Positions 1-64,000 of a stretch of 64,000 nt of DNA are shown one piece after another. Both the position numbers and the translations under genes were made by a program. Numbering within the stretch: position 1 is the stretch's first letter; every line of letters begins with the position of its first letter. The stretch is from Pseudoxanthomonas sacheonensis (GTDB lineage Bacteria > Pseudomonadota > Gammaproteobacteria > Xanthomonadales > Xanthomonadaceae). The notes beneath the pieces were generated by a model. It was not told the DNA's origin. It ran no database searches and saw nothing but the letters and a program-made list of their open reading frames with translations. The stretch lies in assembly GCF_010093305.1 (NCBI RefSeq), contig NZ_PDWS01000013.1, forward strand, positions 1 to 64,000. The letters are read 5' to 3'.

Positions 1-16
1 CCCCATTCCCCATCCA

Positions 17-370
17 ATGGATAAAGTCTTCATAGAAGGTCTCGAAATAGACGCCCTCATCGGCATCTACGATTGGGAACGGCGCATCCGCCAGACGCTT
101 CGCTTCGACCTGGAAATGGGTTTCGACAACCGCAAGCCCGCGGCCAGCGACGACATCGCCGATACGCTCAACTACAAGGCGGTCAGCAAACGGCTGATCG
201 AATTCGTCTCCCAGTCGGACTACGGCCTGGTGGAAACGCTGGCCGAGCGCTGCGCGGAAATCGTGCTGGCGGAATTCGGCGTGTCCTGGCTGCGGTTGAA
301 ACTCAGCAAGCCCGGCGCGGTGCGCGGCGCGGTGGCGGTGGGCGTGGTTATCGAGCGTTCGCGCGAATGA
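17..370 (+). CDS. folB: Dihydroneopterin aldolase (FolB)
   Basis: Cytoplasmic folate-pathway enzyme that splits 7,8-dihydroneopterin into 6-hydroxymethyl-dihydropterin and glycolaldehyde. The 117-residue product has the normal family length. It carries the N-terminal GLEIDALIGIYDWER block with the pterin-binding Glu at residue 21, a second conserved Glu at 73, and the catalytic Lys at 98 in LSKPG. folK, the next enzyme of the pathway, follows on the same strand after a palindromic repeat. The start at 17 is the only sensible ATG before the conserved block. Confidence 0.95.
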   Translation: MDKVFIEGLEIDALIGIYDWERRIRQTLRFDLEMGFDNRKPAASDDIADTLNYKAVSKRLIEFVSQSDYGLVETLAERCAEIVLAEFGVSWLRLKLSKPGAVRGAVAVGVVIERSRE

Positions 371-384
371 ATTCCCAACCCTTT

Positions 385-469
385 GTCATCCCGAGCGCAG
401 CGAGGGATCTGCTTGCATGCGCGCGGCGCCAGAAACGCAAAGCAGATCCCTCGCTGCGCTCGGGATGAC
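385..469. repeat. Inverted repeat, GTCATCCC family
   Basis: Two perfect 29-nt arms (385-413 and 441-469) face each other around a 27-nt spacer. Each arm begins GTCATCCCGAGCGCAGCGAG when read from the outside. It lies between folB and folK and would form a long hairpin in a read-through transcript. The reading frame of folK stays open leftward through the repeat, so an upstream ATG at 383 could be mistaken for the folK start. Confidence 0.9.
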
Positions 470-499
470 GAAGTTTATTTGCTCGGGATCGCAATAAGC

Positions 500-1000
500 A
501 TGGGCAAAGCTTATCTCAGCCTCGGCAGCAACATGGAGGCGGAAAAGAACCTCGCATCCGCAGCGTCCGCATTGCGGGCGCGCTTCGGCGCGCTGGTCCT
601 GTCGCCGGTCTACCGTACCGCAGCAGTCGGCTTCGCGGGCGCCGACTTCCTCAACGCAGCTGCGATCATCGAATCCGACCTGGACGTGCATGCGCTCAAC
701 GACTGGCTGCACGCCCTGGAAGACGCGCATGGCCGCGACCGCAGCGGCCCGCGTTTCGGCGACCGTCCGTTGGATATCGACATCGTGTTCTACGACGATC
801 TGGTGATGGAAGGGGCGGGGAGTTTGCGTATTCCGCGCCCGGAGTTGAGGCACGCTTTCGTGCTGAAGCCGCTGGCTGACATCGCGCCTGATTTCGTGGA
901 TCCGAAGTCGGGCCGGACATTGGCTGCGCTGTGGGCCCATTCACCGGAGCGCGAGACGTCCCTGGAAGTCGTGGGAGCGGCGCCCCGCCGCGAGCTTTAG
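500..1000 (+). CDS. folK: 2-amino-4-hydroxy-6-hydroxymethyldihydropteridine diphosphokinase
   Basis: Transfers pyrophosphate from ATP to 6-hydroxymethyl-dihydropterin, the step after FolB. The ATG at 500 is chosen because the family N-terminus (AYLSLGSN) begins there; longer forms would translate the upstream palindrome. Landmarks are LGSN and the RFGDRPLDIDIVFYDD signature. The 166-residue product has an unusual end: its last ten residues (VVGAAPRREL) are encoded by the left arm of a REP palindrome (971-996) and the TAG stop follows directly. The native C-terminus was probably slightly different before the repeat arrived (inference). Confidence 0.93.
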   Translation: MGKAYLSLGSNMEAEKNLASAASALRARFGALVLSPVYRTAAVGFAGADFLNAAAIIESDLDVHALNDWLHALEDAHGRDRSGPRFGDRPLDIDIVFYDDLVMEGAGSLRIPRPELRHAFVLKPLADIAPDFVDPKSGRTLAALWAHSPERETSLEVVGAAPRREL

Positions 1001-1056
1001 CTCTTGCAGGAACAACAAAGCAAAAGCAAAAGCTCGCGGCGGGACGCCGCTCCCAC
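971..1056. repeat. REP pair, GTGG-headed family C, overlapping the folK end
   Basis: Inverted 26-nt arms 971-996 and 1031-1056 differ at one position. Each has a GTGG head and a hairpin with GCGGCG pairing to CGCCGC around TCC (or CCC in the left arm). The left arm is inside folK coding sequence; the right arm ends 3 nt before the stop of the convergent SDR gene. Confidence 0.88.
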
Positions 1057-1059
1057 CAG

Positions 1060-1800
1060 TCATCCCGCCAGCGTGCGGCCACCATCCACGCGAACTACTT
1101 GGCCGGTCGTATAGGTCGCATCCTGCAGCAACCAGCGCACCGCTTCGGCGATTTCCTCCGGCGTGCCGGTGCGGGCCAACGGCGTGCGCCCGAGCATGGC
1201 CTGCTTCGCAGCGTCGCTATGGTCCTGCTCAGGCCACAGGATCGCCCCGGGCGCGACGGCGTTGACGCGCACTTCCGGCGCCAGTTCCAGCGCCAGCGAT
1301 CGGGTCGCCATCAACAGTGCGGCCTTGGCCATGCAGTAGACCGTGTGCCCGGCCAGCGGGCGCTCGGCATAGATATCGGCCAGATTGACGATGGCGCCGC
1401 GCGATGCTTTCAGGTGCGGCGCGGCAGCCTGGGCGAGGAAGAACGGTGCGCGCGCGTTCGAGGCGAACAGCGCGTCCCATTGTTGCGGCGTGGTGCCGCC
1501 CACGGCGGTCGGCTGGAACGTGGAAGCATTGTTGACCAGCGCATCGAGCCTTCCGAAGCGGCCGACCGTCCTGGCCACCAGTTCGGGCAGGCGGTCGAAT
1601 TCGGACAGATCCGCTTGCAGGGTGAGCACGCTGCCGGCGCGCGCCGCTTCCAGTTCGGCCGCCAGCGCCCGCATTTCCTCCGCCGAACCGCGGTAGTGCA
1701 GCGCCAGGTCGTATCCCTGCGCATGCAGGCGTCGGGCGATGGCCGCACCGATACGGCGGGCGCTGCCGGTGATCAGGGCGACGGAGGGCGGGGAAGACAT
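1060..1800 (-). CDS. Pteridine reductase-like short-chain dehydrogenase
   Basis: NADP(H)-dependent Rossmann-fold SDR of 246 residues. The nucleotide-binding loop is TGSARRIG, the TGX3RXG form typical of pteridine reductases (PTR1/FolM) rather than TGXXXGXG. NNAS follows, then the catalytic Tyr-x3-Lys in YCMAK, and a C-terminal VDGG. Convergent with folB-folK, so reduction of dihydrofolate or dihydrobiopterin is a reasonable inference. The start at 1800 has an AGGA six bases upstream; an ATG ten codons earlier lacks this support. Another SDR substrate cannot be excluded. Confidence 0.8.
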   Translation of the reverse strand: MSSPPSVALITGSARRIGAAIARRLHAQGYDLALHYRGSAEEMRALAAELEAARAGSVLTLQADLSEFDRLPELVARTVGRFGRLDALVNNASTFQPTAVGGTTPQQWDALFASNARAPFFLAQAAAPHLKASRGAIVNLADIYAERPLAGHTVYCMAKAALLMATRSLALELAPEVRVNAVAPGAILWPEQDHSDAAKQAMLGRTPLARTGTPEEIAEAVRWLLQDATYTTGQVVRVDGGRTLAG

Positions 1801-1947
1801 GGAATTCCTGGTATCGAAGGCCAGCTCCATTGTGTCTCCAATCCCGTGCGTCGGGCGAATGCTTGACGGCCATCGCGGTTCCGGGCATGTTGCAATGCAT
1901 CACCTGTCAGGACGCACGCGCCGACGCAGGACAACGGAACGGAGCGA

Positions 1948-3396
1948 ATGGACTGGGCGAAGTACCGCACTACCACTTTCGACGAGCTGATCCAGGCTGA
2001 CGGCCAGCCGCGACCGGCAGCGCGCCGTCTGGTCGAATACCTGGGCGGCCTGTCCGGCCGCGAACTCGCCGAGCGCCAGCTTGCCGCCGACGTCATCGCC
2101 CGGGTCATGGGCATCACCTTCACCGTGTATTCCGACGGCCGCAACGTGGACCGCACGCTGCCGTTCGACCTGATTCCCCGTGTCATCCCGCGCACCGAAT
2201 GGCAGCGCACCGAAGCCGGCCTGAAGCAGCGCATGCGCGCGCTGAACCTGTTCATCGGCGACATCTACGGCAAGCAGCAGATCGTCAAGGACAAGGTGTT
2301 CCCGGCGATGCTGCTGAAGGACTCGGTCAATTTCCGTCCGCAGTGCGTGGGCATCAAGCCGCCGCTCGGCGTGTGGGCGCACATTTGCGGTTCGGATCTG
2401 GTGCGCGACGGCGACGGCACCTTGTACGCGTTGGAAGACAATTTGCGCATTCCCAGCGGCGTGTCCTACATGCTGGAGAACCGCATGGTGGCCAAGCGCG
2501 TGTTTCCGGAGCTATTCGAGACCAGTTCCATCCTGCCGGTGGACGAATATCCTTCGCAGCTCTACGACACGCTGGCCGCGCTTTCGCCGCGCCCGGGCGA
2601 CACACCGACCATCGCCCTGCTCACCCCGGGCGTGTTCAACAGCGCGTATTTCGAACATGCCTATCTGGCCCAGGCGATGGGCATCGAACTGGTGGAAGGC
2701 AACGACCTGTTCGTGGCCGACGACGATTGCACCTACATGCGCACGGTGTATGGCGCGCAGCGGGTGGATGTGATCTACCGGCGCGTGGACGATCTGTTCA
2801 TCGATCCGGAAGTGTTCCATCCCGAATCGGTGCTGGGCGCGCCGGGCCTGATGCGCAGCTGGCGTGCGGGCAAGGTGGCGCTGGCCAACGCGCCGGGAGC
2901 GGGCGTGGCCGACGACAAGGTAGTGTTCGCCTATGTGCCGAAGATGATCAAGTACTACCTGGACGAGGATCCTATCCTGCCCAACGTGCCCAGCTACCTC
3001 TGCCACAACGCCAAGGAGCGCAGGTACGTGGTGGAGAACATCGACAAGCTGGTGGTGAAGCCGGCCAACGAATCGGGCGGCTACGGCATGCTGATCGGAC
3101 CGCGTTCCACCAAGCGCCAGCGCGACAAGTTCAAGAAGCTGATCGAGGCCGATCCGCGCAACTACATGGCCCAACCCACGTTGTCGCTGTCCAGCGCGCC
3201 CATCGTTACCGACGACGGCCCCTCGCCGCGGCATCTGGACCTGCGGCCTTTCGTGCTGTCCCGTGAGGATATCTACGTCACCACCGGCGGGCTTACCCGG
3301 GTGGCGATGGAGAAGGGTTCGCTGGTGGTGAATTCTTCGCAGGGCGGCGGCGCGAAGGACACATGGGTAGTGGATCTGGACGAGGAGGCGGATTGA
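1948..3396 (+). CDS. Circularly permuted ATP-grasp protein (COG2308, DUF404/407)
   Basis: A 482-residue protein of the circularly permuted ATP-grasp type 2 family. These are predicted amidoligases that form peptide-like bonds using ATP; the substrate is unknown. Recognisable blocks are DGRNVDRTLPFDLIPRVI near residues 63-80, the glycine-rich GGYGMLIGP around 380, and LDLRPFVL with the C-terminal GSLVVNSSQGGG. GGAG lies five bases before the ATG. An alpha-E gene follows on the same strand and an Anbu peptidase lies convergent, the arrangement described by comparative genomics (Iyer, Aravind and colleagues). Confidence 0.88.
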   Translation: MDWAKYRTTTFDELIQADGQPRPAARRLVEYLGGLSGRELAERQLAADVIARVMGITFTVYSDGRNVDRTLPFDLIPRVIPRTEWQRTEAGLKQRMRALNLFIGDIYGKQQIVKDKVFPAMLLKDSVNFRPQCVGIKPPLGVWAHICGSDLVRDGDGTLYALEDNLRIPSGVSYMLENRMVAKRVFPELFETSSILPVDEYPSQLYDTLAALSPRPGDTPTIALLTPGVFNSAYFEHAYLAQAMGIELVEGNDLFVADDDCTYMRTVYGAQRVDVIYRRVDDLFIDPEVFHPESVLGAPGLMRSWRAGKVALANAPGAGVADDKVVFAYVPKMIKYYLDEDPILPNVPSYLCHNAKERRYVVENIDKLVVKPANESGGYGMLIGPRSTKRQRDKFKKLIEADPRNYMAQPTLSLSSAPIVTDDGPSPRHLDLRPFVLSREDIYVTTGGLTRVAMEKGSLVVNSSQGGGAKDTWVVDLDEEAD

Positions 3397-3446
3397 TGCG
3401 AGTGGTTGAGCGCTTTGCTCCAACTCATCCTTCCCGCAAAGGCGGC

Positions 3447-3519
3447 GTAGGTCGGGGCTACGCCCCCGACACAGGGAAACCTTGCTTCCACGTACGTCGG
3501 GGGCGTAGCCCCGACCTAC
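3447..3519. repeat. REP pair, GTAG-headed family A
   Basis: Perfect inverted 24-nt arms at 3447-3470 and 3496-3519. Each starts with GTAG followed by a GTCGGGG/CCCCGAC stem. The pair separates the ATP-grasp and alpha-E genes, which are otherwise adjacent and same-strand, and could form a strong hairpin in their transcript. Confidence 0.9.
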
Positions 3520-3571
3520 CTGGTCTTTGCGAGGAAAGCGATTTCGTTATTCCTTGTTGCGAGCTGCGCTG

Positions 3572-4513
3572 ATGCTCTCCCGCGTAGCCGACAACCTCTA
3601 CTGGTTCAGCCGATATGTACGCCGCGCGGAGAACACCGCGCGGCTGGTCGGCGTCGGCAGCCTGCTGCAGCTCGATCTGCCGCGCTCGGTGCGTTTCGCC
3701 TGGCGGCCCATGGTGGATACGGTGGGAGCCGGCGATGCCTTCGCCGAACTGTTCCCCAGCACCGGCGACGACGCCAGCGATGCCGAGGTGGTGCGCTTCC
3801 TGCTGCTGGACGAACGCAATGCGTCTTCGCTGCGCAGTTCGGTCGACAACGCGCGCGAGATCCTGCGCGGCATCCGCGACACCCTGCCGCAGGAAGTATG
3901 GGAAGCCATCAACGACCTGTACCTGTACATCGAAGCCAATGGCGAGCGCGGCATGAGCCGGCGCTACCGCATGGAGTTCATCGCCCGCATCGCCGACGGC
4001 TGCCTCAAGGTTTCCGGCTTGCTGACCGCCAACGTGAGCCGCGACATCGGCTTCCAGTTCCTGCGTCTGGGCACGGCCATCGAACAGGCCGACATGACCA
4101 CGCGCATCATCGATGCCGGTGCGTCGGGACTGGTGACGCCGCGCAACGAAGACGACCGCGAGGCTTTCCAGAACATGCAGTGGATGGCGGTGCTGCGATC
4201 GCTGGCCGCCTATCAAATGTACCGGCGCCATGTGCGCCAGCGCGTCACCGCCGAACACGCACTGCGGTTCCTGCTGCAGAACAGCGAATTTCCGCGCAGC
4301 GTGCAGTTTTGCCTGGCTCGCGCGCACAGCGTGCTGCCGGCCATGCCGGCGCGGCCGGGCGTCGACCGCGGTTTGAACAGGGTGGTCGGATTGATACGCA
4401 ATGCGGATCCGGTGTCGTTGGCGGCGAAGAATCCGGCGGAGTTCATGGACGAGATCCAGGTGCACCTGGGCACCTTCCATGCGGCGCTGGCGGAAGGTTA
4501 TTTCCGCGGCTGA
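3572..4513 (+). CDS. Alpha-E domain protein (COG2307, DUF403)
   Basis: A 313-residue, mostly alpha-helical protein that starts with the family signature MLSRVADNLYWFSRYVRRAE. Alpha-E proteins are of unknown biochemical function and nearly always accompany the COG2308 ATP-grasp protein, so a role in the same modification or peptide-synthesis pathway is likely. The ATG at 3572 is chosen because conserved sequence starts there, although no strong ribosome-binding site is visible. A transglutaminase-like gene usually found in this module is absent here. Confidence 0.85.
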   Translation: MLSRVADNLYWFSRYVRRAENTARLVGVGSLLQLDLPRSVRFAWRPMVDTVGAGDAFAELFPSTGDDASDAEVVRFLLLDERNASSLRSSVDNAREILRGIRDTLPQEVWEAINDLYLYIEANGERGMSRRYRMEFIARIADGCLKVSGLLTANVSRDIGFQFLRLGTAIEQADMTTRIIDAGASGLVTPRNEDDREAFQNMQWMAVLRSLAAYQMYRRHVRQRVTAEHALRFLLQNSEFPRSVQFCLARAHSVLPAMPARPGVDRGLNRVVGLIRNADPVSLAAKNPAEFMDEIQVHLGTFHAALAEGYFRG

Positions 4514-4519
4514 AGCGCT

Positions 4520-4596
4520 GTAGGAGCGGGCCCTGCCCGCGACCGCTCTTTATGTGTTCGTCGAGAGAAAGCGTCGCGGGCAGGGCCCGCTCCTAC
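4520..4596. repeat. REP pair, GTAG-headed family B
   Basis: Perfect inverted arms at 4520-4543 and 4573-4596, each a GTAG head with a GCGGG/CCCGC hairpin. Lies between the convergent alpha-E and Anbu genes. It may act as a bidirectional transcript-end hairpin, but no U-tract is present. Confidence 0.87.
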
Positions 4597-4608
4597 AAAA
4601 ATGCGACC

Positions 4609-5442
4609 CTACTGCTGCTGTCCGGACGCGTCGCCCGGATCGGGACGCGGCGCCACGCGGCGCGGCGGCAGCGGCGGCAACGAAGAAGTCTGCTCTTCGG
4701 GTTCGCGCGCCGGTTCCCACGGGAAACGCGGCAGGCTGTGCACCGCGGCTTCCAGTTTGCGCGACCAGGTTTCGTGGATTTCCGCATACAGCGGCGTATC
4801 GCCCTCCATGCGCATCTTCTGGGTGATCTTCAGGTCGCCGGCGCGGATCAGGGCGATATCGATGGGCAGGCCCACCGACAGGTTGGAGCGGATGGTGGAA
4901 TCCAGCGACACCAGCGCGCAGCGCGCGGCGTCTTCCAGAGTGGTCTGCGGACGCAGGATGCGGTCCAGGATGGGCTTGCCGTATTTCGATTCGCCGATCT
5001 GCAGGTACGGCGTTTCCGGCGAAGTGGCGATGCAGTTGCCCAGCGGATAGATCATGTACAGGCCGGGGCGTTCGCCGGCGATCTGGCCGCCCAGGATCAG
5101 GGTGGACTGCACGCTGACGCCGCTCTGCTGCGCTTCGTCCCTCATCTTGGCCTGGCTGGCCACCAGCACGTCGCCGACGTATTCGGCCACTTCGTACAAG
5201 TGGGTGAAACTGCGCAGGCTGCGTTTGGCGTTGGGGTCTTCGGCGTCGTGCATCAGCCGGGAAATGGTCAGTTGCGTGGTCGCCAGGTTGCCCGCCGACA
5301 TGATCACGAACACGCGATCGCCCGGGTATTCGAACACGTGCATCTTGCGGTACACGCGTACGTCGTCGAACGAGGCGCTGGTGCGCGTATCCGCCGCGAA
5401 GACCAGGCCTTCGTCCGTTTCTATGCCGACGCAATAGGTCAT
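4609..5442 (-). CDS. Anbu-type proteasome-like peptidase (COG3484)
   Basis: A 277-residue Ntn-hydrolase of the Anbu (ancestral beta-subunit) family. Thr2 directly follows the initiator Met and would become the N-terminal nucleophile; Asp17 and Lys32 (numbered from that Thr) match proteasomal active-site positions. The last 40 residues are Pro/Arg-rich and probably disordered. Its partners are the ATP-grasp and alpha-E genes; one proposal is that Anbu processes the peptide or modified protein they make. Substrate is unknown. The Met-Thr start makes the chosen ATG firm. Confidence 0.88.
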   Translation of the reverse strand: MTYCVGIETDEGLVFAADTRTSASFDDVRVYRKMHVFEYPGDRVFVIMSAGNLATTQLTISRLMHDAEDPNAKRSLRSFTHLYEVAEYVGDVLVASQAKMRDEAQQSGVSVQSTLILGGQIAGERPGLYMIYPLGNCIATSPETPYLQIGESKYGKPILDRILRPQTTLEDAARCALVSLDSTIRSNLSVGLPIDIALIRAGDLKITQKMRMEGDTPLYAEIHETWSRKLEAAVHSLPRFPWEPAREPEEQTSSLPPLPPRRVAPRPDPGDASGQQQ

Positions 5443-5548
5443 GTGGCCGTTTGTGCTGCCGTTGTGCTGTGCACCAACGATTCTATGCGCGCCATCGGCG
5501 CTTGGCTAGCGCAGTGGCCGGCCGCGTAAGATGTAACGGACGCTTCTC

Positions 5549-6742
5549 ATGATCCTCCCCATGCCAGACCTTCCCACGCCCGACTCCGATGCCGCCCATC
5601 ACAGCGAGGGGCTGGCGGCGATGATCCGCGGCGAAATCGCCGGATCCGGCGGTAGCATCCCGTTTTCGCGTTTCATGGAGCTGTGCCTGTATGCGCCCGG
5701 ACTGGGTTACTACAGCGCGGGCAGCACCAAGTTCGGCGCCGCCGGGGATTTCGTCACCGCCCCCGAGCTTGGCCCGCTGTTCGCCGGCTGCATGGCCACC
5801 GCCGTGGCCCCGGTACTGCAGCAACTGGGACCGGAAGCGGAGTTCCTGGAAATCGGCGGCGGCAGCGGCGCATTCGCCGAAGTCATGCTCAAGCGCCTGT
5901 TGGCGATGGATGCTCTGCCTGCGCGCTATGCGATCCTGGAACCGAGCGCGGACCTGCGCCAGCGCCAGCGCGAACGCCTGGGGCGCGGCCTGATCCCGCC
6001 GGTGTTCGAGCTGGTGGAATGGCTGGACGGCCCGCCGGAACAATCCTGGAACGGCGTGCTGTTCGCCAACGAGGTGATCGACGCCTTGCCGACCCCGCGC
6101 TTCACCCTGCGCGATGGCGAAGTGTTCGAGGAAGGCGTGGCGCTGCGGGAAGACGGGCGATTCGTGCGCAGCGACCGGCCCGCCGATGCGCTGCTGGCGG
6201 CGGCGGTGCGCCATCTGGAACGCACCGTGGGCGCGTCTTTTCCCGACGGCTACCGTTCCGAACTGCTGCCCCAGCTTCCTTACTGGGTACAAGCGGTCAT
6301 GGGCGGACTGCAGGCGGGCGCGATGCTGTTCGTCGACTACGGCTATCCACGGCGCGAGTTCTACCAGCCGCAACGCCACCAGGGCACGCTGCGCGCTTTC
6401 TACCGCCACCAGACGCACAACGACGTATACGCATGGCCCGGCTTGCAGGACCTCACCGCATCGGTCGATTTCACCGCGCTGGCCGAAGCGGGCACGCACG
6501 CCGGTTTCGATCTGGCCGGCTACTGCACGCAGGCCAGTTTCCTGTTGGGCAACGGTCTGCCGCAGTTGCTGCAGGAAGCCGAAGCGCGCGCCTCCGAAGC
6601 GCAGCTGCAGCGCTTGCGCAATGAAGCCAAGCAGCTCACCTTGCCTAGCGAAATGGGCGAAAGGTTCCAGGTCATGGGCTTCTCGCGCGAGGTGGAATTC
6701 GGCGCCGCGTTCCTGACCGGCGACCTGTCGTGGCGGCTGTGA
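5549..6742 (+). CDS. MidA/NDUFAF7-family SAM-dependent methyltransferase (COG1565)
   Basis: A 397-residue member of the family that includes mitochondrial NDUFAF7/MidA, an arginine methyltransferase needed for complex I assembly. Visible signatures are YYSAGSTKFGAAGDFVTAPE, the SAM loop LEIGGGSGAF near residue 104, and NEVIDALP near 176. The bacterial substrate is not known. Divergent from the Anbu peptidase gene (106 bp). A second ATG four codons in (5561) is also possible. The end overlaps the next gene. Confidence 0.87.
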   Translation: MILPMPDLPTPDSDAAHHSEGLAAMIRGEIAGSGGSIPFSRFMELCLYAPGLGYYSAGSTKFGAAGDFVTAPELGPLFAGCMATAVAPVLQQLGPEAEFLEIGGGSGAFAEVMLKRLLAMDALPARYAILEPSADLRQRQRERLGRGLIPPVFELVEWLDGPPEQSWNGVLFANEVIDALPTPRFTLRDGEVFEEGVALREDGRFVRSDRPADALLAAAVRHLERTVGASFPDGYRSELLPQLPYWVQAVMGGLQAGAMLFVDYGYPRREFYQPQRHQGTLRAFYRHQTHNDVYAWPGLQDLTASVDFTALAEAGTHAGFDLAGYCTQASFLLGNGLPQLLQEAEARASEAQLQRLRNEAKQLTLPSEMGERFQVMGFSREVEFGAAFLTGDLSWRL

Positions 6743-7146
6743 GCGCGGCGCTGAAGCCGCTGCGCCGGCCACGGTTGTGGCTGGGCCTGTGGATCGCGGC
6801 CATCGTGGCGCTGGTGGTGGTCTGCCTGGTGCCGCTGGATTCGTTGCCGCCATTGCCGGACAACAGCGACAAGGTGGAACACCTGTTGGGTTATTTCCTG
6901 CTCGCCGCCGCGGCGGTGCAGTTGTTCGGCAGCCGCCGCGCGTTGTCGCTGGTTGCCATGGGCTTGATAGGACTGGGAATCGGCATCGAGTTCGCGCAAG
7001 GCTACACCGCCTATCGTTCTTCGGATCCGGCCGACGCGCTAGCCAATACGTTGGGCGTATTGCTGGGCACGGCCACGGTGCTGACGCCGTGGCGCGATCT
7101 GTTGTTGCGCATGGAAGAGCGACTAGCCGCCTTGCTGCAACGTTGA
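6739..7146 (+). CDS. VanZ-like membrane protein
   Basis: A small inner-membrane protein of about 135 residues with four predicted hydrophobic segments and the VanZ-family pattern PDNSDKVEHLLGYFLLA and GIEFAQGY. Function in this family is poorly defined; VanZ itself gives teicoplanin resistance. The GTG at 6739 overlaps the upstream TGA as GTGA, suggesting translational coupling; a GTG three codons earlier (6730) is the alternative. Confidence 0.75.
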   Translation: MSAALKPLRRPRLWLGLWIAAIVALVVVCLVPLDSLPPLPDNSDKVEHLLGYFLLAAAAVQLFGSRRALSLVAMGLIGLGIGIEFAQGYTAYRSSDPADALANTLGVLLGTATVLTPWRDLLLRMEERLAALLQR

Positions 7147-7176
7147 AACGATGATGGGCTTTCCATACTGATCTCC

Positions 7177-8982
7177 ATGCACGGCACAGACCCTTCCCGC
7201 CTTTATGCCCAGGCCCATGAAGCGTTTCGACAGAGACGCTTGCACGACGCACTTGCGTATCTTGCCGCACTCCTGAAAATCGCCCCGGACCATGCCGACG
7301 CCTGGAACTTGGCCGGCGTGGTGCACAACATGGGGGGTGATTCCAACTCCGCCATTCAATGCTTTCGCCGTGCAGTCTCGGTGGACGGTTCTCCCGGCGC
7401 GCTGGTCAACCTGGGTTTCGCCCACCAGAAGCTCGGACAGCAGGATCTGGCCCGCGAGGCTTATCGCCAGGCCGTGCAACGCGATGCCACGCTGGCGATT
7501 GCCTGGCAGAAACTGGGTGGTTTGGAGGAAGCGCTAGGCAATCCGACGCAGGCGCTGGTTTCTTACCGGCGCGCTGCGCGACTGGATCCGCTGGACCTGA
7601 AAAGCATCGGCGATGCACTGTTCCTGCGCCGTTACCTGGCGGACTGGCAGCCGGGCGTCGAACCCACGCCCGAGACCTTGCTGTCCGCGTTCAATGCCGC
7701 ACCCCGCAGCGATTTCGCGCCGATGCTGCTGCTGGCTTTGCCCGAAGCCGATGCGGGGTCGCAGAAGGACGCGGCAAAAAAATTCGCGGCCTCCCAATGG
7801 GGAGCGATCCTGGCGCATCCTCCCTTGGCCGCGCATGCCGCCGAAATCGATGGCCGGCGGATGCGGATCGGATACCTGTCTTCGGATTTCCGGGACCACG
7901 CCGTTTCCTACCTGGTCCTGGAGGCGATTGCTGCGCACGACCGCGGGTCGGTCGAAGTCTTTCTCTATTCGCATGGAGCGGCGACGGACGACGGGTGGAG
8001 GAAGGACGCGATCGCGGCCTCGGATCATTTCGTGGAGCTGGGCCACCTGGACGACCGCACTGCTGCCCATCGCATTTTCAACGACGGCATCGACGTGCTG
8101 GTGGATCTTAACGGCTATACCAAGAACGCACGTCTCGGTATCAATGCGATGAAGCCCGCGCCAGTGGTCGTTTCCTGGCTGGGATACATCGGTACGTTGG
8201 GCGAACCGCGCCTGGCCGACTTCGTGATCGGCGACGCTATCGCTACGCCATTGGATGCGGCTTCCCAGTTCAGCGAGTCGCTCGCCTTGATGCCGCATTG
8301 CTTCCAGCCCAGCGGCAGGCTGCGGCCTGCCGCTTCTGCGGCTTCGCGGCAGGGACAAGGGCTTCCGGCGGAAGCATTCGTATTCTGCAGCTTCAACCAG
8401 GCGTACAAGTGGCACCCTTCGCTCTGGGACGATTGGTGCGAAATCCTGCGAGGCGTGGCTGGCAGCGTGCTCTGGCTGTCGCCGCCTCGCTATCCGCAAG
8501 CGGCGGAAAATCTGCGTATCGAAACGGAGCGTCGGGGTATCGCGCCTGAACGGATCGTATTCGCCACGCAACAGCCGCGGGCGGAACATCTGGCAAGGAT
8601 GCCGCTCGCCGATCTCGCGCTGGATACTTATCCGTACAACTCAGGTACCAACGGCAGCGATGCGTTGCGCTCGGGCGTGCCGATGGTCGCATTTCCCGGT
8701 GCGACCTTCGCAGGCCGTATGGCGGCGAGTCTGCTGACCACCGTCGGACTTCCCCAGTGCATCGTGCGCGACCGCGGCGAATACGTGGCACTGGCCATCG
8801 CACTGGGCAACGATCCGGCGCGGCTCGCTTCGCTCCGGCAGCAGTTGCACGACAACCTGCCGGAGTCCGCATTGTTCCAGCCGCAAGCCTTCGCTCGCGA
8901 TCTGGAGCGGCTGTATCGCGCTATGCATGCTCAGAAGCGCAGCGGCATGAGTGGCCCGATAACGCTACAGCCCTTGGCGTAG
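7177..8982 (+). CDS. TPR-containing GT41 (O-GlcNAc transferase-like) glycosyltransferase
   Basis: A 601-residue protein with about four tetratricopeptide repeats (residues 5-140) fused to a GT41 catalytic region (about 220-590). Matches to OGT/SPINDLY proteins include IGYLSSDFRDH with its conserved His, FCSFNQAYK with the Lys that contacts UDP-sugar, and LDTYPYN...SGVPMVAFPG. The likely activity is transfer of GlcNAc or another sugar to protein in the cytosol; the TPRs would select the target. It is convergent with a GH20 hexosaminidase only 23 bp away. Sugar and substrate are unproven. Confidence 0.82.
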   Translation: MHGTDPSRLYAQAHEAFRQRRLHDALAYLAALLKIAPDHADAWNLAGVVHNMGGDSNSAIQCFRRAVSVDGSPGALVNLGFAHQKLGQQDLAREAYRQAVQRDATLAIAWQKLGGLEEALGNPTQALVSYRRAARLDPLDLKSIGDALFLRRYLADWQPGVEPTPETLLSAFNAAPRSDFAPMLLLALPEADAGSQKDAAKKFAASQWGAILAHPPLAAHAAEIDGRRMRIGYLSSDFRDHAVSYLVLEAIAAHDRGSVEVFLYSHGAATDDGWRKDAIAASDHFVELGHLDDRTAAHRIFNDGIDVLVDLNGYTKNARLGINAMKPAPVVVSWLGYIGTLGEPRLADFVIGDAIATPLDAASQFSESLALMPHCFQPSGRLRPAASAASRQGQGLPAEAFVFCSFNQAYKWHPSLWDDWCEILRGVAGSVLWLSPPRYPQAAENLRIETERRGIAPERIVFATQQPRAEHLARMPLADLALDTYPYNSGTNGSDALRSGVPMVAFPGATFAGRMAASLLTTVGLPQCIVRDRGEYVALAIALGNDPARLASLRQQLHDNLPESALFQPQAFARDLERLYRAMHAQKRSGMSGPITLQPLA

Positions 8983-9005
8983 GACCTTCCGGCTGACCGA
9001 TGTTG

Positions 9006-11324
9006 CTAGGGCACGCCATTATTGAGCGTGACCCGGTCCAGCACCCACATTGCCGGACGGGTATCGCCGGTGAAGAAGATGCACAGGTTCTGCGGGCCGG
9101 CGGCTGTCTTCAGCGGCGCCTTCAAAGTCACGAAACCATCGGCGTCGGGTGCGGCCGGCAGCGGTACCGTCGCCAGCAACTCTCCGTCGCAACCCGCGCG
9201 GATCTCGAGCTCGCCGTTCGCACTCTTAGCCGGTTTGAACTTGCGCGAGGGCTCGTCGTGCGCAAGCTGGAAGTAGTACGGCAGGCGGCCGGCGCGTACT
9301 TCGATCGAAGCGATGCCGTCCAGATCGGCGGCTTTCCATTCCCAGCAGGGATTGAAGATATCCGCATTGAAAATGGCGCGCTCGCCTTCGGTGGGGCCAT
9401 CGTCTTCGAGCCGGAGCATCAGCGCGCCGGTGCACATCGCCAGCTCTTCGTCGCTGCGGGTCAATAGCGAAGCAGCGCTCAGCTTGCGGTCGGCGGCTTT
9501 GGTTAGCGGCTTCCCGTCGACGAATACCGATGCGCGCAGCTCGGCGGGCAGCGCCAGTGAGAAGGGGCCTTTGTAGGCTGCCGAGCCGGCGGAAAGTTCG
9601 CTGCCGTCTGTGGTGTAACGCATATCCGGATAGCCAAGCGAATTCGACAGGCTGACTTCCACGCGGTTGCGCTTGCGGTCCTCCACCAGCGCGCTGCGCA
9701 CCTCGAACGGCGTCTGCGCGTAGCCGATTCCCATCGCCTGGTAACGCTGCAGTTGCGCGGGCAGGCGGGCGACGAAACCCTCCCAATCTTTTTTCTGTGC
9801 CGGCGACCATGCCGTTTCCGACAGCGCGGCGATGCGCGGGAAAACCGCATGCTGCACGCGCGCGAAGGTGCGCATGTGTTCGGTCCATACGTTGGCCTGC
9901 AGGCCAAGGATGTGCGAACGCTTGTCCGCGGCCAGTGCGGCAGGTACCGGTTCGAACGCATAGACCTGTTTCAGCGGTATGGTCGCCGGACGCCCGGGCG
10001 GCTCGTTCGGCGAATCGGTCTGCAGGTAGTCCAGGTACAGCTCCGAGGAAGGCGCCATGACCACGTCGTGGCCCTGGTTGGCGGCGGCGATGCCGCCTTC
10101 GATACCGCGCCACGACATCACCGTGGCTTCTTCGGGCAGGCCGCCTTCCAGGATTTCGTCCCAGCCGATCAGGCGCCGGTGCTTGGCGACCAGGTACTTC
10201 TCCAATCGCTTGATCAGGTAGCTCTGCATGCCGGCTTCGTCCTTGACGCCCAGTGCGCGGATCCGCTCCTGCACGCGCGCCGACGCTTTCCACTGGTCCT
10301 TCACCGCCTCGTCGCCGCCCACATGCACATAGGCGCCGGGGAACAGATCGACCACTTCGCCCAGCACGTTTTCCAGGAAAACGAAGGTGCTCTCTTCCAC
10401 GTTGAACAGATTGGTGTTGACGCCCCATTCGTTGGAAACCACCGGCGGCGTATCCAGCACGCCCAGTTGCGGATAGGCGGCGATGGCAGCGGTGGCGTGG
10501 CCGGGCACGTCGATCTCGGGAACGATGGTGATGTGCAGCGCGGCCGCGTAACGCACCACGTCGCGAATCTGTTCCTGCGTGTAGTAGCCGCAGTAGGGTT
10601 TCGGCTTGCCCGAGGCATCCACGCCGCCGTCTCCTGCGGGAATGCGGCAGCCGCCGACCTCGGTCAGCTTGGGATAGCGCTTGATCTCGATTCGCCAGCC
10701 CTGGTCGTCGGTCAGGTGCCAGTGGAAGGTATTGAGCTTGTGCAGCGCCATCGCATCGAGCATCTGCTTGATTTGATCGACGCTCTGGAAGTGGCGCGCC
10801 GAGTCGAGCATCAGCCCGCGCCAGGCGAAACGCGGGGTGTCGTCGATGCGCAGGGCCGGTAAGGACAGAGATTCGGCATCGCCGGGCGGTAGCAGCTGCC
10901 ATAGCGTTACCGCACCGTAGAAGAGGCCGCGCGGATCGCGCGCCGATACGATGGCGCGTTGCGGGTCTATCTCCAGCGTATAGCTTTCCGGCGATTCGCC
11001 CGCCGCTTTGGGGTCGATGCGGAATTGGATCGCGCCTTTGTTGGCACCTTTCGTGTCGGCTACTTTCAGCTTCAAGCCATGGCTCTTGGCGAGAAAGCCG
11101 GCGAACTGTTCCGCGGCGGCATGCGCCTGCGGGCCCAGCGCCACGACCTGCGTGGCCGGATCCACCACGAAACTGCCTTCATTCCACAGCATCGATGCGG
11201 GCGCGGGTATCAATGCCGGCTCCGATGCCGCCGTGTTGGATGCGGCCATTGCGCCGGATGGGCACACGGCCAACAACATCAACGCTCCCAATGCAACAGG
11301 CCGCAGGCAATCCGAAATCGTCAT
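9006..11324 (-). CDS. Beta-N-acetylhexosaminidase (GH20)
   Basis: A secreted or periplasmic enzyme of 772 residues that releases terminal GlcNAc/GalNAc, for example from chitobiose or glycans. It has a signal peptide (to about residue 27), a GH20b N-terminal domain, and the catalytic barrel with FHWHLTDDQGWRIEIKRYP and the paired catalytic Asp338-Glu339 in HVGGDEA. A C-terminal extension of about 200 residues follows, likely a carbohydrate-binding or beta-sandwich region. GAGG lies eight bases before the ATG. Placed next to the GlcNAc uptake and catabolic genes, it probably feeds them. Confidence 0.92.
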   Translation of the reverse strand: MTISDCLRPVALGALMLLAVCPSGAMAASNTAASEPALIPAPASMLWNEGSFVVDPATQVVALGPQAHAAAEQFAGFLAKSHGLKLKVADTKGANKGAIQFRIDPKAAGESPESYTLEIDPQRAIVSARDPRGLFYGAVTLWQLLPPGDAESLSLPALRIDDTPRFAWRGLMLDSARHFQSVDQIKQMLDAMALHKLNTFHWHLTDDQGWRIEIKRYPKLTEVGGCRIPAGDGGVDASGKPKPYCGYYTQEQIRDVVRYAAALHITIVPEIDVPGHATAAIAAYPQLGVLDTPPVVSNEWGVNTNLFNVEESTFVFLENVLGEVVDLFPGAYVHVGGDEAVKDQWKASARVQERIRALGVKDEAGMQSYLIKRLEKYLVAKHRRLIGWDEILEGGLPEEATVMSWRGIEGGIAAANQGHDVVMAPSSELYLDYLQTDSPNEPPGRPATIPLKQVYAFEPVPAALAADKRSHILGLQANVWTEHMRTFARVQHAVFPRIAALSETAWSPAQKKDWEGFVARLPAQLQRYQAMGIGYAQTPFEVRSALVEDRKRNRVEVSLSNSLGYPDMRYTTDGSELSAGSAAYKGPFSLALPAELRASVFVDGKPLTKAADRKLSAASLLTRSDEELAMCTGALMLRLEDDGPTEGERAIFNADIFNPCWEWKAADLDGIASIEVRAGRLPYYFQLAHDEPSRKFKPAKSANGELEIRAGCDGELLATVPLPAAPDADGFVTLKAPLKTAAGPQNLCIFFTGDTRPAMWVLDRVTLNNGVP

Positions 11325-11363
11325 CGCTTCATCCTCGCAAGATTGTCGATCCTAACCGACAGC

Positions 11364-11454
11364 GTGGGAGCGGCGTCCCGCCGCGAGCTCTTGCTTTTGC
11401 TTTCCCTATCGAATAAGGCAGGAGCAAAAGCTCGCGGCGGGACGCCGCTCCCAC
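11364..11454. repeat. REP pair, GTGG-headed family C
   Basis: Perfect inverted 26-nt arms at 11364-11389 and 11429-11454, the same family as 971-1056. Lies between the TonB receptor gene and the downstream hexosaminidase gene. Confidence 0.88.
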
Positions 11455-11498
11455 GACTGCTCTGGTGTCGGATCGATCGGTGGCATTTATCATCCCTC

Positions 11499-11530
11499 AA
11501 AAAAATCGGGCCCGGACAAGTCCAGGCCCG
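11499..11530 (-). terminator. Rho-independent terminator of the TonB receptor gene
   Basis: On the minus strand an 11-bp GC-rich stem (11520-11530 with 11507-11517, one G-U pair) is followed by an A and seven T residues (11499-11505). It sits 35 bp after the receptor stop codon, so the receptor transcript should end before the hexosaminidase gene. Confidence 0.8.
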
Positions 11531-11565
11531 TGAGGGAAACACATCAATCGGTATTGCGCCGTCGC

Positions 11566-14346
11566 TTAGAACTTGAAACGCATGTTCAGGTAGTACTGGC
11601 GGCCGTTCTCATAGATAGAACGCGGACGGTCGCGGTTCTCGGCGTAGTACTTGGTCTTCGGGTTGTTGAGGTTCATCAGGTCCAGGGTTAGGGACAGATT
11701 CTCGTTGATCTTGTAACCCAGCGAAGCCGAGACGTTGTCGATCTCGTCCTGATAGAACGCCGAAGCACGATCCAGGCCGCTGTAGAACTCCGAGCGATAG
11801 GTGTAGTTCACCCGTGCGTTGAACGCGTCGTTCTCGAAGTAGGCGCCCACGTTATAGGTATTCTTCGAGGTGCCCAGCATGGCCGTACCGTCGTCGGTGT
11901 CGCCATCGGCATAGGTGTAGTTGGCGAACGCACCGAAGTTTTCACCGATAGGCGCTTCCCAAGCCAGTTCGAAGCCCTTCACCTTGGCGCCGGAGCTGAC
12001 CGGCACGGTCAGGTCGTAGTCGATGAACGCGCCATTGGGATTGTTGGAATCGATGGTGAAATAGGACTGGCGGTCAGTGCCGAGTGCCACGTAGTTGTCG
12101 ATGTTCATGTAGAACACGCCGACCGAGAACAGCGAACGCTCGTTGTAGTACCACTCGAAGGTGGCGTCTACGTTGGTGGAGAGGATCGGCTCCAGGTTCG
12201 GGTTGCCGCCCGAGCCGGTGCCCACGCCGCCCACGGCCGCAGGCGGGCTAAGCGAAACCGCGCCCGCCAGCGCCGAGAAGTCCGGACGCGTCAGCGTCCG
12301 CGAAGCGGCCAGACGAAGCACCATGTCGTCGTTGAGGTTGTACTTGAAGTTCGCGCTCGGCAGCCAGTCGTTGTAGGTGTTCTTGGTGCGCACGGTCTTG
12401 AACGCGCCGAACAGCGAAGTGGTGACCGCATCGGGATCGGTCGGATCCGCGTTGACGTAGTTCTTGACGTCTTCCTCGGTACGCACGTAACGCAGGCCGA
12501 CGTTGCCGCTCCACTTTTCGCCGGAGAAATTCAGCTGCGCATAGGCTGCGGTGCTTTTCTCTTCCAGGCCGTAGGCGCCCGGGAAGTAGAAGCGCGCTTC
12601 CTTGTCGCGATTGGTGAATTCGTTGAGCGCCGCAAGTTGTCCCGGCGAGAAGTACCAGATATCACGCGGAAAGCTGCCGCCCAGACCGTCGCCGAAGTCG
12701 CCGGGATAGCTCTGGTAGCCGCTCGGCCAGTTGGCCGGATCGAAGGGGGACGACGAACCGATCGGGCAGGAAGGATCGACCACACCGTTGTTCAAGCAAG
12801 CCGGACCTTGCGCCGTGACCTGGTCGAGGTTGCGCTCGTGCTTGGCGCTGCGCACGCCGAAATCCAGCGAGCTCAACACGCCGTTGCCGTCGAAGAGGAA
12901 CTCGCCGTCGATCTTGGCCCAGTCTTCCTTGTCCACCACGTCGATGTCCTGGAATCCGAAGATCCAGTCGAGGCGATAGTCGACATTGGCCACGCCCGGA
13001 ACGCCGGTCACCGTATTGCCGAGATGCCAGTCGGCGGCGCCCACGCCGTGCATGGCCCAGCCCGCACCGCTGTTGAGGCCGACGTCCCATTCCGCCACGT
13101 CCTGCACCGGGCTTTCGCCATGTCCTTCGGAAGTGCCGGCCTGGCCGGAGAAGGTAAGGCTGTCGCTGACGCTCCACTTGCCGTCGACGCTGAAGAACTC
13201 GGTGCTGGATTTGGCGCCAGGACGGGAAATCTGGTCGTAGATGCCGAACGCATTGCTCGGGTCGGCGCCTGGGGTCGGCGCGAACTCGGCCTCGACCAGC
13301 GTGTTGTTGCGGACTACGTATCCGGCCAGCGGCACCTGGCCATTGTTGCCGGCGGTGCCGTTGATGATGCGCGAACCCCATAGCATGTAGTTGCGGTTGT
13401 AGTTGTCCGCCTTCATGTCCGAGCGGAAGTAGTTCGCCTCGATTTCCACCGAATCGCTGGGCTTGAATTGCATCGTGACCATGCCGCCGGTGCGCTTGCG
13501 CTCCTGTTCGAACAGGGCCGAGCCGATCAGGGTCGGGAAGTACACGCCCACCAGGTCCGGGTGCGCGGTGCCGGCCGCGGTACCTGCGCCGATGGTGTCG
13601 TAACCCAGCAGCTCCTGGCCGTCGCGGCGCAGATGACGTTCCTCGCTGAAAGCCTGGACGGATAGGCCGAAGCTACCATCGGTATTCTTCCAATTGCCAA
13701 GCACGGAGATTTGCGGGTCGGTCTTGCCGGGAAGTTCGGCGTATACCGCGCCCACCGAACCGAAGATGCTGAATCCTTCCTCGAAGTTGAGTGGGTTGCG
13801 GGTGACGATGTCGATGCTGCCGACAGCGCCGCCTTCCACCAGTTTTGCTTCGGAGGATTTGCGCACCACTACCTTGTCCACCAGTTCGGCGGGCAGCAGC
13901 GAGTAGCTGACGCTGCGGCCGACGGTACCGGTCTGGTTGAGCACGAACCAGTCGCCGGTGCCGATGTTGTGGCCATCGATCAGGGTCTGGGTGAGGCTGG
14001 GGCTGGTACCGCGCATCGACACGCGGTCGTTTTCGTCGAACGCGCCTTCGTTGGCGCTGGCGGCGCTGATGTTGACGCCTGGCACGCGGGCCAGGGAGTC
14101 GGCGACATTCTTGTCGGGCATCTTGCCGATGTCTTCGGAGGTGATGACTTCGACGCGTGAGTTCTCGCCGCGCTTGGCATCGAGCGACTTCTCGATGCTG
14201 CCACGGATACCCACGACGACGACCGTATCGAGGTCCGTCGCTTCCTGGGTGGACGTGGTGCTGGTCGTTTCCTGCGCGTGCAACTGCGCAGCGAAGCTGA
14301 GGCTCGCCACGATCGCAGCCGAAAGGATTGATTTTTTACAGTTCAT
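11566..14346 (-). CDS. TonB-dependent receptor, probable GlcNAc-oligosaccharide uptake
   Basis: A 926-residue outer-membrane transporter. A signal peptide ending near AQLHAQ is followed by a TonB-box-like stretch (DTVVVVG), a plug domain (SRVEVITSEDIGKMPDKNVA, VSMRGTSP) and a 22-strand barrel that ends in the aromatic terminus MRFKF. By context, and by analogy to the Xanthomonas nix receptors, it imports GlcNAc or chito-oligosaccharides. The ATG at 14346 is chosen because the signal peptide begins there and GGGGA precedes it. A U-tract terminator follows. Confidence 0.88.
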   Translation of the reverse strand: MNCKKSILSAAIVASLSFAAQLHAQETTSTTSTQEATDLDTVVVVGIRGSIEKSLDAKRGENSRVEVITSEDIGKMPDKNVADSLARVPGVNISAASANEGAFDENDRVSMRGTSPSLTQTLIDGHNIGTGDWFVLNQTGTVGRSVSYSLLPAELVDKVVVRKSSEAKLVEGGAVGSIDIVTRNPLNFEEGFSIFGSVGAVYAELPGKTDPQISVLGNWKNTDGSFGLSVQAFSEERHLRRDGQELLGYDTIGAGTAAGTAHPDLVGVYFPTLIGSALFEQERKRTGGMVTMQFKPSDSVEIEANYFRSDMKADNYNRNYMLWGSRIINGTAGNNGQVPLAGYVVRNNTLVEAEFAPTPGADPSNAFGIYDQISRPGAKSSTEFFSVDGKWSVSDSLTFSGQAGTSEGHGESPVQDVAEWDVGLNSGAGWAMHGVGAADWHLGNTVTGVPGVANVDYRLDWIFGFQDIDVVDKEDWAKIDGEFLFDGNGVLSSLDFGVRSAKHERNLDQVTAQGPACLNNGVVDPSCPIGSSSPFDPANWPSGYQSYPGDFGDGLGGSFPRDIWYFSPGQLAALNEFTNRDKEARFYFPGAYGLEEKSTAAYAQLNFSGEKWSGNVGLRYVRTEEDVKNYVNADPTDPDAVTTSLFGAFKTVRTKNTYNDWLPSANFKYNLNDDMVLRLAASRTLTRPDFSALAGAVSLSPPAAVGGVGTGSGGNPNLEPILSTNVDATFEWYYNERSLFSVGVFYMNIDNYVALGTDRQSYFTIDSNNPNGAFIDYDLTVPVSSGAKVKGFELAWEAPIGENFGAFANYTYADGDTDDGTAMLGTSKNTYNVGAYFENDAFNARVNYTYRSEFYSGLDRASAFYQDEIDNVSASLGYKINENLSLTLDLMNLNNPKTKYYAENRDRPRSIYENGRQYYLNMRFKF

Positions 14347-14469
14347 GATGCTTCCCCATCGCTGATTGAGTTGTGACAACGAAGACCGCTGCCGTGCCTA
14401 TAGCTTCTGTACTGCTGAACCGCGCCTGCCCCAGGCAGGTGGCCCGTGGTCGCTCCGACGACTTTTCTC

Positions 14470-15510
14470 CTACCCACCCTCACATTGGCCGAGGTACCAG
14501 TTCGCGGCGCCGATGACGCCGAGTTGTCCGTGCTCGACCAACCGCACGGGTATGCGTTCCAGCGCCGCGCGCATCGGTCCTTTGTTGAGGAACCGTTCGA
14601 CGAAGCTGCTGTTCAAAAGGAATTCGCGGATCTGCGGCAGGATGCCGCCGGCCAGGTAGACGCCGCCCTGCGCGCCGTACAGCAGGGCCATGTCGCCGAC
14701 CGCGCTGCCCAGCAGGCCGCAGAAAATCTCCAGGCTTTCGCGCGCCAGGGCGTCGCCGCCGGAGATCGCGGCGGCGGTGATCTCGCCGGGCGTCCGGTAC
14801 CGGTTGCTGGATCCGCGCAAGGTGCACAAGGCGTTGTGCAGATTCATCAGGCCCGGGCCGGACAAAGCGTATTCGACCGGCACATGCGTGCGCTGCTTCA
14901 GCATTTCGGCCAGCAGCGCCATCTCGATGGCGTTGCCGGGGGTCAGTGCGGCATGGCCGGCTTCGGTCGCCAGCACCACGGCGCGCTTGCCGGTGGGAAT
15001 CCACACCGCCGCGCCCAGACCGGTGCCGGGGCCCAGCACCAGCGTAGGACCGGCCGGTGCGGTCTCGGGCCCGGCGAGGCGCAGCACTTCGCTGGCGTCC
15101 ACATAGGCCGCGGCATGGGCGACGGCTTCGAAATCGTTGACCAGGCGGAATTCGCGGAAGCCCAGGCGTTCGCGTATTTCCTGCGGCGACAGGCGCCAGG
15201 GCAGGTTGGCGGTGATCACGGTGCCGTCTTCCAGCGGATATCCGGCGCTGGCGATCACTCCGCGGCCGATGGTCTCGCCGCCCAGCGTGCCGATGAAATC
15301 CTGGATGATTTCCGCCAGCCCGGGGTATTGGGCGCAGACGTATTTGCGGTACTGGAGCACGGCGACGGGATGGGCGGGATCGTCGCTGCCCTGCACCAGG
15401 GCGATGCGTACGTGGGTGCCGCCCACATCGGCGGCGATGAACCGCTCATGCAGGGCGTCCAAGGAGCTGACCGGCAGTGGATTGGCGTTTGCGACCACAC
15501 ATCTCCCCAT
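14470..15510 (-). CDS. Glucokinase-family sugar kinase (probable GlcNAc/glucose kinase)
   Basis: A 346-residue member of the Glk family (Pfam Glucokinase) with the phosphate-binding motif AADVGGTHVRIAL, catalytic Asp in LVNDFEA, LGPGTGLGAA, and EAGHAAL. It phosphorylates glucose or, in GlcNAc loci of this type (NagK), GlcNAc entering through NagP. It lies upstream of the TonB receptor on the same strand and diverges from nagP. The ATG at 15510 has a weak ribosome site; a GTG at 15498 is preceded by GGGGAG and may be the real start. Confidence 0.82.
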   Translation of the reverse strand: MGRCVVANANPLPVSSLDALHERFIAADVGGTHVRIALVQGSDDPAHPVAVLQYRKYVCAQYPGLAEIIQDFIGTLGGETIGRGVIASAGYPLEDGTVITANLPWRLSPQEIRERLGFREFRLVNDFEAVAHAAAYVDASEVLRLAGPETAPAGPTLVLGPGTGLGAAVWIPTGKRAVVLATEAGHAALTPGNAIEMALLAEMLKQRTHVPVEYALSGPGLMNLHNALCTLRGSSNRYRTPGEITAAAISGGDALARESLEIFCGLLGSAVGDMALLYGAQGGVYLAGGILPQIREFLLNSSFVERFLNKGPMRAALERIPVRLVEHGQLGVIGAANWYLGQCEGG

Positions 15511-15571
15511 GTCTTCGCGAGCCGCGGCGCAGTAATCCGCAGGGCCATTGCGCCGGAGTGTGAGATTGGTC

Positions 15572-15585
15572 TGACAACGTTGTCA
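15572..15585. promoter_or_regulatory. LacI/NagR-type operator, kinase side
   Basis: Perfect 14-bp palindrome TGACAACGTTGTCA, with the central CG typical of LacI-family operators. It lies 62 bp before the kinase start. nagR, three genes away, encodes the obvious ligand-responsive repressor. Confidence 0.78.
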
Positions 15586-15815
15586 ACAGGTGGTCATGAA
15601 AAACTGGCAGGCCTGACCAGGATGGTTGCATTAGTATCGATGCCAGTAATATTTTTGACCAATTCGACCCATTTTCGGATATTACTGTTCATATTCATGC
15701 GGATACCGCTGTCTCCATACGGTCAGCTTGCTGCGGTGCAAGAGAATCCAGGAGCCGGTATCGACCGCATTTCAGTGCTGCGCGGGCGTCCGAAGTGGCC
15801 TCCGGAAGAAAAGTA

Positions 15816-15829
15816 TGACAACGTTGTTC
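15816..15829. promoter_or_regulatory. LacI/NagR-type operator, nagP side
   Basis: TGACAACGTTGTTC, matching the first operator at 12 of 14 positions with an intact ACAACGTTGT core. It lies 82 bp before the nagP start, so one repressor could control both divergent transcripts. Confidence 0.72.
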
Positions 15830-15910
15830 CCAGTCAAAGCCGCAAAGCCGCCTCGGTAGAGCCGTTCGCCGGCGGTGGTGCGGCCACCGCCAGTTGGGGA
15901 GTCCATCGTC

Positions 15911-17191
15911 ATGACTGCAGTACCTGCCAATGCCACCGTCGCCGCCAACCGGTATGTCGGTTCCATCGCCATCATCGGCTTGTTGTTCTTCATCATCGGC
16001 TTCTTCACCTGGATCAATGGACCGCTGATCCTTTTCGCAAAGGTCGCTTTCGATGTAAGCGATGCCTACGCCTTTCTCATCCCGAGCGCGTTCTACATTT
16101 CGTATTTCTGCCTGGCCTTGCCCTCGTCGGTGATCTTGAAGAAGACAGGCATGAAGAAAGGAATCGCGTTGAGCCTGCTGGTGATGGCAATCGGCGCGGC
16201 TATCTTTGGTCAGTTCACCACCGGTCGCTCCTACGCCGGAGCAGTCAGCGGAATCTTCATTCTCGGAGGTGGCTTAGCGCTGCTGCAGACCGCCATAAAC
16301 CCTTACATCAGCATCCTAGGCCCGATCGAAGGCGCCGCACGTCGGATAGCGATCATGGGCATATGTAACAAGGTGGCAGGCGCGATAGCGACATACGGAC
16401 TAGCGCGAGCAGTGCTGCACGGCATGGAAAATATTTCCGTGCAAGTTGAAAGTGCGCTGCCGGTGGAAAAAACGGAACTCCTGACCGAATTTGCCGGCCG
16501 TATCCACGGGCCCTACATGGCGATGGCTGGCGTGCTAGCCGTGCTGGCGATCGCGATCCTGTATTCCTCACTGCCCGAGCTTAAGGCCGAAGATGTCAAC
16601 TCGTCTCCGGAATCGATCGACGAGCAGCGCAACAGCATTTTTTCGTTCCCGCACGTTTGGCTTGGGGCGCTATGCATATTCGTTTACGTGGGCGCTGAAG
16701 TAATGGCCGGAGACGCTATTGGCATATACGGTAAGAACCTCGGTCTCTCGCTCGATTATGCCAAGTACTTCACGATCGGAACTCTCGCTTGCATGCTGAT
16801 CGGCTACGTCGTCGGCCTGCTGTTGATCCCCAAATACGTTTCCCAAGAGCGTTATCTTTCCATTTCGGCGATACTCGGGATCGCTTTCTCGATCGCCGCC
16901 ATGTTCACGGATGGCTACCTCTCGGTAGCTTTCGTTGCAGCGCTTGGCTTCGCCAACGCCATCATGTGGCCAGCCATATTTCCTTTGGCGATCAAGGGTC
17001 TGGGGAGATTCACAGAGAAAGGATCGGCGCTGCTGATCATGGGCATCGCAGGCGGTGCGGTGGTCCCTCAGCTTTTTGCGCATTTCAAGGAGCTGTTCGA
17101 CTTCCAAGTGGTGTTCGCCGTGCTGATGGTGGTGTGCTATGCCTATGTTCTGTTCTTTGCCCGACGCGGACACCGTGTCGGCATGAAATAG
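15911..17191 (+). CDS. nagP: NagP-type GlcNAc permease (MFS, FucP family)
   Basis: A 426-residue inner-membrane major-facilitator protein with about twelve hydrophobic segments, related to FucP/GluP/NagP sugar:proton symporters. It is first in the nagP-nagR-nagB-nagA-nagX run, which indicates GlcNAc import. The ATG at 15911 is chosen since the conserved N-terminal region begins just after it and GGGGA lies upstream. Its codon usage (ATA, more A/T third positions) is looser than that of its neighbours, especially from 16200 to 17000. Confidence 0.88.
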   Translation: MTAVPANATVAANRYVGSIAIIGLLFFIIGFFTWINGPLILFAKVAFDVSDAYAFLIPSAFYISYFCLALPSSVILKKTGMKKGIALSLLVMAIGAAIFGQFTTGRSYAGAVSGIFILGGGLALLQTAINPYISILGPIEGAARRIAIMGICNKVAGAIATYGLARAVLHGMENISVQVESALPVEKTELLTEFAGRIHGPYMAMAGVLAVLAIAILYSSLPELKAEDVNSSPESIDEQRNSIFSFPHVWLGALCIFVYVGAEVMAGDAIGIYGKNLGLSLDYAKYFTIGTLACMLIGYVVGLLLIPKYVSQERYLSISAILGIAFSIAAMFTDGYLSVAFVAALGFANAIMWPAIFPLAIKGLGRFTEKGSALLIMGIAGGAVVPQLFAHFKELFDFQVVFAVLMVVCYAYVLFFARRGHRVGMK

Positions 17192-17237
17192 TGCGACCCT
17201 TACTGCCCGGCATTGGCTTCGCCAAGCGAGTCTTCAT

Positions 17238-18299
17238 ATGAATCAACCGCACACCCGAAGGCCCACCATCAAGGATGTCGCCGAACGCGCCAAGGTATCG
17301 CTGAAGACCGTGTCGCGCGTCATCAACAACGAACCCTCGGTCATGCAGGGCACGCGCGCGCGCGTGCTGCACGCCATCGCCGAACTGGATTACGAACCCG
17401 ACCAGTCCGCACGCAACCTGCGCAGCGGGACGCCGTTCGTGGTCGGCCTGATCTACGACAACCCCAACCCGTACCACATCATCGGCGTGCAGAACGGCGT
17501 GCTGGCCGCGTGCCGGGAAACCGGTTTCGGCCTGCAGATCCATCCCTGCGATTCCACTTCGCCGCTGCTGGCCGAAGAACTGTCGGAACTGGTGCAGCGT
17601 TCGCGCCTGGCCGGCCTGGTGCTGACCGCACCGATGTCCGAAAGCATGGAACTGGTGCAGGCGCTGGCGGCGCGCGGAGTGAAACTGGTGCGCATCATCG
17701 CCGCCACCGAAGACCCCAACGACGGCTATCCCTGCGTGTATGTGGACGACCACGATGCCGCCTATGAGATCACCGAGCACCTGATCCAGCTCGGCCACCA
17801 GCGCATCGGCTTCCTCTGGGGCGGACTGGCGCACCGGTCCAGTATCGAACGCTACAACGGCTACGAGAAGGCGCTGAAGGATTACGGCATCACCCTGGAC
17901 AAGCATCTGGTCGTACCTGGCGACTACACCTTCGACGACGGTTTCCGCGGCGCCCGGCGTCTGCTCGCTTTGCGCGAACCGCCGACCGCGATCTTCGGTT
18001 CCAACGACGAAATCGCCGCCGGCGTGCTCGCCGCCGCCAAATCGGCGGGCATGAACGTGCCCTACGATCTTTCCATCGCTGGCTTCGAGGACAGCCCGTT
18101 CTCCAAGCAGTCCTGGCCCGCATTGACCACCGCCAAGCAAGCCACCGAAGACATCGCCCGGCAGGCCGCGCGCCTGCTGATCGCCGGCTTGCGCCACGAC
18201 GCCTACGACGAAAACCCCACGCCGCTGCACAACCAGGGCTTCGTGCCGCAACTGGTGGTGCGCGGCTCCACCGCGCCGGTACGCCCGCGCAACGATTGA
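17238..18299 (+). CDS. nagR: LacI-family regulator NagR
   Basis: A 353-residue repressor. It has an N-terminal LacI helix-turn-helix (TIKDVAERAKVSLKTVSRVI, residues 10-29) and a periplasmic-binding-protein-like effector domain that ends in a typical TTAKQATEDIARQAARLL region. Embedded in the GlcNAc operon, it most likely binds the two TGACAACG palindromes between the kinase and nagP and is released by GlcNAc-6-P or a related metabolite (inference from Xanthomonas and Shewanella NagR). Confidence 0.9.
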   Translation: MNQPHTRRPTIKDVAERAKVSLKTVSRVINNEPSVMQGTRARVLHAIAELDYEPDQSARNLRSGTPFVVGLIYDNPNPYHIIGVQNGVLAACRETGFGLQIHPCDSTSPLLAEELSELVQRSRLAGLVLTAPMSESMELVQALAARGVKLVRIIAATEDPNDGYPCVYVDDHDAAYEITEHLIQLGHQRIGFLWGGLAHRSSIERYNGYEKALKDYGITLDKHLVVPGDYTFDDGFRGARRLLALREPPTAIFGSNDEIAAGVLAAAKSAGMNVPYDLSIAGFEDSPFSKQSWPALTTAKQATEDIARQAARLLIAGLRHDAYDENPTPLHNQGFVPQLVVRGSTAPVRPRND

Positions 18300-18313
18300 A
18301 GTCAGCCATCCGC

Positions 18314-19366
18314 ATGAACACCGTAGCAACCAACAACGTCCGTTTGCCCGCCCCCCACGACACCCTGATGTACGCCGAGGCTGCGCAGACCGCCGAGGTA
18401 GTCGCCGCGCAGTACGCGCGCAACGAAGCGGTCATCACCGCACTGGCCGAAGATCTGCGCCGCAACCCGCCGCCGTTCGTGGCGACCTGCGCGCGCGGCA
18501 GCTCCGATCATGCGGCCACCTACGCCAAATACCTGTTCGAGACGCAGCTGGGCATCGTCACCGCTTCGGCTTCGCCTTCCGTGGGTTCGGTCTACGAGGC
18601 GAAGCAGAAGCTGGAAGGCGCGCTGTATCTGGTCATCTCGCAATCGGGCAAAAGCCCCGACCTGCTGCGCAACGCCGAGGCCGCGCGCGAAGCCGGCGCG
18701 CGCGTGGTCGCCTTGGTGAACGTGGAGGATTCCCCGCTGGCGCAGCTGGCGCATACCGTGGTTCCGCTGCATGCCGGTCCCGAACGCAGCGTGGCGGCAA
18801 CCAAGAGCTATCTGTCGTCGCTGTCGGCCATCCTGCAACTGGCCGCCTACTGGAAAAACCAGGCGCCGTTGCTCGACGCGCTGAAATCCTTGCCCGACAG
18901 CCTGCGCGCCGCGTGGCAGGCCGACTGGTCGCCGCTCACCGAAGGCCTGGTCGATGCACACAACCTGTTCGTCCTCGGCCGCGGTCTCGGCCTCGCCGCC
19001 GCGCAGGAAGCCGCGCTCAAGTTCAAGGAAACCTGCGGCCTGCACGCCGAAGCCTACAGTTCGGCGGAAGTGAAGCACGGGCCGATGGCGCTGGTGGGGC
19101 CGGGGTTCCCGGTGCTCTGCTTCGCGCAGCCGGATGAAACCGAGGCCGGCACACTGGCCCTGGCCAAGGAATTCCGGGGGCGCGGCGCGGAGGTCTGGGT
19201 ATCGTCGGCACATGGAGATCTTCCATTGGTGAAAGCGCCGCATCCGGCCTGCGCACCGCTGCTGACCATCCAGAGTTTCTATCGCGCCATCAATGCCTTG
19301 GCGTTGCGCCGCGGGCACAATCCCGATGTGCCGCCGCATCTGAACAAAGTCACCGAGACCGTATGA
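18314..19366 (+). CDS. nagB-II: Glucosamine-6-phosphate deaminase, NagB-II (SIS-domain) type
   Basis: A 350-residue protein of two SIS sugar-phosphate isomerase domains, related to the isomerase half of GlmS, that replaces classical NagB in many gammaproteobacteria. SIS landmarks include CARGSSDHAA, ISQSGKSPDLL, AATKSYLS and the C-terminal LRRGHNPDVPPHLNKVTETV. It converts GlcN-6-P to fructose-6-P and ammonia. The ATG at 18314 is preferred; a TTG at 18296 overlapping the nagR stop is an alternative. Its stop overlaps nagA by ATGA. Confidence 0.9.
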   Translation: MNTVATNNVRLPAPHDTLMYAEAAQTAEVVAAQYARNEAVITALAEDLRRNPPPFVATCARGSSDHAATYAKYLFETQLGIVTASASPSVGSVYEAKQKLEGALYLVISQSGKSPDLLRNAEAAREAGARVVALVNVEDSPLAQLAHTVVPLHAGPERSVAATKSYLSSLSAILQLAAYWKNQAPLLDALKSLPDSLRAAWQADWSPLTEGLVDAHNLFVLGRGLGLAAAQEAALKFKETCGLHAEAYSSAEVKHGPMALVGPGFPVLCFAQPDETEAGTLALAKEFRGRGAEVWVSSAHGDLPLVKAPHPACAPLLTIQSFYRAINALALRRGHNPDVPPHLNKVTETV

Positions 19367-20520
19367 ACGGCAATCCGACCGACAGCGTCCTGGCCCTGTC
19401 CAACGGCCGCATCCTCACCGATCGCGGGATCGAGGAGGGTCTCGCGGTGCTGGTGCAGGCCGGGCGTATCGCCGCCGTGGTTTCCGAACACGAGGCTTTG
19501 CAGCGCGCCGACGATGCGTACGACCTGCAGGGCGCGACTCTGCTGCCCGGTTTCATCGATTGCCAGGTCAACGGCGGCGGCGGAGTGCTGTTCAACAATT
19601 CGCCGGACGCCGAATCGCTGCGGCGTATAGGTGCGGCGCACCGCCAGTTCGGCACCACCGGTTTCCTGCCCACCCTGATCAGCGACGATGCCGGCAGGAT
19701 GCAGGAAGCCGTGGCCGCCACGCGCCTGGCGATCGCGCAAGGCGTGCCCGGCGTGCTGGGCATCCATCTGGAAGGCCCTTACTTGGCGCCAGCGCGCAAG
19801 GGCACCCACGACGCCAGCAAGTTCCGCGTGCCCGACGCGCAGGAGATCGAACTGGCCACCGCGCTGGACAACGGCATCACCCTGATCACGCTTGCGCCGG
19901 AGCGGGTGGGCGCCGATACGGTGCGTGCGCTGGTGCAGCGCGGCGCCATCGTCTGCGCCGGCCATACCGCCGCCAGCTACGAGGAAACCCGTACCGGCAT
20001 AGACGCGGGCATCCGCGGCTTCACCCATCTCTTCAATGCCATGTCGCCCCTGACCGGCCGCGAGCCCGGCGCGGTCGGTGCGGCGATGGAAGATGCCGGC
20101 ACCTGGTGCGGCGTCATCGTCGACGGCCACCACGTGCACCCGGCCAGCCTGCGCGTGGCGTTGAAGGCCAAAGCGCGCGGCAAAGTATTCCTGGTCACCG
20201 ATGCCATGCCCCCGGTGGGCGCGGACGATCCCAGCTACGAACTCTATGGCGAAGTGATCACCGCCCGCGATGGCGTGGTCCGCAATGCGACGGGCACGTT
20301 GGCGGGGTCGGCATTGGACATGGCCACGGCGGTACGCAACAGCGTGCGCATTCTCGGTTTGCCGCTGGCAGAAGCGGCGCGCATGGCCTCGGCCTATCCC
20401 GCGGAGTTCCTGGGCATCGGCGACCGTTACGGCCGCATCGCACCAGGCTACCACGCCGATCTGGTGGCGTTGGACGCGGACCTGCAGGTCGCCGCCACCT
20501 GGATCGACGGCAACCGGTGA
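19363..20520 (+). CDS. nagA: N-acetylglucosamine-6-phosphate deacetylase
   Basis: A 385-residue cytosolic amidohydrolase-fold enzyme giving GlcN-6-P and acetate from GlcNAc-6-P. Metal and catalytic residues are visible: Gln68 in DCQVNG, Glu137 in HLEGPYLA, His201, His222 in HLFNAMS and catalytic Asp280 in TDAMPPVG. It overlaps nagB-II by four bases at its start and nagX at its end, so the three should be translationally coupled. Confidence 0.95.
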   Translation: MNGNPTDSVLALSNGRILTDRGIEEGLAVLVQAGRIAAVVSEHEALQRADDAYDLQGATLLPGFIDCQVNGGGGVLFNNSPDAESLRRIGAAHRQFGTTGFLPTLISDDAGRMQEAVAATRLAIAQGVPGVLGIHLEGPYLAPARKGTHDASKFRVPDAQEIELATALDNGITLITLAPERVGADTVRALVQRGAIVCAGHTAASYEETRTGIDAGIRGFTHLFNAMSPLTGREPGAVGAAMEDAGTWCGVIVDGHHVHPASLRVALKAKARGKVFLVTDAMPPVGADDPSYELYGEVITARDGVVRNATGTLAGSALDMATAVRNSVRILGLPLAEAARMASAYPAEFLGIGDRYGRIAPGYHADLVALDADLQVAATWIDGNR

Positions 20521-21587
20521 CCGCACCGCGGCGCTTCGATTCGGTCGATGCGCTGCGCGGCATCACCGTGGCGGCGATGCTGCTGGTCAACAACCCGGGC
20601 GACTGGGGCCACGTGTACGCGCCGCTGCTGCATTCGGAGTGGAACGGCTGCACGCCGACCGACCTGGTGTTTCCGTTCTTCCTCTTCATCGTCGGCGTGT
20701 CGATCGCGTTGGGCATCGTTCCGCGTGTGGAGACGGGCGCCGGCATCGCTTCATTGCGGCGCGCGGTGATGCTGCGTGCAGCGAAGATCATCGGCCTGGG
20801 GTTGCTGCTGCACCTGCTGGCGTTCTGGCTGTTGGACAAGCCGTGGTTCCGGCCGTGGGGCGTGCTGCAGCGCATCGGCCTGTGCTTCGCGGCTGCGGGA
20901 CTCCTGGCGACGCTGACCCGCGCCAAAGCGCAGTGGACCATCATCGCGACCCTGTTGCTGGGCTATTGGGCCTTGCTGGCGGCGGGCGGTTCGTTCGCAC
21001 CTCTGGACAATCTGGCCAGCCGCATCGATACCGCGCTGCTGGGACCGATGGTCTATCAGTTCGATGCGGCCAGCGGCCGTGGCCATGATCCGGAAGGCCT
21101 GTTGAGTACGCTGCCCGCCATCGCCACCACGCTGCTGGGCGTACGCGCAGGCCAATGGCTGCGTGGCGGCGATGCGAAGCGACTGCTGTTGGCCGCGGTG
21201 ATCGCACTGGCGGCCGGATTCGCCTGGTCGTACTGGTTCCCGTTCAACAAGAATCTGTGGACGTCCTCTTATGTGCTGTGGACGGCGGGCTGGGCCATGC
21301 TGGCGCTGGTCCTGTGCCATGCGCTGATCGATGTCGGGAAGTGGCCTGCGCTGGGCCGCCGTTTCGGAGCCAATGCCATCGCCGCCTATGTCGGATCGGC
21401 GGCTATGGTCTATGCGTTGGCGGGCCTGGATTGGTGGAAACCGATCTACCGTGTCGGCTTCAGCCAATGGATGAGCCCGCGTTTCGGGCCCTACTTGCCG
21501 TCGCTGGCCTTCGCCTTGGCGTTCGTGGGATTGTGGTGGGGCGTGGTGTATTGGATGGACCGCCGCCGCTGGTACCTCAAGCTCTGA
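20517..21587 (+). CDS. nagX: NagX-like acyltransferase membrane protein (COG4299)
   Basis: A 356-residue multispanning membrane protein of the heparan-alpha-glucosaminide N-acetyltransferase-like family. It begins RFDSVDALRGITVAAMLLVNNPGDW and contains CTPTDLVFPFFLFIVGVS, LGLLLHLLAFW and GVLQRIGLC, with about ten hydrophobic segments. NagX is linked genetically to GlcNAc loci in Xanthomonas and related bacteria; its role (acetylation of glucosamine or transport) is not settled. The GTG start at 20517 overlaps the nagA TGA and no ATG precedes the conserved region. Confidence 0.85.
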   Translation: MTAPRRFDSVDALRGITVAAMLLVNNPGDWGHVYAPLLHSEWNGCTPTDLVFPFFLFIVGVSIALGIVPRVETGAGIASLRRAVMLRAAKIIGLGLLLHLLAFWLLDKPWFRPWGVLQRIGLCFAAAGLLATLTRAKAQWTIIATLLLGYWALLAAGGSFAPLDNLASRIDTALLGPMVYQFDAASGRGHDPEGLLSTLPAIATTLLGVRAGQWLRGGDAKRLLLAAVIALAAGFAWSYWFPFNKNLWTSSYVLWTAGWAMLALVLCHALIDVGKWPALGRRFGANAIAAYVGSAAMVYALAGLDWWKPIYRVGFSQWMSPRFGPYLPSLAFALAFVGLWWGVVYWMDRRRWYLKL

Positions 21588-21675
21588 CCGCTTCCCGCAT
21601 CCTTCTGCTTCCGATCACAGCTTTCTGCGCCGCATTGGAGTAGAAAGGCGGGCATCCCCCGGTGTGAGTGCCGCC

Positions 21676-22962
21676 ATGCGCCCGTCTCCGTGCCTGCTTG
21701 CCTGCTGCTTGCTGTTGCTGACCGCGTGCGATCTGCCAGGCGCTGAGGACGACAGCAAACGTTCCGCGCAGGAAGCGCCCGAACGCGCTGCGCCCCGGCT
21801 TATGGCTTCCCCACGCGTCATGCCGGTGAATCGGCCGGCCGGCGTCCAGGCCAGCGCCGTCGCCCAGGCCGCGCCGGGGCAACCCCCTTCTATGGGCGGC
21901 AATCTGCCTGCCCGGCAGATTCCCAATCCCGCTTTCAAGAGCACCGAGGTGGCGCGGTTCGACCAGCCCTGGGCGATGACCTTCCTGCCCGATGGGCGCC
22001 TGCTGGTCACCGAGAAGCCGGGCAAGTTGCGGCTGATCGATGTCGCCACCAGACAGATCGGCGAAATCATCGGCGTGCCGGCCGTGGCCTATGGCGGGCA
22101 GGGCGGCTTGGGCGATGTGGTGCTGCATCCGCAGTTCGCCAGCAATCGCTGGGTCTATCTCAGTTATGCGGAAGAAGGTTCCGGCGGCGTACGCGGCGCA
22201 GCGGTAGCGCGCGCTACCTTGAACCTGGACGCCAGCGGCAACAACGGCAGCCTGTCCAACCTGCAGGTGCTGTGGCGGCAGATCAAGGTCAGCGGCGACG
22301 CGCACTACAGCCATCGCATCGCCTTCGACCGCGACGGCAAACTGTGGATCAGTTCGGGCGAACGCCAGAAGGGTACGCCGGCGCAGGATCTGCAATCCAA
22401 CCTGGGCAAAATCATCCGCCTCAACGCCGACGGTTCGATTCCCGCCGACAATCCGTTCGCCAGTCAGGGCGGCGTTGCCGCCCAGGTATGGTCGTTGGGC
22501 CATCGCAACGTCTACGGATTGGTTTTCAACGCACAGGGCCAGCTGTGGGAACACGAAATGGGCCCGCAGGGCGGCGACGAACTCAACCTGATCGAGCGCG
22601 GCTCCAACTACGGATGGCCCGTCGTTTCCAACGGCAGCAACTACGACGGTAGCGACATTCCCGACCATTCCACCCGGCCGGAATTCAACGCGCCGGAAGC
22701 ATGGTGGACGCCGGTGATCGCGCCGGCCGGCTTCATCATCTACGACGGCAATCTGTTTCCCTATTTCCGCGGCAACGGCTTCATCGGCGGGTTGGCGTCG
22801 ACGGCGCTGATCCGCATCCAGTTCGACGGCAACACCGGCAGGGAAGTGTCGCGCTATCCGATGGGCCAGCGCATCCGCGAAGTGGAGCAGGGCCCCGATG
22901 GCGCGATCTGGCTGCTGGAGGACGGTTCGAACGTACGCTTGCTGAAGTTGACGCCGATCTGA
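21676..22962 (+). CDS. PQQ-dependent sugar dehydrogenase-like lipoprotein
   Basis: A 428-residue envelope protein. The ATG at 21676 starts a lipoprotein signal with lipobox LTAC (Cys19); a GTG at 21664 is less likely. A Pro/Ala-rich linker to about residue 90 is followed by a six-bladed propeller of the soluble glucose/aldose sugar dehydrogenase family (FDQPWAMTFLPDGRLLVTEK, HYSHRIAFDRDGKLWISSGE, GHRNVYGL, WEHEMGPQGGDELN). It probably oxidises aldoses with PQQ as cofactor. No PQQ biosynthesis genes lie in the window. Confidence 0.85.
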   Translation: MRPSPCLLACCLLLLTACDLPGAEDDSKRSAQEAPERAAPRLMASPRVMPVNRPAGVQASAVAQAAPGQPPSMGGNLPARQIPNPAFKSTEVARFDQPWAMTFLPDGRLLVTEKPGKLRLIDVATRQIGEIIGVPAVAYGGQGGLGDVVLHPQFASNRWVYLSYAEEGSGGVRGAAVARATLNLDASGNNGSLSNLQVLWRQIKVSGDAHYSHRIAFDRDGKLWISSGERQKGTPAQDLQSNLGKIIRLNADGSIPADNPFASQGGVAAQVWSLGHRNVYGLVFNAQGQLWEHEMGPQGGDELNLIERGSNYGWPVVSNGSNYDGSDIPDHSTRPEFNAPEAWWTPVIAPAGFIIYDGNLFPYFRGNGFIGGLASTALIRIQFDGNTGREVSRYPMGQRIREVEQGPDGAIWLLEDGSNVRLLKLTPI

Positions 22963-22988
22963 CAGCCGCGCATCGGTACCCACCGCGA

Positions 22989-23906
22989 TCAAAGGTCGAT
23001 CACGGCTTCCACGCTCACATAGCGGTAGGCGTAGCGGTCGGAGCCGGTCTCGTTGAGCACCGGCGTGTCCTTGTATCCCGCGTTGGCGCGCAGCCAGGCT
23101 CTCTTCCAGTGCGGGGTGTCCACGCCGACCTCCAGCATGCGCGCATTGCTCCAGCCTTCGCTGTCGCTGCGCTGGCGGCCGAAGCCCGCGGCCGCACGCC
23201 ATTGGTAGCCGCCGTAGTGGCGGCGAAGCGCGACCACGCCCAGAACCTCTCCGTACCATTCCGGGGAGTAGTAGTCCCCTTCGCGCGCTTCGCTGTTGCG
23301 GAAGTAGCGGCTGCGCAATTGCACGCTGATGCCCTGTTCGGGCAAGGCCGCGAAGATCAGGTTGCCGCGCAGGTGCGTGCGCAGATTGTTGCCGGAACCG
23401 AAGTCCTGCAGGCCGACCAACCCAGTGGCCGTCCAGCGCTCGCCCATCGGTACGTCCACCGCTGCGCCAGCAAAGGTCTGCACCAGGCCGCGTTCGGCAC
23501 CCTCGCGGGTCTCCAGGATTTCGCGTTCCAGGAAGAACTCCTTGCGGCGGGTGTCCTGGCTATGCAGCGAAGCGCTGCCCAGCAGCGCATCGCCATTGGT
23601 GCCCGCGTCCACTTTCCACCGCCACAGATCGCTACCGCCCGCGGCGCGGACATACAGACGCTCTTCGCTCTGCGACCAGCCATCGCCGGCGAAGCGCGCG
23701 CGTTCCACTTTCATCCCCAACCAGCGATCGTCGCTGTAGCGGCGCAGATCCCAGCCGAGTCCGTATTTCTGCGTCTGGTTGCCGTCGGCGTCCGAGGACA
23801 GCCACAGCTCCGGCCGGAGCGCCTGTTTCGGCGACGGCTGTTCGTCGGCGGCCGCCATGCCCGACAGCGCCATCAACAGCGCGAAAGCCAGCGGACCGCG
23901 CTTCAT
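22989..23906 (-). CDS. Predicted outer-membrane beta-barrel protein (YaiO-like)
   Basis: A 305-residue protein with a signal peptide (MKRGPLAFALLMALSGMAAA) followed by alternating strands rich in aromatics and Arg/Gly, ending in YRYVSVEAVIDL, which fits a small beta-barrel. It overlaps the upstream glycosyltransferase gene by ATGA, so the two are coupled. The pairing resembles enterobacterial yaiP-yaiO, and a role in export or surface display of the polysaccharide is inferred. The family assignment is by eye only. Confidence 0.65.
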   Translation of the reverse strand: MKRGPLAFALLMALSGMAAADEQPSPKQALRPELWLSSDADGNQTQKYGLGWDLRRYSDDRWLGMKVERARFAGDGWSQSEERLYVRAAGGSDLWRWKVDAGTNGDALLGSASLHSQDTRRKEFFLEREILETREGAERGLVQTFAGAAVDVPMGERWTATGLVGLQDFGSGNNLRTHLRGNLIFAALPEQGISVQLRSRYFRNSEAREGDYYSPEWYGEVLGVVALRRHYGGYQWRAAAGFGRQRSDSEGWSNARMLEVGVDTPHWKRAWLRANAGYKDTPVLNETGSDRYAYRYVSVEAVIDL

Positions 23907-25321
23907 TTCGTGCCCCAGGTCTTGCGCAGGCGCAGCAGTTCGGCCGCGTAGCCCAGCACGCACACCGGTTGCAGCAGCATGGTGTAGCCGATCGAATAGA
24001 ACAGGAAACCGCTGAGATTGCGCCGCACCCGCAGATCCTGTCGTTTGAACATCCGGGTCTGCACGCCGAAGATGACGATGTTCCACAGCATGGCCAGAGG
24101 CAGCACCAGCAACGTCATCAATCCTGCGATCCAGTAGTAGCCGAACAGCGCCAGCACCAGGCCGGGCAGGAACGCCAGCGTGTAGACCAGGTCCAGCGGC
24201 AGGAACAGCAGGTTCCACCAGATGAAAAGCGTGCTCATGCGCGGCGCGAACAGCAGCCGGCCATGCCGTGCGAAGGCTTCCATCAATCCGCGCGACCAGC
24301 GCTGGCGCTGGCGCGAGAATTGCCCGACCTTGGCGGGAACCTTGGTGAACAGGCAGGCGTCCTCGCAATAGCCGATGCGCGCGCCGGTGGCCAGCAGCGC
24401 CCACGACACCACGATGTCTTCGCCCACGCACTCGGGCCAGCCGCCCACTTGTTCCAGCGCCTGCCGCTCGTACAGAGAGAACGCGCCCTGCGCCACCAGC
24501 GTGCCGTGGTACATGCTTTGCATGCGCTTCACCGCGGCGATGCCGTGGAAATAATCCCATTCCTGCGCGCGGGTCAGCCAGTTGTCGCGCGAATTGCGCA
24601 CCAGCACCGCACCGGCGACGGCCACCGTGCCGGGGGGGTCGGAAAGGTAGCGCTGCACGATCTTGCGCAGCGCGTCGGTGCGCAGGTAGGAGTCGCCATC
24701 GACGGTCAGCACGAGCTTCTGCTTGGTTTCGGCGAACCCGCGGTTCAACGCCGCCGACTTGCCGCGGTTGCGCGGCTGCGCCAGCACCCGGATCCGCATG
24801 CCCGGGCGCGAAAGCCGGGCGGCCGCCGCCTGCGCGATGGCCAGGCTGTCGTCGGTGGAACCGTCGTCGATCACCACCACCTCGACCTGGCCGGCGTAAT
24901 CCTGCCGCGAGAGGCTGAGCAAGGTGTCTTCGATGTTCTCGCCTTCGTTGTAGCAGGCCACCAGCACGCACAGGTCCGGATACGCGGCGAATTCGCGCCT
25001 CGAAGGACGGCGATCGCTGAGGATCGAGCCGATCAGGAAGGCATTCATGAAGCCGGGCACATAGGCGATGAAAGCGATCACCACCAGCGCCACCGCGAAC
25101 CCGGTGACGTGCGACAACTCGCCCAGCCAGGACTGCGACAGCCACACGCTGAAACCCATCCAGGCTGCGGCAAGCGTCAGGACCAGGGCGAATTTGAGCC
25201 GCAACGGCACGTACAGACCACCGCGCGCGGCCAATGCAGGCGTGAGCGAGAGTTCGCCGGTCAATTCGGGAAGAGAGCCGTCCGCCGGGTCGATCGGCGA
25301 GGTCGAATCGAGGTTGTACAT
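23903..25321 (-). CDS. Processive family-2 glycosyltransferase (PgaC/cellulose-synthase-like)
   Basis: A 472-residue inner-membrane GT2 enzyme: two N-terminal membrane segments, a cytosolic catalytic domain (VLVACYNEGENIEDTL, VVIDDGSTDD, VDGDS, the acceptor-site ED in GEDIV, and QRQRW), then three or more C-terminal membrane segments. This is the pattern of processive synthases such as PgaC (poly-GlcNAc) and NdvC. Linked GlcNAc genes and the coupled barrel gene suggest an exported polysaccharide; the sugar is not known. The ATG at 25321 has no clear Shine-Dalgarno site. Confidence 0.83.
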   Translation of the reverse strand: MYNLDSTSPIDPADGSLPELTGELSLTPALAARGGLYVPLRLKFALVLTLAAAWMGFSVWLSQSWLGELSHVTGFAVALVVIAFIAYVPGFMNAFLIGSILSDRRPSRREFAAYPDLCVLVACYNEGENIEDTLLSLSRQDYAGQVEVVVIDDGSTDDSLAIAQAAAARLSRPGMRIRVLAQPRNRGKSAALNRGFAETKQKLVLTVDGDSYLRTDALRKIVQRYLSDPPGTVAVAGAVLVRNSRDNWLTRAQEWDYFHGIAAVKRMQSMYHGTLVAQGAFSLYERQALEQVGGWPECVGEDIVVSWALLATGARIGYCEDACLFTKVPAKVGQFSRQRQRWSRGLMEAFARHGRLLFAPRMSTLFIWWNLLFLPLDLVYTLAFLPGLVLALFGYYWIAGLMTLLVLPLAMLWNIVIFGVQTRMFKRQDLRVRRNLSGFLFYSIGYTMLLQPVCVLGYAAELLRLRKTWGTK

Positions 25322-25503
25322 ATCCAGTGCCCAGGTGCTTATGGAGTAGCTGCACTGGAGTAAAAGCAATTATCGTGCCAGAGACGGAATCCCTCTCCTG
25401 TTGGGTTGCCGGGTCAGAGGGGGCAAGGGATTGGTCACGGAGGGCGAACTGCGTCACATTTTTACCGGCCACTGCCTTGCTGAGCCGGTGCGACGGAGCC
25501 GAC

Positions 25504-26733
25504 TCAGCTTTCCGGGCGCCGTGCCTTCTGGATGGCGAGCAGCCGCGCCTTCTTCAGCGCCAGTCCGACTTCGGGGCCGGTGAGCGGGGTTTCGGTCAGG
25601 TCGCGGGCGTTCACCGCCAGCGCGGCGGCATGCAGGCGCTGCAGTTCGCGTCCCTGCGGATAGTCGGCGTCTTCGCTGCCCAAGCGGCCGCGCTTGTCGG
25701 TTTCGCAGACCAGGGCGAGTTGAGCGATGCGCTCCGGTTTGCGGAACGCGTCGCAACGCGTCAGCAGCTCCAGCACCGTGGCGTCGCGCAGTTCATTCAG
25801 CCGGTGCACGTTGAGATGCTCGCGGCAGGCCATGACCGCCAGCTCGCGATGCGCGGCCGGTACCTTGAGGCGTTCGCACAGCGCCTTCAACGGCGCGATA
25901 CCGGCTTGCTCGTGGCCGATATGCTTTGGCAGCATATTTTGCGGCGTCAGCGCCTTGCCCAGGTCGTGGGTCAGCGCGGCGAAGCCGATCGTGTCATCGC
26001 CGGGGGCCAGCCGCGCGGCCATGTCGTTGACCATTTCCTGGTGCAGGCCGGTGTCTACTTCCGGATGGAACTCGGCGCGCTGCGGCACGCCGTACAACGC
26101 ATCCACTTCAGGCAGCACTTGGGCCAGCGCACCGCAATCGCGCAAGGTACGAAGGAAGGCCGAGGGCGTGGCCGAACGCAGCGCACGCGCCAGCTCCTGC
26201 CAGACCCGTTCGGGCACCAGTTCGCCCAGCTCTCCGCCTTCGGCCATTTCCCGCATCAACGCCATCGTTTCCGGTGCGACCGTGAAACCGAGCCCCGCGA
26301 AGCGCGCCATGAAACGCGCGGCGCGCAGCACGCGCAGCGGATCCTCGACGAAGGCCGGCCCCGCATGCCGCAGTATGCGCGCTTGCACATCGCGCGCTCC
26401 GCCCAGCGGATCGAACAGATTGCCTTGTTCGTCCTGCGCGATAGCGTTGACGGTGAAGTCGCGCCGGGCCAGATCCTCTTCCAGCGTCACCGACGGATCG
26501 CTGTCCACCACGAAGCCGCGATAGCCGCGCCCGCTCTTGCGTTCGGTACGGGCCAGCGCGTATTCCTCGCCCGTGCGCGGGTGCAGGAACACGGGGAAAT
26601 CGCGCCCGACCGGCTTGAAGCCCTGTGCCAGCATTTGCTCGGGCGTAGTGCCGACCACGACATGATCGCGGTCGCCGGGCTCAAGGCCCAGCAACTTGTC
26701 GCGTATGGCGCCGCCGACGAGGTAGGTTTTCAT
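25504..26733 (-). CDS. cca: Multifunctional CCA-adding tRNA nucleotidyltransferase
   Basis: A 409-residue enzyme that builds or repairs the 3'-CCA end of tRNAs. It has the class II nucleotidyltransferase head ([11 protein letters not shown], then the metal-binding Asp21 and Asp23 in GDRDHV), the [10 protein letters not shown] motif, the ED and RR motifs ([12 protein letters not shown]) and a C-terminal HD domain (HDLGK), which gives phosphohydrolase activity in E. coli. The ATG at 26733 begins the conserved MKTYLVGG; upstream sequence is repeat. Confidence 0.95.
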
Positions 26734-26756
26734 GGGGGGATGATGCCTTAGTTTTT

Positions 26757-26915
26757 CCTTCTCCCACCGGGAGAAGGTGGCGCGTAGCGACGGATGAGGG
26801 AGTGGGAGTGACTTGCCATCCAACTTTCACAACAAGCGGACGGTCCATTCCCTCATCCGCCCCCGTATCAAGTACGGGGCAGGCTCTTCGGGCACCTTCT
26901 CCCGGTGGGAGAAGG
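26757..26915. repeat. Family F palindromic element, with a nested 24-bp insert
   Basis: A 159-bp element bounded by CCTTCTCCC...GGGAGAAGG hairpins at both ends, between cca and slt. It is colinear with the 135-bp element at 61656-61790, including the non-palindromic interior. The length difference is one 24-bp insertion at 26862-26885, which has its own CCCGTA/TACGGG hairpin. Confidence 0.88.
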
Positions 26916-26926
26916 AAATCCAAAGC

Positions 26927-28891
26927 TCAGCTCTTCGGCAACTGCGCCGTCGGGCAGCTGAAGGATTTGCGCTTCGCATCCACGCGGCCGAGCATGCGGT
27001 CTGTCACCGGCAAGGCCTTGCCGTTCAAGCGCCAATCGTAGATCACGCTGAAGGCCAGCACGCGCGCCACGTACTCGCGGGTTTCCTTGTAGCTGATGGT
27101 TTCGATCCAGAAATCCGGGTCGTAGTTGGGACGTTGCGACTGCCAGCGCGCGGTGGGCGCCGGGCCGGCGTTGTAGGCGGCGATGGCCACGTACGGCGTG
27201 CCGTATTTGTTTTCCATCTGCCGCAGATAAGCGGTGCCCAGCATGATGTTGGTGTCCGAATCGTAGAGGCTGTTGGCGCCGCCCCAGGGCACGCCCAGGC
27301 TTCTGGCGGTGGCCGCCCCGGTGCTGGGCAGGACCTGCATCAGGCCCATGGCGTTGGCGCCCGAGCGCGCCTTGGGGTTGAAGATGCTTTCGGCGCGTAT
27401 TTCGGCCGCGACCCAGGCCGGGTCGATGGCGTTTCTGGCCGCCTCGCGCTTGATGGTCTCGCCATGGTGCAGCGGGAAGCGCAGTTCGTAGAGGCGTTGT
27501 TCCTCCGGATTCTTGCCCAGCGAAAACACCGCGCGGTCGAACCAGCCGTTGTCGCGCGCCACTTCCACCGCCAGGCGGCGCTGGGTGTCGTCGAAGCGGG
27601 CCAGGGCGCTGTTCCATTCGCTGGTGGCCCAGCCGGGGCGTTCCAGTTTCCACAACTCCATCGCACGGACGATCGCCGGATCCTTGGCGATCGCGGCGCG
27701 GGCCTGCGCGCTGTCGTTGGGGATCCAGGCGCACAGCGCGTAGCCCTGATCGACACGGTCGGCCGCCAGGAAGCCGTGGAAGGTGGGCGACTTGGCCGCT
27801 TCGCGGAACAGGCGCTGGGCCTCTGCGTTGTCGCCGGTCTTTTCCGCCAGCCGTGCTTCGAAATAGCGCCAGCGCGAATCCTCGCGCTGCGTTTTGGGCA
27901 TCTTGCGTATCGCGGCCAGCGCCGCGCGCCAGTCGCCGCGGGCCATGGCTTCGCGCACGCGCCATTCGTGCAACTTTTCGTCGTAGGCCGCTTCGGGCAC
28001 GGCATTGAGGCGGCGCGCGGAATCCGGTTCGTACGACGCCACCGTCCACAGCGCCGCTTCGTACAGAACCTTGCCGCGTTCGCTTTCGCTCATGCCCAGC
28101 GCCGCGGCGTACTGCGGCAACTGCATTTCCGCACTGGCTGGCGAAGATTTGGCCAGACGCATCAGGCCGTACATGGCCATCTTGCGGCTGCGTTCGGTTT
28201 TCGGCCAGCCGAGCGCGCGCGCATGCACGCCGTCCAGGAACGCGGCGTAGTCGTTGGCCAGCGCGGCATCGGCCGGGGGCAATCCGCGCGCTGCGCTGCG
28301 CATGACCGCCGTTTGCTGTTCGGCGGCGGCCTTGTCGATACGCTCCCAGCGCAGGGCCGGCGTCAGTCCGCCGCTGGCGCCCAGCAGGGCGAACACGGGA
28401 TCGCAGCTGTCCGGCAGCGACTTGCCGGTGCTGGTCCAGATTTTCTGCGCATCCAGCGTCCATTGCGCATCGGACTTGCCCAGGGCCTGGCGCGCGTTGA
28501 GTTCGGCGCATTGCAGGCCGACATTGGAAGTCGGTTTCCACGCCGCACGCAACGTGGGCCAGTCCTGCCGCCGGGAAAGGGCCGGCAGCCACACGCCGCG
28601 GAAAGCGTCGGCCACGGCCTGGCCTTCGTAGCGTTTGAGGAACGATTGCGCCCGGGCGGTGGGCAAGGTGTCGATGTCGCGTTTGAGATCTGCGAATTCC
28701 ACCCAACCGTACAGCGGATGCGCGGTGAGGCCCGGGGGATACTGCGAAACGTCGAAGCGGCCGCTTTCCGCCGCTTGCAGCGCCGCCTGGATCTGCGGAC
28801 GTTGCGCGTCCAGGTTTTGCGCCTGCGCGAGGCAGGGCGGCAAGAGGCCGGCGGCGGCAGCGAGTACGATAGCGAGGCTCGATCTTGTCAT
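26927..28891 (-). CDS. slt: Soluble lytic murein transglycosylase (Slt70-like)
   Basis: A 654-residue periplasmic enzyme that cleaves peptidoglycan between MurNAc and GlcNAc, forming 1,6-anhydroMurNAc. A signal peptide (to about AQAQ at 24) precedes a long helical superhelical domain, the SLT linker, and the C-terminal lysozyme-like domain with catalytic Glu501 in RAESIFNPKARSGANAMGLM and AAYNAGP. The ATG at 28891 starts the signal peptide. Divergent from the TSUP gene. Confidence 0.92.
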   Translation of the reverse strand: MTRSSLAIVLAAAAGLLPPCLAQAQNLDAQRPQIQAALQAAESGRFDVSQYPPGLTAHPLYGWVEFADLKRDIDTLPTARAQSFLKRYEGQAVADAFRGVWLPALSRRQDWPTLRAAWKPTSNVGLQCAELNARQALGKSDAQWTLDAQKIWTSTGKSLPDSCDPVFALLGASGGLTPALRWERIDKAAAEQQTAVMRSAARGLPPADAALANDYAAFLDGVHARALGWPKTERSRKMAMYGLMRLAKSSPASAEMQLPQYAAALGMSESERGKVLYEAALWTVASYEPDSARRLNAVPEAAYDEKLHEWRVREAMARGDWRAALAAIRKMPKTQREDSRWRYFEARLAEKTGDNAEAQRLFREAAKSPTFHGFLAADRVDQGYALCAWIPNDSAQARAAIAKDPAIVRAMELWKLERPGWATSEWNSALARFDDTQRRLAVEVARDNGWFDRAVFSLGKNPEEQRLYELRFPLHHGETIKREAARNAIDPAWVAAEIRAESIFNPKARSGANAMGLMQVLPSTGAATARSLGVPWGGANSLYDSDTNIMLGTAYLRQMENKYGTPYVAIAAYNAGPAPTARWQSQRPNYDPDFWIETISYKETREYVARVLAFSVIYDWRLNGKALPVTDRMLGRVDAKRKSFSCPTAQLPKS

Positions 28892-28991
28892 GGCCGAAAT
28901 ACTAAAGGATGGTGGATGAATCGCATGATCCGCCGCACGGGCGCGTGAATTGCGCATCGCATTAGCCGCATCGCATCAGTTTGGAGAGAAC

Positions 28992-29789
28992 GTGTTCGAA
29001 GGAATCTGGATGTTCCCCTTGCTCGGCGCGGTCGCCGGCGTGTTGGCGGGATTGCTTGGCGTCGGCGGCGGATTGGTGCTGGTCGGGGCATTGGCCTGGT
29101 TGCTGCCCTTGTACGGCATCCCCAAAGAAGCGGCGATGCATGCGGCCCTGGCCAGTTCGCTGGCCAGCATCGTGTTGACCGCCGCTTCGTCCGCATATGC
29201 GCATCACGGCCGCGGCAGCGTGCTGTGGCCCACGGTGAAATGGATGGTGCCGGGCTTGTTGCTGGGCGGATGGCTGGGCAGCGGCATCGCGGTGAAGCTG
29301 GACGACCAGGTGTTGCGCTGGGTGGTGGCGGGTTATTGCTTGCTGGCCGCGGCGCAGTTGCTGTTCGGCAAGACCCGGGTCGGGGCCGATGGCGTCATGA
29401 CGCCGCCGCCGACGGGCTTGCCCATGATCGCGGCGGGCGCCGGTATCGGCGCGGTATCGGCGGTGGTGGGCATCGGCGGCGGCAGCATGACCGTGCCTTT
29501 GCTGGTGTGGCGCGGGATCGCGCCGGTACGCGCGGTCGGCACTTCCAGCGCCTGCGGAGTGGCGATAGGGCTGGCCAGCGCCGTGGGCTATGCGCTGCAT
29601 GCCCCAGCGGGTGCGCTGCCCGAATATTCGGTGGGCTATGTCTATCTGCCGGCCGCCATCGGGGTCGCAGTGGCGTCGGTGCTGTCGGCGCCTTACGGCA
29701 TGCGCCTGGCGCATCGGATCAGCGGGTTGGCTTTGAAGCGGGTATTCGCCTTGTTCCTGGTAACGGTTGCAGTCACTTTGCTGGTATGA
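28992..29789 (+). CDS. TSUP (TauE/SafE) family permease
   Basis: A 265-residue inner-membrane protein with eight hydrophobic segments in two repeats, each holding the family glycine motif (GLLGVGGGLVLV near residue 21 and VVGIGGGSMTVPL near 158). TSUP proteins move sulfite, sulfoacetate or other organic anions; the substrate here is not evident. The GTG at 28992 is chosen because GGAGA lies six bases upstream; earlier in-frame starts lack one. Confidence 0.85.
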   Translation: MFEGIWMFPLLGAVAGVLAGLLGVGGGLVLVGALAWLLPLYGIPKEAAMHAALASSLASIVLTAASSAYAHHGRGSVLWPTVKWMVPGLLLGGWLGSGIAVKLDDQVLRWVVAGYCLLAAAQLLFGKTRVGADGVMTPPPTGLPMIAAGAGIGAVSAVVGIGGGSMTVPLLVWRGIAPVRAVGTSSACGVAIGLASAVGYALHAPAGALPEYSVGYVYLPAAIGVAVASVLSAPYGMRLAHRISGLALKRVFALFLVTVAVTLLV

Positions 29790-29822
29790 ACCTGGAGCTG
29801 GGTTCGATCAATCCGGCGCGGC

Positions 29823-30590
29823 TCAGCGCAGCGCTGCCTGCGGCACGTCGATGCTCATCGCCAGGGCCAGGTGGTCGGAAAAAGCGGCGGGAATGGCGCG
29901 CGCATCGGCGAACTCCAGGCGCTCGCTGACCAGGATGTGGTCGATGGCCCGTTGCGGACGCCAGCTGGGGAAAGTGGGCACGCAGAAGGCCGGCGGACGC
30001 AGGTGCGTGCGGGTGTACAGCAGATCCATTTCCGGCCGGTCCGGCACGCAATTGAAGTCGCCCATCAGCACCGCATGCGGGTGGTCGGCCAGCAGCTCGG
30101 CGATGAACGCCAGTTGCGCGCGGCGCGAGGTTGCGCCCAGCGACAGATGCGCCACCGCCACCACCAGGCCTTCGTCGCCGTCGCCGAAGCGCGCCATCAG
30201 CACGCCGCGCCCGCCGATGCGGCCGGGCAGGGCATGGTCGCTGACTTCCACCGGTTCCAGTTTGCTCAGCAGGCCGTTGGCGCTGGAGGCCACGCGGCCG
30301 ACGTTGCGGTTGGGCTGGTGGCTCCAGTAATCGAAACCGCCCTGTTCGGCCAGGTAGTGGGTCTGGTTGGTGAACCCGGAGCGCAGGCTGCCGGGATCGG
30401 CTTCCTGCAGGCCGACGATGTCGTGCTCGCCGGCCATCTTGGCTATCGAATCCAGGCTCACGCGCTTGTTGCCTGCCGGCAGCGCGTGCGACCAGCTGCG
30501 GGTCACATAGTCGCTGTAGCGGCGGGTGCTGGAACCCGCCTGGATGTTGGCGCTGAGCAGCTTGAGCCGGCGCGTGTCCGCTGCGGTCAT
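29823..30590 (-). CDS. Endonuclease/exonuclease/phosphatase family hydrolase
   Basis: A 255-residue metal-dependent phosphohydrolase of the EEP fold. Signature residues are visible in order: SANIQ near the start, the metal Glu in GLQEADP, MGDFNCVPD, and AIDHILV with the catalytic pair SDHLAL near the end. There is no signal peptide, so it is probably cytosolic; substrate (nucleic acid, lipid or other phosphoester) cannot be told. It follows the dsbA-like gene with a 17-bp gap. Confidence 0.83.
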   Translation of the reverse strand: MTAADTRRLKLLSANIQAGSSTRRYSDYVTRSWSHALPAGNKRVSLDSIAKMAGEHDIVGLQEADPGSLRSGFTNQTHYLAEQGGFDYWSHQPNRNVGRVASSANGLLSKLEPVEVSDHALPGRIGGRGVLMARFGDGDEGLVVAVAHLSLGATSRRAQLAFIAELLADHPHAVLMGDFNCVPDRPEMDLLYTRTHLRPPAFCVPTFPSWRPQRAIDHILVSERLEFADARAIPAAFSDHLALAMSIDVPQAALR

Positions 30591-30607
30591 GGGGGCGACC
30601 GGTCGGA

Positions 30608-31405
30608 TTACTTCGCCGCACCCGATTGCGCGGCGCGTTCCCTGGCGATCAGATGATCGGCGATGCGCAGCATGTCTTCCCAGCTGCGGCCCTTGATCAG
30701 GTACTTGCCATTGACGATCAGGGTGGGCGTGCCTTCCACCTTGCTACGCATCATGAACTGGTTGGCCTTGTTGATCCGGCCGGCCACCGCGAAGCTTTTC
30801 ATGGTGTTGAGGAACTGCTCGGCGCTCACGCCGTACTGGGTGTAGAACGCGGCTACCTTGGCCTCGTCGGGCTTGTCGCCTTCGGCCGGAATGCTGTGCT
30901 TCAGGTGGATCGCTTCGTACACGGCCTGGTGGCTCTTTTCTTCGATGCCCAGCGATTCGGCGGCGAAGAAGGCCTTGGCGTAGGGAACGAAGTCCGGCCG
31001 GAATTGCGCCGGCACGTAGACCAGATTCACGTCGGCCGGCTGCTTGGCCTTCCAGCTGCGCAGGGTGGGATCGAAGGCATAGCAGGCCGGGCAGATGTAG
31101 TTGAACATCTCGACCACTTCGATCTTGCCATCGACCGGCTGCCAAGGCTGGCCGCCGTCGATGTCCAGGTAATCGGTGCCAGCCACCGGCTCAGCGCCTT
31201 GCGGAGCCACCACCGGATTGTTGTTGGGTGCGTCGGGTTCGGGGGCAGCGGTTTCGGCGGGCGGCGCGGCACCGGTCGCAGCGGCGATCGTGGGCGCTGC
31301 ATCGGCGGGCGCCGGGGCTGCGGCCTCTGCCGGGGTTTCGGTCTTCGAGCAGGCCGCCATCACTGGTAGCAGCAGCGACAACATCAGAGCGTGATGGATT
31401 CTCAT
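30608..31405 (-). CDS. DsbA-like thiol:disulfide interchange lipoprotein
   Basis: A 265-residue periplasmic oxidase of the thioredoxin fold. A lipobox (VMAAC, Cys19) is followed by a low-complexity Ala/Pro/Glu linker to about residue 70. The active site is Cys105-Pro-Ala-Cys108, and the cis-proline loop GTPTLIVNG is conserved. The CPAC dipeptide differs from the E. coli CPHC. AGGA lies eight bases before the ATG. A second DsbA with CIHC lies directly upstream, a tandem also seen in Xylella and Xanthomonas. Confidence 0.9.
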   Translation of the reverse strand: MRIHHALMLSLLLPVMAACSKTETPAEAAAPAPADAAPTIAAATGAAPPAETAAPEPDAPNNNPVVAPQGAEPVAGTDYLDIDGGQPWQPVDGKIEVVEMFNYICPACYAFDPTLRSWKAKQPADVNLVYVPAQFRPDFVPYAKAFFAAESLGIEEKSHQAVYEAIHLKHSIPAEGDKPDEAKVAAFYTQYGVSAEQFLNTMKSFAVAGRINKANQFMMRSKVEGTPTLIVNGKYLIKGRSWEDMLRIADHLIARERAAQSGAAK

Positions 31406-31493
31406 GCTTGGATCCTAGGAGGGGTGAGAAGGGGCGGTCGTTTCTTGAGTGCCTGCATCTTTTACAGAAGCACTGTTTATCAGAGCACGGCGA

Positions 31494-32120
31494 TTATTTC
31501 CGGGCGCGCTCCCGCGCAATCAGGAAATCGGCGGTGCGCAGGGTGTCCTCGAAGGAGTTCGCGGTCACCCGGTACTTGCCGTTGACGACCAGCGTGGGGG
31601 TGCCTTCGATGCCGGTGGCCAGGGCGAAGGCCTTGGAACGCTCCAGCAGCAGATCCGTCGCCGGGCTTTCCATCGCGGCGACGAAGGCCTGCGGGTCGAC
31701 GCCGTAGTTGCTGGCGTACCAGCTGGCGATCTCGTTGGAAGAGGCGTTCTGGATCGGCAGGCTGCCTTGTTCGTGCAGCGCCTTGAACATCGCATCGTGG
31801 GTCTTGGCCAGCACCCGCAGCTTGGCCGCCGCGTAGTAGGCGCGGGCGTAAGGCGTCCAGTAGCCGCCGAACGCGGCGGGCACCGGGGTGAAGCGCACCC
31901 AGGAAGGCTGCTTCTTGTGCCAGGCGCCGACCACGGGCTGGAAGTGCGCGCAATGGATGCAGGTGTAGCCGAAGACCTCGACCACTTCCACCTTGCCATT
32001 GAGCGGCGCGTAGGGCTTGCCGTCCGCGATCTCCACGTAGTCCACGCCGGCGACCGGGTCGGCGGCGAAGGCGGACAGCGGCAGCAACGCCAGCAGCAGC
32101 AAGACAAAGCGCAGTTTCAT
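31494..32120 (-). CDS. dsbA: DsbA-type thiol:disulfide oxidoreductase
   Basis: A 208-residue periplasmic disulfide oxidase with a cleavable signal peptide (MKLRFVLLLLALLPLSAFAA), active site Cys54-Ile-His-Cys57, and cis-Pro loop GTPTLVVNG. The region around YDYVE...NGKVEVVEVF is shared with the next gene, so the pair look like an old tandem duplication. GAGG precedes the ATG at 32120. A terminator hairpin separates it from cytochrome c4 upstream. Confidence 0.92.
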   Translation of the reverse strand: MKLRFVLLLLALLPLSAFAADPVAGVDYVEIADGKPYAPLNGKVEVVEVFGYTCIHCAHFQPVVGAWHKKQPSWVRFTPVPAAFGGYWTPYARAYYAAAKLRVLAKTHDAMFKALHEQGSLPIQNASSNEIASWYASNYGVDPQAFVAAMESPATDLLLERSKAFALATGIEGTPTLVVNGKYRVTANSFEDTLRTADFLIARERARK

Positions 32121-32137
32121 CGGGCGACCTCGTGGCA

Positions 32138-32170
32138 CAAAAAGAAACGCCGGCCATGATCGGGCCGGCG
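32138..32170 (-). terminator. Rho-independent terminator of the cytochrome c4 gene
   Basis: On the minus strand, an 8-bp CGCCGGCC/GGCCGGCG stem (32163-32170 with 32149-32156, 6-nt loop) is followed by a T-rich tract at 32139-32147. It lies 48 bp after the cytochrome stop and just before the dsbA ribosome site. Confidence 0.75.
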
Positions 32171-32217
32171 CAATGAACAAGAGCTGTGATCCACGGACCG
32201 CGCAGGGCGCGAAAGGT

Positions 32218-33066
32218 TCACGACTGCTGCGGTGCGGGCTCGGCGGCAGGTGCGGGCGGAGCGGCGGGCGCGGGCGCTGCCGGTGCGGGCGCTGCCTTGC
32301 CGGCCGAAGCGGCGGCATCGTCGGCGCGGTTGTGCAGACCCTGCAGGTAGGTGCCCAGCGCCTGGATTTCCTGGTCGGTCAGCTTGTTGGCGACCTGGGC
32401 CATGATGTTGAACAGCGCCGGGTCCTTTTCGGTGGTGGTGCCGGTGCGGTATTCCTGCAGGCGCCGCGCCGCGTAGTCCTGGCGCTGGCCGCCCAGGTGC
32501 GGGTAGGCCGGGCCGGGGTTGCCGGCGCCGCTGGGGCCGTGGCAGGCCATGCACGCGGGAATGCCGCGGGCAACGTCGCCGCCGCGATACAGCTGCTGGC
32601 CCACTTCGTAGAACTTCATGCCCTTGTAGGCGCCGTCGGCGATCACGGTGTCGTCGGCCAGGCCTGCGCCGGCTTTCTGAGTGGCGAAGTAAGCGCCGAT
32701 GTCGCGCATGTCCTGCGGGGTCAGGTCTTTCACGAACGGGACCATGGCCACCGCCGTGCCGGTGCGCTGGCCGCTGGCGATCAGGGCGATCTGGTGGGCG
32801 ATATAGCGTTCGCTCTGGCCGGCAATGCGTGGGTATTGCGGATCGCTGCCGTTGCCGTCGGCGCCATGGCAGGCGGCACAGGCCGAGGCCTTGGTCTGGC
32901 CGGCCTTGGCATCGCCCCAGGTGGTCTTGCTGAGATCGATCTCCAGCGGCGCGGTCACCACGGGCGCGTTGTCCGGCAGCGGAGCCACGGTGGTCTGGGC
33001 GAATGCCACCGCACCCACGGCCGCAATGGCCAGTCCGGCAAGTCCAAAAACGCGAGCGTGGCGCAT
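32218..33066 (-). CDS. Dihaem cytochrome c4
   Basis: A 282-residue periplasmic electron carrier with a signal peptide (to about FAQ at 24) and two class-I haem sites, Cys63-Ala-Ala-Cys66-His67 and Cys171-Met-Ala-Cys174-His175, each in the c4 context with downstream Met ligands (MVPF, NIMAQ). It usually passes electrons from bc1 to terminal oxidases. The last 35 residues are an Ala/Pro-rich tail, longer than in most family members. Divergent from engB, a neighbourhood seen in several proteobacteria. Confidence 0.92.
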   Translation of the reverse strand: MRHARVFGLAGLAIAAVGAVAFAQTTVAPLPDNAPVVTAPLEIDLSKTTWGDAKAGQTKASACAACHGADGNGSDPQYPRIAGQSERYIAHQIALIASGQRTGTAVAMVPFVKDLTPQDMRDIGAYFATQKAGAGLADDTVIADGAYKGMKFYEVGQQLYRGGDVARGIPACMACHGPSGAGNPGPAYPHLGGQRQDYAARRLQEYRTGTTTEKDPALFNIMAQVANKLTDQEIQALGTYLQGLHNRADDAAASAGKAAPAPAAPAPAAPPAPAAEPAPQQS

Positions 33067-33240
33067 GCTAAAGCTCCGGGAATATCGAAAAAAGCGGCGT
33101 CGTGCGGCGGCCGCGAAACAGGGGAATTATCGTCGGGGCAGGCCTTGCGGGTCAATGAAAGCGGGCGTCGCCGGCTTTTTGCGGGCTTTTCCCCAGTCGT
33201 GGCGACGCCGGTGCGGCCGTCGCCATGCCATCCTAGTGGC

Positions 33241-33849
33241 ATGTCCAACCCCCTAGAAAAAGCCAAATACCTGCTGGCGGCGCACATTCCCAGCCAGCTT
33301 CCCGCCGACATCGGCCATGAAGTCGCCTTCGCCGGCCGCTCCAACGCCGGCAAGTCCACCGCGCTCAACGCGCTGACCCGGCACAAGGCGCTGGCGCGGG
33401 TCTCCAAGACCCCCGGTCGCACCCAGCAGCTGGTGTTCTTCGAAATCGAGCAGGACAAATACCTGGTCGACCTGCCCGGCTACGGTTACGCCAAGGTGCC
33501 GCATGAGCTGAAGGACCATTGGCAGGCGTTCCTGGACCGCTACTTCCGCACCCGCAATGCCCTCAAGGGCCTGGTGGTGGTGATGGACATCCGCCACCCG
33601 CTGAAGGAATACGACCGGCACATGCTCAGCTATGCGGTGGAGCGCGGTATCCCGGCCCATGCGCTGCTCACCAAGGCCGACAAGCTGGGCCGCGGCCAGC
33701 AGGCCAACGCGCTGCAGGCGGTAAAGAAGGAACTGTTCTCTCTGTTCGGCGAAACCGTCAGCGTGCAGACCTTCTCCGGCGAATCCAAGCAAGGCGTGGA
33801 CGAGGCGCGCGCGGTGGTGAACGGGTGGCTGGGGTTCCCGCAAGTCTAG
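33241..33849 (+). CDS. engB: Ribosome biogenesis GTP-binding protein YihA/YsxC
   Basis: A 202-residue essential GTPase used in late 50S ribosomal subunit assembly. Complete G motifs are visible: G1 GRSNAGKST (32-40), the G2 Thr in PGRTQ, G3 DLPGYGYA, and G4 TKAD. The ATG at 33241 gives the normal family N-terminus (NPLEKAKYLLAAH); the open frame continues upstream only as non-coding sequence opposite cytochrome c4. Confidence 0.95.
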   Translation: MSNPLEKAKYLLAAHIPSQLPADIGHEVAFAGRSNAGKSTALNALTRHKALARVSKTPGRTQQLVFFEIEQDKYLVDLPGYGYAKVPHELKDHWQAFLDRYFRTRNALKGLVVVMDIRHPLKEYDRHMLSYAVERGIPAHALLTKADKLGRGQQANALQAVKKELFSLFGETVSVQTFSGESKQGVDEARAVVNGWLGFPQV

Positions 33850-33904
33850 GATTCCGATTCGCGGCTATCCTCTTCGGCCCGCTTCCCCCCTAAGGACTTT
33901 GCGC

Positions 33905-34879
33905 ATGCGGCTACTGGTCTTTTTGTTTTGGCTCTGCGCATGGCTGCCCACGTTCACGGCGCACGCGGCCGGGAGTACCGACCGCCGCATCGCCGTCACC
34001 ATCGACGATCTGCCGTGGGCACGACTGGAGGGCATCACCCCGCCTGATCTGCAGGCGCGTCATGAGCGTTTGATCGCGGCATTGAAGCAGGCGGGCGTGC
34101 CCGGCATCGGCTTCGTCAACGAAAACAAGCTGGAAATCGACGGCAAAGTCGATCCCCGTCGCGTGGCGATGCTGCGCGACTGGCTGGACGCCGGTTACGA
34201 GCTGGGCAACCACACCTACGCGCATGTCGATCTGCACGTGGTCGGCATACCGGCTTATGAGAAAGACATCCTCGACGGCGAGCGGCAACTGCGCCCACTG
34301 CTGGCCGAACGGGGAATGGCGCCGCGCTGGTTCCGCCATCCCTACCTGCGCGCGGGCCGCACGGCGGCCGACAGGGCCGGGGTGGTGGAATTCCTGGCCC
34401 GGCACGGTTACCGCATCGCGCCGGTCACCGTGGACAACGGCGAATGGGTCTGGGCCTTCGCCTACGCCAACGTGATGAACGCGCAAGCCGACACGCCCGA
34501 ACGCGAAGCGTTGCTGCTGCGTCTGCGGCTGGGCTACGTACCCTACATGCTCAACAAGCTGGATTACTACGAAGCGCAATCGCAACAGCTGCTGGGCTAC
34601 GCGCTGCCGCAGATATGGCTGATGCATGCCAACGAGCTCAATGCCGACAGCTTCGTGGAGCTGATCGCGGCCGCGCGCCGTCGCGGTTACCGCTTCATCT
34701 CCGTGGATGAAGCGATGCGTGATCCTGCTTATGCGCGTCCCGATGGTTACAACGGCCGCTACGGCCCCAGTTGGCTGCACCGCTGGGCGATGGCCGAGAA
34801 GAAACCGAAGGAGTTCTACGCGGGCGAGTCCGTCGTGCCGAAGTGGGTGCTGGATCTGGCCGACGTGGACTCGGAGTAG
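33905..34879 (+). CDS. Secreted polysaccharide deacetylase (NodB-like)
   Basis: A 324-residue carbohydrate esterase-4 family protein with a signal peptide (to about AHAAG). The NodB metal site is recognisable: Asp34-Asp35 in VTIDDLPW and the His pair in GNHTYAHVD, with RHPYLRAG further on. Likely substrates are N-acetylated glycans or peptidoglycan in the envelope. TAAGGA lies eight bases before the ATG. The TAG stop is provided by the GTAG head of a REP palindrome (34876-34879). Confidence 0.85.
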   Translation: MRLLVFLFWLCAWLPTFTAHAAGSTDRRIAVTIDDLPWARLEGITPPDLQARHERLIAALKQAGVPGIGFVNENKLEIDGKVDPRRVAMLRDWLDAGYELGNHTYAHVDLHVVGIPAYEKDILDGERQLRPLLAERGMAPRWFRHPYLRAGRTAADRAGVVEFLARHGYRIAPVTVDNGEWVWAFAYANVMNAQADTPEREALLLRLRLGYVPYMLNKLDYYEAQSQQLLGYALPQIWLMHANELNADSFVELIAAARRRGYRFISVDEAMRDPAYARPDGYNGRYGPSWLHRWAMAEKKPKEFYAGESVVPKWVLDLADVDSE

Positions 34880-34947
34880 GTCGGGGCTACGCCCCCGACG
34901 CTCATGATGCACGCCCGGCGAGCGTCGGGGGCGTAGCCCCGACCTAC
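34876..34947. repeat. REP pair, GTAG-headed family A, giving both flanking stop codons
   Basis: Perfect inverted 24-nt arms at 34876-34899 and 34924-34947. The GTAG heads lie at the outer ends. The left head contains the TAG of the deacetylase gene; the right head, read on the minus strand, contains the TAG of the convergent permease gene. Confidence 0.92.
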
Positions 34948-35855
34948 TGGTCAAGGCGCGGGTCCATCCATCCGCGCAGCGCGTCCACCAGGGCGTTGAT
35001 CGCCACGATCAGCGCGCCCACCACCAGCACCACGCCCAGCACCAGGGTGTAGTCGCGGTTCAAGGCGCCCTGCACGAAGTAGCGGCCCATGCCGGGAATT
35101 CCGAACACCTGTTCGACCACCGCAGAGCCGGTCACCACGTTGATCAATGCAGGCGACAGCCACGCCACCACCGGCAGCAATGCGGGCTTCAACGCGTGCG
35201 AGAACAACAGGCGCGTCTCCGAAAATCCACGTGCGCGTGCGGCACGCAGGTAATCCGCGGAAAGGGTTTCCAGCATCGAAACGCGGGTCAGCCGCGCGCA
35301 ATAGGCGATGTTGGGCAGGGCCAGCGCGATCACCGGCAGCACCAGGTTGTTCCACTGGCCCCAGCCGCCGGCCGGCAGCCAGTGCAGAGTCACCGCGAAC
35401 AGCAATACCAGCAGCGGCGCGGCGACGAACTTCGGGATCGCCAGACCCAATCCGGCAAGCAGCATCAGGCTGCGGTCGATCCACTTGCCCGCCCGCAACG
35501 CGGCGAATACTCCAAGGGGAATTCCCAGCAGCAACGCCAGCAGCAGCGCGAGTCCGCCATTGAGCGCCGACACCGGCAGCGCCTGGGCGATCAACTGGTT
35601 GACGGTGTAGTCCGGATACTGGAACGAAGGACCCAGGTCGCCGCGCATCACATCGCCCAGCCATGCGCCGTACTGCGCGATGAGAGGCTGGTCCAGCCGG
35701 TATTGCGCGGCGAGCGCGGCCTGCACTTCGGGCGGTGCGGATTTTTCGGTATCGAACGGGCCGCCGGGCGCGGCGCGCAGCAGCACGAAGCAGAGCGTCG
35801 CCAGCAGCCATAACGTTATCAATGCTTCCAGCAGGCGGGAAAGCAGGCGCTTCAC
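34944..35855 (-). CDS. Peptide/nickel ABC transporter permease (OppB/DppB-like)
   Basis: A 303-residue inner-membrane permease with six membrane segments. The N-terminal LRAAPGGPFD resembles the OppB start, and the cytosolic coupling loop is ARARGFSETRLLFSHALKPA (EAA-like). The C-terminal part has GIPGMGRYFVQGALNRDY. It starts with GTG at 35855, 11 nt from the edge of a palindromic repeat. The substrate-binding gene is upstream beyond a VIT gene; no OppC permease or ATPase genes are in this window. Confidence 0.87.
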   Translation of the reverse strand: MKRLLSRLLEALITLWLLATLCFVLLRAAPGGPFDTEKSAPPEVQAALAAQYRLDQPLIAQYGAWLGDVMRGDLGPSFQYPDYTVNQLIAQALPVSALNGGLALLLALLLGIPLGVFAALRAGKWIDRSLMLLAGLGLAIPKFVAAPLLVLLFAVTLHWLPAGGWGQWNNLVLPVIALALPNIAYCARLTRVSMLETLSADYLRAARARGFSETRLLFSHALKPALLPVVAWLSPALINVVTGSAVVEQVFGIPGMGRYFVQGALNRDYTLVLGVVLVVGALIVAINALVDALRGWMDPRLDQ

Positions 35856-35866
35856 AAAATAATCCC

Positions 35867-35968
35867 GTCATCCCGGCGAATGCCGGGACCCAACTCAACG
35901 CTGAAACGATCCCACCGCGAGCAAATGGCATCGACTGAAAGTTGGGTCCCGGCGTTCGCCGGGATGAC
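35867..35968. repeat. Inverted repeat, GTCATCCC family E
   Basis: Inverted 29-nt arms at 35867-35895 and 35940-35968 with one mismatch, of the GTCATCCCGGCGAA type. It lies between the VIT gene and the ABC permease gene and reaches to 12 nt before the permease start, so it may form part of its leader. Confidence 0.88.
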
Positions 35969-36027
35969 GATACTTGAGGTGCGGCGCCGCGTATACGCCA
36001 TGCATTCTTGGCCCGTTCGGTATCGCA

Positions 36028-36723
36028 CTACACACGCACATCGAACAAGTTGCCGATCAAGTGCGAAGCCGCCATCGCCATCGCTCCCCAGAAACCCACC
36101 CGCCACGCACCCCGCAGCAAAGGCGCGCCGCCAGCGTAGGCGGCCAAAGCGCCGGAGACGAAAAGGCTGGCCAGCGTGACCGCGATGGTCGCCATGCCGA
36201 CATTCTCTGTCGGCACCAGCAACACCGCAGCCAGCGGCACCAGTGCGCCCACGGTGAAAGCGGCTGCCGAAGCCATGGCCGCCTGCACGGGGCGGGCGCG
36301 CAAGGTTTCGGTGATGCCCAGCTCATCGCGCGCATGCGCGCCCAGAGCGTCGTGCGCGGTCAGCTGTTCGGCGACCTGATGCGCAAGCGCGGGAGTCAGG
36401 CCGCGGCGCACATAGATATGCGCCAGTTCGGCGAGTTCGGTGTGCGGATCATCGGCCAGCTCGTGCTTTTCCCGCGTCAGGTCCGCTTTTTCGGTGTCGG
36501 CCTGCGATTGCACGGAAACATATTCGCCCGCCGCCATGGACATGGCGCCCGCCACCAGGCCTGCTACTCCGCTGGTCAGGATCACGGCATGGCTGGCGCC
36601 GCTTGCCGCCACGCCCACCACCAGGCCGGCGACGGAAACGATGCCGTCGTTGGCGCCCAATACCGCCGCACGCAGCCAGCCGACGCGGTTGGAGCGGTGC
36701 ACTTCACGATGTCTGGCGCGCAT
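36028..36723 (-). CDS. VIT1/CCC1-family iron/manganese transporter
   Basis: A 231-residue membrane protein of the vacuolar-iron-transporter-like family. It has LGANDGIVSVAGLVVGVAA in the first segment, SGVAGLVAGAMSMAAGEYVSV in the second, an acidic cytosolic metal-binding helix region (REKHELADDPHTELAELAHIY), and three further segments. It probably exports Fe2+ or Mn2+. The gene begins 15 bp after the substrate-binding-protein gene of a peptide ABC transporter, an odd neighbour. Confidence 0.88.
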   Translation of the reverse strand: MRARHREVHRSNRVGWLRAAVLGANDGIVSVAGLVVGVAASGASHAVILTSGVAGLVAGAMSMAAGEYVSVQSQADTEKADLTREKHELADDPHTELAELAHIYVRRGLTPALAHQVAEQLTAHDALGAHARDELGITETLRARPVQAAMASAAAFTVGALVPLAAVLLVPTENVGMATIAVTLASLFVSGALAAYAGGAPLLRGAWRVGFWGAMAMAASHLIGNLFDVRV

Positions 36724-36738
36724 ACGGGCTTCCTCTTT

Positions 36739-38334
36739 TCAATCGCGCCAGCGTAACCAGCGCGAGGCATGGCGGTCGAGCGGATTGGCTTCGAATCCCA
36801 GCACTTCCGGTCTGACCAGGTGCTTGGAGGTGTAGAAGTACAGCGGTATCGCCGCCTGATCGTTCAAGAGCTTCTGTTCCGCCGCATGCAGCCATGCGTT
36901 GCGCGCGGCTTCGGTCTTGGCAGCATCGGCTTTGGCCAACCGTTGGCGGAAACCCGCATCGTCGTAGCCGGTCCAGTTGAGCGGACCGTCGCTGACGAAC
37001 GCGGCCAGAAAATTGCGCGCGTCCACCACGTCGCCGACCCAGCCGCCGCGGAACACCTGGGTGATCGCGCGTTGCTTGCGGTTCTGCACGAACACTTTCC
37101 ATTCCTCGTTGCGCAGCCGCACCTGCACTCCCAATACGTCGCGCCACATCGACGCCACGGCCAGGGCCATGCGCCGGTGGGGCGTGGAGGTGTTGTAGCG
37201 CAATTCCAGCACCAGCGGCCGCTCGGCCGAATAGCCGGCGGCGAGATACAGCGACTTGGCGCGCGCTTCCCGTTGCGCCTGGGTGGCGTCGGCCCAGGCC
37301 GTACGGGCGCCGGTGTAGCCGGGGATTCCACCCGGCACCAGACCATAAGCCGGTTGCTCGCCCAAGCCGGTGACGTAACGGGTGAGCTTGTCGCGGTCCA
37401 CCGCCAGCGACAACGCCTCGCGAAGTGAGGGGTCGTTCCTGAAAGGCGGCTTGCCCAGATTCATCCCCAACCAGAAAGCGCCCAGATAAGGAGAGATGCG
37501 CAACTGGTCCCCGAATCGTTTCCGCAACACCTCCAACGGTTGCGGCGGCACCGTCTCGGTGAAGTGCAGGTCGCCGGCGGCGAAGCGCTGCAGCTCGGCG
37601 GCCGCATCTTCGGTCACTTGGAAGCGCACGCGCTGGATCGATACGTTGGCCGCGTCGTGGAATCGGGGGTTGCGTTCCAGAGTGAGATTGGCCTGCGGCG
37701 TCCACGCCAGCAACCGATAAGCGCCGTTGCCGATCAATCGTCCCGGGCGCGTGTGCTGCGCGCCGAATCGCTCCACCGCCGGCAGGTAGACGGGAAACGC
37801 GATGGGCAGCGTCAGCAGCGCAGGCAGGGCCGCACTGCGATTGAGGGTGAATACGACCCGGCGCGCATCCGGCGCCGCGACGCCCAAGGCTTCGGGAGCA
37901 AGCTTGCCCGCCTGCACGGCCTGCGCGTTGCTCAGGGCGTCGAACAGTTCGGCGAACGGCGCGGCCGTTTCCGGTGCGAAGGCGCGACGGAAGCTGGCCA
38001 CCACCTGCGGCGCATCCAGCGGTTCGCCGTTCGACCAGCGCAGGCCTTCGCGCAAATGGAAGGTCCAGGTGCGGCCATCGGCCGATACCTCCCAGCGCTC
38101 GGCGATACCGGGAATCAATCTGCCCGCGGAATCCTCGGTTACCAGCCCTTCGTAGAGGTCGCGCAGCACGTTGCCGCACGACACTTCCTGGCAACGGTGC
38201 GCATCCAGCGTGCTGGGTTCCGGGCCGTTGCCGCGCTCCAGTTGAGCGCGCTCCGGTTGAAGCGGCGGTGGAGCGGCCTGCGCCAAGGCATCGGCGGAAC
38301 ACAGAAGCAGCAGGACGGCAACGATCGGGCGCAT
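36739..38334 (-). CDS. ABC transporter substrate-binding protein (OppA/DppA family)
   Basis: A 531-residue periplasmic binding protein with a signal peptide (MRPIVAVLLLLCSADALAQA). Family-5 solute-binding blocks are clear: GPEPSTLDAH, LRDLYEGLVTED, GIAERWEVSADGRTWTFHLR and NLGKPPFRND. It probably binds oligopeptides. The ATG at 38334 begins the signal peptide. It is separated from its cognate permease gene by the VIT gene and a repeat. Confidence 0.88.
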   Translation of the reverse strand: MRPIVAVLLLLCSADALAQAAPPPLQPERAQLERGNGPEPSTLDAHRCQEVSCGNVLRDLYEGLVTEDSAGRLIPGIAERWEVSADGRTWTFHLREGLRWSNGEPLDAPQVVASFRRAFAPETAAPFAELFDALSNAQAVQAGKLAPEALGVAAPDARRVVFTLNRSAALPALLTLPIAFPVYLPAVERFGAQHTRPGRLIGNGAYRLLAWTPQANLTLERNPRFHDAANVSIQRVRFQVTEDAAAELQRFAAGDLHFTETVPPQPLEVLRKRFGDQLRISPYLGAFWLGMNLGKPPFRNDPSLREALSLAVDRDKLTRYVTGLGEQPAYGLVPGGIPGYTGARTAWADATQAQREARAKSLYLAAGYSAERPLVLELRYNTSTPHRRMALAVASMWRDVLGVQVRLRNEEWKVFVQNRKQRAITQVFRGGWVGDVVDARNFLAAFVSDGPLNWTGYDDAGFRQRLAKADAAKTEAARNAWLHAAEQKLLNDQAAIPLYFYTSKHLVRPEVLGFEANPLDRHASRWLRWRD

Positions 38335-38415
38335 CGGCTCAGGATATAGTGCGGGCCTTGCGATGTCAGGGCAGCGACCCAACATTGCCTAGTCTCCGAC
38401 GCAGAGTATCCGCCC

Positions 38416-39780
38416 TTGTCCAGTCCCAGCCATGTTGCGGATACGCCCATCACCGACCGCGACCAATTGGCCGCCTACATCGCGTCCGGCGAAAAACCGA
38501 AGGCCGACTGGCGCATCGGCACCGAGCACGAGAAATTCGGTTTCCGGCTCGACGACCTGCGTCCGCCGACCTTCGAAGGCGAGCGCGGAATCGAAGCGCT
38601 GTTGAAAGGCCTGACCCGTTTCGGCTGGCAGCCCATCGAAGAGCATGGCCGTGTCATCGCCCTGTCGCGCGACGGCGCTTCGGTCACGCTGGAACCGGCC
38701 GGCCAGTTGGAATTGTCCGGCGGCATGCTGGAGAACATCCACCAGACCTGCAGCGAAGTCGGCACGCACCTGAAGGAAGTGAAGACGGTCGCCGATGAAC
38801 TGCAACTGGGTTTCCTGGGCATGGGTTTCCAGCCCAAGTGGACGCGCGACGAGATGCCGTGGATGCCCAAGGGCCGCTACCAGATCATGCGCAACTACAT
38901 GCCCAAGGTCGGCAAGCTGGGCCTGGACATGATGAAGCGCACCTGCACCGTGCAGGTCAACCTGGATTTCTCCAGCGAAGCGGACATGGTGAAGAAATTC
39001 CGCGTCTCGCTCGCCTTGCAGCCCATCGCCACCGCCTTGTTCGCCGACTCGCCGTTCACCGAAGGCAAGCCCAACGGCTACCAGAGCTACCGTTCGCACA
39101 TCTGGACCGATACCGATCCGGACCGCACCGGCATGCTCGACTTCGTATTCGAAGACGGTTTCGGCTACGAACGCTACGTCGACTACCTGCTCGACGTACC
39201 CATGTACTTCAGCTACCGCAACGGCGAATACATCGACTGCTCGGGTCAGAGCTTCCGCGACTTCATGGCCGGCAAACTGCCCGCATTGCCGGGCGCGCTG
39301 CCCACCATGACCGATTGGTCCGACCACATGACCACCGCGTTCCCGGAAGTGCGCATGAAGAAGTTCCTGGAGATGCGCGGTGCCGATGGCGGTCCGTGGG
39401 GAAGGCTGTGCGCGCTGCCTGCGTTCTGGGTGGGACTGCTCTACGACCAGACCGCACTGGATGCGGCCTGGGACCTGGTCAAGGATTTCAGCCTGGAAGA
39501 GCGCAATGCGCTGCGCGATGGCGTGCCGAAGCACGCGCTCAAGCTGCCGTTCCGCGGCGGCAGCGTGCGCGACTTGGCCATGGAGGCATTGAAGATCGCA
39601 GTACACGGTTTGCAGCGCCGCGCCGTGCTCAACAGCAAGGGCAGCGACGAATCGGGCTTCCTCGATCCGCTGGTCGAATTCGCCGAAGCCAACGAAACCC
39701 CGGCCGAGCGCAAACTGGCCCTCTTCCATGGCGCGTGGAACGGCGATATCGACCACGTGTTCCGAGAGTTCGCATACTGA
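38416..39780 (+). CDS. gshA: Glutamate-cysteine ligase (plant/proteobacterial type)
   Basis: A 454-residue enzyme that joins glutamate and cysteine in the first step of glutathione synthesis. Family blocks include [13 protein letters not shown] with the conserved Glu residues, [25 protein letters not shown] and the C-terminal [12 protein letters not shown]. The start is TTG at 38416: no in-frame ATG exists before the conserved region. Glutathione-dependent formaldehyde genes follow after one intervening gene. Confidence 0.92.
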
Positions 39781-39822
39781 TCCTGCTGCTGTAATCTGGA
39801 TTCCTTCCATGGGAGTCCAACG

Positions 39823-42320
<2,498 letters not shown>

Positions 42321-42395
42321 CGTGTTGCTACAGGGGCGTCGCGCGGGCGTTCCGCGCATCCGCTGAATCGGTGGTTTCCGCACCGGAGGGTCACC

Positions 42396-42971
42396 ATGAG
42401 CACAGTCAAGATTCATCCATCGGTAGACAACGGCATCAAGGCGGGCGACGAAAATTTCGCAGGCGGCACGCTGGCCTGCCATTGCGCCCAGGACCAGGTC
42501 ACCGTCAAGGTCGACGCGCAAACCGCCCACAACCACGCCTGCGGCTGCAGCAAATGCTGGAAGCCGCCGGGCGCCATGTTCTCGGTGGTCGCGGTGGTGC
42601 CGCGGGACAAGCTGTCCGTCACCGCCAATGCGCACAAGCTGAAGATCGTCGACGACAAGGCCACCATCCAGCGCCATGCCTGCAGCGACTGCGGCGTGCA
42701 CATGTTCGGCCGTATCGAGAACAAGGAGCATGCGTTCCACGGCCTGGATTTCATCCACACCGAACTGTCGCCGCAAAGCGGCTGGTCGGCGCCGGGTTTC
42801 GCCGCGTTCGTGTCGTCGATCATCGAAACCGGGACTCCCCCGGCGCAGATGGCAGCGGTGCGTGCGCGCTTGCGCGAACTGGGTCTGGAGCCGTACGACT
42901 GCCTGTCGCCGGCGCTCATGGACGCGATCTCCACCCAAGTAGCAAAATTGCGCGGCGTGCTGGCCGCGTGA
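42396..42971 (+). CDS. gfa: S-(hydroxymethyl)glutathione synthase (Gfa)
   Basis: A 191-residue zinc protein that speeds the condensation of formaldehyde with glutathione. The cysteine pattern is typical: LACHC near residue 28, [11 protein letters not shown] near 49-59, and [16 protein letters not shown] near 93-108. GGAGG stands just before the ATG. It lies between frmA and frmB, as expected for its role as first step of the pathway. Confidence 0.95.
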
Positions 42972-42991
42972 CCTCGCAGAAGCGGCCATCC

Positions 42992-43019
42992 GGTTCCTTC
43001 CCGACGTCGGGAAGGAACC
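42992..43019. promoter_or_regulatory. 28-bp perfect palindrome upstream of frmB
   Basis: Two 14-nt halves (first half GGTTCCTTCCCGAC) meet with no spacer between 42992 and 43019, between gfa and frmB and ending 12 nt before the frmB ATG. It differs from the REP families elsewhere in this window. It could be an operator, or a leader hairpin near the AGGA ribosome site. Its role is not known. Confidence 0.5.
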
Positions 43020-43031
43020 TCAGGAACACGC

Positions 43032-43868
43032 ATGACACTTGAACGCATCGAACACCGCGCCTGCTTCGGCGGCTGGCAGGACGTCTACCGGCATCGATCC
43101 GAAGCGCTGGATTGCGAAATGAATTTCGCGATCTACCTGCCGCCGCAGGCCGCGACGCAGAAGTTGCCGGTGCTGTACTGGCTCTCCGGCCTGACCTGCA
43201 CCGAACAGAACTTCATCACCAAGGCCGGCGCGCAACGTTACGCCGCCGAGCAAGGCGTGGTCCTGGTCGCGCCGGACACCAGCCCGCGCGGCGAGGAGGT
43301 GGCCGATGCCGACGGTTACGACCTGGGCAAGGGCGCCGGCTTCTACGTCAACGCCACTCAGGCGCCTTGGTCGAAGCATTACCGGATGTACGACTACGTG
43401 GTGTCGGAATTGCCGGTGCTGGTCGAGGCGAATTTCCCGGTTACCGGCGCGCGCGCCGTCAGCGGTCATTCGATGGGCGGGCACGGCGCGCTGATCGCGG
43501 CGCTGAAGAATCCCGGCCGCTACCGCAGCGTGTCGGCGTTCTCGCCGATCGTGGCGCCGTCGCAGGCGCCGTGGGGCGAGAAGGCATTGGCCGCGTATCT
43601 GGGAGAAGACCGCGAAGCCTGGAAAGCGTGGGACGCCACGGCACTCGTGGCCGGCGCATCGGAAAGGCTGCCGCTGCTCGTCGACCAAGGCGGGGCCGAT
43701 GAATTCCTGGCCAACCAGCTCAAACCGGAACTGCTGGAGGCAGCCTGCCAGGCGGTCGGCCATCCGCTGACGCTCCGCCTGCAACCCGGCTACGATCACA
43801 GCTACTACTTCATCGAAAGCTTCATTGGCGAGCACATCGCCCACCACGCCGCCGCCCTGAAAGCCTGA
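43032..43868 (+). CDS. frmB: S-formylglutathione hydrolase
   Basis: A 278-residue alpha/beta-hydrolase (esterase D family) that releases formate and glutathione. The nucleophile is Ser147 in [11 protein letters not shown]; Asp223 (GGADEF) and His256 (YDHSYYF) complete the triad. The oxyanion and entry region [16 protein letters not shown] is the family hallmark. AGGA lies before the ATG. Last gene of the frmA-gfa-frmB run; a REP palindrome follows six bases after the stop. Confidence 0.96.
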
Positions 43869-43874
43869 AAACCG

Positions 43875-43942
43875 TAGGAGCGACGTGAGTCGCGAATCGT
43901 TCGCTTCGATTTTCTTGGTTTCGCGACTTACGTCGCTCCTAC
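43875..43942. repeat. REP pair, GTAG-headed family D
   Basis: Inverted 23-nt arms at 43875-43897 and 43920-43942, one mismatch, each a GTAG head and a GCGAC/GTCGC hairpin. Lies between the convergent frmB and PP-loop genes. Confidence 0.88.
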
Positions 43943-43948
43943 GCCGGT

Positions 43949-44638
43949 CTATGCCGCCGGGCCTGTTTGCAGCTCGAAATCGGTATAGGCGAATCGCTGG
44001 TCGCGCAGGAGGGTTTCGCCACGCGCGATGGAGATCGGGCGCTCGAACATCGGCCCGGCATGCACGCAGGTATGGAATTCGCCGTTCTCGCCGCAGGGGT
44101 CCACGTCCGCCGGCAACGCGTCCAGCAACGCCGCGTCGAAATCGCATCCGGAGAAGCCGGCGGATAGTTGCCGGGTATCCACGCAACAGATCGCCGCCTT
44201 CAACCCGCCCGCCTGCATCTCCCGCGCCAGCGATGCGGTATCGCTGCCGAACAAGGGCGTCAGCACCCGCCAGCCCAGCGATGCGCACATCGCCACGCGG
44301 TAGTCGCGGATGTCCTGCAGGAACAGATCGCCGAAGGCGATGGACAGCGTCCGCGGCCAGCGCTCGCGCGCCGATCGCAGCGCGGAGGCGAACGCCGCTT
44401 CGTACACCGCGTTGTCGCACGCCGGCGGAATCATCGCCTCGATCAGCGGCAGTCCGGCGGCCATGGCCTGCGCATGCAATACCTCCCTGCGGATTCCCTG
44501 CATGGAGACGCGTTCGTAGCCCGCGGTGACCGTGGTTATCAGCCCCGCCACCGGAACGCCGGACTGACGCAGGCGATGCAAAGTCCAGGCCGCATCCTTG
44601 CCGCCGCTCCAGGACAACAACACCGGCTCGACAGTCAT
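43949..44638 (-). CDS. PP-loop ATPase (diphthine-ammonia ligase-like, DUF71)
   Basis: A 229-residue adenine-nucleotide alpha-hydrolase. The PP-loop SGGKD is at residues 11-15 and the family-specific GENGEFHTCVHAGP near 180. The eukaryotic and archaeal homologue makes diphthamide, which bacteria lack, so the bacterial role must differ and is unknown; ATP-dependent amidation is an inference. The next gene on this strand upstream is a short hypothetical, 15 bp away. Confidence 0.82.
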   Translation of the reverse strand: MTVEPVLLSWSGGKDAAWTLHRLRQSGVPVAGLITTVTAGYERVSMQGIRREVLHAQAMAAGLPLIEAMIPPACDNAVYEAAFASALRSARERWPRTLSIAFGDLFLQDIRDYRVAMCASLGWRVLTPLFGSDTASLAREMQAGGLKAAICCVDTRQLSAGFSGCDFDAALLDALPADVDPCGENGEFHTCVHAGPMFERPISIARGETLLRDQRFAYTDFELQTGPAA

Positions 44639-44653
44639 GGCGCCGGCATCCGA

Positions 44654-44998
44654 TCAGGCGGCAGAAACGTCGCGCAGTTCCCAGGCGCTCCCGGCAAGCA
44701 GGCGCAGGCGGTGTTTGAACACGCTGCCGGGAATCGAGGTGACCACGATCAGATCGATCTGCAGGTCGTGCTGCTCGCCCTTGACCGTCGCCCCGGGATC
44801 GGTCGCGCCCAGCGAGGCGTCCACGCCATCGGGATCGGGTTGCGCGTCGCGCCAGCGCTCGAACAGGCCGTCGCTGCGCAACGCTTCCTGCAGTTGCGAG
44901 GCGAACGCATCGGCTCCATTGGCGTTGAAGCTGAAGTCCGAATCGTTGCCGCGCGCCTTCTTCGGATCCTTGAGACTGATGTAGTAGCGGGTCGCCAT
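44654..44998 (-). CDS. Conserved hypothetical protein
   Basis: A 114-residue soluble protein with no signal peptide or membrane segment and no motif I recognise. It begins MATRYYISLKDPKKARG; the middle is acidic and the C-terminal part (DLQIDLIVVTSIPGSVFKHRL) looks like beta strands. Codon usage matches its neighbours and the gene is 15 bp upstream of the PP-loop gene on the same strand, which supports it as real. Confidence 0.65.
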   Translation of the reverse strand: MATRYYISLKDPKKARGNDSDFSFNANGADAFASQLQEALRSDGLFERWRDAQPDPDGVDASLGATDPGATVKGEQHDLQIDLIVVTSIPGSVFKHRLRLLAGSAWELRDVSAA

Positions 44999-45052
44999 GC
45001 GGTCACTCCATTGAAGAGGAACACAGCCTAGCGACGCCGCGTTATCCGTGCG

Positions 45053-46000
45053 TTAGGAGACGTTGAAGGTATGCGGCTCGGCGGCGAAGCCGACCACCAC
45101 CGCGCCCTTGCCCACGTTGACCATGCCGGTCAGGCTCATCACGCTTTCGAACACTTCCACGTTGTTGTTGGCGCAGATATCGCGCAAGCGCGTATAGCCG
45201 GGCAGCGCGCGCATTTCGGCCAGTTCGCCGCCGTAGCTCAGGCACACGGTCGGCGTCAACAGACCGGAAATCACGCGATTGCCTGCGAACTTGAACATCT
45301 GCTCCACCGCATTCTCGAACCCTTTGATCTTGGCCACCGGCTCGGTCTTGCCGGCATGGCCGTGCAGCACCGGCTTGATGTCCAGCGCGCTGCCAAGCGC
45401 CACGCTGAGCAGGCCCACGCTGCGGTCGCCCTTGGTCCGCGCACGCGCGCGCAGATAGTAGAGATCGCGCGGGATCATGTAGCCGTGGCTGTTGGCGGCC
45501 AGGTATTCCAGCTTGGTGCGCATGTGCTGCACGTTGGCGCCGGCCGCGCGCATGCGCACCGCTTCCACCGCGGTGACGCCCTGGGCGGCGAACAGGGTCT
45601 GGGTATCGATCACCCGCAGCGCGAACGGCGAGTTGTGGCCCGCGGCCTGACGCACCGGCTTGTAGTCGTTGAGGATGGCGAAGCTGGCCTGCATCGCGTT
45701 CTCGTGGATCGGGCTGCGCGTCTTGGTGATGGTCATGCAATAGACGTGGTCGTAGTCGATCACCAGCCGGTTCAGGAACAGGTCGCGGATCTGGTTGACC
45801 GTGAACGGAGTCGTTTCGGCTTCGTGGCCGCGCTCGGCCACATGCGCGTGCAGGAAGCTCAAGGTGGCTTCCTCGTCACGGTGGTCTTCCAGCACCGCAT
45901 CGCCGATGCGCACGGTGATGGGCAGCAGGACGATGTCGTTCTTTTGAATGAAATCCTGCGGCAAATCGCAGGCGGAATCCACCACTATTCCTATGCGCAT
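45053..46000 (-). CDS. DegV family protein
   Basis: A 315-residue member of the DegV family, whose two-domain fold binds fatty acids; some bacterial DegV proteins (FakB) present them to a kinase. The N-terminal MRIGIVVDSACDLPQDFI and the middle SHGYMIPRDLYYLRARAR are recognisable. No FakA kinase is nearby. The ATG at 46000 is supported by GGGAGGGG just upstream; longer frames would run through the regulatory region. Divergent from the diguanylate cyclase gene. Confidence 0.87.
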   Translation of the reverse strand: MRIGIVVDSACDLPQDFIQKNDIVLLPITVRIGDAVLEDHRDEEATLSFLHAHVAERGHEAETTPFTVNQIRDLFLNRLVIDYDHVYCMTITKTRSPIHENAMQASFAILNDYKPVRQAAGHNSPFALRVIDTQTLFAAQGVTAVEAVRMRAAGANVQHMRTKLEYLAANSHGYMIPRDLYYLRARARTKGDRSVGLLSVALGSALDIKPVLHGHAGKTEPVAKIKGFENAVEQMFKFAGNRVISGLLTPTVCLSYGGELAEMRALPGYTRLRDICANNNVEVFESVMSLTGMVNVGKGAVVVGFAAEPHTFNVS

Positions 46001-46075
46001 GAAGCCCCTCCCGGCATGCATCGCAAATAAGCCCGGCAACGTAGCGCAAATCTGCAACCCGTTGCGCTGAAAAAG

Positions 46076-46091
46076 TGTGCTGTTATGCACA
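46076..46091. promoter_or_regulatory. CRP/Clp-like site, degV side
   Basis: TGTGCTGTTATGCACA, a palindrome with the CRP/Clp spacing (TGTG-N8-CACA), 76 bp before the degV start. The outer four bases of each half match; the fifth is C/G rather than A/T. Weaker than the site at 46195. Confidence 0.5.
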
Positions 46092-46194
46092 TTATTGCGT
46101 TCTGGCGGTCCAGGCGGGGCTGATTTTTCGTGGTTCTTGGGTGCCCGCAATCCTTTCGTGTTGAGTGCCGGGGGCACGTTGGTCCCGAATAAAA

Positions 46195-46210
46195 TGTGAT
46201 GCATATCACA
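46195..46210. promoter_or_regulatory. Consensus CRP/Clp site before the diguanylate cyclase gene
   Basis: TGTGATGCATATCACA is a perfect TGTGA-N6-TCACA site, and the palindrome extends three bases further on each side (46192-46213). It lies 73 bp before the diguanylate cyclase start. In Xanthomonas the CRP homologue Clp loses DNA binding when bound to c-di-GMP, so feedback control is possible. Confidence 0.75.
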
Positions 46211-46282
46211 TTTATGTGTGAGTGACGCTTGTTAAGGGCTGTCCTTGAGGTCGACACTGGCGCCAGGCAAGCAAGGGACGAG

Positions 46283-47923
46283 ATGAGCAAGCGCTGGCTG
46301 CTGGTGGGGACGTGGTGCCTGGCGATGTTTTCCTTCGCCCATGCCCAGGCGGATGGCATCGTGCGCATCGATTCCCTCGCGCCCGCCGCCGGTTCCGCCG
46401 CCGAACAGCACGCGGGCATTTTCGCCGAGCGCGATTTCATCGCCGACCCCGATCAGCCCTCGATCATCGGCAACGGCCGATGGCGATTGCAGCCGGCGGC
46501 CGGAATCGATCAGCCGCTGTTGCTCGTCTACCACCCTTACAGCGCGCGGGTCAGCGCGCGGGGTCCAGGCCTGGCCGCACCGGTCACCCAGACCCTGTTC
46601 GATCGCGATCTGGATCCGCAGTACTCGCGGCACGCGCTGGTGTTTCCGCTGCTCAGCGACGGCCCGGTGGATATTGCGGTGGAAGGCGCGCGCTATCCCT
46701 TGCAGGTGGCCGTGGTTCCGCGCAACCGGCACATCGCCCACGACCTGACCCAGGTGCGCATCCTGCTTCTGTCGGTGGGCGTGCTGGTGGGCGTATCGCT
46801 GACCGTGCTGCTGTTCTGGGCGATGCTGCGGGAGCGGGTGTACCTGCTCTACGCCGCGACCATGGCGCTGCAGATGCTGTTCCTGCTGTGCTCGTATGGA
46901 GAGGCCTACGCGTTGCCGGGCTTGCGCGCGTTGGCGGTGTTCGGCGCGCCGGGCATCTGGTTCATCGCCACGCTGTCGACCATGGCCGCGGTGTGGATGC
47001 TGCAGGACTATGCCGGCCTGCGTTCGCGGGTGCCGCGCCTGAGCCTGGCCATGCGCTGGGCGGGCATCTACATTCCTGTGCTGGTGCTGCTGTTGCTGGT
47101 AGCGCCGTGGCCCGCGCGCAAGGAATGGTTTCCGAATGTGGGCAACGCCCTGTTCCTGCTCACCAACGCGCTGGCGATCACCGCTCTGTACAGGGCCTGG
47201 CGCAAGGGAGGGCGACATGCGGGCTTCATCCTGATCGCGTGGGTTCCGTTGGTTTTTTTCAGCACTGCGCGTGCGATCCAGCTCAGCATGGGCATTCCGG
47301 TCGAACCCTGGCTGCAATACGGCCTGCCGCTGGTGCTGGCCTTCACCGCCGTGGTGCTGGCGCTCGGACTGGCCGACCGCATGCTCACCTTCCGCCGCGA
47401 GCGCGATACCGCCCAGCAGCACGCCGAACGCGATTGGCTGACCGGCGTGCTCAACCGCGGCGGTATCGAGCATCGCCTGGATTGGGCGGTGCTCAATACC
47501 CGTCGCGAAGGCATGCCGCTATCGCTACTGTTCCTGGACCTGGATAACTTCAAGCAGGTCAACGATTGTTTCGGCCATGCACTGGGCGATGCCTGCCTGC
47601 GCGCGGTGGTGCGTCTGGTCAGCGAAGAACTGCAGTACGGAGACCACCTGGGACGCTTGGGCGGAGAAGAATTCGTGCTGGGCCTGCCGGGCGCCGACAG
47701 CGCACGCGCCATCGCCATGGCCGAACACCTGCGCCTCAAGATCCAGGCCCAGTGCGAGCAAGTGGAAGGCGTGCCGGCCGCAGTCACGGTGAGCATCGGG
47801 GTCACCCAATGCAACGCCACCGATACCGTGGCCACCCTGATCAAACGGGCCGACAAGGCGATGTACATCGCCAAGCATGGTGGGCGCAACCGTGTGGCTA
47901 CGCTGGAAGCTGCGGCAGTCTGA
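46283..47923 (+). CDS. Membrane diguanylate cyclase (7TM sensor-GGDEF)
   Basis: A 546-residue inner-membrane protein that makes c-di-GMP. A signal peptide precedes a periplasmic region (about 25-160) like the 7TMR-DISM extracellular domain, seven membrane segments (about 165-365), and a C-terminal GGDEF domain. The active site is intact as GGEEF at 460-464, with LDLDNFKQVND upstream. The RxxD product-inhibition site is missing (QYGD at that place). Start has AGGGA upstream. A consensus CRP/Clp site precedes the gene. Confidence 0.9.
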   Translation: MSKRWLLVGTWCLAMFSFAHAQADGIVRIDSLAPAAGSAAEQHAGIFAERDFIADPDQPSIIGNGRWRLQPAAGIDQPLLLVYHPYSARVSARGPGLAAPVTQTLFDRDLDPQYSRHALVFPLLSDGPVDIAVEGARYPLQVAVVPRNRHIAHDLTQVRILLLSVGVLVGVSLTVLLFWAMLRERVYLLYAATMALQMLFLLCSYGEAYALPGLRALAVFGAPGIWFIATLSTMAAVWMLQDYAGLRSRVPRLSLAMRWAGIYIPVLVLLLLVAPWPARKEWFPNVGNALFLLTNALAITALYRAWRKGGRHAGFILIAWVPLVFFSTARAIQLSMGIPVEPWLQYGLPLVLAFTAVVLALGLADRMLTFRRERDTAQQHAERDWLTGVLNRGGIEHRLDWAVLNTRREGMPLSLLFLDLDNFKQVNDCFGHALGDACLRAVVRLVSEELQYGDHLGRLGGEEFVLGLPGADSARAIAMAEHLRLKIQAQCEQVEGVPAAVTVSIGVTQCNATDTVATLIKRADKAMYIAKHGGRNRVATLEAAAV

Positions 47924-47980
47924 ACTTTTGCCCGTTACCTGTCGGCATGTGATGGCGCCGGAAAAGCATTGCTTCATGCT

Positions 47981-48112
47981 TTGCCCCCTTTGGAAAAGGG
48001 GGCTACGGGGGATTTGCTCTTGATCTTGCTTTGGCGCCAAGAGCAAATCCCCCTCGATCCCCCTTTTGACCAGCCATTCGGCTGTTGAAAAGCACTTCAA
48101 AGGGGGAGGCAA
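47981..48112. repeat. Long inverted repeat (family G) with a nested ~30-bp insert
   Basis: Left arm 47981-48021 and right arm from about 48039 share AAGAGCAAATCCCCC and CCCCCTTTT/CAAAGGGGG blocks. The right arm is interrupted after CCCCCTTTT by about 30 nt (48068-48097), which carry a CAGCC/GGCTG hairpin. The same unit occurs at 49451-49481 in another repeat. Confidence 0.8.
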
Positions 48113-48172
48113 CAGCGGTGTTGAGCAAGGATCAGACTGGGCAGGTCGCTGATCGAGAGTCGAGTTTGAAGA

Positions 48173-49435
48173 TCAAGGCGAATACGCGCGCGGCAACGCT
48201 CCGGCAGCACGCAGGTAACGGTCGCGCAAATCGGTCTGGCGCGAACGCATGGGAATGGCGCGCCCGCCCAGCCACAACTGGCTGGCGACATTGGCCACGT
48301 CCAACGGATCGCCGGTCCACAGCACCAGATCGGCCAGCTTGCCCGGCGCGATCGTGCCCAGCTTGTCGTCCACGCCCAGCACCTGCGCCGGCACCCGGGT
48401 CAGGCCTGCCAGTCCCGCCTCCCAGGGCAAACCGTTGGCCACCGCATTGCCCGCGTACTGGCGGATCTTGCGTGCGTTGTGCGAGGCGTCGCCGAACTGC
48501 GCGAAGCTCACTTGCACTCCGGCCGCCTGCAGGCGTGCGGCGTTCTGCAGGGTCGCTCCGATCTGGTCGAAATCGCCCGGCAGGTCGGCCAGCGCATCGA
48601 CGAAGACCGGTACGCCCGCACGTGCGATTTCCGGCGCCAGCTTCCAGGCTTCGATGCCGCTGGCGATGGCGATGCGCAGCTTCTCGCGTTGCGCCCAACG
48701 CAGCAATTGACGGATATCGGCGGCGCGGTTCACGTTGACCACGATGCGCCCATTGCCTGCCAGGTAGCGCGCAAGCACCGCACGGCCGGCCGGCGTCAAC
48801 AAGGCATGCGGCGAATCGGCGGGAATGCGTCCGCGCGCTTCTCCGACCATCTGGTCCAGCAGCATCCACTGCGCCGCGCGCGAGCTGCCGCTCTTGCCCA
48901 GCACGTCGCTGCCCAGTTTCACGAACAGCACGCGCGGCCCGATCGGATCGGCGCCGCCATCCAGGCGCATCACTCCGCCCTGTCCGGCGATGAAGGAGCC
49001 GCCCGTGTTGGCGCCCAACAGGGTGAAGCCCAGACCTTCCACGCGCGCGACGGGAATCAGTACCGACTCGGGGTTGTAGGCCAGGGTCACATCGAACTCG
49101 GGCCGCATCGGCTGATCGGTGGCCAGGGTCACCGCGCTGTCCACGGTCTCGGCCTCGCCCGACACTTCCTCGATGCCGATTTCGGTGATGCCGCCGAAGA
49201 AGGCGGGCGTCAACGGCTTGCCATCGGCTTCGACCACGCTGACCGAAGCCGGCGCCTGCAGGTTGGAACCGACCGCGCGAATCACGCCGCCCTGCACCAG
49301 CACGTCGGCGTTCTGCAGCGTGCCTTGCGCGCTGGCGGTGTGCACGGTGGCGTGGCGGATCAGGACGTCCTGGGCGGAGGCAGTACTTGCGCAAAACAGG
49401 GCAAGGAATGAAACCGACAACAACCGAGTCGTCAT
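48173..49435 (-). CDS. Amidohydrolase-fold protein lacking the metal site (probable pseudoenzyme)
   Basis: A 420-residue exported protein (signal MTTRLLSVSFLALFCASTASA) that aligns with the neighbouring amidohydrolase in overall layout, including LTPAFFGG...GIEEVSGEAE near residue 76 and the C-terminal DKLGTIAPGKLADLVLWTGDP. The HxH metal motif is replaced by Ile83-Thr-Glu85, and the downstream histidines of its partner have no counterparts (IASGIEAW, FAQFGDASHN). It is thus unlikely to be a metal-dependent hydrolase; a partner subunit role is inferred. The ATG lies in the end of a GTCATCCC repeat. Confidence 0.82.
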   Translation of the reverse strand: MTTRLLSVSFLALFCASTASAQDVLIRHATVHTASAQGTLQNADVLVQGGVIRAVGSNLQAPASVSVVEADGKPLTPAFFGGITEIGIEEVSGEAETVDSAVTLATDQPMRPEFDVTLAYNPESVLIPVARVEGLGFTLLGANTGGSFIAGQGGVMRLDGGADPIGPRVLFVKLGSDVLGKSGSSRAAQWMLLDQMVGEARGRIPADSPHALLTPAGRAVLARYLAGNGRIVVNVNRAADIRQLLRWAQREKLRIAIASGIEAWKLAPEIARAGVPVFVDALADLPGDFDQIGATLQNAARLQAAGVQVSFAQFGDASHNARKIRQYAGNAVANGLPWEAGLAGLTRVPAQVLGVDDKLGTIAPGKLADLVLWTGDPLDVANVASQLWLGGRAIPMRSRQTDLRDRYLRAAGALPRAYSP

Positions 49436-49574
49436 CCCAGCGAACGCTGGAAGACGCTTTTCAACAGCCGAATGGCTGGTCATCCATCTTGATCTTGCCG
49501 TTGCTGTCGCCATTGCCACTGCGTCCGACTCTGCGCGCAAAGTCAAAATGGATCCCAGCGTTCGCTGGGATGAC
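49431..49574. repeat. Inverted repeat, GTCATCCC family E, with nested insert in the left arm
   Basis: Arms begin GTCATCCCAGCGAACGCTGG at 49431 and, inverted, end at 49574. The right arm continues with the usual GATCCATTTTGAC; in the left arm this continuation is displaced by about 31 nt (49451-49481), a copy of the unit also found at 48068-48097. It separates the two amidohydrolase genes. Confidence 0.83.
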
Positions 49575-49602
49575 GATGTGGAGGATTCATCCTTCAAAGC
49601 GA

Positions 49603-51066
49603 TCATTTCCCACCCCCCATCGCCGCATCCCCGGATCGAGTCCAGGGCACGCTCTGCCCAAGCATGAAATCCGATTCCGGCTGCCGCGCCGGATCGTTGC
49701 GGTCGTAGATGCGCGCGCCGTCGATGTAGACCTGCTCGGCATGCGCGTACACGCTGAAGGGGTTCTGGTTCCACACCACCACGTCGGCCATCTTGCCGGG
49801 CTCCAAAGTGCCGGTCTTGTCCAGGATGCCCATGGACTTGGCCGGGTTCCGGGTGATCCAGCGGATCGCGCGCTCGGGTGGAATGTCGATGCCCACGCGA
49901 TGCGCGTTGGCCATCACCTTGGCCGCTTCCTGATTCAATCGCTGGATGCCTTCGTCCGAATCCGAATGCACGATGGCGCAACCGTTGGCCGGCCGGTCGA
50001 CCAGGGCGATGTTCTCCTGGATGCCGTCGAAGGCTTCCATCTTGAAGCCCCACCAATCGGCCCACAGCGCCCCGCAGACGCCTTCGGCGGCCAGGCGGTC
50101 GGCGATCTTGTAGGCCTCCACGCCATGATGGAACGCGGCGACCTTGAAACCGAATTCCTTGGCCAGGTCCAGCATGGTGGCCATCTCGTCGGCGCGATAG
50201 CAGTGGATATGCACGCGGATATCGCCTTCGATGGCGCCGGCCAGCGTGTCCAGCTTCAGATCGCGCTTGCCGCCGCTGTCGCCGGCGCTGTCGGTGTCGC
50301 CCTTGTTGCCGCTGGCGCGCTGCCACCAGCGCTTCTTCTTGGGCGTCTCGTTCTTTTTCTGGTTCTTCTTCAGATATTCGCTGGCGTCGATGAAGGCGGC
50401 GCGATAGCCGGCGATATTGCCCATGCGCGTGGATGGCCCGCCCTTCTGCCCATAGACGCGCTTGGGGTTCTCGCCGCATGCCATTTTCAGGCCCCAGGGC
50501 GCGTCGGGGAATTTCATCGCCTGGTAGGTCGTGGCGGGCACGTTCTTCAGGGTCACGCCGCGTCCGCCGACCAGATTGGCCGAACCGGGCAGGATCTGCA
50601 GCGAAGTGACGCCGCCGGCCAGCGCGGTCTGGAAACCGGGGTCCTGCGGCCAGACGGAGTGTTCGGCCCAGACGTTGGCGGTGACCGGCGCGGTGGCTTC
50701 GTTGCCATCGCTGTGCGCGCTCATGCCAGGGCTGGGGTAAACACCCAGATGGGAGTGCACATCGATGATGCCCGGGGTGACCCAGCGGCCGTTGCCGTCC
50801 ACCAGCGTCGCATCCGCAGGCGCGGTCAGTCCGCGTCCCACCGAAACCACTTTGCCGTCGGCCAGCAGCACATCGGCATCGTCCAGGCGTTCGCCGGTGC
50901 CGGTCAGCACGGTGGCGTGCTGGATCAGCACCGGGCCGGAGGCGATGCTGCGGTAAGTGCTGGGGTAGGGATCCTGGGTGAAGCGGGATTTGGCGGCGAC
51001 AGTGGCGGCAGCGGCATTTCCGCATGCGGAAACAAGGCCGATCACGGCCAGTAGGGCGAAGCGCAT
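49603..51066 (-). CDS. Exported amidohydrolase
   Basis: A 487-residue envelope protein with a likely lipobox (VSAC, Cys15) and an intact amidohydrolase site: His104-x-His106 in IDVHSHLG, HIHCYRADEM, FHHGVEAY and VHSDSDEG. A charged, low-complexity Lys/Asn/Gln loop lies around residues 240-275 (YLKKNQKKNETPKKKRWW). Substrate unknown. The degenerate paralogue follows after a repeat, so the two were probably one operon. The ATG at 51066 is preceded by GGGAA. Confidence 0.85.
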   Translation of the reverse strand: MRFALLAVIGLVSACGNAAAATVAAKSRFTQDPYPSTYRSIASGPVLIQHATVLTGTGERLDDADVLLADGKVVSVGRGLTAPADATLVDGNGRWVTPGIIDVHSHLGVYPSPGMSAHSDGNEATAPVTANVWAEHSVWPQDPGFQTALAGGVTSLQILPGSANLVGGRGVTLKNVPATTYQAMKFPDAPWGLKMACGENPKRVYGQKGGPSTRMGNIAGYRAAFIDASEYLKKNQKKNETPKKKRWWQRASGNKGDTDSAGDSGGKRDLKLDTLAGAIEGDIRVHIHCYRADEMATMLDLAKEFGFKVAAFHHGVEAYKIADRLAAEGVCGALWADWWGFKMEAFDGIQENIALVDRPANGCAIVHSDSDEGIQRLNQEAAKVMANAHRVGIDIPPERAIRWITRNPAKSMGILDKTGTLEPGKMADVVVWNQNPFSVYAHAEQVYIDGARIYDRNDPARQPESDFMLGQSVPWTRSGDAAMGGGK

Positions 51067-51208
51067 GGTGGGTTCCCGGGGATTCTGGTTGAAGGCCGGC
51101 GAATGGAAAGCCGGCAACCGGAACCTAACCGGCGCGGCCCATGCTTGCCAAGTGCTATGGCGCAGGCCCATGCCACAATTGGCGCGACCGAAGAGAAGAG
51201 AGCATGCG

Positions 51209-51985
51209 ATGAAAGACAAGAACGAGATCGTCGACAACTGGCTGCCGCGCTACACAGGCGTGCCCCTGGACCAGTTCGGCGAACATATCCTGCTGACCAA
51301 TTTCGGCGGCTATCTGCACGCGTTCTCGCAGCTGACCGGTGCGCCCGTGGTCGGCTTGGACCGGCCGATGGCCAGCGCCACCTTCGACGGCATCACCATG
51401 ATCAACTTCGGCATGGGCAGCCCCAACGCGGCCACGATGATGGATCTGCTGTCGGCGATCATGCCCAAGGCGGTGCTGTTCCTGGGCAAGTGCGGTGGGT
51501 TGAAGCGCAAGAACCAGCTCGGGGATCTGGTGCTGCCGATCGCGGCGATCCGCGGCGAAGGCACCAGCAACGACTACCTGTTGCCGGAAGTACCGGCGCT
51601 GCCCGCCTTCGCCCTGCAGCGCGCGGTCTCCACCATGATCCGCGACCTGGGCCACGACTATTGGACCGGCACCGTCTACACCACCAACCGCCGGGTGTGG
51701 GAACACGACGTCGAGTTCAAGGAATACCTGCGCAAGGTGCGCTGCATGGCCATCGACATGGAAACGGCCACCATCTTCGCCGCCGGATTCGCCAACCGCA
51801 TTCCGTGCGGTGCGCTGCTGCTGGTGAGCGATCAGCCGATGATTCCCGAAGGCGTGAAGACCGAGGCCTCCGACGCGCGGGTCAGCGCGGATTTCGTCGA
51901 CCGCCACATCACCATCGGCATCGAGGCGTTGAAGCTGATCCGCAGGCATGGGAAGTCGGTGCGGCATCTGCGTTTCGACGAATGA
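51209..51985 (+). CDS. AMP nucleosidase (short form)
   Basis: A 258-residue purine-nucleoside-phosphorylase-fold enzyme that hydrolyses AMP to adenine and ribose-5-phosphate. It is the short type without the N-terminal regulatory domain of E. coli Amn. Family sequence includes NFGMGSPNAATMMDLL, LGKCGGLK, CMAIDMETATIFAAGF and LLLVSDQPM. The ATG at 51209 is in frame with the conserved MKDKNEIVDNWLPRYTG; upstream frame is only shadow sequence. DUF924 follows 22 bp later. Confidence 0.87.
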   Translation: MKDKNEIVDNWLPRYTGVPLDQFGEHILLTNFGGYLHAFSQLTGAPVVGLDRPMASATFDGITMINFGMGSPNAATMMDLLSAIMPKAVLFLGKCGGLKRKNQLGDLVLPIAAIRGEGTSNDYLLPEVPALPAFALQRAVSTMIRDLGHDYWTGTVYTTNRRVWEHDVEFKEYLRKVRCMAIDMETATIFAAGFANRIPCGALLLVSDQPMIPEGVKTEASDARVSADFVDRHITIGIEALKLIRRHGKSVRHLRFDE

Positions 51986-52007
51986 AGCCTGCCCAAGGAG
52001 CATCGGC

Positions 52008-52547
52008 ATGACCCAGGCGAGCGAGATCGTCGCGTTCTGGCGCAACGCAGGCTACGAGAAATGGTTCCAGCGCGACGACGCGTTCGACGCGGAGTTCAAG
52101 CGGCGCTTCCACGGTGCGCACCTGGCCGCGGCGCGTGGCGAGTATGAGTCATGGCTTGCATCCGCCGAAGGCGCGCTGGCGTTGCTGATCCTGCTGGACC
52201 AGTTTCCGCGCAATTGCTTCCGCGGTTGCGCGCATTCCTATGCGACCGATGGCTTGGCGCGAAGCTATGCGCGGCGCGCCGTCGACGTCGGCTTCGACTT
52301 GCAGGTGGATTCCGCTTTGCGGATGTTCTTCTACCTGCCGTTCGAGCATTCCGAAACGATGGCCGACCAGGATTACGCGATGGGGCTATTCGGCAAGCTT
52401 GGCGACGATGAGCTGATGAAATACGCGGAGCTGCACCGCGACTTGATCGCGCGGTTCGGGCGGTTTCCGCATCGGAACAAGGCGCTGGGGCGGGAATCGA
52501 CGCCGGAAGAAATCGAGTATCTGGCCAGCGGTGGGTTCAGCGGCTGA
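52008..52547 (+). CDS. DUF924 family protein
   Basis: A 179-residue helical protein of the DUF924 family (TPR-like fold, function unknown). Signatures: FWRNAGYEKWFQRDDAFDAEFKRRF near the start, LLDQFPRNCFRG in the middle, FFYLPFEHSE, and FGRFPHRNKALGRESTPEE at the end. AAGGAG lies seven bases before the ATG at 52008. Same strand and close to the AMP nucleosidase gene. Confidence 0.9.
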   Translation: MTQASEIVAFWRNAGYEKWFQRDDAFDAEFKRRFHGAHLAAARGEYESWLASAEGALALLILLDQFPRNCFRGCAHSYATDGLARSYARRAVDVGFDLQVDSALRMFFYLPFEHSETMADQDYAMGLFGKLGDDELMKYAELHRDLIARFGRFPHRNKALGRESTPEEIEYLASGGFSG

Positions 52548-52556
52548 GGCGTTGTT

Positions 52557-52670
52557 CCCTTCTCCCTCAGGGAGAAGGTGGCGCGAAGCGACGGATGAGG
52601 GTACGGCGCGAGCGCAGAGATTCGGATACTACGTACCCTCACCCCAACCCCTCTCCCGATGGGAGAGGGG
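52557..52670. repeat. Diverged family F palindromic element
   Basis: Starts CCCTTCTCCCTCAGGGAGAA and shares GGTGGCGCG-AGCGACGGATGAGGG with the elements at 26757 and 61656, but the interior and the right end (CCCCTCTCCC..GGGAGAGGGG, ending at 52670) differ. Lies between DUF924 and the convergent Grx4 gene. Confidence 0.8.
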
Positions 52671-52680
52671 CTTAAGTCGA

Positions 52681-53610
52681 TCAGTACTTGGAAAGCCCAG
52701 AATCCATCTCATCCGCCCACGCGTTGGTGCCGCCGGCCACGTTGTAGACGTTGGAGAAACCCAGCGCGCGGAATTCTTCCGCGGCCTGCTGGCTGCGCCC
52801 GCCGCTACGGCACAGGAAGGCGATGGCGGTGTCTTTCGGCAGCGCTTCGAGTTCGGCGCGGCCGTTGCCATCGAAGGTCTTGAACGGCAGCTTCACCGCC
52901 GCGATCGCGCGCTCTTCGGCAGGACGCACATCCACCAGCAGTACTTCGCCGGCAGCCACGCGCACATCGGCTTCGGCCGGCGAGAGGGTCTGCACCGGCT
53001 TGGGCGCGTTCGGATTATCGATGGCCAGGCCTTTGCCGCGGATATCGTCCACCCAGTCGATGGTGATGCCCTCGGCGCGGCGCGCGCTGGCCAGGTCGAA
53101 CTGGATGCGCACGCCGTTGGATTCGGCGGCGATGGCGTTGGCGTCGAACTGCGCCAGCTGGAAGTTTGGCTGGAACTGCGCATTGATCGAAAGCGCCAGG
53201 GCGCCGCCGGGGCCGGCATCGGCGGCCGCGTTGGACAGCATCTCGGCCGCCGCCGGGGTGATGGTGATCTTCGGCGGCGTACGGTCGGGCGCGGCCACGC
53301 CGAGCAGCGAGGCCAGTTCGCCCGAGTTGCTCATCTGCTCGATGATGTCGCTGCCGCCGATCAGCTCGCCGTCGATGTACAGCTGCGGGATGGTCGGCCA
53401 GTCGCCGTAAGCCTTGATGCCTTCGCGGATGTCCTGGTCGGCCAGCACGTTGACGTGCGCGTAGTCGACGCCCAGCGTGGACAGCGCGCCCACCGCCTTG
53501 GCGGAGAACCCGCATTGCGGCATGTTCGGCTGGCCTTTCATGAACAGCACCACACGGTTGGACTGCAGCAGGGATTCGATGCGGGAACGCAGGGCGGGAT
53601 CGAGGGACAT
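52681..53610 (-). CDS. Grx4-type monothiol glutaredoxin fused to HesB-like and rhodanese domains
   Basis: A 309-residue three-domain protein. Residues 1-105 are a monothiol glutaredoxin with the CGFS site (Cys33) and WPTIPQLYIDGELIGGSD, which in other bacteria carries a 2Fe-2S cluster with glutathione. Residues 112-195 resemble an A-type Fe-S carrier (PPKITITPAAAEML) but contain no Cys. Residues 205-309 form a rhodanese domain with active Cys267 in LCRSGGRS. A role in iron-sulfur or sulfur trafficking is likely. Similar fusions occur in xanthomonads. Confidence 0.88.
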   Translation of the reverse strand: MSLDPALRSRIESLLQSNRVVLFMKGQPNMPQCGFSAKAVGALSTLGVDYAHVNVLADQDIREGIKAYGDWPTIPQLYIDGELIGGSDIIEQMSNSGELASLLGVAAPDRTPPKITITPAAAEMLSNAAADAGPGGALALSINAQFQPNFQLAQFDANAIAAESNGVRIQFDLASARRAEGITIDWVDDIRGKGLAIDNPNAPKPVQTLSPAEADVRVAAGEVLLVDVRPAEERAIAAVKLPFKTFDGNGRAELEALPKDTAIAFLCRSGGRSQQAAEEFRALGFSNVYNVAGGTNAWADEMDSGLSKY

Positions 53611-53667
53611 CGGGAAAATACCGGCTTTCGGGATCGTCGATTTTACGCTGCATGGCATGATTGCGGC

Positions 53668-54462
53668 ATGACCACGTCCGAAACACTGAATAGCGCACTG
53701 CACTGCGTCCCGCGCCGGCCGCATGCGTGGATATGGCTGGCGCTGGCTCTGCACCTCGGGGCGGCCCTGGTCTGGTGGCGATGGGGATGGGTGTTTGGCC
53801 TGGCTTGCCTGTTCGCGACCCATATGCTGTTCCTGTGGGGAACCATGCGTCCGCAATCGCGGCTTTTCGGTCCCGTCCTGAGCCGCCTGCCGACGGAGAA
53901 AAAGGTGGTCTGGCTGACGGTGGACGACGGGCCGTCGCACGAGACGCCAGCCTTGCTGGACCTGTTGGATGGCCATGGCGCCAAGGCCACCTTTTTCCTG
54001 GTGGCCGACCGCGCCGCGGCACGGCCTGAACTTGCGCGCGAGATCGTGCGGCGCGGCCACGGCATCGGTAACCACAGTCGCTCCCACCCGCAGGCATGGT
54101 TCTGGGCGCTGGGACCGCGCCGCATGGCCGCGGAGATAGACCAGGCCCAAGCGACCTTGCACGACATCACCGGACAGGCGCCGCGCTGGTTCCGTGCGGT
54201 GGTCGGCATGGCCAATCCGTTCGTGTCGGCGCCGTTGAAGAAGAATGGGTTGGCGCGTGTGGCGTGGAGCGCGCGAGGATTCGACGGCGTCATGGGCCAA
54301 CCCGACAAGATCGTCGCGCGCATCGTCGGCGATCTACAGCCGGGCGCGATCGTATTGCTGCATGAAGGCGCCGCGCACGGCCACAACCTGGCGATCATCG
54401 AAGGCGTGCTGGAGGCGATGCGCGAACGCGGCTACACCGCAATCCTGCCCGAGAATTTGTAG
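53668..54462 (+). CDS. Membrane-anchored polysaccharide deacetylase
   Basis: A 264-residue NodB-domain protein. Two hydrophobic segments (about 21-57) anchor it; the catalytic domain has Asp86-Asp87 in TVDDGPSHETP and the metal His136 and His140 in GNHSRSHP, then FRAVVGMANPF and LLHEGAAHG. Likely acts on an N-acetylated glycan in the envelope. Divergent from the Grx4 gene (57 bp). The TAG stop is the GTAG head of a REP palindrome. Confidence 0.87.
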   Translation: MTTSETLNSALHCVPRRPHAWIWLALALHLGAALVWWRWGWVFGLACLFATHMLFLWGTMRPQSRLFGPVLSRLPTEKKVVWLTVDDGPSHETPALLDLLDGHGAKATFFLVADRAAARPELAREIVRRGHGIGNHSRSHPQAWFWALGPRRMAAEIDQAQATLHDITGQAPRWFRAVVGMANPFVSAPLKKNGLARVAWSARGFDGVMGQPDKIVARIVGDLQPGAIVLLHEGAAHGHNLAIIEGVLEAMRERGYTAILPENL

Positions 54463-54517
54463 GTCGGGGCTACGTCCCCGACACCGGCAATCCGTCGGGG
54501 GCGTAGCCCCGACCTAC
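54459..54517. repeat. REP pair, GTAG-headed family A
   Basis: Inverted 24-nt arms at 54459-54482 and 54494-54517 with one mismatch and an 11-nt spacer. The left GTAG supplies the deacetylase stop. The right arm is translated as part of the convergent methyltransferase gene, which stops at an internal CTA of the left arm. Confidence 0.9.
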
Positions 54518-55198
54518 GGCCACGATCAGCCAGTTGTTGAAGGGCGTGTTGCCGTACAACGGAGAGAAGGTGGTCGACAATCCGGCCGCATCCAGTTGCG
54601 CGCGCAGCTTATCGGCATCCGGATAGCACTTCGGCCGGAACTGCATCCAACCGATCAGATTGGCCAAGCGGTCGGTCAAGCGGCTGGTGCGGCCGCGATG
54701 GCTGTCGTCGCCCAGTGCGGTGCGGATCACCAGGCGTGCGCCGGGCGTGAGCATGGCGATGGCATCGGCGATCAGCGTGGCCTGTTCGTCGGCGCTGAGG
54801 TATTGCAGCACGTCCAGGATCGCGACGCTGCCCGCGTGCGCGGGCGGGCCCAGCGCAAGATCGACCACGTCGAAGGCCACCTCCCGCAATCCATTCCTCT
54901 GCGCGACCCTGGCGGCACGGGCGATCTTGGCCGCATCGTTGTCCACGCCGCGATAGGCCATGGACTGGCCGTCAAGACGCAGCGCATGCGCCAGCAGTCC
55001 CAGACCGCAGCCCAGATCCAGCACCGGCGCATCGCTGCCCTGCAGCGCCTGCAGCACACCCGGGTACAGCGGGTCGCTGCTGAGCTTGGCGCGCGTGTAG
55101 TAGTAATCCCAGCGATTTCCCAGCGGATGCCGCGGCAGGAAGGCGCGCGCGATTCGCGTGGCGGCGGCGCGATCGAAGGGCCGCGTGGAAGCGTTCAA
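54470..55198 (-). CDS. Class I SAM-dependent methyltransferase
   Basis: A 242-residue protein with the SAM loop VLDLGCGLGLLAHAL, GVDNDAAKI, and AILDVLQYLSADEQ. The substrate is unknown. Start codon choice is uncertain: TTG at 55198 overlaps the upstream GDSL stop as TTGA; an ATG at 55246 inside the GDSL gene is an alternative. The last 14 residues (GRGYAPDGLPVSGT) come from REP sequence, so the native stop was lost and translation now ends in the opposite REP arm. Confidence 0.78.
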   Translation of the reverse strand: MNASTRPFDRAAATRIARAFLPRHPLGNRWDYYYTRAKLSSDPLYPGVLQALQGSDAPVLDLGCGLGLLAHALRLDGQSMAYRGVDNDAAKIARAARVAQRNGLREVAFDVVDLALGPPAHAGSVAILDVLQYLSADEQATLIADAIAMLTPGARLVIRTALGDDSHRGRTSRLTDRLANLIGWMQFRPKCYPDADKLRAQLDAAGLSTTFSPLYGNTPFNNWLIVAVGRGYAPDGLPVSGT

Positions 55199-55854
55199 GG
55201 CGTGGCCAGCAATTGGCGGGCGACGGGCAGGGCCAGACGCGTCCATTGCGCGTACATCGTCGACGAAGGATGAAGGCCGTCGTCGGCCAGCATTGCCGCT
55301 TCGGCGCCACGCTCGCGGCTTGCGGCGGTGATGTCGACGAAGGCGATGCCGCGTTCTCGGCACACCTCGCGCGCGGCAAAGTTGAAGGCGTCTATCTCCG
55401 CGCCGATGAGCGTTGCGCCCCGGGCATTGCCGACCGCGAACGGGGTGATTCCCCAATCGGGAATCGAGAGTACCAGCACCCGCTCGCGCCGCCATTGCGC
55501 AAAACCTGTCGCACGCTCCAGCAAGCCGGTGAATTGCGCGCGGTACTCGTCCACGGTGCGCCCACGGTACTGGTTGTTGACGCCTATCAGCAGGCTGACC
55601 AGGTCGTATTCGGCCAACGGGTGCACCGCATCGATCGCCGCATCCAGTTCGTCGGTGGTCCAGCCGGTCTGCGCGATGATGCGCGGGTCGGCCATCGGCA
55701 GGCCGTCGGCGCGCAACGCGTGCGCCAGTTGCACGGGCCAGCGGCCGGATTCCGGCACGCCTTCGCCGATGGTGTAGGAATCGCCGAGCGCGAGGTAGCG
55801 CAGCTCGGTGGCGGCGGCTTCGGTCTTGGCGCGGAAAAACTCAGCCATTGTCAT
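55195..55854 (-). CDS. GDSL/SGNH-family hydrolase
   Basis: A 219-residue esterase-like protein with block I LALGDSYTIGEGVP (Ser nucleophile), block III GVNNQYRG, and the DDGLHPSS block near the end with catalytic Asp and His. There is no signal peptide. Three in-frame ATGs lie close together at 55860, 55854 and 55848; the first is in the end of a GTCATCCC repeat. 55854 is chosen for the GGGA about six bases upstream. Overlaps the methyltransferase start. Confidence 0.85.
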   Translation of the reverse strand: MTMAEFFRAKTEAAATELRYLALGDSYTIGEGVPESGRWPVQLAHALRADGLPMADPRIIAQTGWTTDELDAAIDAVHPLAEYDLVSLLIGVNNQYRGRTVDEYRAQFTGLLERATGFAQWRRERVLVLSIPDWGITPFAVGNARGATLIGAEIDAFNFAAREVCRERGIAFVDITAASRERGAEAAMLADDGLHPSSTMYAQWTRLALPVARQLLATP

Positions 55855-55855
55855 C

Positions 55856-55958
55856 GTCATCCCAGCGAAGGCTGGGATCCATTTTGACTTTGTTTTTGGC
55901 GGCCATGCGGACAAGCAACGGCAAAATCAAAATGGATCCCAGCTTTCGCTGGGATGAC
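55856..55958. repeat. Inverted repeat, GTCATCCC family E
   Basis: Arms starting GTCATCCCAGCGAAGGCTGG at 55856 and ending in inverted form at 55958; the homology extends inward through GATCCATTTTGA. Separates the aminotransferase and GDSL genes and supplies sequence up to the GDSL start. Confidence 0.87.
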
Positions 55959-55968
55959 GACGGAGGAA

Positions 55969-57258
55969 TCACGCCGCTGCAGGCCGCGACTTCACCTTGC
56001 TCGCCGTAATCGGCACCACCTTGTTGACCGCTTCCGCACGCCGCGCCAGCACCCGGTCGATGCGCGCGAACACTTCGCGCATCGTCTCGGCTTCCGGCAA
56101 CAGGGTCACGCGGAAATGGTTGCGGTAGGGCACGTTGAAGCTGGAACCCGGCACCACCAGCACGCCTTCGGTTTCCATCAGCTCCAGGGCGAAATCATGG
56201 TCGTCGAAACCCTTGGCCGCGGCGCCGACCACGGCCGGAAACGCGTACAGCGCGCCGGCGGGCGCGACCAGTTCCAGATGCTCGCTGGCCGCGCAGGCTT
56301 CGATCACGGCGCGGCGCGTTTCGTACAGGCGTCCGCCCGGTGCGCACAGCGCGGAAATCGTATCGGGGCCGCTGACCGCCGCTTCCACCGCGTATTGCCC
56401 CGGCACGTTGGCGCACAGACGCAGCGCGCCCAGCAGGTCCATGGCGTGATGGAAGTTGCCGACCGCTTCGCCGTCGCCCGACAGCACCGCCCAGCCCACG
56501 CGCCAGCCGCAGGCGCGGTGCACCTTGCTCAGGCCGCTGAACGTCAGGCAGGGCACGTCGCCGGCCAGCGGCGCGACCGCTTGGAACTTGGCCCCGTCGT
56601 ACAGCACCTGATCGTAGATCTCATCGACCAGCAACAGCAGCTTGTGCTTGGCCGCCACGGCGACGATGCGTTCCAGCAGCTCGCGCGGATAAGTCGCGCC
56701 GGTGGGATTGTTGGGGTTGATCAGCACGATGGCGCGGGTGCGCGAGGACACCAGCGTCTCGATCTCCACCGGGTCGGGCAGGAAGTCGTTCTCCGGGTCG
56801 CAGCGGTAATACACCGGGCGGCCGTCGTTGAGGATGGTGGCGGCCGACCACAACGGATAGTCGGGCGAAGGCACCAGCACTTCATCGCCCGGGTTGAGCA
56901 GCGCGCGCAACGACAGGTCGATCAGTTCGCTGACGCCGTTGCCCATGAACACGCGGTCCGGATGCGCGTTGGGCGTGCCGCGGCGCAGATAGGCAGCAGC
57001 GACGGCTTCGCGCGCGGCCGGCAGGCCCTGCTGGTGGGTGTAGGGATCGGTGTGGTCGATGTCGCCGGTGATCGCGTGCTGCAGATGCTCGGGCGCGCGG
57101 AAACCGAAAGCGCCGGGATTGCCGATGTTCAACTTGATCAGCTTGCGGCCCTGGGCTTCCAGGTCGCGGGCTCGCCGGGCCAGTTCGCCGCGAATCTCGT
57201 AGCGGACTTCGGACAGTCGCTCGCGGGTCGCGAGAGGTTTGATCGGCGGAGTGGACAT
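55969..57258 (-). CDS. PLP-dependent aminotransferase (AlaA-like)
   Basis: A 429-residue fold-type I aminotransferase. Key residues: KLNIGNPGAFGF near residue 43, VLINPNNPTGATYP, VDEIYDQVLYDG, and the PLP Lys245 in FSGLSKVHRACGWRVGW, with the substrate-binding Arg in NHFRVTLLP near the C-terminus. It resembles E. coli AlaA (YfbQ), glutamate-pyruvate aminotransferase; a related amino acid is possible. Stop lies 11 bp from a palindromic repeat. Confidence 0.88.
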   Translation of the reverse strand: MSTPPIKPLATRERLSEVRYEIRGELARRARDLEAQGRKLIKLNIGNPGAFGFRAPEHLQHAITGDIDHTDPYTHQQGLPAAREAVAAAYLRRGTPNAHPDRVFMGNGVSELIDLSLRALLNPGDEVLVPSPDYPLWSAATILNDGRPVYYRCDPENDFLPDPVEIETLVSSRTRAIVLINPNNPTGATYPRELLERIVAVAAKHKLLLLVDEIYDQVLYDGAKFQAVAPLAGDVPCLTFSGLSKVHRACGWRVGWAVLSGDGEAVGNFHHAMDLLGALRLCANVPGQYAVEAAVSGPDTISALCAPGGRLYETRRAVIEACAASEHLELVAPAGALYAFPAVVGAAAKGFDDHDFALELMETEGVLVVPGSSFNVPYRNHFRVTLLPEAETMREVFARIDRVLARRAEAVNKVVPITASKVKSRPAAA

Positions 57259-57330
57259 CGGGACGGTCTGGCGGCGGGAAGTACCGAATCTTAGCGGAAT
57301 TGCCGCAAATCGCGGTGAACCAGGCCAAAT

Positions 57331-57415
57331 GTGGGAGCGCCGTCCCGGCGCGAGCTTTTCCTGAGGCCTGCCACGACCTCCGAGCGAAGAGCTCGCGCCG
57401 GGACGGCGCTCCCAC
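57331..57415. repeat. REP pair, covarying family C variant
   Basis: Perfect inverted 26-nt arms at 57331-57356 and 57390-57415. The stem is GCGCCG/CGGCGC where the other family C copies have GCGGCG/CGCCGC: both sides changed together, so the hairpin is kept. Lies between the divergent aminotransferase and rsgA genes. Confidence 0.88.
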
Positions 57416-57440
57416 GCGGGGCAGGCCTACAATGGCGCCC

Positions 57441-58538
57441 ATGCCTGAAAACTTCCCGGATTTCACTGCCCTGCGCCTGATCGGCTGGCCCTATGCCGGT
57501 CCGCCTGAGGATCCGGTCTGGGCCCGGGCCTTCGCGGCCCATCCGCGGGCCAAACCGGCGCGGGTCAGCGAGCAGCACCGGTCGGGGTATGTGGTGGCGG
57601 ACGGGCCGGAAGCGGCGCTCAGGGCCGAATCGCTGCCCGAATGGCAGAAGCCACGGTTCCCTTCCCATGAGCGCGCCGCGGTCGGCGACTGGGTGCTGAT
57701 GGAAGGCAAGAAGATCGTGGCCCTGCTGCCCCGGCATACCTCGATCAAGCGCGGCGCTGCCGGCGAGCATTACCACCAGCAGGTCATCGCGGCCAATGTG
57801 GACACCGTTTTCATCGTTTGTGGACTGGACGACGATTTCAATCCGCGCCGCATCGAACGCTACCTGATGCTGGTCGGCGGAGGGGGGGCCGAGCCGGTGG
57901 TGGTGCTGACCAAGGCCGACCAGACCGACTATGCGCCGGACGCGGTCGAGACCCTGGCCGAACTGGCGGCGCAGGACATCACCGTGTGCGCGGTCAACGC
58001 CAAGGACCCGGCCAGCGTGGCCTCGCTGCATGGGTGGTTGGGCGCGGGCAAGACGGCGGTGCTGGTGGGTTCGTCGGGCGCGGGCAAGTCGACGTTGACC
58101 AACACGTTGCTGGGCATCGACAAGATGAAAACGGCGGCGGTGCGCGAGAACGATTCGCGCGGCCGCCACACCACCACCCACCGCGCGCTGATTCCGTTGC
58201 CGTCCGGCGCCTGCCTGATCGACACGCCGGGCATGCGCGAGCTCAAGCCCACCGGCGAGGAGGAATTGTCGGAAAGCGGTTTCGCCGATATCGAGGCGCT
58301 GGCCGAGCAGTGCAAGTTCCGCGATTGTTCGCACCAGACCGAGCCGGGATGCGCGGTGCGGGCGGCGATCGAGCGGGGCGATATCGATGAGGAACGTTTC
58401 ATCAATTACCTGAAGCTGCGTGACGAGGTCGCTGCCGCGGCCGACAAGCTGGCGGCGCGGTTGGCGCAGAAGGCGGAGGCCAAGGTGCAGGGCAAGGCAT
58501 TGCATAAGCGGTTGGTTGACAAGTACGGGAATCGCTAG
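57441..58538 (+). CDS. rsgA: Ribosome small subunit-dependent GTPase A (RsgA/EngC)
   Basis: A 365-residue circularly permuted GTPase of 30S subunit maturation. An N-terminal OB-fold is followed by G4 TKAD (157-160), then G1 GSSGAGKST (210-218) and G3 DTPGMRE, the permuted G4-G1-G3 order typical of the family. The C-terminal zinc finger CKFRDCSHQTEPGC is present. An ATG at 57432 is also in frame; neither has a strong ribosome site. Divergent from the aminotransferase. Confidence 0.92.
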   Translation: MPENFPDFTALRLIGWPYAGPPEDPVWARAFAAHPRAKPARVSEQHRSGYVVADGPEAALRAESLPEWQKPRFPSHERAAVGDWVLMEGKKIVALLPRHTSIKRGAAGEHYHQQVIAANVDTVFIVCGLDDDFNPRRIERYLMLVGGGGAEPVVVLTKADQTDYAPDAVETLAELAAQDITVCAVNAKDPASVASLHGWLGAGKTAVLVGSSGAGKSTLTNTLLGIDKMKTAAVRENDSRGRHTTTHRALIPLPSGACLIDTPGMRELKPTGEEELSESGFADIEALAEQCKFRDCSHQTEPGCAVRAAIERGDIDEERFINYLKLRDEVAAAADKLAARLAQKAEAKVQGKALHKRLVDKYGNR

Positions 58539-58931
58539 AAGCATCGATAAGGCGCGCATCATTGAGAAGGCGCAGATCTTTCAGGAAGAACCCTTCCCCC
58601 GCTTGCGGGGGAAGGTGCCGAAGGCGGATGGGGGCGCTCTTGGCGCGGATCCCACTGATCAGAGCAAAAGCGTTTCGCGCGTTGCGCGAGTCACTTTTCT
58701 TTGAACGGCAAAGAAAAGTAACCAAAAGAAAGCCGCCCTAACGTCGCGCCCAGCGATGAAGCCGCTGGGTCCGCAAGCGCGGCAGGAATTTTTGGAAGCA
58801 GCATCCTGCTGCTCCAAAAACGGCGCACATCCGTGTGCGCCGCCCCTGCGGGGTTTGCCTGCCCCGCTTGCCGCGACTCACGGGGCTTTTCTGGCAACAG
58901 CAACAGCAAGATCAGAAGCAAGGCAGCTGAC
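58539..58931. other. Structured intergenic block with four or more hairpins
   Basis: About 390 bp with no convincing gene. Hairpins in order: CTTCCCCCGC/GCGGGGGAAG (58593-58614), ACTTTTCTTTG/CAAAGAAAAGT (58693-58719), a TTTTTGG...CCAAAAA stem with AGCAGCA/TGCTGCT (58789-58820), and GGCGCACA/TGTGCGCC (58822-58841). The first may end the rsgA transcript. The others look like dispersed xanthomonad repeat sequence; the whole could be a small structured RNA or a composite of repeats. Confidence 0.5.
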
Positions 58932-60179
58932 ATGACCAACCTGACCCCCGACATCACCCACCACGCCGCGCTCGATGCGCGCATGGTCAAGGCGGTGCGT
59001 GGGATCAGGCTGTTGAGTCTGGCGAGTTGGCCGGCGGCGGCGCAGGCGCCTTTCCTGGAAGGCTATGCGCGCGGGCGGCCGGTGCTGCCGCAAATCGACT
59101 ATCCGAAGCTGGATTTCGCCGAAGCGCGGCGCGAACTCGATCAGATCGCCGTTGCCGCCGATGCTTCGCATCCGCTGGGCGTCTATCTGCGCGAATCGGT
59201 GCGGAGCTGGGATATCGCCGCGCAGCTGCTGGAATCGCTGGGGGCGCCTGCGGTCACCGCGCATTCCATCGCGCTGTTCGGACAGCCCAACGAGACCTTG
59301 CCCGGCAACGGGCCCACCGCGCGCGAGGCGGCGCGGCATTTCATCGACATCGCCAACGACCTGGATCACGAATTGCTGGCGCCGGAAGAGCAGATTCCGG
59401 TATCCGCCACCGCATTGCAGTTGCAATTGCAGGGCGATCTGGACGATTTCTTCGGCAGCCGCGTGATCGCCGTGGAACTGGATCCGGAGCTGATCGCCAA
59501 GGCCGCCGCCGGCGCCACCCGCATCCGTTTGCGCCAAGGGGCCGCGTTCAGCGACTACGATCGCCGCCAGTTGCTGCAGCACGAAGCGCTGGTGCATTCG
59601 CTGACGGCCTTGAACGGGCGCGAACAGGTTCATCTGCCCAGCCTGGCGCTATCCTCGCCGCGCGTCACCGCCACCCAGGAAGGCCTGGCCACCTTCGCCG
59701 AACAGATCACCGGCAGCATCGACATCGAACGCATGAAGCGCATCAGCCTGCGCATCGAAGCGGTGGCGATGGCGCTGGACGGCGCCGATTTCATCCAGGT
59801 GTTCCGCTATTTCATCGACGCGGGTCAGAATCCCGCCGAAAGCTTTTCCTCGGCGCAGCGCGTGTTCCGCGGCGTGCCCACCGGCGGCGGCGCGGCGTTC
59901 ACCAAGGACACGGTGTACCTGCGCGGCCTGGTGGGCGTGCACACTTTTTTCCGCCGTTCCTTGCAGCAGGACCGGCTGCGCCTGTGCCGCCGCCTGTTCG
60001 CCGGCAAGATGACCCTCGACGATGTGAAGGCCTTCGAGCCATTGTTCGAAAGCGGCATGCTGGCGCCGCCGCGCTGGCTGCCGCATTGGGTCAGCCGCGC
60101 CAACGGACTGGCGGGCGTACTGGCGTTCTCGCTGTTCGCCAATCGCATCCGCCTGGATCAGATATCGGAAACGGAGTAA
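58932..60179 (+). CDS. DUF1704 (QEGLA motif) putative metallopeptidase
   Basis: A 415-residue protein of the DUF1704 family, annotated in bacteria as flavohemoglobin expression-modulating QEGLA protein. It holds an HExxxH motif (His217-Glu218 to His222 in QHEALVHSLTALNG) and the QEGLA motif at Gln249-Glu250, which would supply three zinc ligands and a catalytic Glu. The eukaryotic members (MATCAP/KIAA0895L) are tubulin tyrosine carboxypeptidases. No signal peptide. The ATG at 58932 has AAGG upstream. Bacterial substrate is unknown. Confidence 0.82.
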   Translation: MTNLTPDITHHAALDARMVKAVRGIRLLSLASWPAAAQAPFLEGYARGRPVLPQIDYPKLDFAEARRELDQIAVAADASHPLGVYLRESVRSWDIAAQLLESLGAPAVTAHSIALFGQPNETLPGNGPTAREAARHFIDIANDLDHELLAPEEQIPVSATALQLQLQGDLDDFFGSRVIAVELDPELIAKAAAGATRIRLRQGAAFSDYDRRQLLQHEALVHSLTALNGREQVHLPSLALSSPRVTATQEGLATFAEQITGSIDIERMKRISLRIEAVAMALDGADFIQVFRYFIDAGQNPAESFSSAQRVFRGVPTGGGAAFTKDTVYLRGLVGVHTFFRRSLQQDRLRLCRRLFAGKMTLDDVKAFEPLFESGMLAPPRWLPHWVSRANGLAGVLAFSLFANRIRLDQISETE

Positions 60180-60270
60180 GGGACTGAGAAGCTGTTCACG
60201 ATCCCTTGGAATAGCCCCTAGCACCAAAAAAGCGCGCCTGGGTTGCAGGCCGTGGGAGGTGTAGGGGGAC

Positions 60271-60349
60271 GTAGGAGGCGTAGGAGCGACGTAAGTCGCG
60301 AAGGGTTGCGCTGAATATTCGCGACTTACGTCGCTCCTACGCCTCCTAC
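60271..60349. repeat. REP pair, GTAG-headed family D with doubled head
   Basis: Perfect inverted 32-nt arms at 60271-60302 and 60318-60349. The inner part matches the 43875 pair; the outer ends add a second GTAGGAG-like head, and further GTAGG fragments flank on both sides. Between DUF1704 and the convergent porin gene. Confidence 0.87.
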
Positions 60350-60398
60350 GCTCCTACGACTGGACAAGTTCCGAGTGTTCGGCTGTTCGTTTCTTCGG

Positions 60399-61571
60399 TC
60401 AAAAATCGATTTGCACGCGGCCCACTAGGGCGCGGGTGCGGTCGAGAGTGAGGTCCCGCAGGCGGTCGCGGTTGCGGCTGTCTATCCAGTTCAGCATCAG
60501 CCGCAGGTGCGGTCGCGGGTACCAGTTCACGCCGGCGGTCAGCGAACTCACCTGCACGTCGCGCAGCAGCGGTTCGCCGTCGGGCCGCTGACGGCCGGAA
60601 AGAGTGTCGTAGCGCAGCGCCAGTTCCCAGGCGCCGGCGCGGCCCTGCGGATTGATGCGGCCGAAGCGGCCGGCCTTGGCGTCGTAGGGGCGTACTTCGC
60701 CGGTCAGCATCCAGGCGACCTGCGCATAACCGGTGGAAAGCCGCGCTTCCTGTTCGCCATCGTCGAAACGCGCGCCGCCGGCTTCGCCCTGGAACGTCCA
60801 GGGGCCCTTCACTGCGGCCAGTTCAAGCGAATATTTGTCCACCCGCGTATCGCGGCCCTGGCTGAAATCGGCCAGCGTCACCCGGCTGTTGTCGGAAAAA
60901 ATCCCGGCCGGTCGCGGGCGGATGCGCAGCGCGGAAGCGCCGTCGGCGCCAGGATGGTCGTAGTCCTCATGCGCCAGCGACAGGCCCAGGTGCAGCACTT
61001 TTCCCTCCTCCCGCCATGGCGCGTAAGTACCGCGTGCGGCGACGGCCAGGCCTTCGGTCTGCCAGACGTCGATGCTTTCCAGGCTGTAGATGCTGCCGCC
61101 CACGGTGTAGCCGTCGCGCGCCGTCAGCCAGGCCGCGCCCAGCCGGTAGGTAGGAGCCAGGGTCTGGCCCAGATAGCTGCGCTCGATGAAGGTCATGTGG
61201 TTGGAGCTGATGCGGTCGTCCAGGCTGAAGTACTGCTTGAACTGGCCGACGGTCAGGGTGCCGGGCGCGAATTTCCTGCTGACGTACACGTCCTTGGCCA
61301 GTACTTCGTCGCCGGAGAAATCCGCTTCCAGTTTGTAGTTCAGTCCGTAGAACTTTCCGGACAGGTCCAGCCAGAGCGCACGCAGATCCGAATCGTTGGC
61401 GTTGGGCGCGCCGCGGGTATCGTTGTCGAAGTCGGCGGTGTCCCAGTGCAGGCGGCCGCCGAGCTTGCCGGTGACGTTGTCTTCCGTCTCCGCGTCGGCG
61501 GCTTGTGCGTTGGTGGCGCAGGCGAGCAGCAGCAAGGAGACCGGGAGCAGGTGAGTGCGTGGCGATGTCAT
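60399..61571 (-). CDS. Phosphate-selective porin (OprP/OprO family)
   Basis: A 390-residue outer-membrane porin with a signal peptide (to about NAQAADA). Family features are GKLGGRLHWDTADFD at the start of the barrel, NYKLEADFSGD, TVGQFKQYFSLDD, and a C-terminal strand ending in Phe (VGRVQIDF). Expected to form a trimeric 16-strand channel for phosphate or polyphosphate; specificity is inferred from family only, as no pho genes are in the window. Confidence 0.87.
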   Translation of the reverse strand: MTSPRTHLLPVSLLLLACATNAQAADAETEDNVTGKLGGRLHWDTADFDNDTRGAPNANDSDLRALWLDLSGKFYGLNYKLEADFSGDEVLAKDVYVSRKFAPGTLTVGQFKQYFSLDDRISSNHMTFIERSYLGQTLAPTYRLGAAWLTARDGYTVGGSIYSLESIDVWQTEGLAVAARGTYAPWREEGKVLHLGLSLAHEDYDHPGADGASALRIRPRPAGIFSDNSRVTLADFSQGRDTRVDKYSLELAAVKGPWTFQGEAGGARFDDGEQEARLSTGYAQVAWMLTGEVRPYDAKAGRFGRINPQGRAGAWELALRYDTLSGRQRPDGEPLLRDVQVSSLTAGVNWYPRPHLRLMLNWIDSRNRDRLRDLTLDRTRALVGRVQIDF

Positions 61572-61655
61572 CGGGAACTATCCGGCGGTGTTGGATGGTC
61601 CGCACGATGGCAGCGGCAGCGCCCTGCACCAATAACGCATTGGTATTAGGGTTTT

Positions 61656-61790
61656 CCTTCTCCCGCCGGGAGAAGGTGGCGCGTAGCGACGGATGAGGGA
61701 ATGACAATGACTTGCCATCCAGCTTTCATTACAAACTGACAATCCATTCCCTCATCCGCCCTTCGGGCACCTTCTCCCGACGGGAGAAGG
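61656..61790. repeat. Family F palindromic element, uninterrupted 135-bp copy
   Basis: CCTTCTCCC...GGGAGAAGG hairpins bound both ends (left from 61656, right ending 61790). It aligns end to end with 26757-26915, including about 55 bp of interior that is not palindromic, apart from the insert in that copy. Lies upstream of both divergent genes, porin and response regulator. Confidence 0.88.
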
Positions 61791-61832
61791 GAAGCAGCCT
61801 CTTGGCTCCGTCGTTCATGCGAGACTTACCCC

Positions 61833-62477
61833 ATGACCGCCAACAAGATCCTGGTAGCCGACGACCACCCGCTGTTCCGCGCGGCGGTGCTGCATGCGTT
61901 GCAGGGGGCGGTGGAGGGTCTTTCGACAGTGGAGGCTTCCAGCGCCTCCACCCTGACCGCGCTGCTGGCCGAGCATCCCGATCTGCAGCTGGTGCTGCTG
62001 GACCTGACCATGCCCGGCGCGCGCGGATTCTCCTCGCTGGTCTATCTGCGCGGCGAGCGGCCGGAGCTTCCGGTAATCGTGATTTCATCCAACGACCATC
62101 CGCCGGTGATCCGCCGCGCGCAGCAGTTCGGCGCCGCCGGTTTCATTCCCAAATCCTCGCCGGTGGAAACCATCCGCACCGCGGTGCGCACGGTGCTCGA
62201 AGGCGGCACCTGGTTTCCGCCGATCACCGCGGAAAGATCGGAGTCCGATGCGCGCCTGGCGGCCAGGCTGGCGCAGCTGACGCCGCAACAGTTCCGCGTG
62301 CTGCTGTGCATCGCCGACGGCTTGTTGAACAAGCAGATCGCCTACGACCTGGGCCTGGCGGAAAACACGGTGAAAGTGCACGTGACCGCGATCCTCAAGA
62401 AGCTGGAATGCAACAGCCGCACGCAGGCGGCGGTGCTGGTGAAGGCGCTGGAACAGGAAGGCGGGATCGATCCGTGA
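61833..62477 (+). CDS. LuxR/NarL-family response regulator
   Basis: A 214-residue two-component regulator. The receiver domain has Asp10-Asp11, the phosphoacceptor Asp57 in LLLDLTMPG, Ser85 and Lys107 in GFIPKSSP. The C-terminal LuxR helix-turn-helix is LTPQQFRVLLCIADGL followed by NKQIAYDLGLAENTVKVHV. The convergent hybrid histidine kinase downstream is a likely partner. No start ambiguity: one ATG begins the receiver. Confidence 0.92.
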   Translation: MTANKILVADDHPLFRAAVLHALQGAVEGLSTVEASSASTLTALLAEHPDLQLVLLDLTMPGARGFSSLVYLRGERPELPVIVISSNDHPPVIRRAQQFGAAGFIPKSSPVETIRTAVRTVLEGGTWFPPITAERSESDARLAARLAQLTPQQFRVLLCIADGLLNKQIAYDLGLAENTVKVHVTAILKKLECNSRTQAAVLVKALEQEGGIDP

Positions 62478-62484
62478 TCTTCGC

Positions 62485-62640
62485 GTAGGTCGGCCCCGTA
62501 TCGAGTACGGGGCAGGCTCTACGTGGCCGACGCACGGGGTATCTGTGTAGACCGCATCGTCGGGGGCGTAGCCCCGACCTACGAGGCCCACGCGTGGGAA
62601 TCGTGCATGGCGTGGTGTCGGGGGCGTAGCCCCGACCTAC
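62485..62640. repeat. REP cluster, three family A units, one carrying the 24-bp insert
   Basis: A REP at 62485-62531 is interrupted by a 24-bp unit (62495-62518); without it the sequence reads GTAG plus a perfect GTCGGCC/GGCCGAC stem. Two more units follow in the same orientation at 62559-62582 and 62617-62640, the second giving the TAG stop of the kinase gene. Fills the convergent gap between response regulator and kinase. Confidence 0.85.
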
Positions 62641-64000
62641 TGGCGCAACAGCATCTGCGTGATCAGCGCGCGCAGCGCCGCCGGACGGACCGGCTTGGGC
62701 AGATAGCCCCAGTCGTGTTGTCGTGCGATGGCGCGCACGGTGTCGTCCTGTTCGGCGGTCACCAGGATCACGATGGGTTCGCTACCCCAGCGTTCCACCA
62801 ATTGCGGATACAGCTCCGGGCCGGTGGTGTCGCCCAGGCGCATGTCCAGCAACAACAGGCGCGGCGCCGCGCCGGGTCGCGCGGCGGCCAATGCCTCGCC
62901 TGCGCCTGCGGCGAGTTCCACTTGGCAGGACCAGCGTTGCAGCAGAGCGCGGCTCGCTTCGCAGACGCGCGGGTCGTCGTCGACGCACCAGACCGTGCAA
63001 TCGCGCAGGTCCTGGTCGTCGTCGGCCGCAGCCGCCCCGGCGACCGGTGCGGCGACGGCGCCGCTGTCTCCCAGCGGCACCAGAACGCTGAAGACGCTTC
63101 CGCGGCCGACGGTCGAACGCAGGCCCACGCGATGCCCCAGCAGGCGCGCGATGCGCTCCACGATGGCCAACCCCAGGCCGGCGCCGCGGTCGTCGGCCGT
63201 GCCGTCGTCCAGGCGCCGGAATTCCTCGAAGATTTCCTGCTGGCGCGCTTCGGGAATGCCGGGGCCGGTATCGTGCACTTCGATGCGCAAACCGCCCTCC
63301 ACTCGCCGGCAACCCAGCAGAATGCGGCCCTTCGGCGTGTAGCGCAGCGCGTTGGACAGGAAGTTCTGCAGGATGCGCCGCAGCAGCGCTTCGTCGCTGC
63401 GCACCACGGCCTGCGTGCGTACCCAATCCAGGCGCAATCCGCGAGCGCGGGCCAGCATGCCGAACTCGCGCGCCAGCGTTTCCAGCAGCGGCGCCAGCGG
63501 GAAATCCCGCACGCGGGTTTCCAGCGCACCCGATTCCAGCCGGGAAATATCCAGCAGGCTGTTGAGGATGGCGTCCTGTGCGGCCAGCGCGTCCTCCACG
63601 TTGTCGGCCAGCTGTTGCGTCTGCGGCTCCTGCAGCTTGTCGCGCATCGCCGAAACGAACATGCGCGCGGCGTTCAGCGGCTGCAGCAGGTCGTGCACGG
63701 CGGCGGCGACGAAGCGGGTCTTGGAACGGTTGGCGTTCTCTGCTTCGCTTTTGGCCACGGCCAGGTCGCGGGTGCGTTCGCCGATGCGGTGCTCCAGCGC
63801 GTCGGCCAGCGAACGCAGATCGCGCGCGGCCTGCTTGTAGGCGGTGATGTCGGCATAGCTGGTGACGAAGCCGCCGTCGGGCAAAGGATTGCCGCGTATT
63901 TCGATCACCGTGCCGTCGCTGCGTTCGCGTTCGTGCATGTGCGGCTTGCCGGAACGCAGATGCTCCAGCCGGCGCGCGATGGCTTCTTCGATCGGCCCCG
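62637..64000 (-). CDS. Hybrid sensor histidine kinase (3' part; start lies beyond the window)
   Basis: The frame stays open to 64000, so the N-terminus is missing. The visible 454 residues hold the end of a PAS domain (NPLPDGGFVTSYADITAYK), a coiled-coil (DLRSLADALEHRIGERTRDL), the H-box VHDLLQPLNAARMF with the phosphorylated His, the N-box QNFLSNALRYTPKG, the G-boxes (DTGPGIP, DRGAGLGLAIV), and a C-terminal receiver (CVDDDPRVCEA, LLLLDMRLGDT, LPKPV). The HDLLQPLNA box is that of NahK/ErcS'-like kinases. TAG stop lies in a REP head. Confidence 0.9.
   Translation of the reverse strand, partial: GPIEEAIARRLEHLRSGKPHMHERERSDGTVIEIRGNPLPDGGFVTSYADITAYKQAARDLRSLADALEHRIGERTRDLAVAKSEAENANRSKTRFVAAAVHDLLQPLNAARMFVSAMRDKLQEPQTQQLADNVEDALAAQDAILNSLLDISRLESGALETRVRDFPLAPLLETLAREFGMLARARGLRLDWVRTQAVVRSDEALLRRILQNFLSNALRYTPKGRILLGCRRVEGGLRIEVHDTGPGIPEARQQEIFEEFRRLDDGTADDRGAGLGLAIVERIARLLGHRVGLRSTVGRGSVFSVLVPLGDSGAVAAPVAGAAAADDDQDLRDCTVWCVDDDPRVCEASRALLQRWSCQVELAAGAGEALAAARPGAAPRLLLLDMRLGDTTGPELYPQLVERWGSEPIVILVTAEQDDTVRAIARQHDWGYLPKPVRPAALRALITQMLLRQ

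Follow-up and report, generated by a model that had tools for sequence, protein, structure and literature searches.

The window, by which we mean the whole 64,000-nucleotide stretch of Pseudoxanthomonas sacheonensis DNA analysed here, contains two matches to a 24-bp hairpin unit, against none in 100 shuffles of the window. As the preliminary description had noted, the unit at 62495-62518 recurs with one A/G change at 26862-26885. Both copies lie on the + strand; the consensus of the unit is CCCGTATC[A/G]AGTACGGGGCAGGCT. The features referred to below are as follows, with a caret marking the point of insertion.

62485..62531, + strand: GTAG-tagged REP carrying the unit, of the kind GTAGGTCGGCC-CTACGT-GGCCGAC, one base short beside the unit
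62485..62488, + strand: GTAG tag of the host REP (tag as defined in a passage of PMC3733652)
62495..62518, + strand: 24-bp hairpin unit, G form, CCCGTATCGAGTACGGGGCAGGCT
62495..62518, + strand: parts of the unit, namely stem CCCGTA/TACGGG (extended by the flanking C), loop TCGAG and tail GCAGGCT
62519..62524, + strand: CTACGT, loop of the host REP, which starts with the CT of the C^CT target
26850..26915, + strand: host repeat of the second copy, unit included, CCCTCATCCGCC^CTTCGGGCACCTTCTCCCGGTGGGAGAAGG, with two small hairpins and C^CTTC in each (limits read from the sequence)
26862..26885, + strand: second copy of the unit, A form
52558..52581, - strand: host repeat without a unit, whose ortholog in a close relative (L243 in genome G029) carries one; the adjacent hairpin has diverged, so this site is outside the count of exact 24-bp gaps given below

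The unit and its host repeats

It had been proposed that removal of the unit at 62495-62518 leaves a perfect REP. Joining 62485-62494 to 62519-62531 does give a perfect hairpin, GTAG followed by GTCGGCC-TACGT-GGCCGAC, but one that is a base shorter than the usual empty REP. All 16 empty members of this type of REP that a gap-pattern search found in the window's genome (G000, 4.04 Mb in 44 contigs; six members) and in G029 (ten members) read TAGGTCGG[C/T]C-CTACGTGGCCGAC, so that two bases stand at the position where the window copy, once its unit is taken out, has a single one; the same pattern gave four filled members in G000 and five in G029. The G029 ortholog of the window copy is not short (GTCGGTC^unit), and a filled copy of that genome at C3:583387 is one base short in the same way as the window copy. 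The usual REP folds into a 7-bp stem with the loop CTACGT, and by this fold the unit does not lie inside the stem, where it had initially been placed, but at the border between 5' stem and loop (GTCGGCC ^ CTACGT-GGCCGAC). The REP region of the window had some match in 37 of 38 genomes of the genus; the REP was seen to be kept at that place only in G029, and it is for this reason that the window copy itself has no empty ortholog. Six further loci that were scanned (L177-L182) had no unit. Two GTAG REPs, which read GTAGGTCGGGGCTACGCCCCCGAC on the - strand, adjoin the unit-bearing REP at 62559-62582 and 62617-62640.

At least four host repeats could be distinguished among 30 copies in G000: (i) CGGGCAC^CTTCTCCC; (ii) CATCCGCC^CTTCGGGCACC; (iii) the GTAG REP GTAGGTCGGC(C)^CTACGTGGCCGAC and (iv) AAAGAAAGCCGCC^CTACG. 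Two hosts contain two units apiece (L014 and L027). The host type found at 26862 is one of many, and in several such hosts the first C^CT is free and the unit lies at the second C^CT further on. One unit was also found at C^CT inside another, degenerate unit (L125).

On the bottom strand the unit runs AG-CCTG-hairpin, with AG preceding it and G following it. REPs tagged with GTAG or CGTC are, according to a passage of PMC3733652, small palindromes that end on one side in a short unpaired tag, and they are present in many phyla. The unit has no GTAG at its palindrome end, since its bottom strand reads AGCCTG and then the hairpin, and it also lacks the features of CGTC REPs (a CGTC or TGTC/CCTC tag, AT at stem positions 1-2 and a CCA-type tail), its stem starting with CCC and its tag being CCTG. 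An Rfam scan of 62300-62750 gave one match at 17.7 bits, far under the threshold of 45. No paper that we recognised as describing the unit emerged from a literature search that included the letters of the unit in paper text (0 matches), a weak result given that subscription journals were mostly outside its scope.

Copies, target and empty sites in Pseudoxanthomonas

Allowing two mismatches, the 24-mer was matched 52 times in G000 and 47 times in G029 (reversed control 0), and a 17-base core, at the same tolerance, 57 times in G000 (38 exact; reversed 0) and 52 times in G029 (reversed 1). Across the genus the 24-mer (two mismatches or fewer) was present in 25 of 38 genomes at 1 to 52 copies each, with a reversed control of 0 in all.

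The two window copies are flanked by C on the left and CT(A/T)C on the right, as originally described. A C^CT junction was found at 96 of 106 distinct Pseudoxanthomonas sites and at 64 of 102 sites from the genome-contig matches listed, a set that is mostly from other phyla but includes some Pseudoxanthomonas and one Lysobacter; the left C was present at 97 of these 102. Repeated flank pairs were dropped from these tallies, and 22 sites classed as other were left out of the junction tables. The left flank as a whole is NC, mostly CC or AC. The edges of the unit can be shifted one base with the same outcome, so that C^CT is indistinguishable from CC^T. With this latitude, the constant feature of the target is C^CT.

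The suggestion that the unit targets other palindromes holds in so far as palindromes are frequent hosts; they are not required. A stem of at least 6 bp across the joined flanks was present at 63 of 217 distinct sites and absent at 154, with shorter stems such as GCCC-TTC-GGGC going uncounted. Such a stem occurred at 32 of the 102 genome-contig sites, compared with 17% when flanks were re-paired at random. For the 106 Pseudoxanthomonas sites the corresponding values were 58% and 48%, a weak contrast because the hosts there are alike. We also considered whether the tail pairs with the target, as its AGG complements CCT. This idea was not backed by tail variants, in which the target was unmoved: 10 of 11 copies with a CAAG tail still lie before CT, although these variants are perhaps later mutations.

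Changes within the stem bear on the importance of the hairpin. Among 28 distinct copies with two mismatches, 14 had a compensatory change, with both bases of a stem pair replaced by another Watson-Crick pair, where 0.41 would be expected under random double changes; the changes affect five of six stem pairs and comprise nine different sequences, and the count is not one of events, as copies can share descent. Among copies with a single mismatch, 14 have a broken stem pair, as decay would give. The stem form CCTGTA/TACAGG lies at two exact gaps (L013 and L303), and altered stems are thus themselves polymorphic between G000 and G029. Given that half of the two-mismatch copies are compensatory, the hairpin matters, and this is indirect evidence that it is required in the manner of IS200/IS605-type elements.

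It had been recommended that empty sites be looked for, and these were present both as paralogs and as orthologs. At eight orthologous sites one of the two genomes lacks exactly 24 bp, G000 and G029 each being the filled one four times: G000 is filled and G029 empty at L013 (two units), L268 and L274, and the reverse is true at L237, L247, L294 and L303. A ninth site (L024) differs by 25 bp. Six of the exact gaps coincide with the unit and two (L268 and L247) were drawn 2 bases off; one lies in a REP of the window type (L274 versus L308, GTAGGTCGGCC^CTACGTGGCCGAC). The lack of a visible target duplication reported earlier was confirmed, within the one base by which the edges may slide, in that the gaps are 24 bp and no flank at them was duplicated in the manner of a MITE.

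For 54 copies in G000, the comparison with G029 gave 25 cases of unit on unit, 12 without a unit and 17 for which no orthologous stretch was fetched; the 12 comprise four gaps of 24, one of 25 and seven in which the host is changed or missing, one of these seven with an opposite-orientation unit nearby. Conversely, 51 copies in G029 gave 25 shared, 12 without a unit (four exact gaps and eight with a changed host, three of the eight with an opposite-orientation unit nearby) and 14 without a stretch. Copies with fewer than 120 bases of flank or in repeated contexts were left out of this comparison, as were three two-mismatch matches of G000 and two of G029. At one locus (L287 versus L322), a G029 unit replaces CTTCGGGCAC, which separates the two C^CT sites of a single host, as if two units had recombined. 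At another (L026 versus L256), one intergenic place carries units in both genomes, in different hosts and pointing in opposite directions.

Distribution across phyla and a second hairpin

The exact 24-mer is present in at least 114 stretches, from about six phyla by record title among the matches listed (80 titles); the titles include Chloroflexi, Deltaproteobacteria, Nitrospirae, Brocadiaceae, Bipolaricaulota and Alpha-, Beta-type (Nitrosomonadales) and Gammaproteobacteria. Protein families around the units in these 114 stretches formed one cluster over 13 stretches, the others being small, and two stretches from viral contigs carry the unit. We searched again 42 genomes that had been hand-picked, for different organisms, from the unit-bearing loci listed. 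At one mismatch or fewer, 23 of these 42 carriers had at least 10 copies (the highest counts being 78, 72, 71, 61, 58 and 49), with a reversed control of 0. Hosts in the other phyla are local repeats, for example GGATTCCCGC^CTTCGCGGGAATGACGG (L100) and GTCATTCCGTAC^TTGATACGGAATCC (L127), and by their sequence these two look like CGTC REPs as a passage of PMC3733652 describes them. The spread of the unit is patchy. A sample of the window's own phylum (one mismatch or fewer) had the unit in 2 of 398 genomes, both in the genus, and in 0 of 396 outside it, and a sample of the phylum of genome G048 had it in 13 of 201 genomes, among them G048 and others already known as carriers.

Two genomes showed peculiarities of their own. 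In G077 (L396-L399), GAGCGGAGCGAC or ATCGGGATGAC is followed by two or three tandem units that repeat every 23 bp. Units in G048 (L386-L388 and L390) lie within repeated transposase-like reading frames, where 24 bp amounts to eight codons; in that frame the CAAGT form contains a stop and the CCAGT form does not. One translation was read, and on that reading we take these frames to be IS66. Pairs of units 790 bp apart in G048 had been considered as an autonomous element, and this was rejected since they lie inside the repeated frames; several G048 units may simply travel with these.

As the matches outside the genus are mostly from metagenome bins, they could be artefacts of assembly or binning. 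We consider this very improbable: copy numbers reach 10 or more in 23 of the 42 re-searched genomes (chosen as carriers), local host repeats surround the units wherever the context was read, two bins (L067 and L073) each consist of one contig with the title chromosome 1, and named Pseudoxanthomonas strains also carry the unit.

A gap-pattern search with the CGTC-type host of L100 revealed a second hairpin. Chloroflexi genome G038 had gaps of 0 (75), 24 (21) and 22 (4) in 100 matches listed of 108, and G062, another Chloroflexi genome, had gaps of 0 (34), 24 (9) and 22 (1) among 44; no other gap length from 0 to 30 occurred among the matches listed for these two, and the reversed control was 0. 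The same pattern had 79 matches in G065 (six listed), 4 in G000 and 2 in G029 (none listed for either), and the gap and copy lists were counted by hand. The 22-bp gap corresponds to TCCCCGC-CTNC-GCGGGGA-CAGG or a close form (L404-L432; Chloroflexi genomes G038, G062 and G065). Its 3' half gave 44 matches in four of five genomes searched, and 23 of 30 loci read had the full 5' arm; 20 of these 23 lie before CT and 22 after C, and most are in the same kind of host as the unit (CGTC-type REPs, C^CT). The stems of the unit and the second hairpin differ, whereas the CAGG end and the target are common to both. On the other strand CAGG reads CCTG and immediately precedes the hairpin on its 5' side, a position taken by GTAG or CGTC in REPs. 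The second hairpin is also mobile-looking.

These data bear on the direction of change. Orthologous differences alone give none, and one could argue that the repeats contained the unit from the start and are losing it by precise deletion. We find this hardly credible, for the following reasons: (i) empty hosts outnumber those filled by either hairpin (75 versus 25 of 100 listed in G038 and 34 versus 10 in G062); (ii) empty members of the window-type REP likewise outnumber unit-filled ones (6 versus 4 in G000 and 10 versus 5 in G029); (iii) different host families would not have one ancestral 24-mer in common and (iv) the unit is absent from all 396 genomes outside the genus in the sample of the window's phylum. 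Nor is the unit always found in one larger context, a possibility raised at the outset, as several contexts share C^CT.

Another conceivable route needs no dedicated enzyme: gene conversion or template switching could have spread the unit from one host repeat to a similar one. Many copies do lie in one host family with common flanks (CAC^CTTCTCCC), so that recombination there would take the unit with it, and the tandem copies of G077 may be the result of slippage. Even so, we regard this explanation as improbable because it accounts neither for the same 24 bp in unrelated hosts at a preferred C^CT across phyla nor for the compensatory stems.

Candidate modes of movement and related elements

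The original suggestion of a very small mobile hairpin is strengthened by the many contexts, the fixed length, the preferred target, the base-precise presence and absence at orthologous sites and the compensatory stems. Mobility of the unit is well supported, to about the degree that is possible from comparing genomes without polarising the sites. We favor the possibility, to which we assign a probability of about 0.6, that the unit is a non-autonomous mobile 24-bp DNA hairpin that is copied at C^CT through single-strand transfer by a putative trans-acting enzyme. In this view, another repeat would receive a copy of the unit between its C and CT, and the change would be a gain. No target duplication was seen, and the point of entry is often the 5' edge of a loop or the space between two hairpins. 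The unit would move as single-stranded DNA, and the strand-transfer enzyme, acting in trans, would recognise the folded hairpin together with its tag. Our reasoning for single-strand transfer is that the lack of duplication, the preferred target, the tagged hairpin and the insertion near loops fit an enzyme of the HUH kind, though not necessarily a Y1 transposase of the PF01797 type.

An obvious candidate would nevertheless be a resident Y1 transposase of the RAYT or IS200-IS605 type, acting in trans on the unit as on another REP-like substrate. Support for this was mixed. The number of units correlates with that of Y1_Tnp genes within the genus (rho 0.56 for 38 genomes, uncorrected for kinship), Y1 was found in 25 of 25 carriers, and the three Y1-free genomes have no unit. 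The layout of tag plus hairpin is also as expected, and TnpA_REP cleaves at CT or CA under guide control (a passage of PMC8266576). On the other hand, outside the genus the correlation was -0.22 (p 0.16; 42 genomes), and 17 of the 42 carriers had no PF01797 match, among them G038 (78 copies), G065 (72) and G048 (11), although these 17 are mostly metagenome bins of unsure completeness, so that any one absence says little. Carriers without a match had a median of 11 copies, and those with a match had 10. In G048, a single 4.38-Mb contig titled chromosome 1, even a loose search gave no Y1 candidate. Furthermore, the tag is not GTAG, and a cognate Y1 gene flanked by the unit, as expected for a RAYT, was not seen at 19 Y1 loci read (eight of eight in G000, six of six in G029, three in G037 and two in G003), where there was no unit within about 2 kb on each side and where a simple scan found two or more GTAG hairpins at nine of the 19 instead. 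We therefore think it unlikely that such a transposase moves the unit. One Y1 locus of G029 (L348) has the REP GTAGGTCGGGGCTACGYCCCCGAC, which also adjoins the window's unit; none of the eight G000 Y1 loci is accompanied by that REP.

Single-strand transfer by another enzyme leads to a more specific proposal, which we advance tentatively and consider somewhat doubtful. The unit and the second hairpin may be a third kind of tagged mobile palindrome, with a CCTG tag and a single hairpin of 22-24 bp, that enters C^CT of GTAG and CGTC REPs and of other repeats in about six phyla by means of a non-Y1 strand-transfer enzyme, and the same enzyme might move CGTC REPs. We know of no transposase for CGTC REPs.

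Several known systems are close to the unit. The small dispersed repeats (SDRs) of Nostoc (Elhai 2008, Genome Res 18:1484), described in cyanobacteria, are reportedly about 20-27 bp long, dispersed, considered mobile and nested in other repeats. Like these, the unit involves precise insertion of about 24 bp without duplication, in our case at eight exact orthologous gaps; unlike them, it is one sequence common to several phyla, with a C^CT target. SDRs are some 20 bp long, tandemly repeated and possibly mobile, according to a passage of PMC2884548. The GTAG-23 REPs of T. roseum are inserted within small palindromes (PMC3733652, in its section 7). The unit resembles REPs in having a tag 5' of the hairpin, with CCTG replacing GTAG or CGTC, and differs from GTAG and CGTC REPs in being found within REPs of the GTAG and CGTC-like types and within other repeats, in having one length and in leaving precise empty sites. 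Its likeness to REPINs and the RAYT/TnpA_REP system, as passages of PMC3116915 and PMC8266576 present them, is that of non-autonomous hairpin DNA with a tag and a CT-type site; the unit, however, is a single hairpin rather than a doublet, has no GTAG, is absent beside the 19 Y1 loci and is abundant in genomes without a Y1 match. REPs also serve as targets at a fixed point for certain IS elements, which a passage of PMC1525189 describes as full IS with a transposase, whereas the unit is 24 bp and gene-less. Finally, the mobile GC clusters of yeast mitochondrial DNA are likewise tiny, GC-rich and palindromic, with AG target nucleotides (a passage of PMC4478555), and differ in their putative AG target duplication, none having been seen for the unit. 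The kind of element is that of REPs and small dispersed repeats, here with a new tag, a nested way of life and an unusually wide reach across phyla.

If the favored reading is true, the unit would be among the smallest mobile DNAs, with its exact sequence shared and amplified across phyla. With its fixed length, preferred target and base-precise empty sites, the unit allows direct tests of how gene-less palindromes multiply, a question of long standing, and the abundance of the unit in genomes without a Y1 match hints at a second mechanism.
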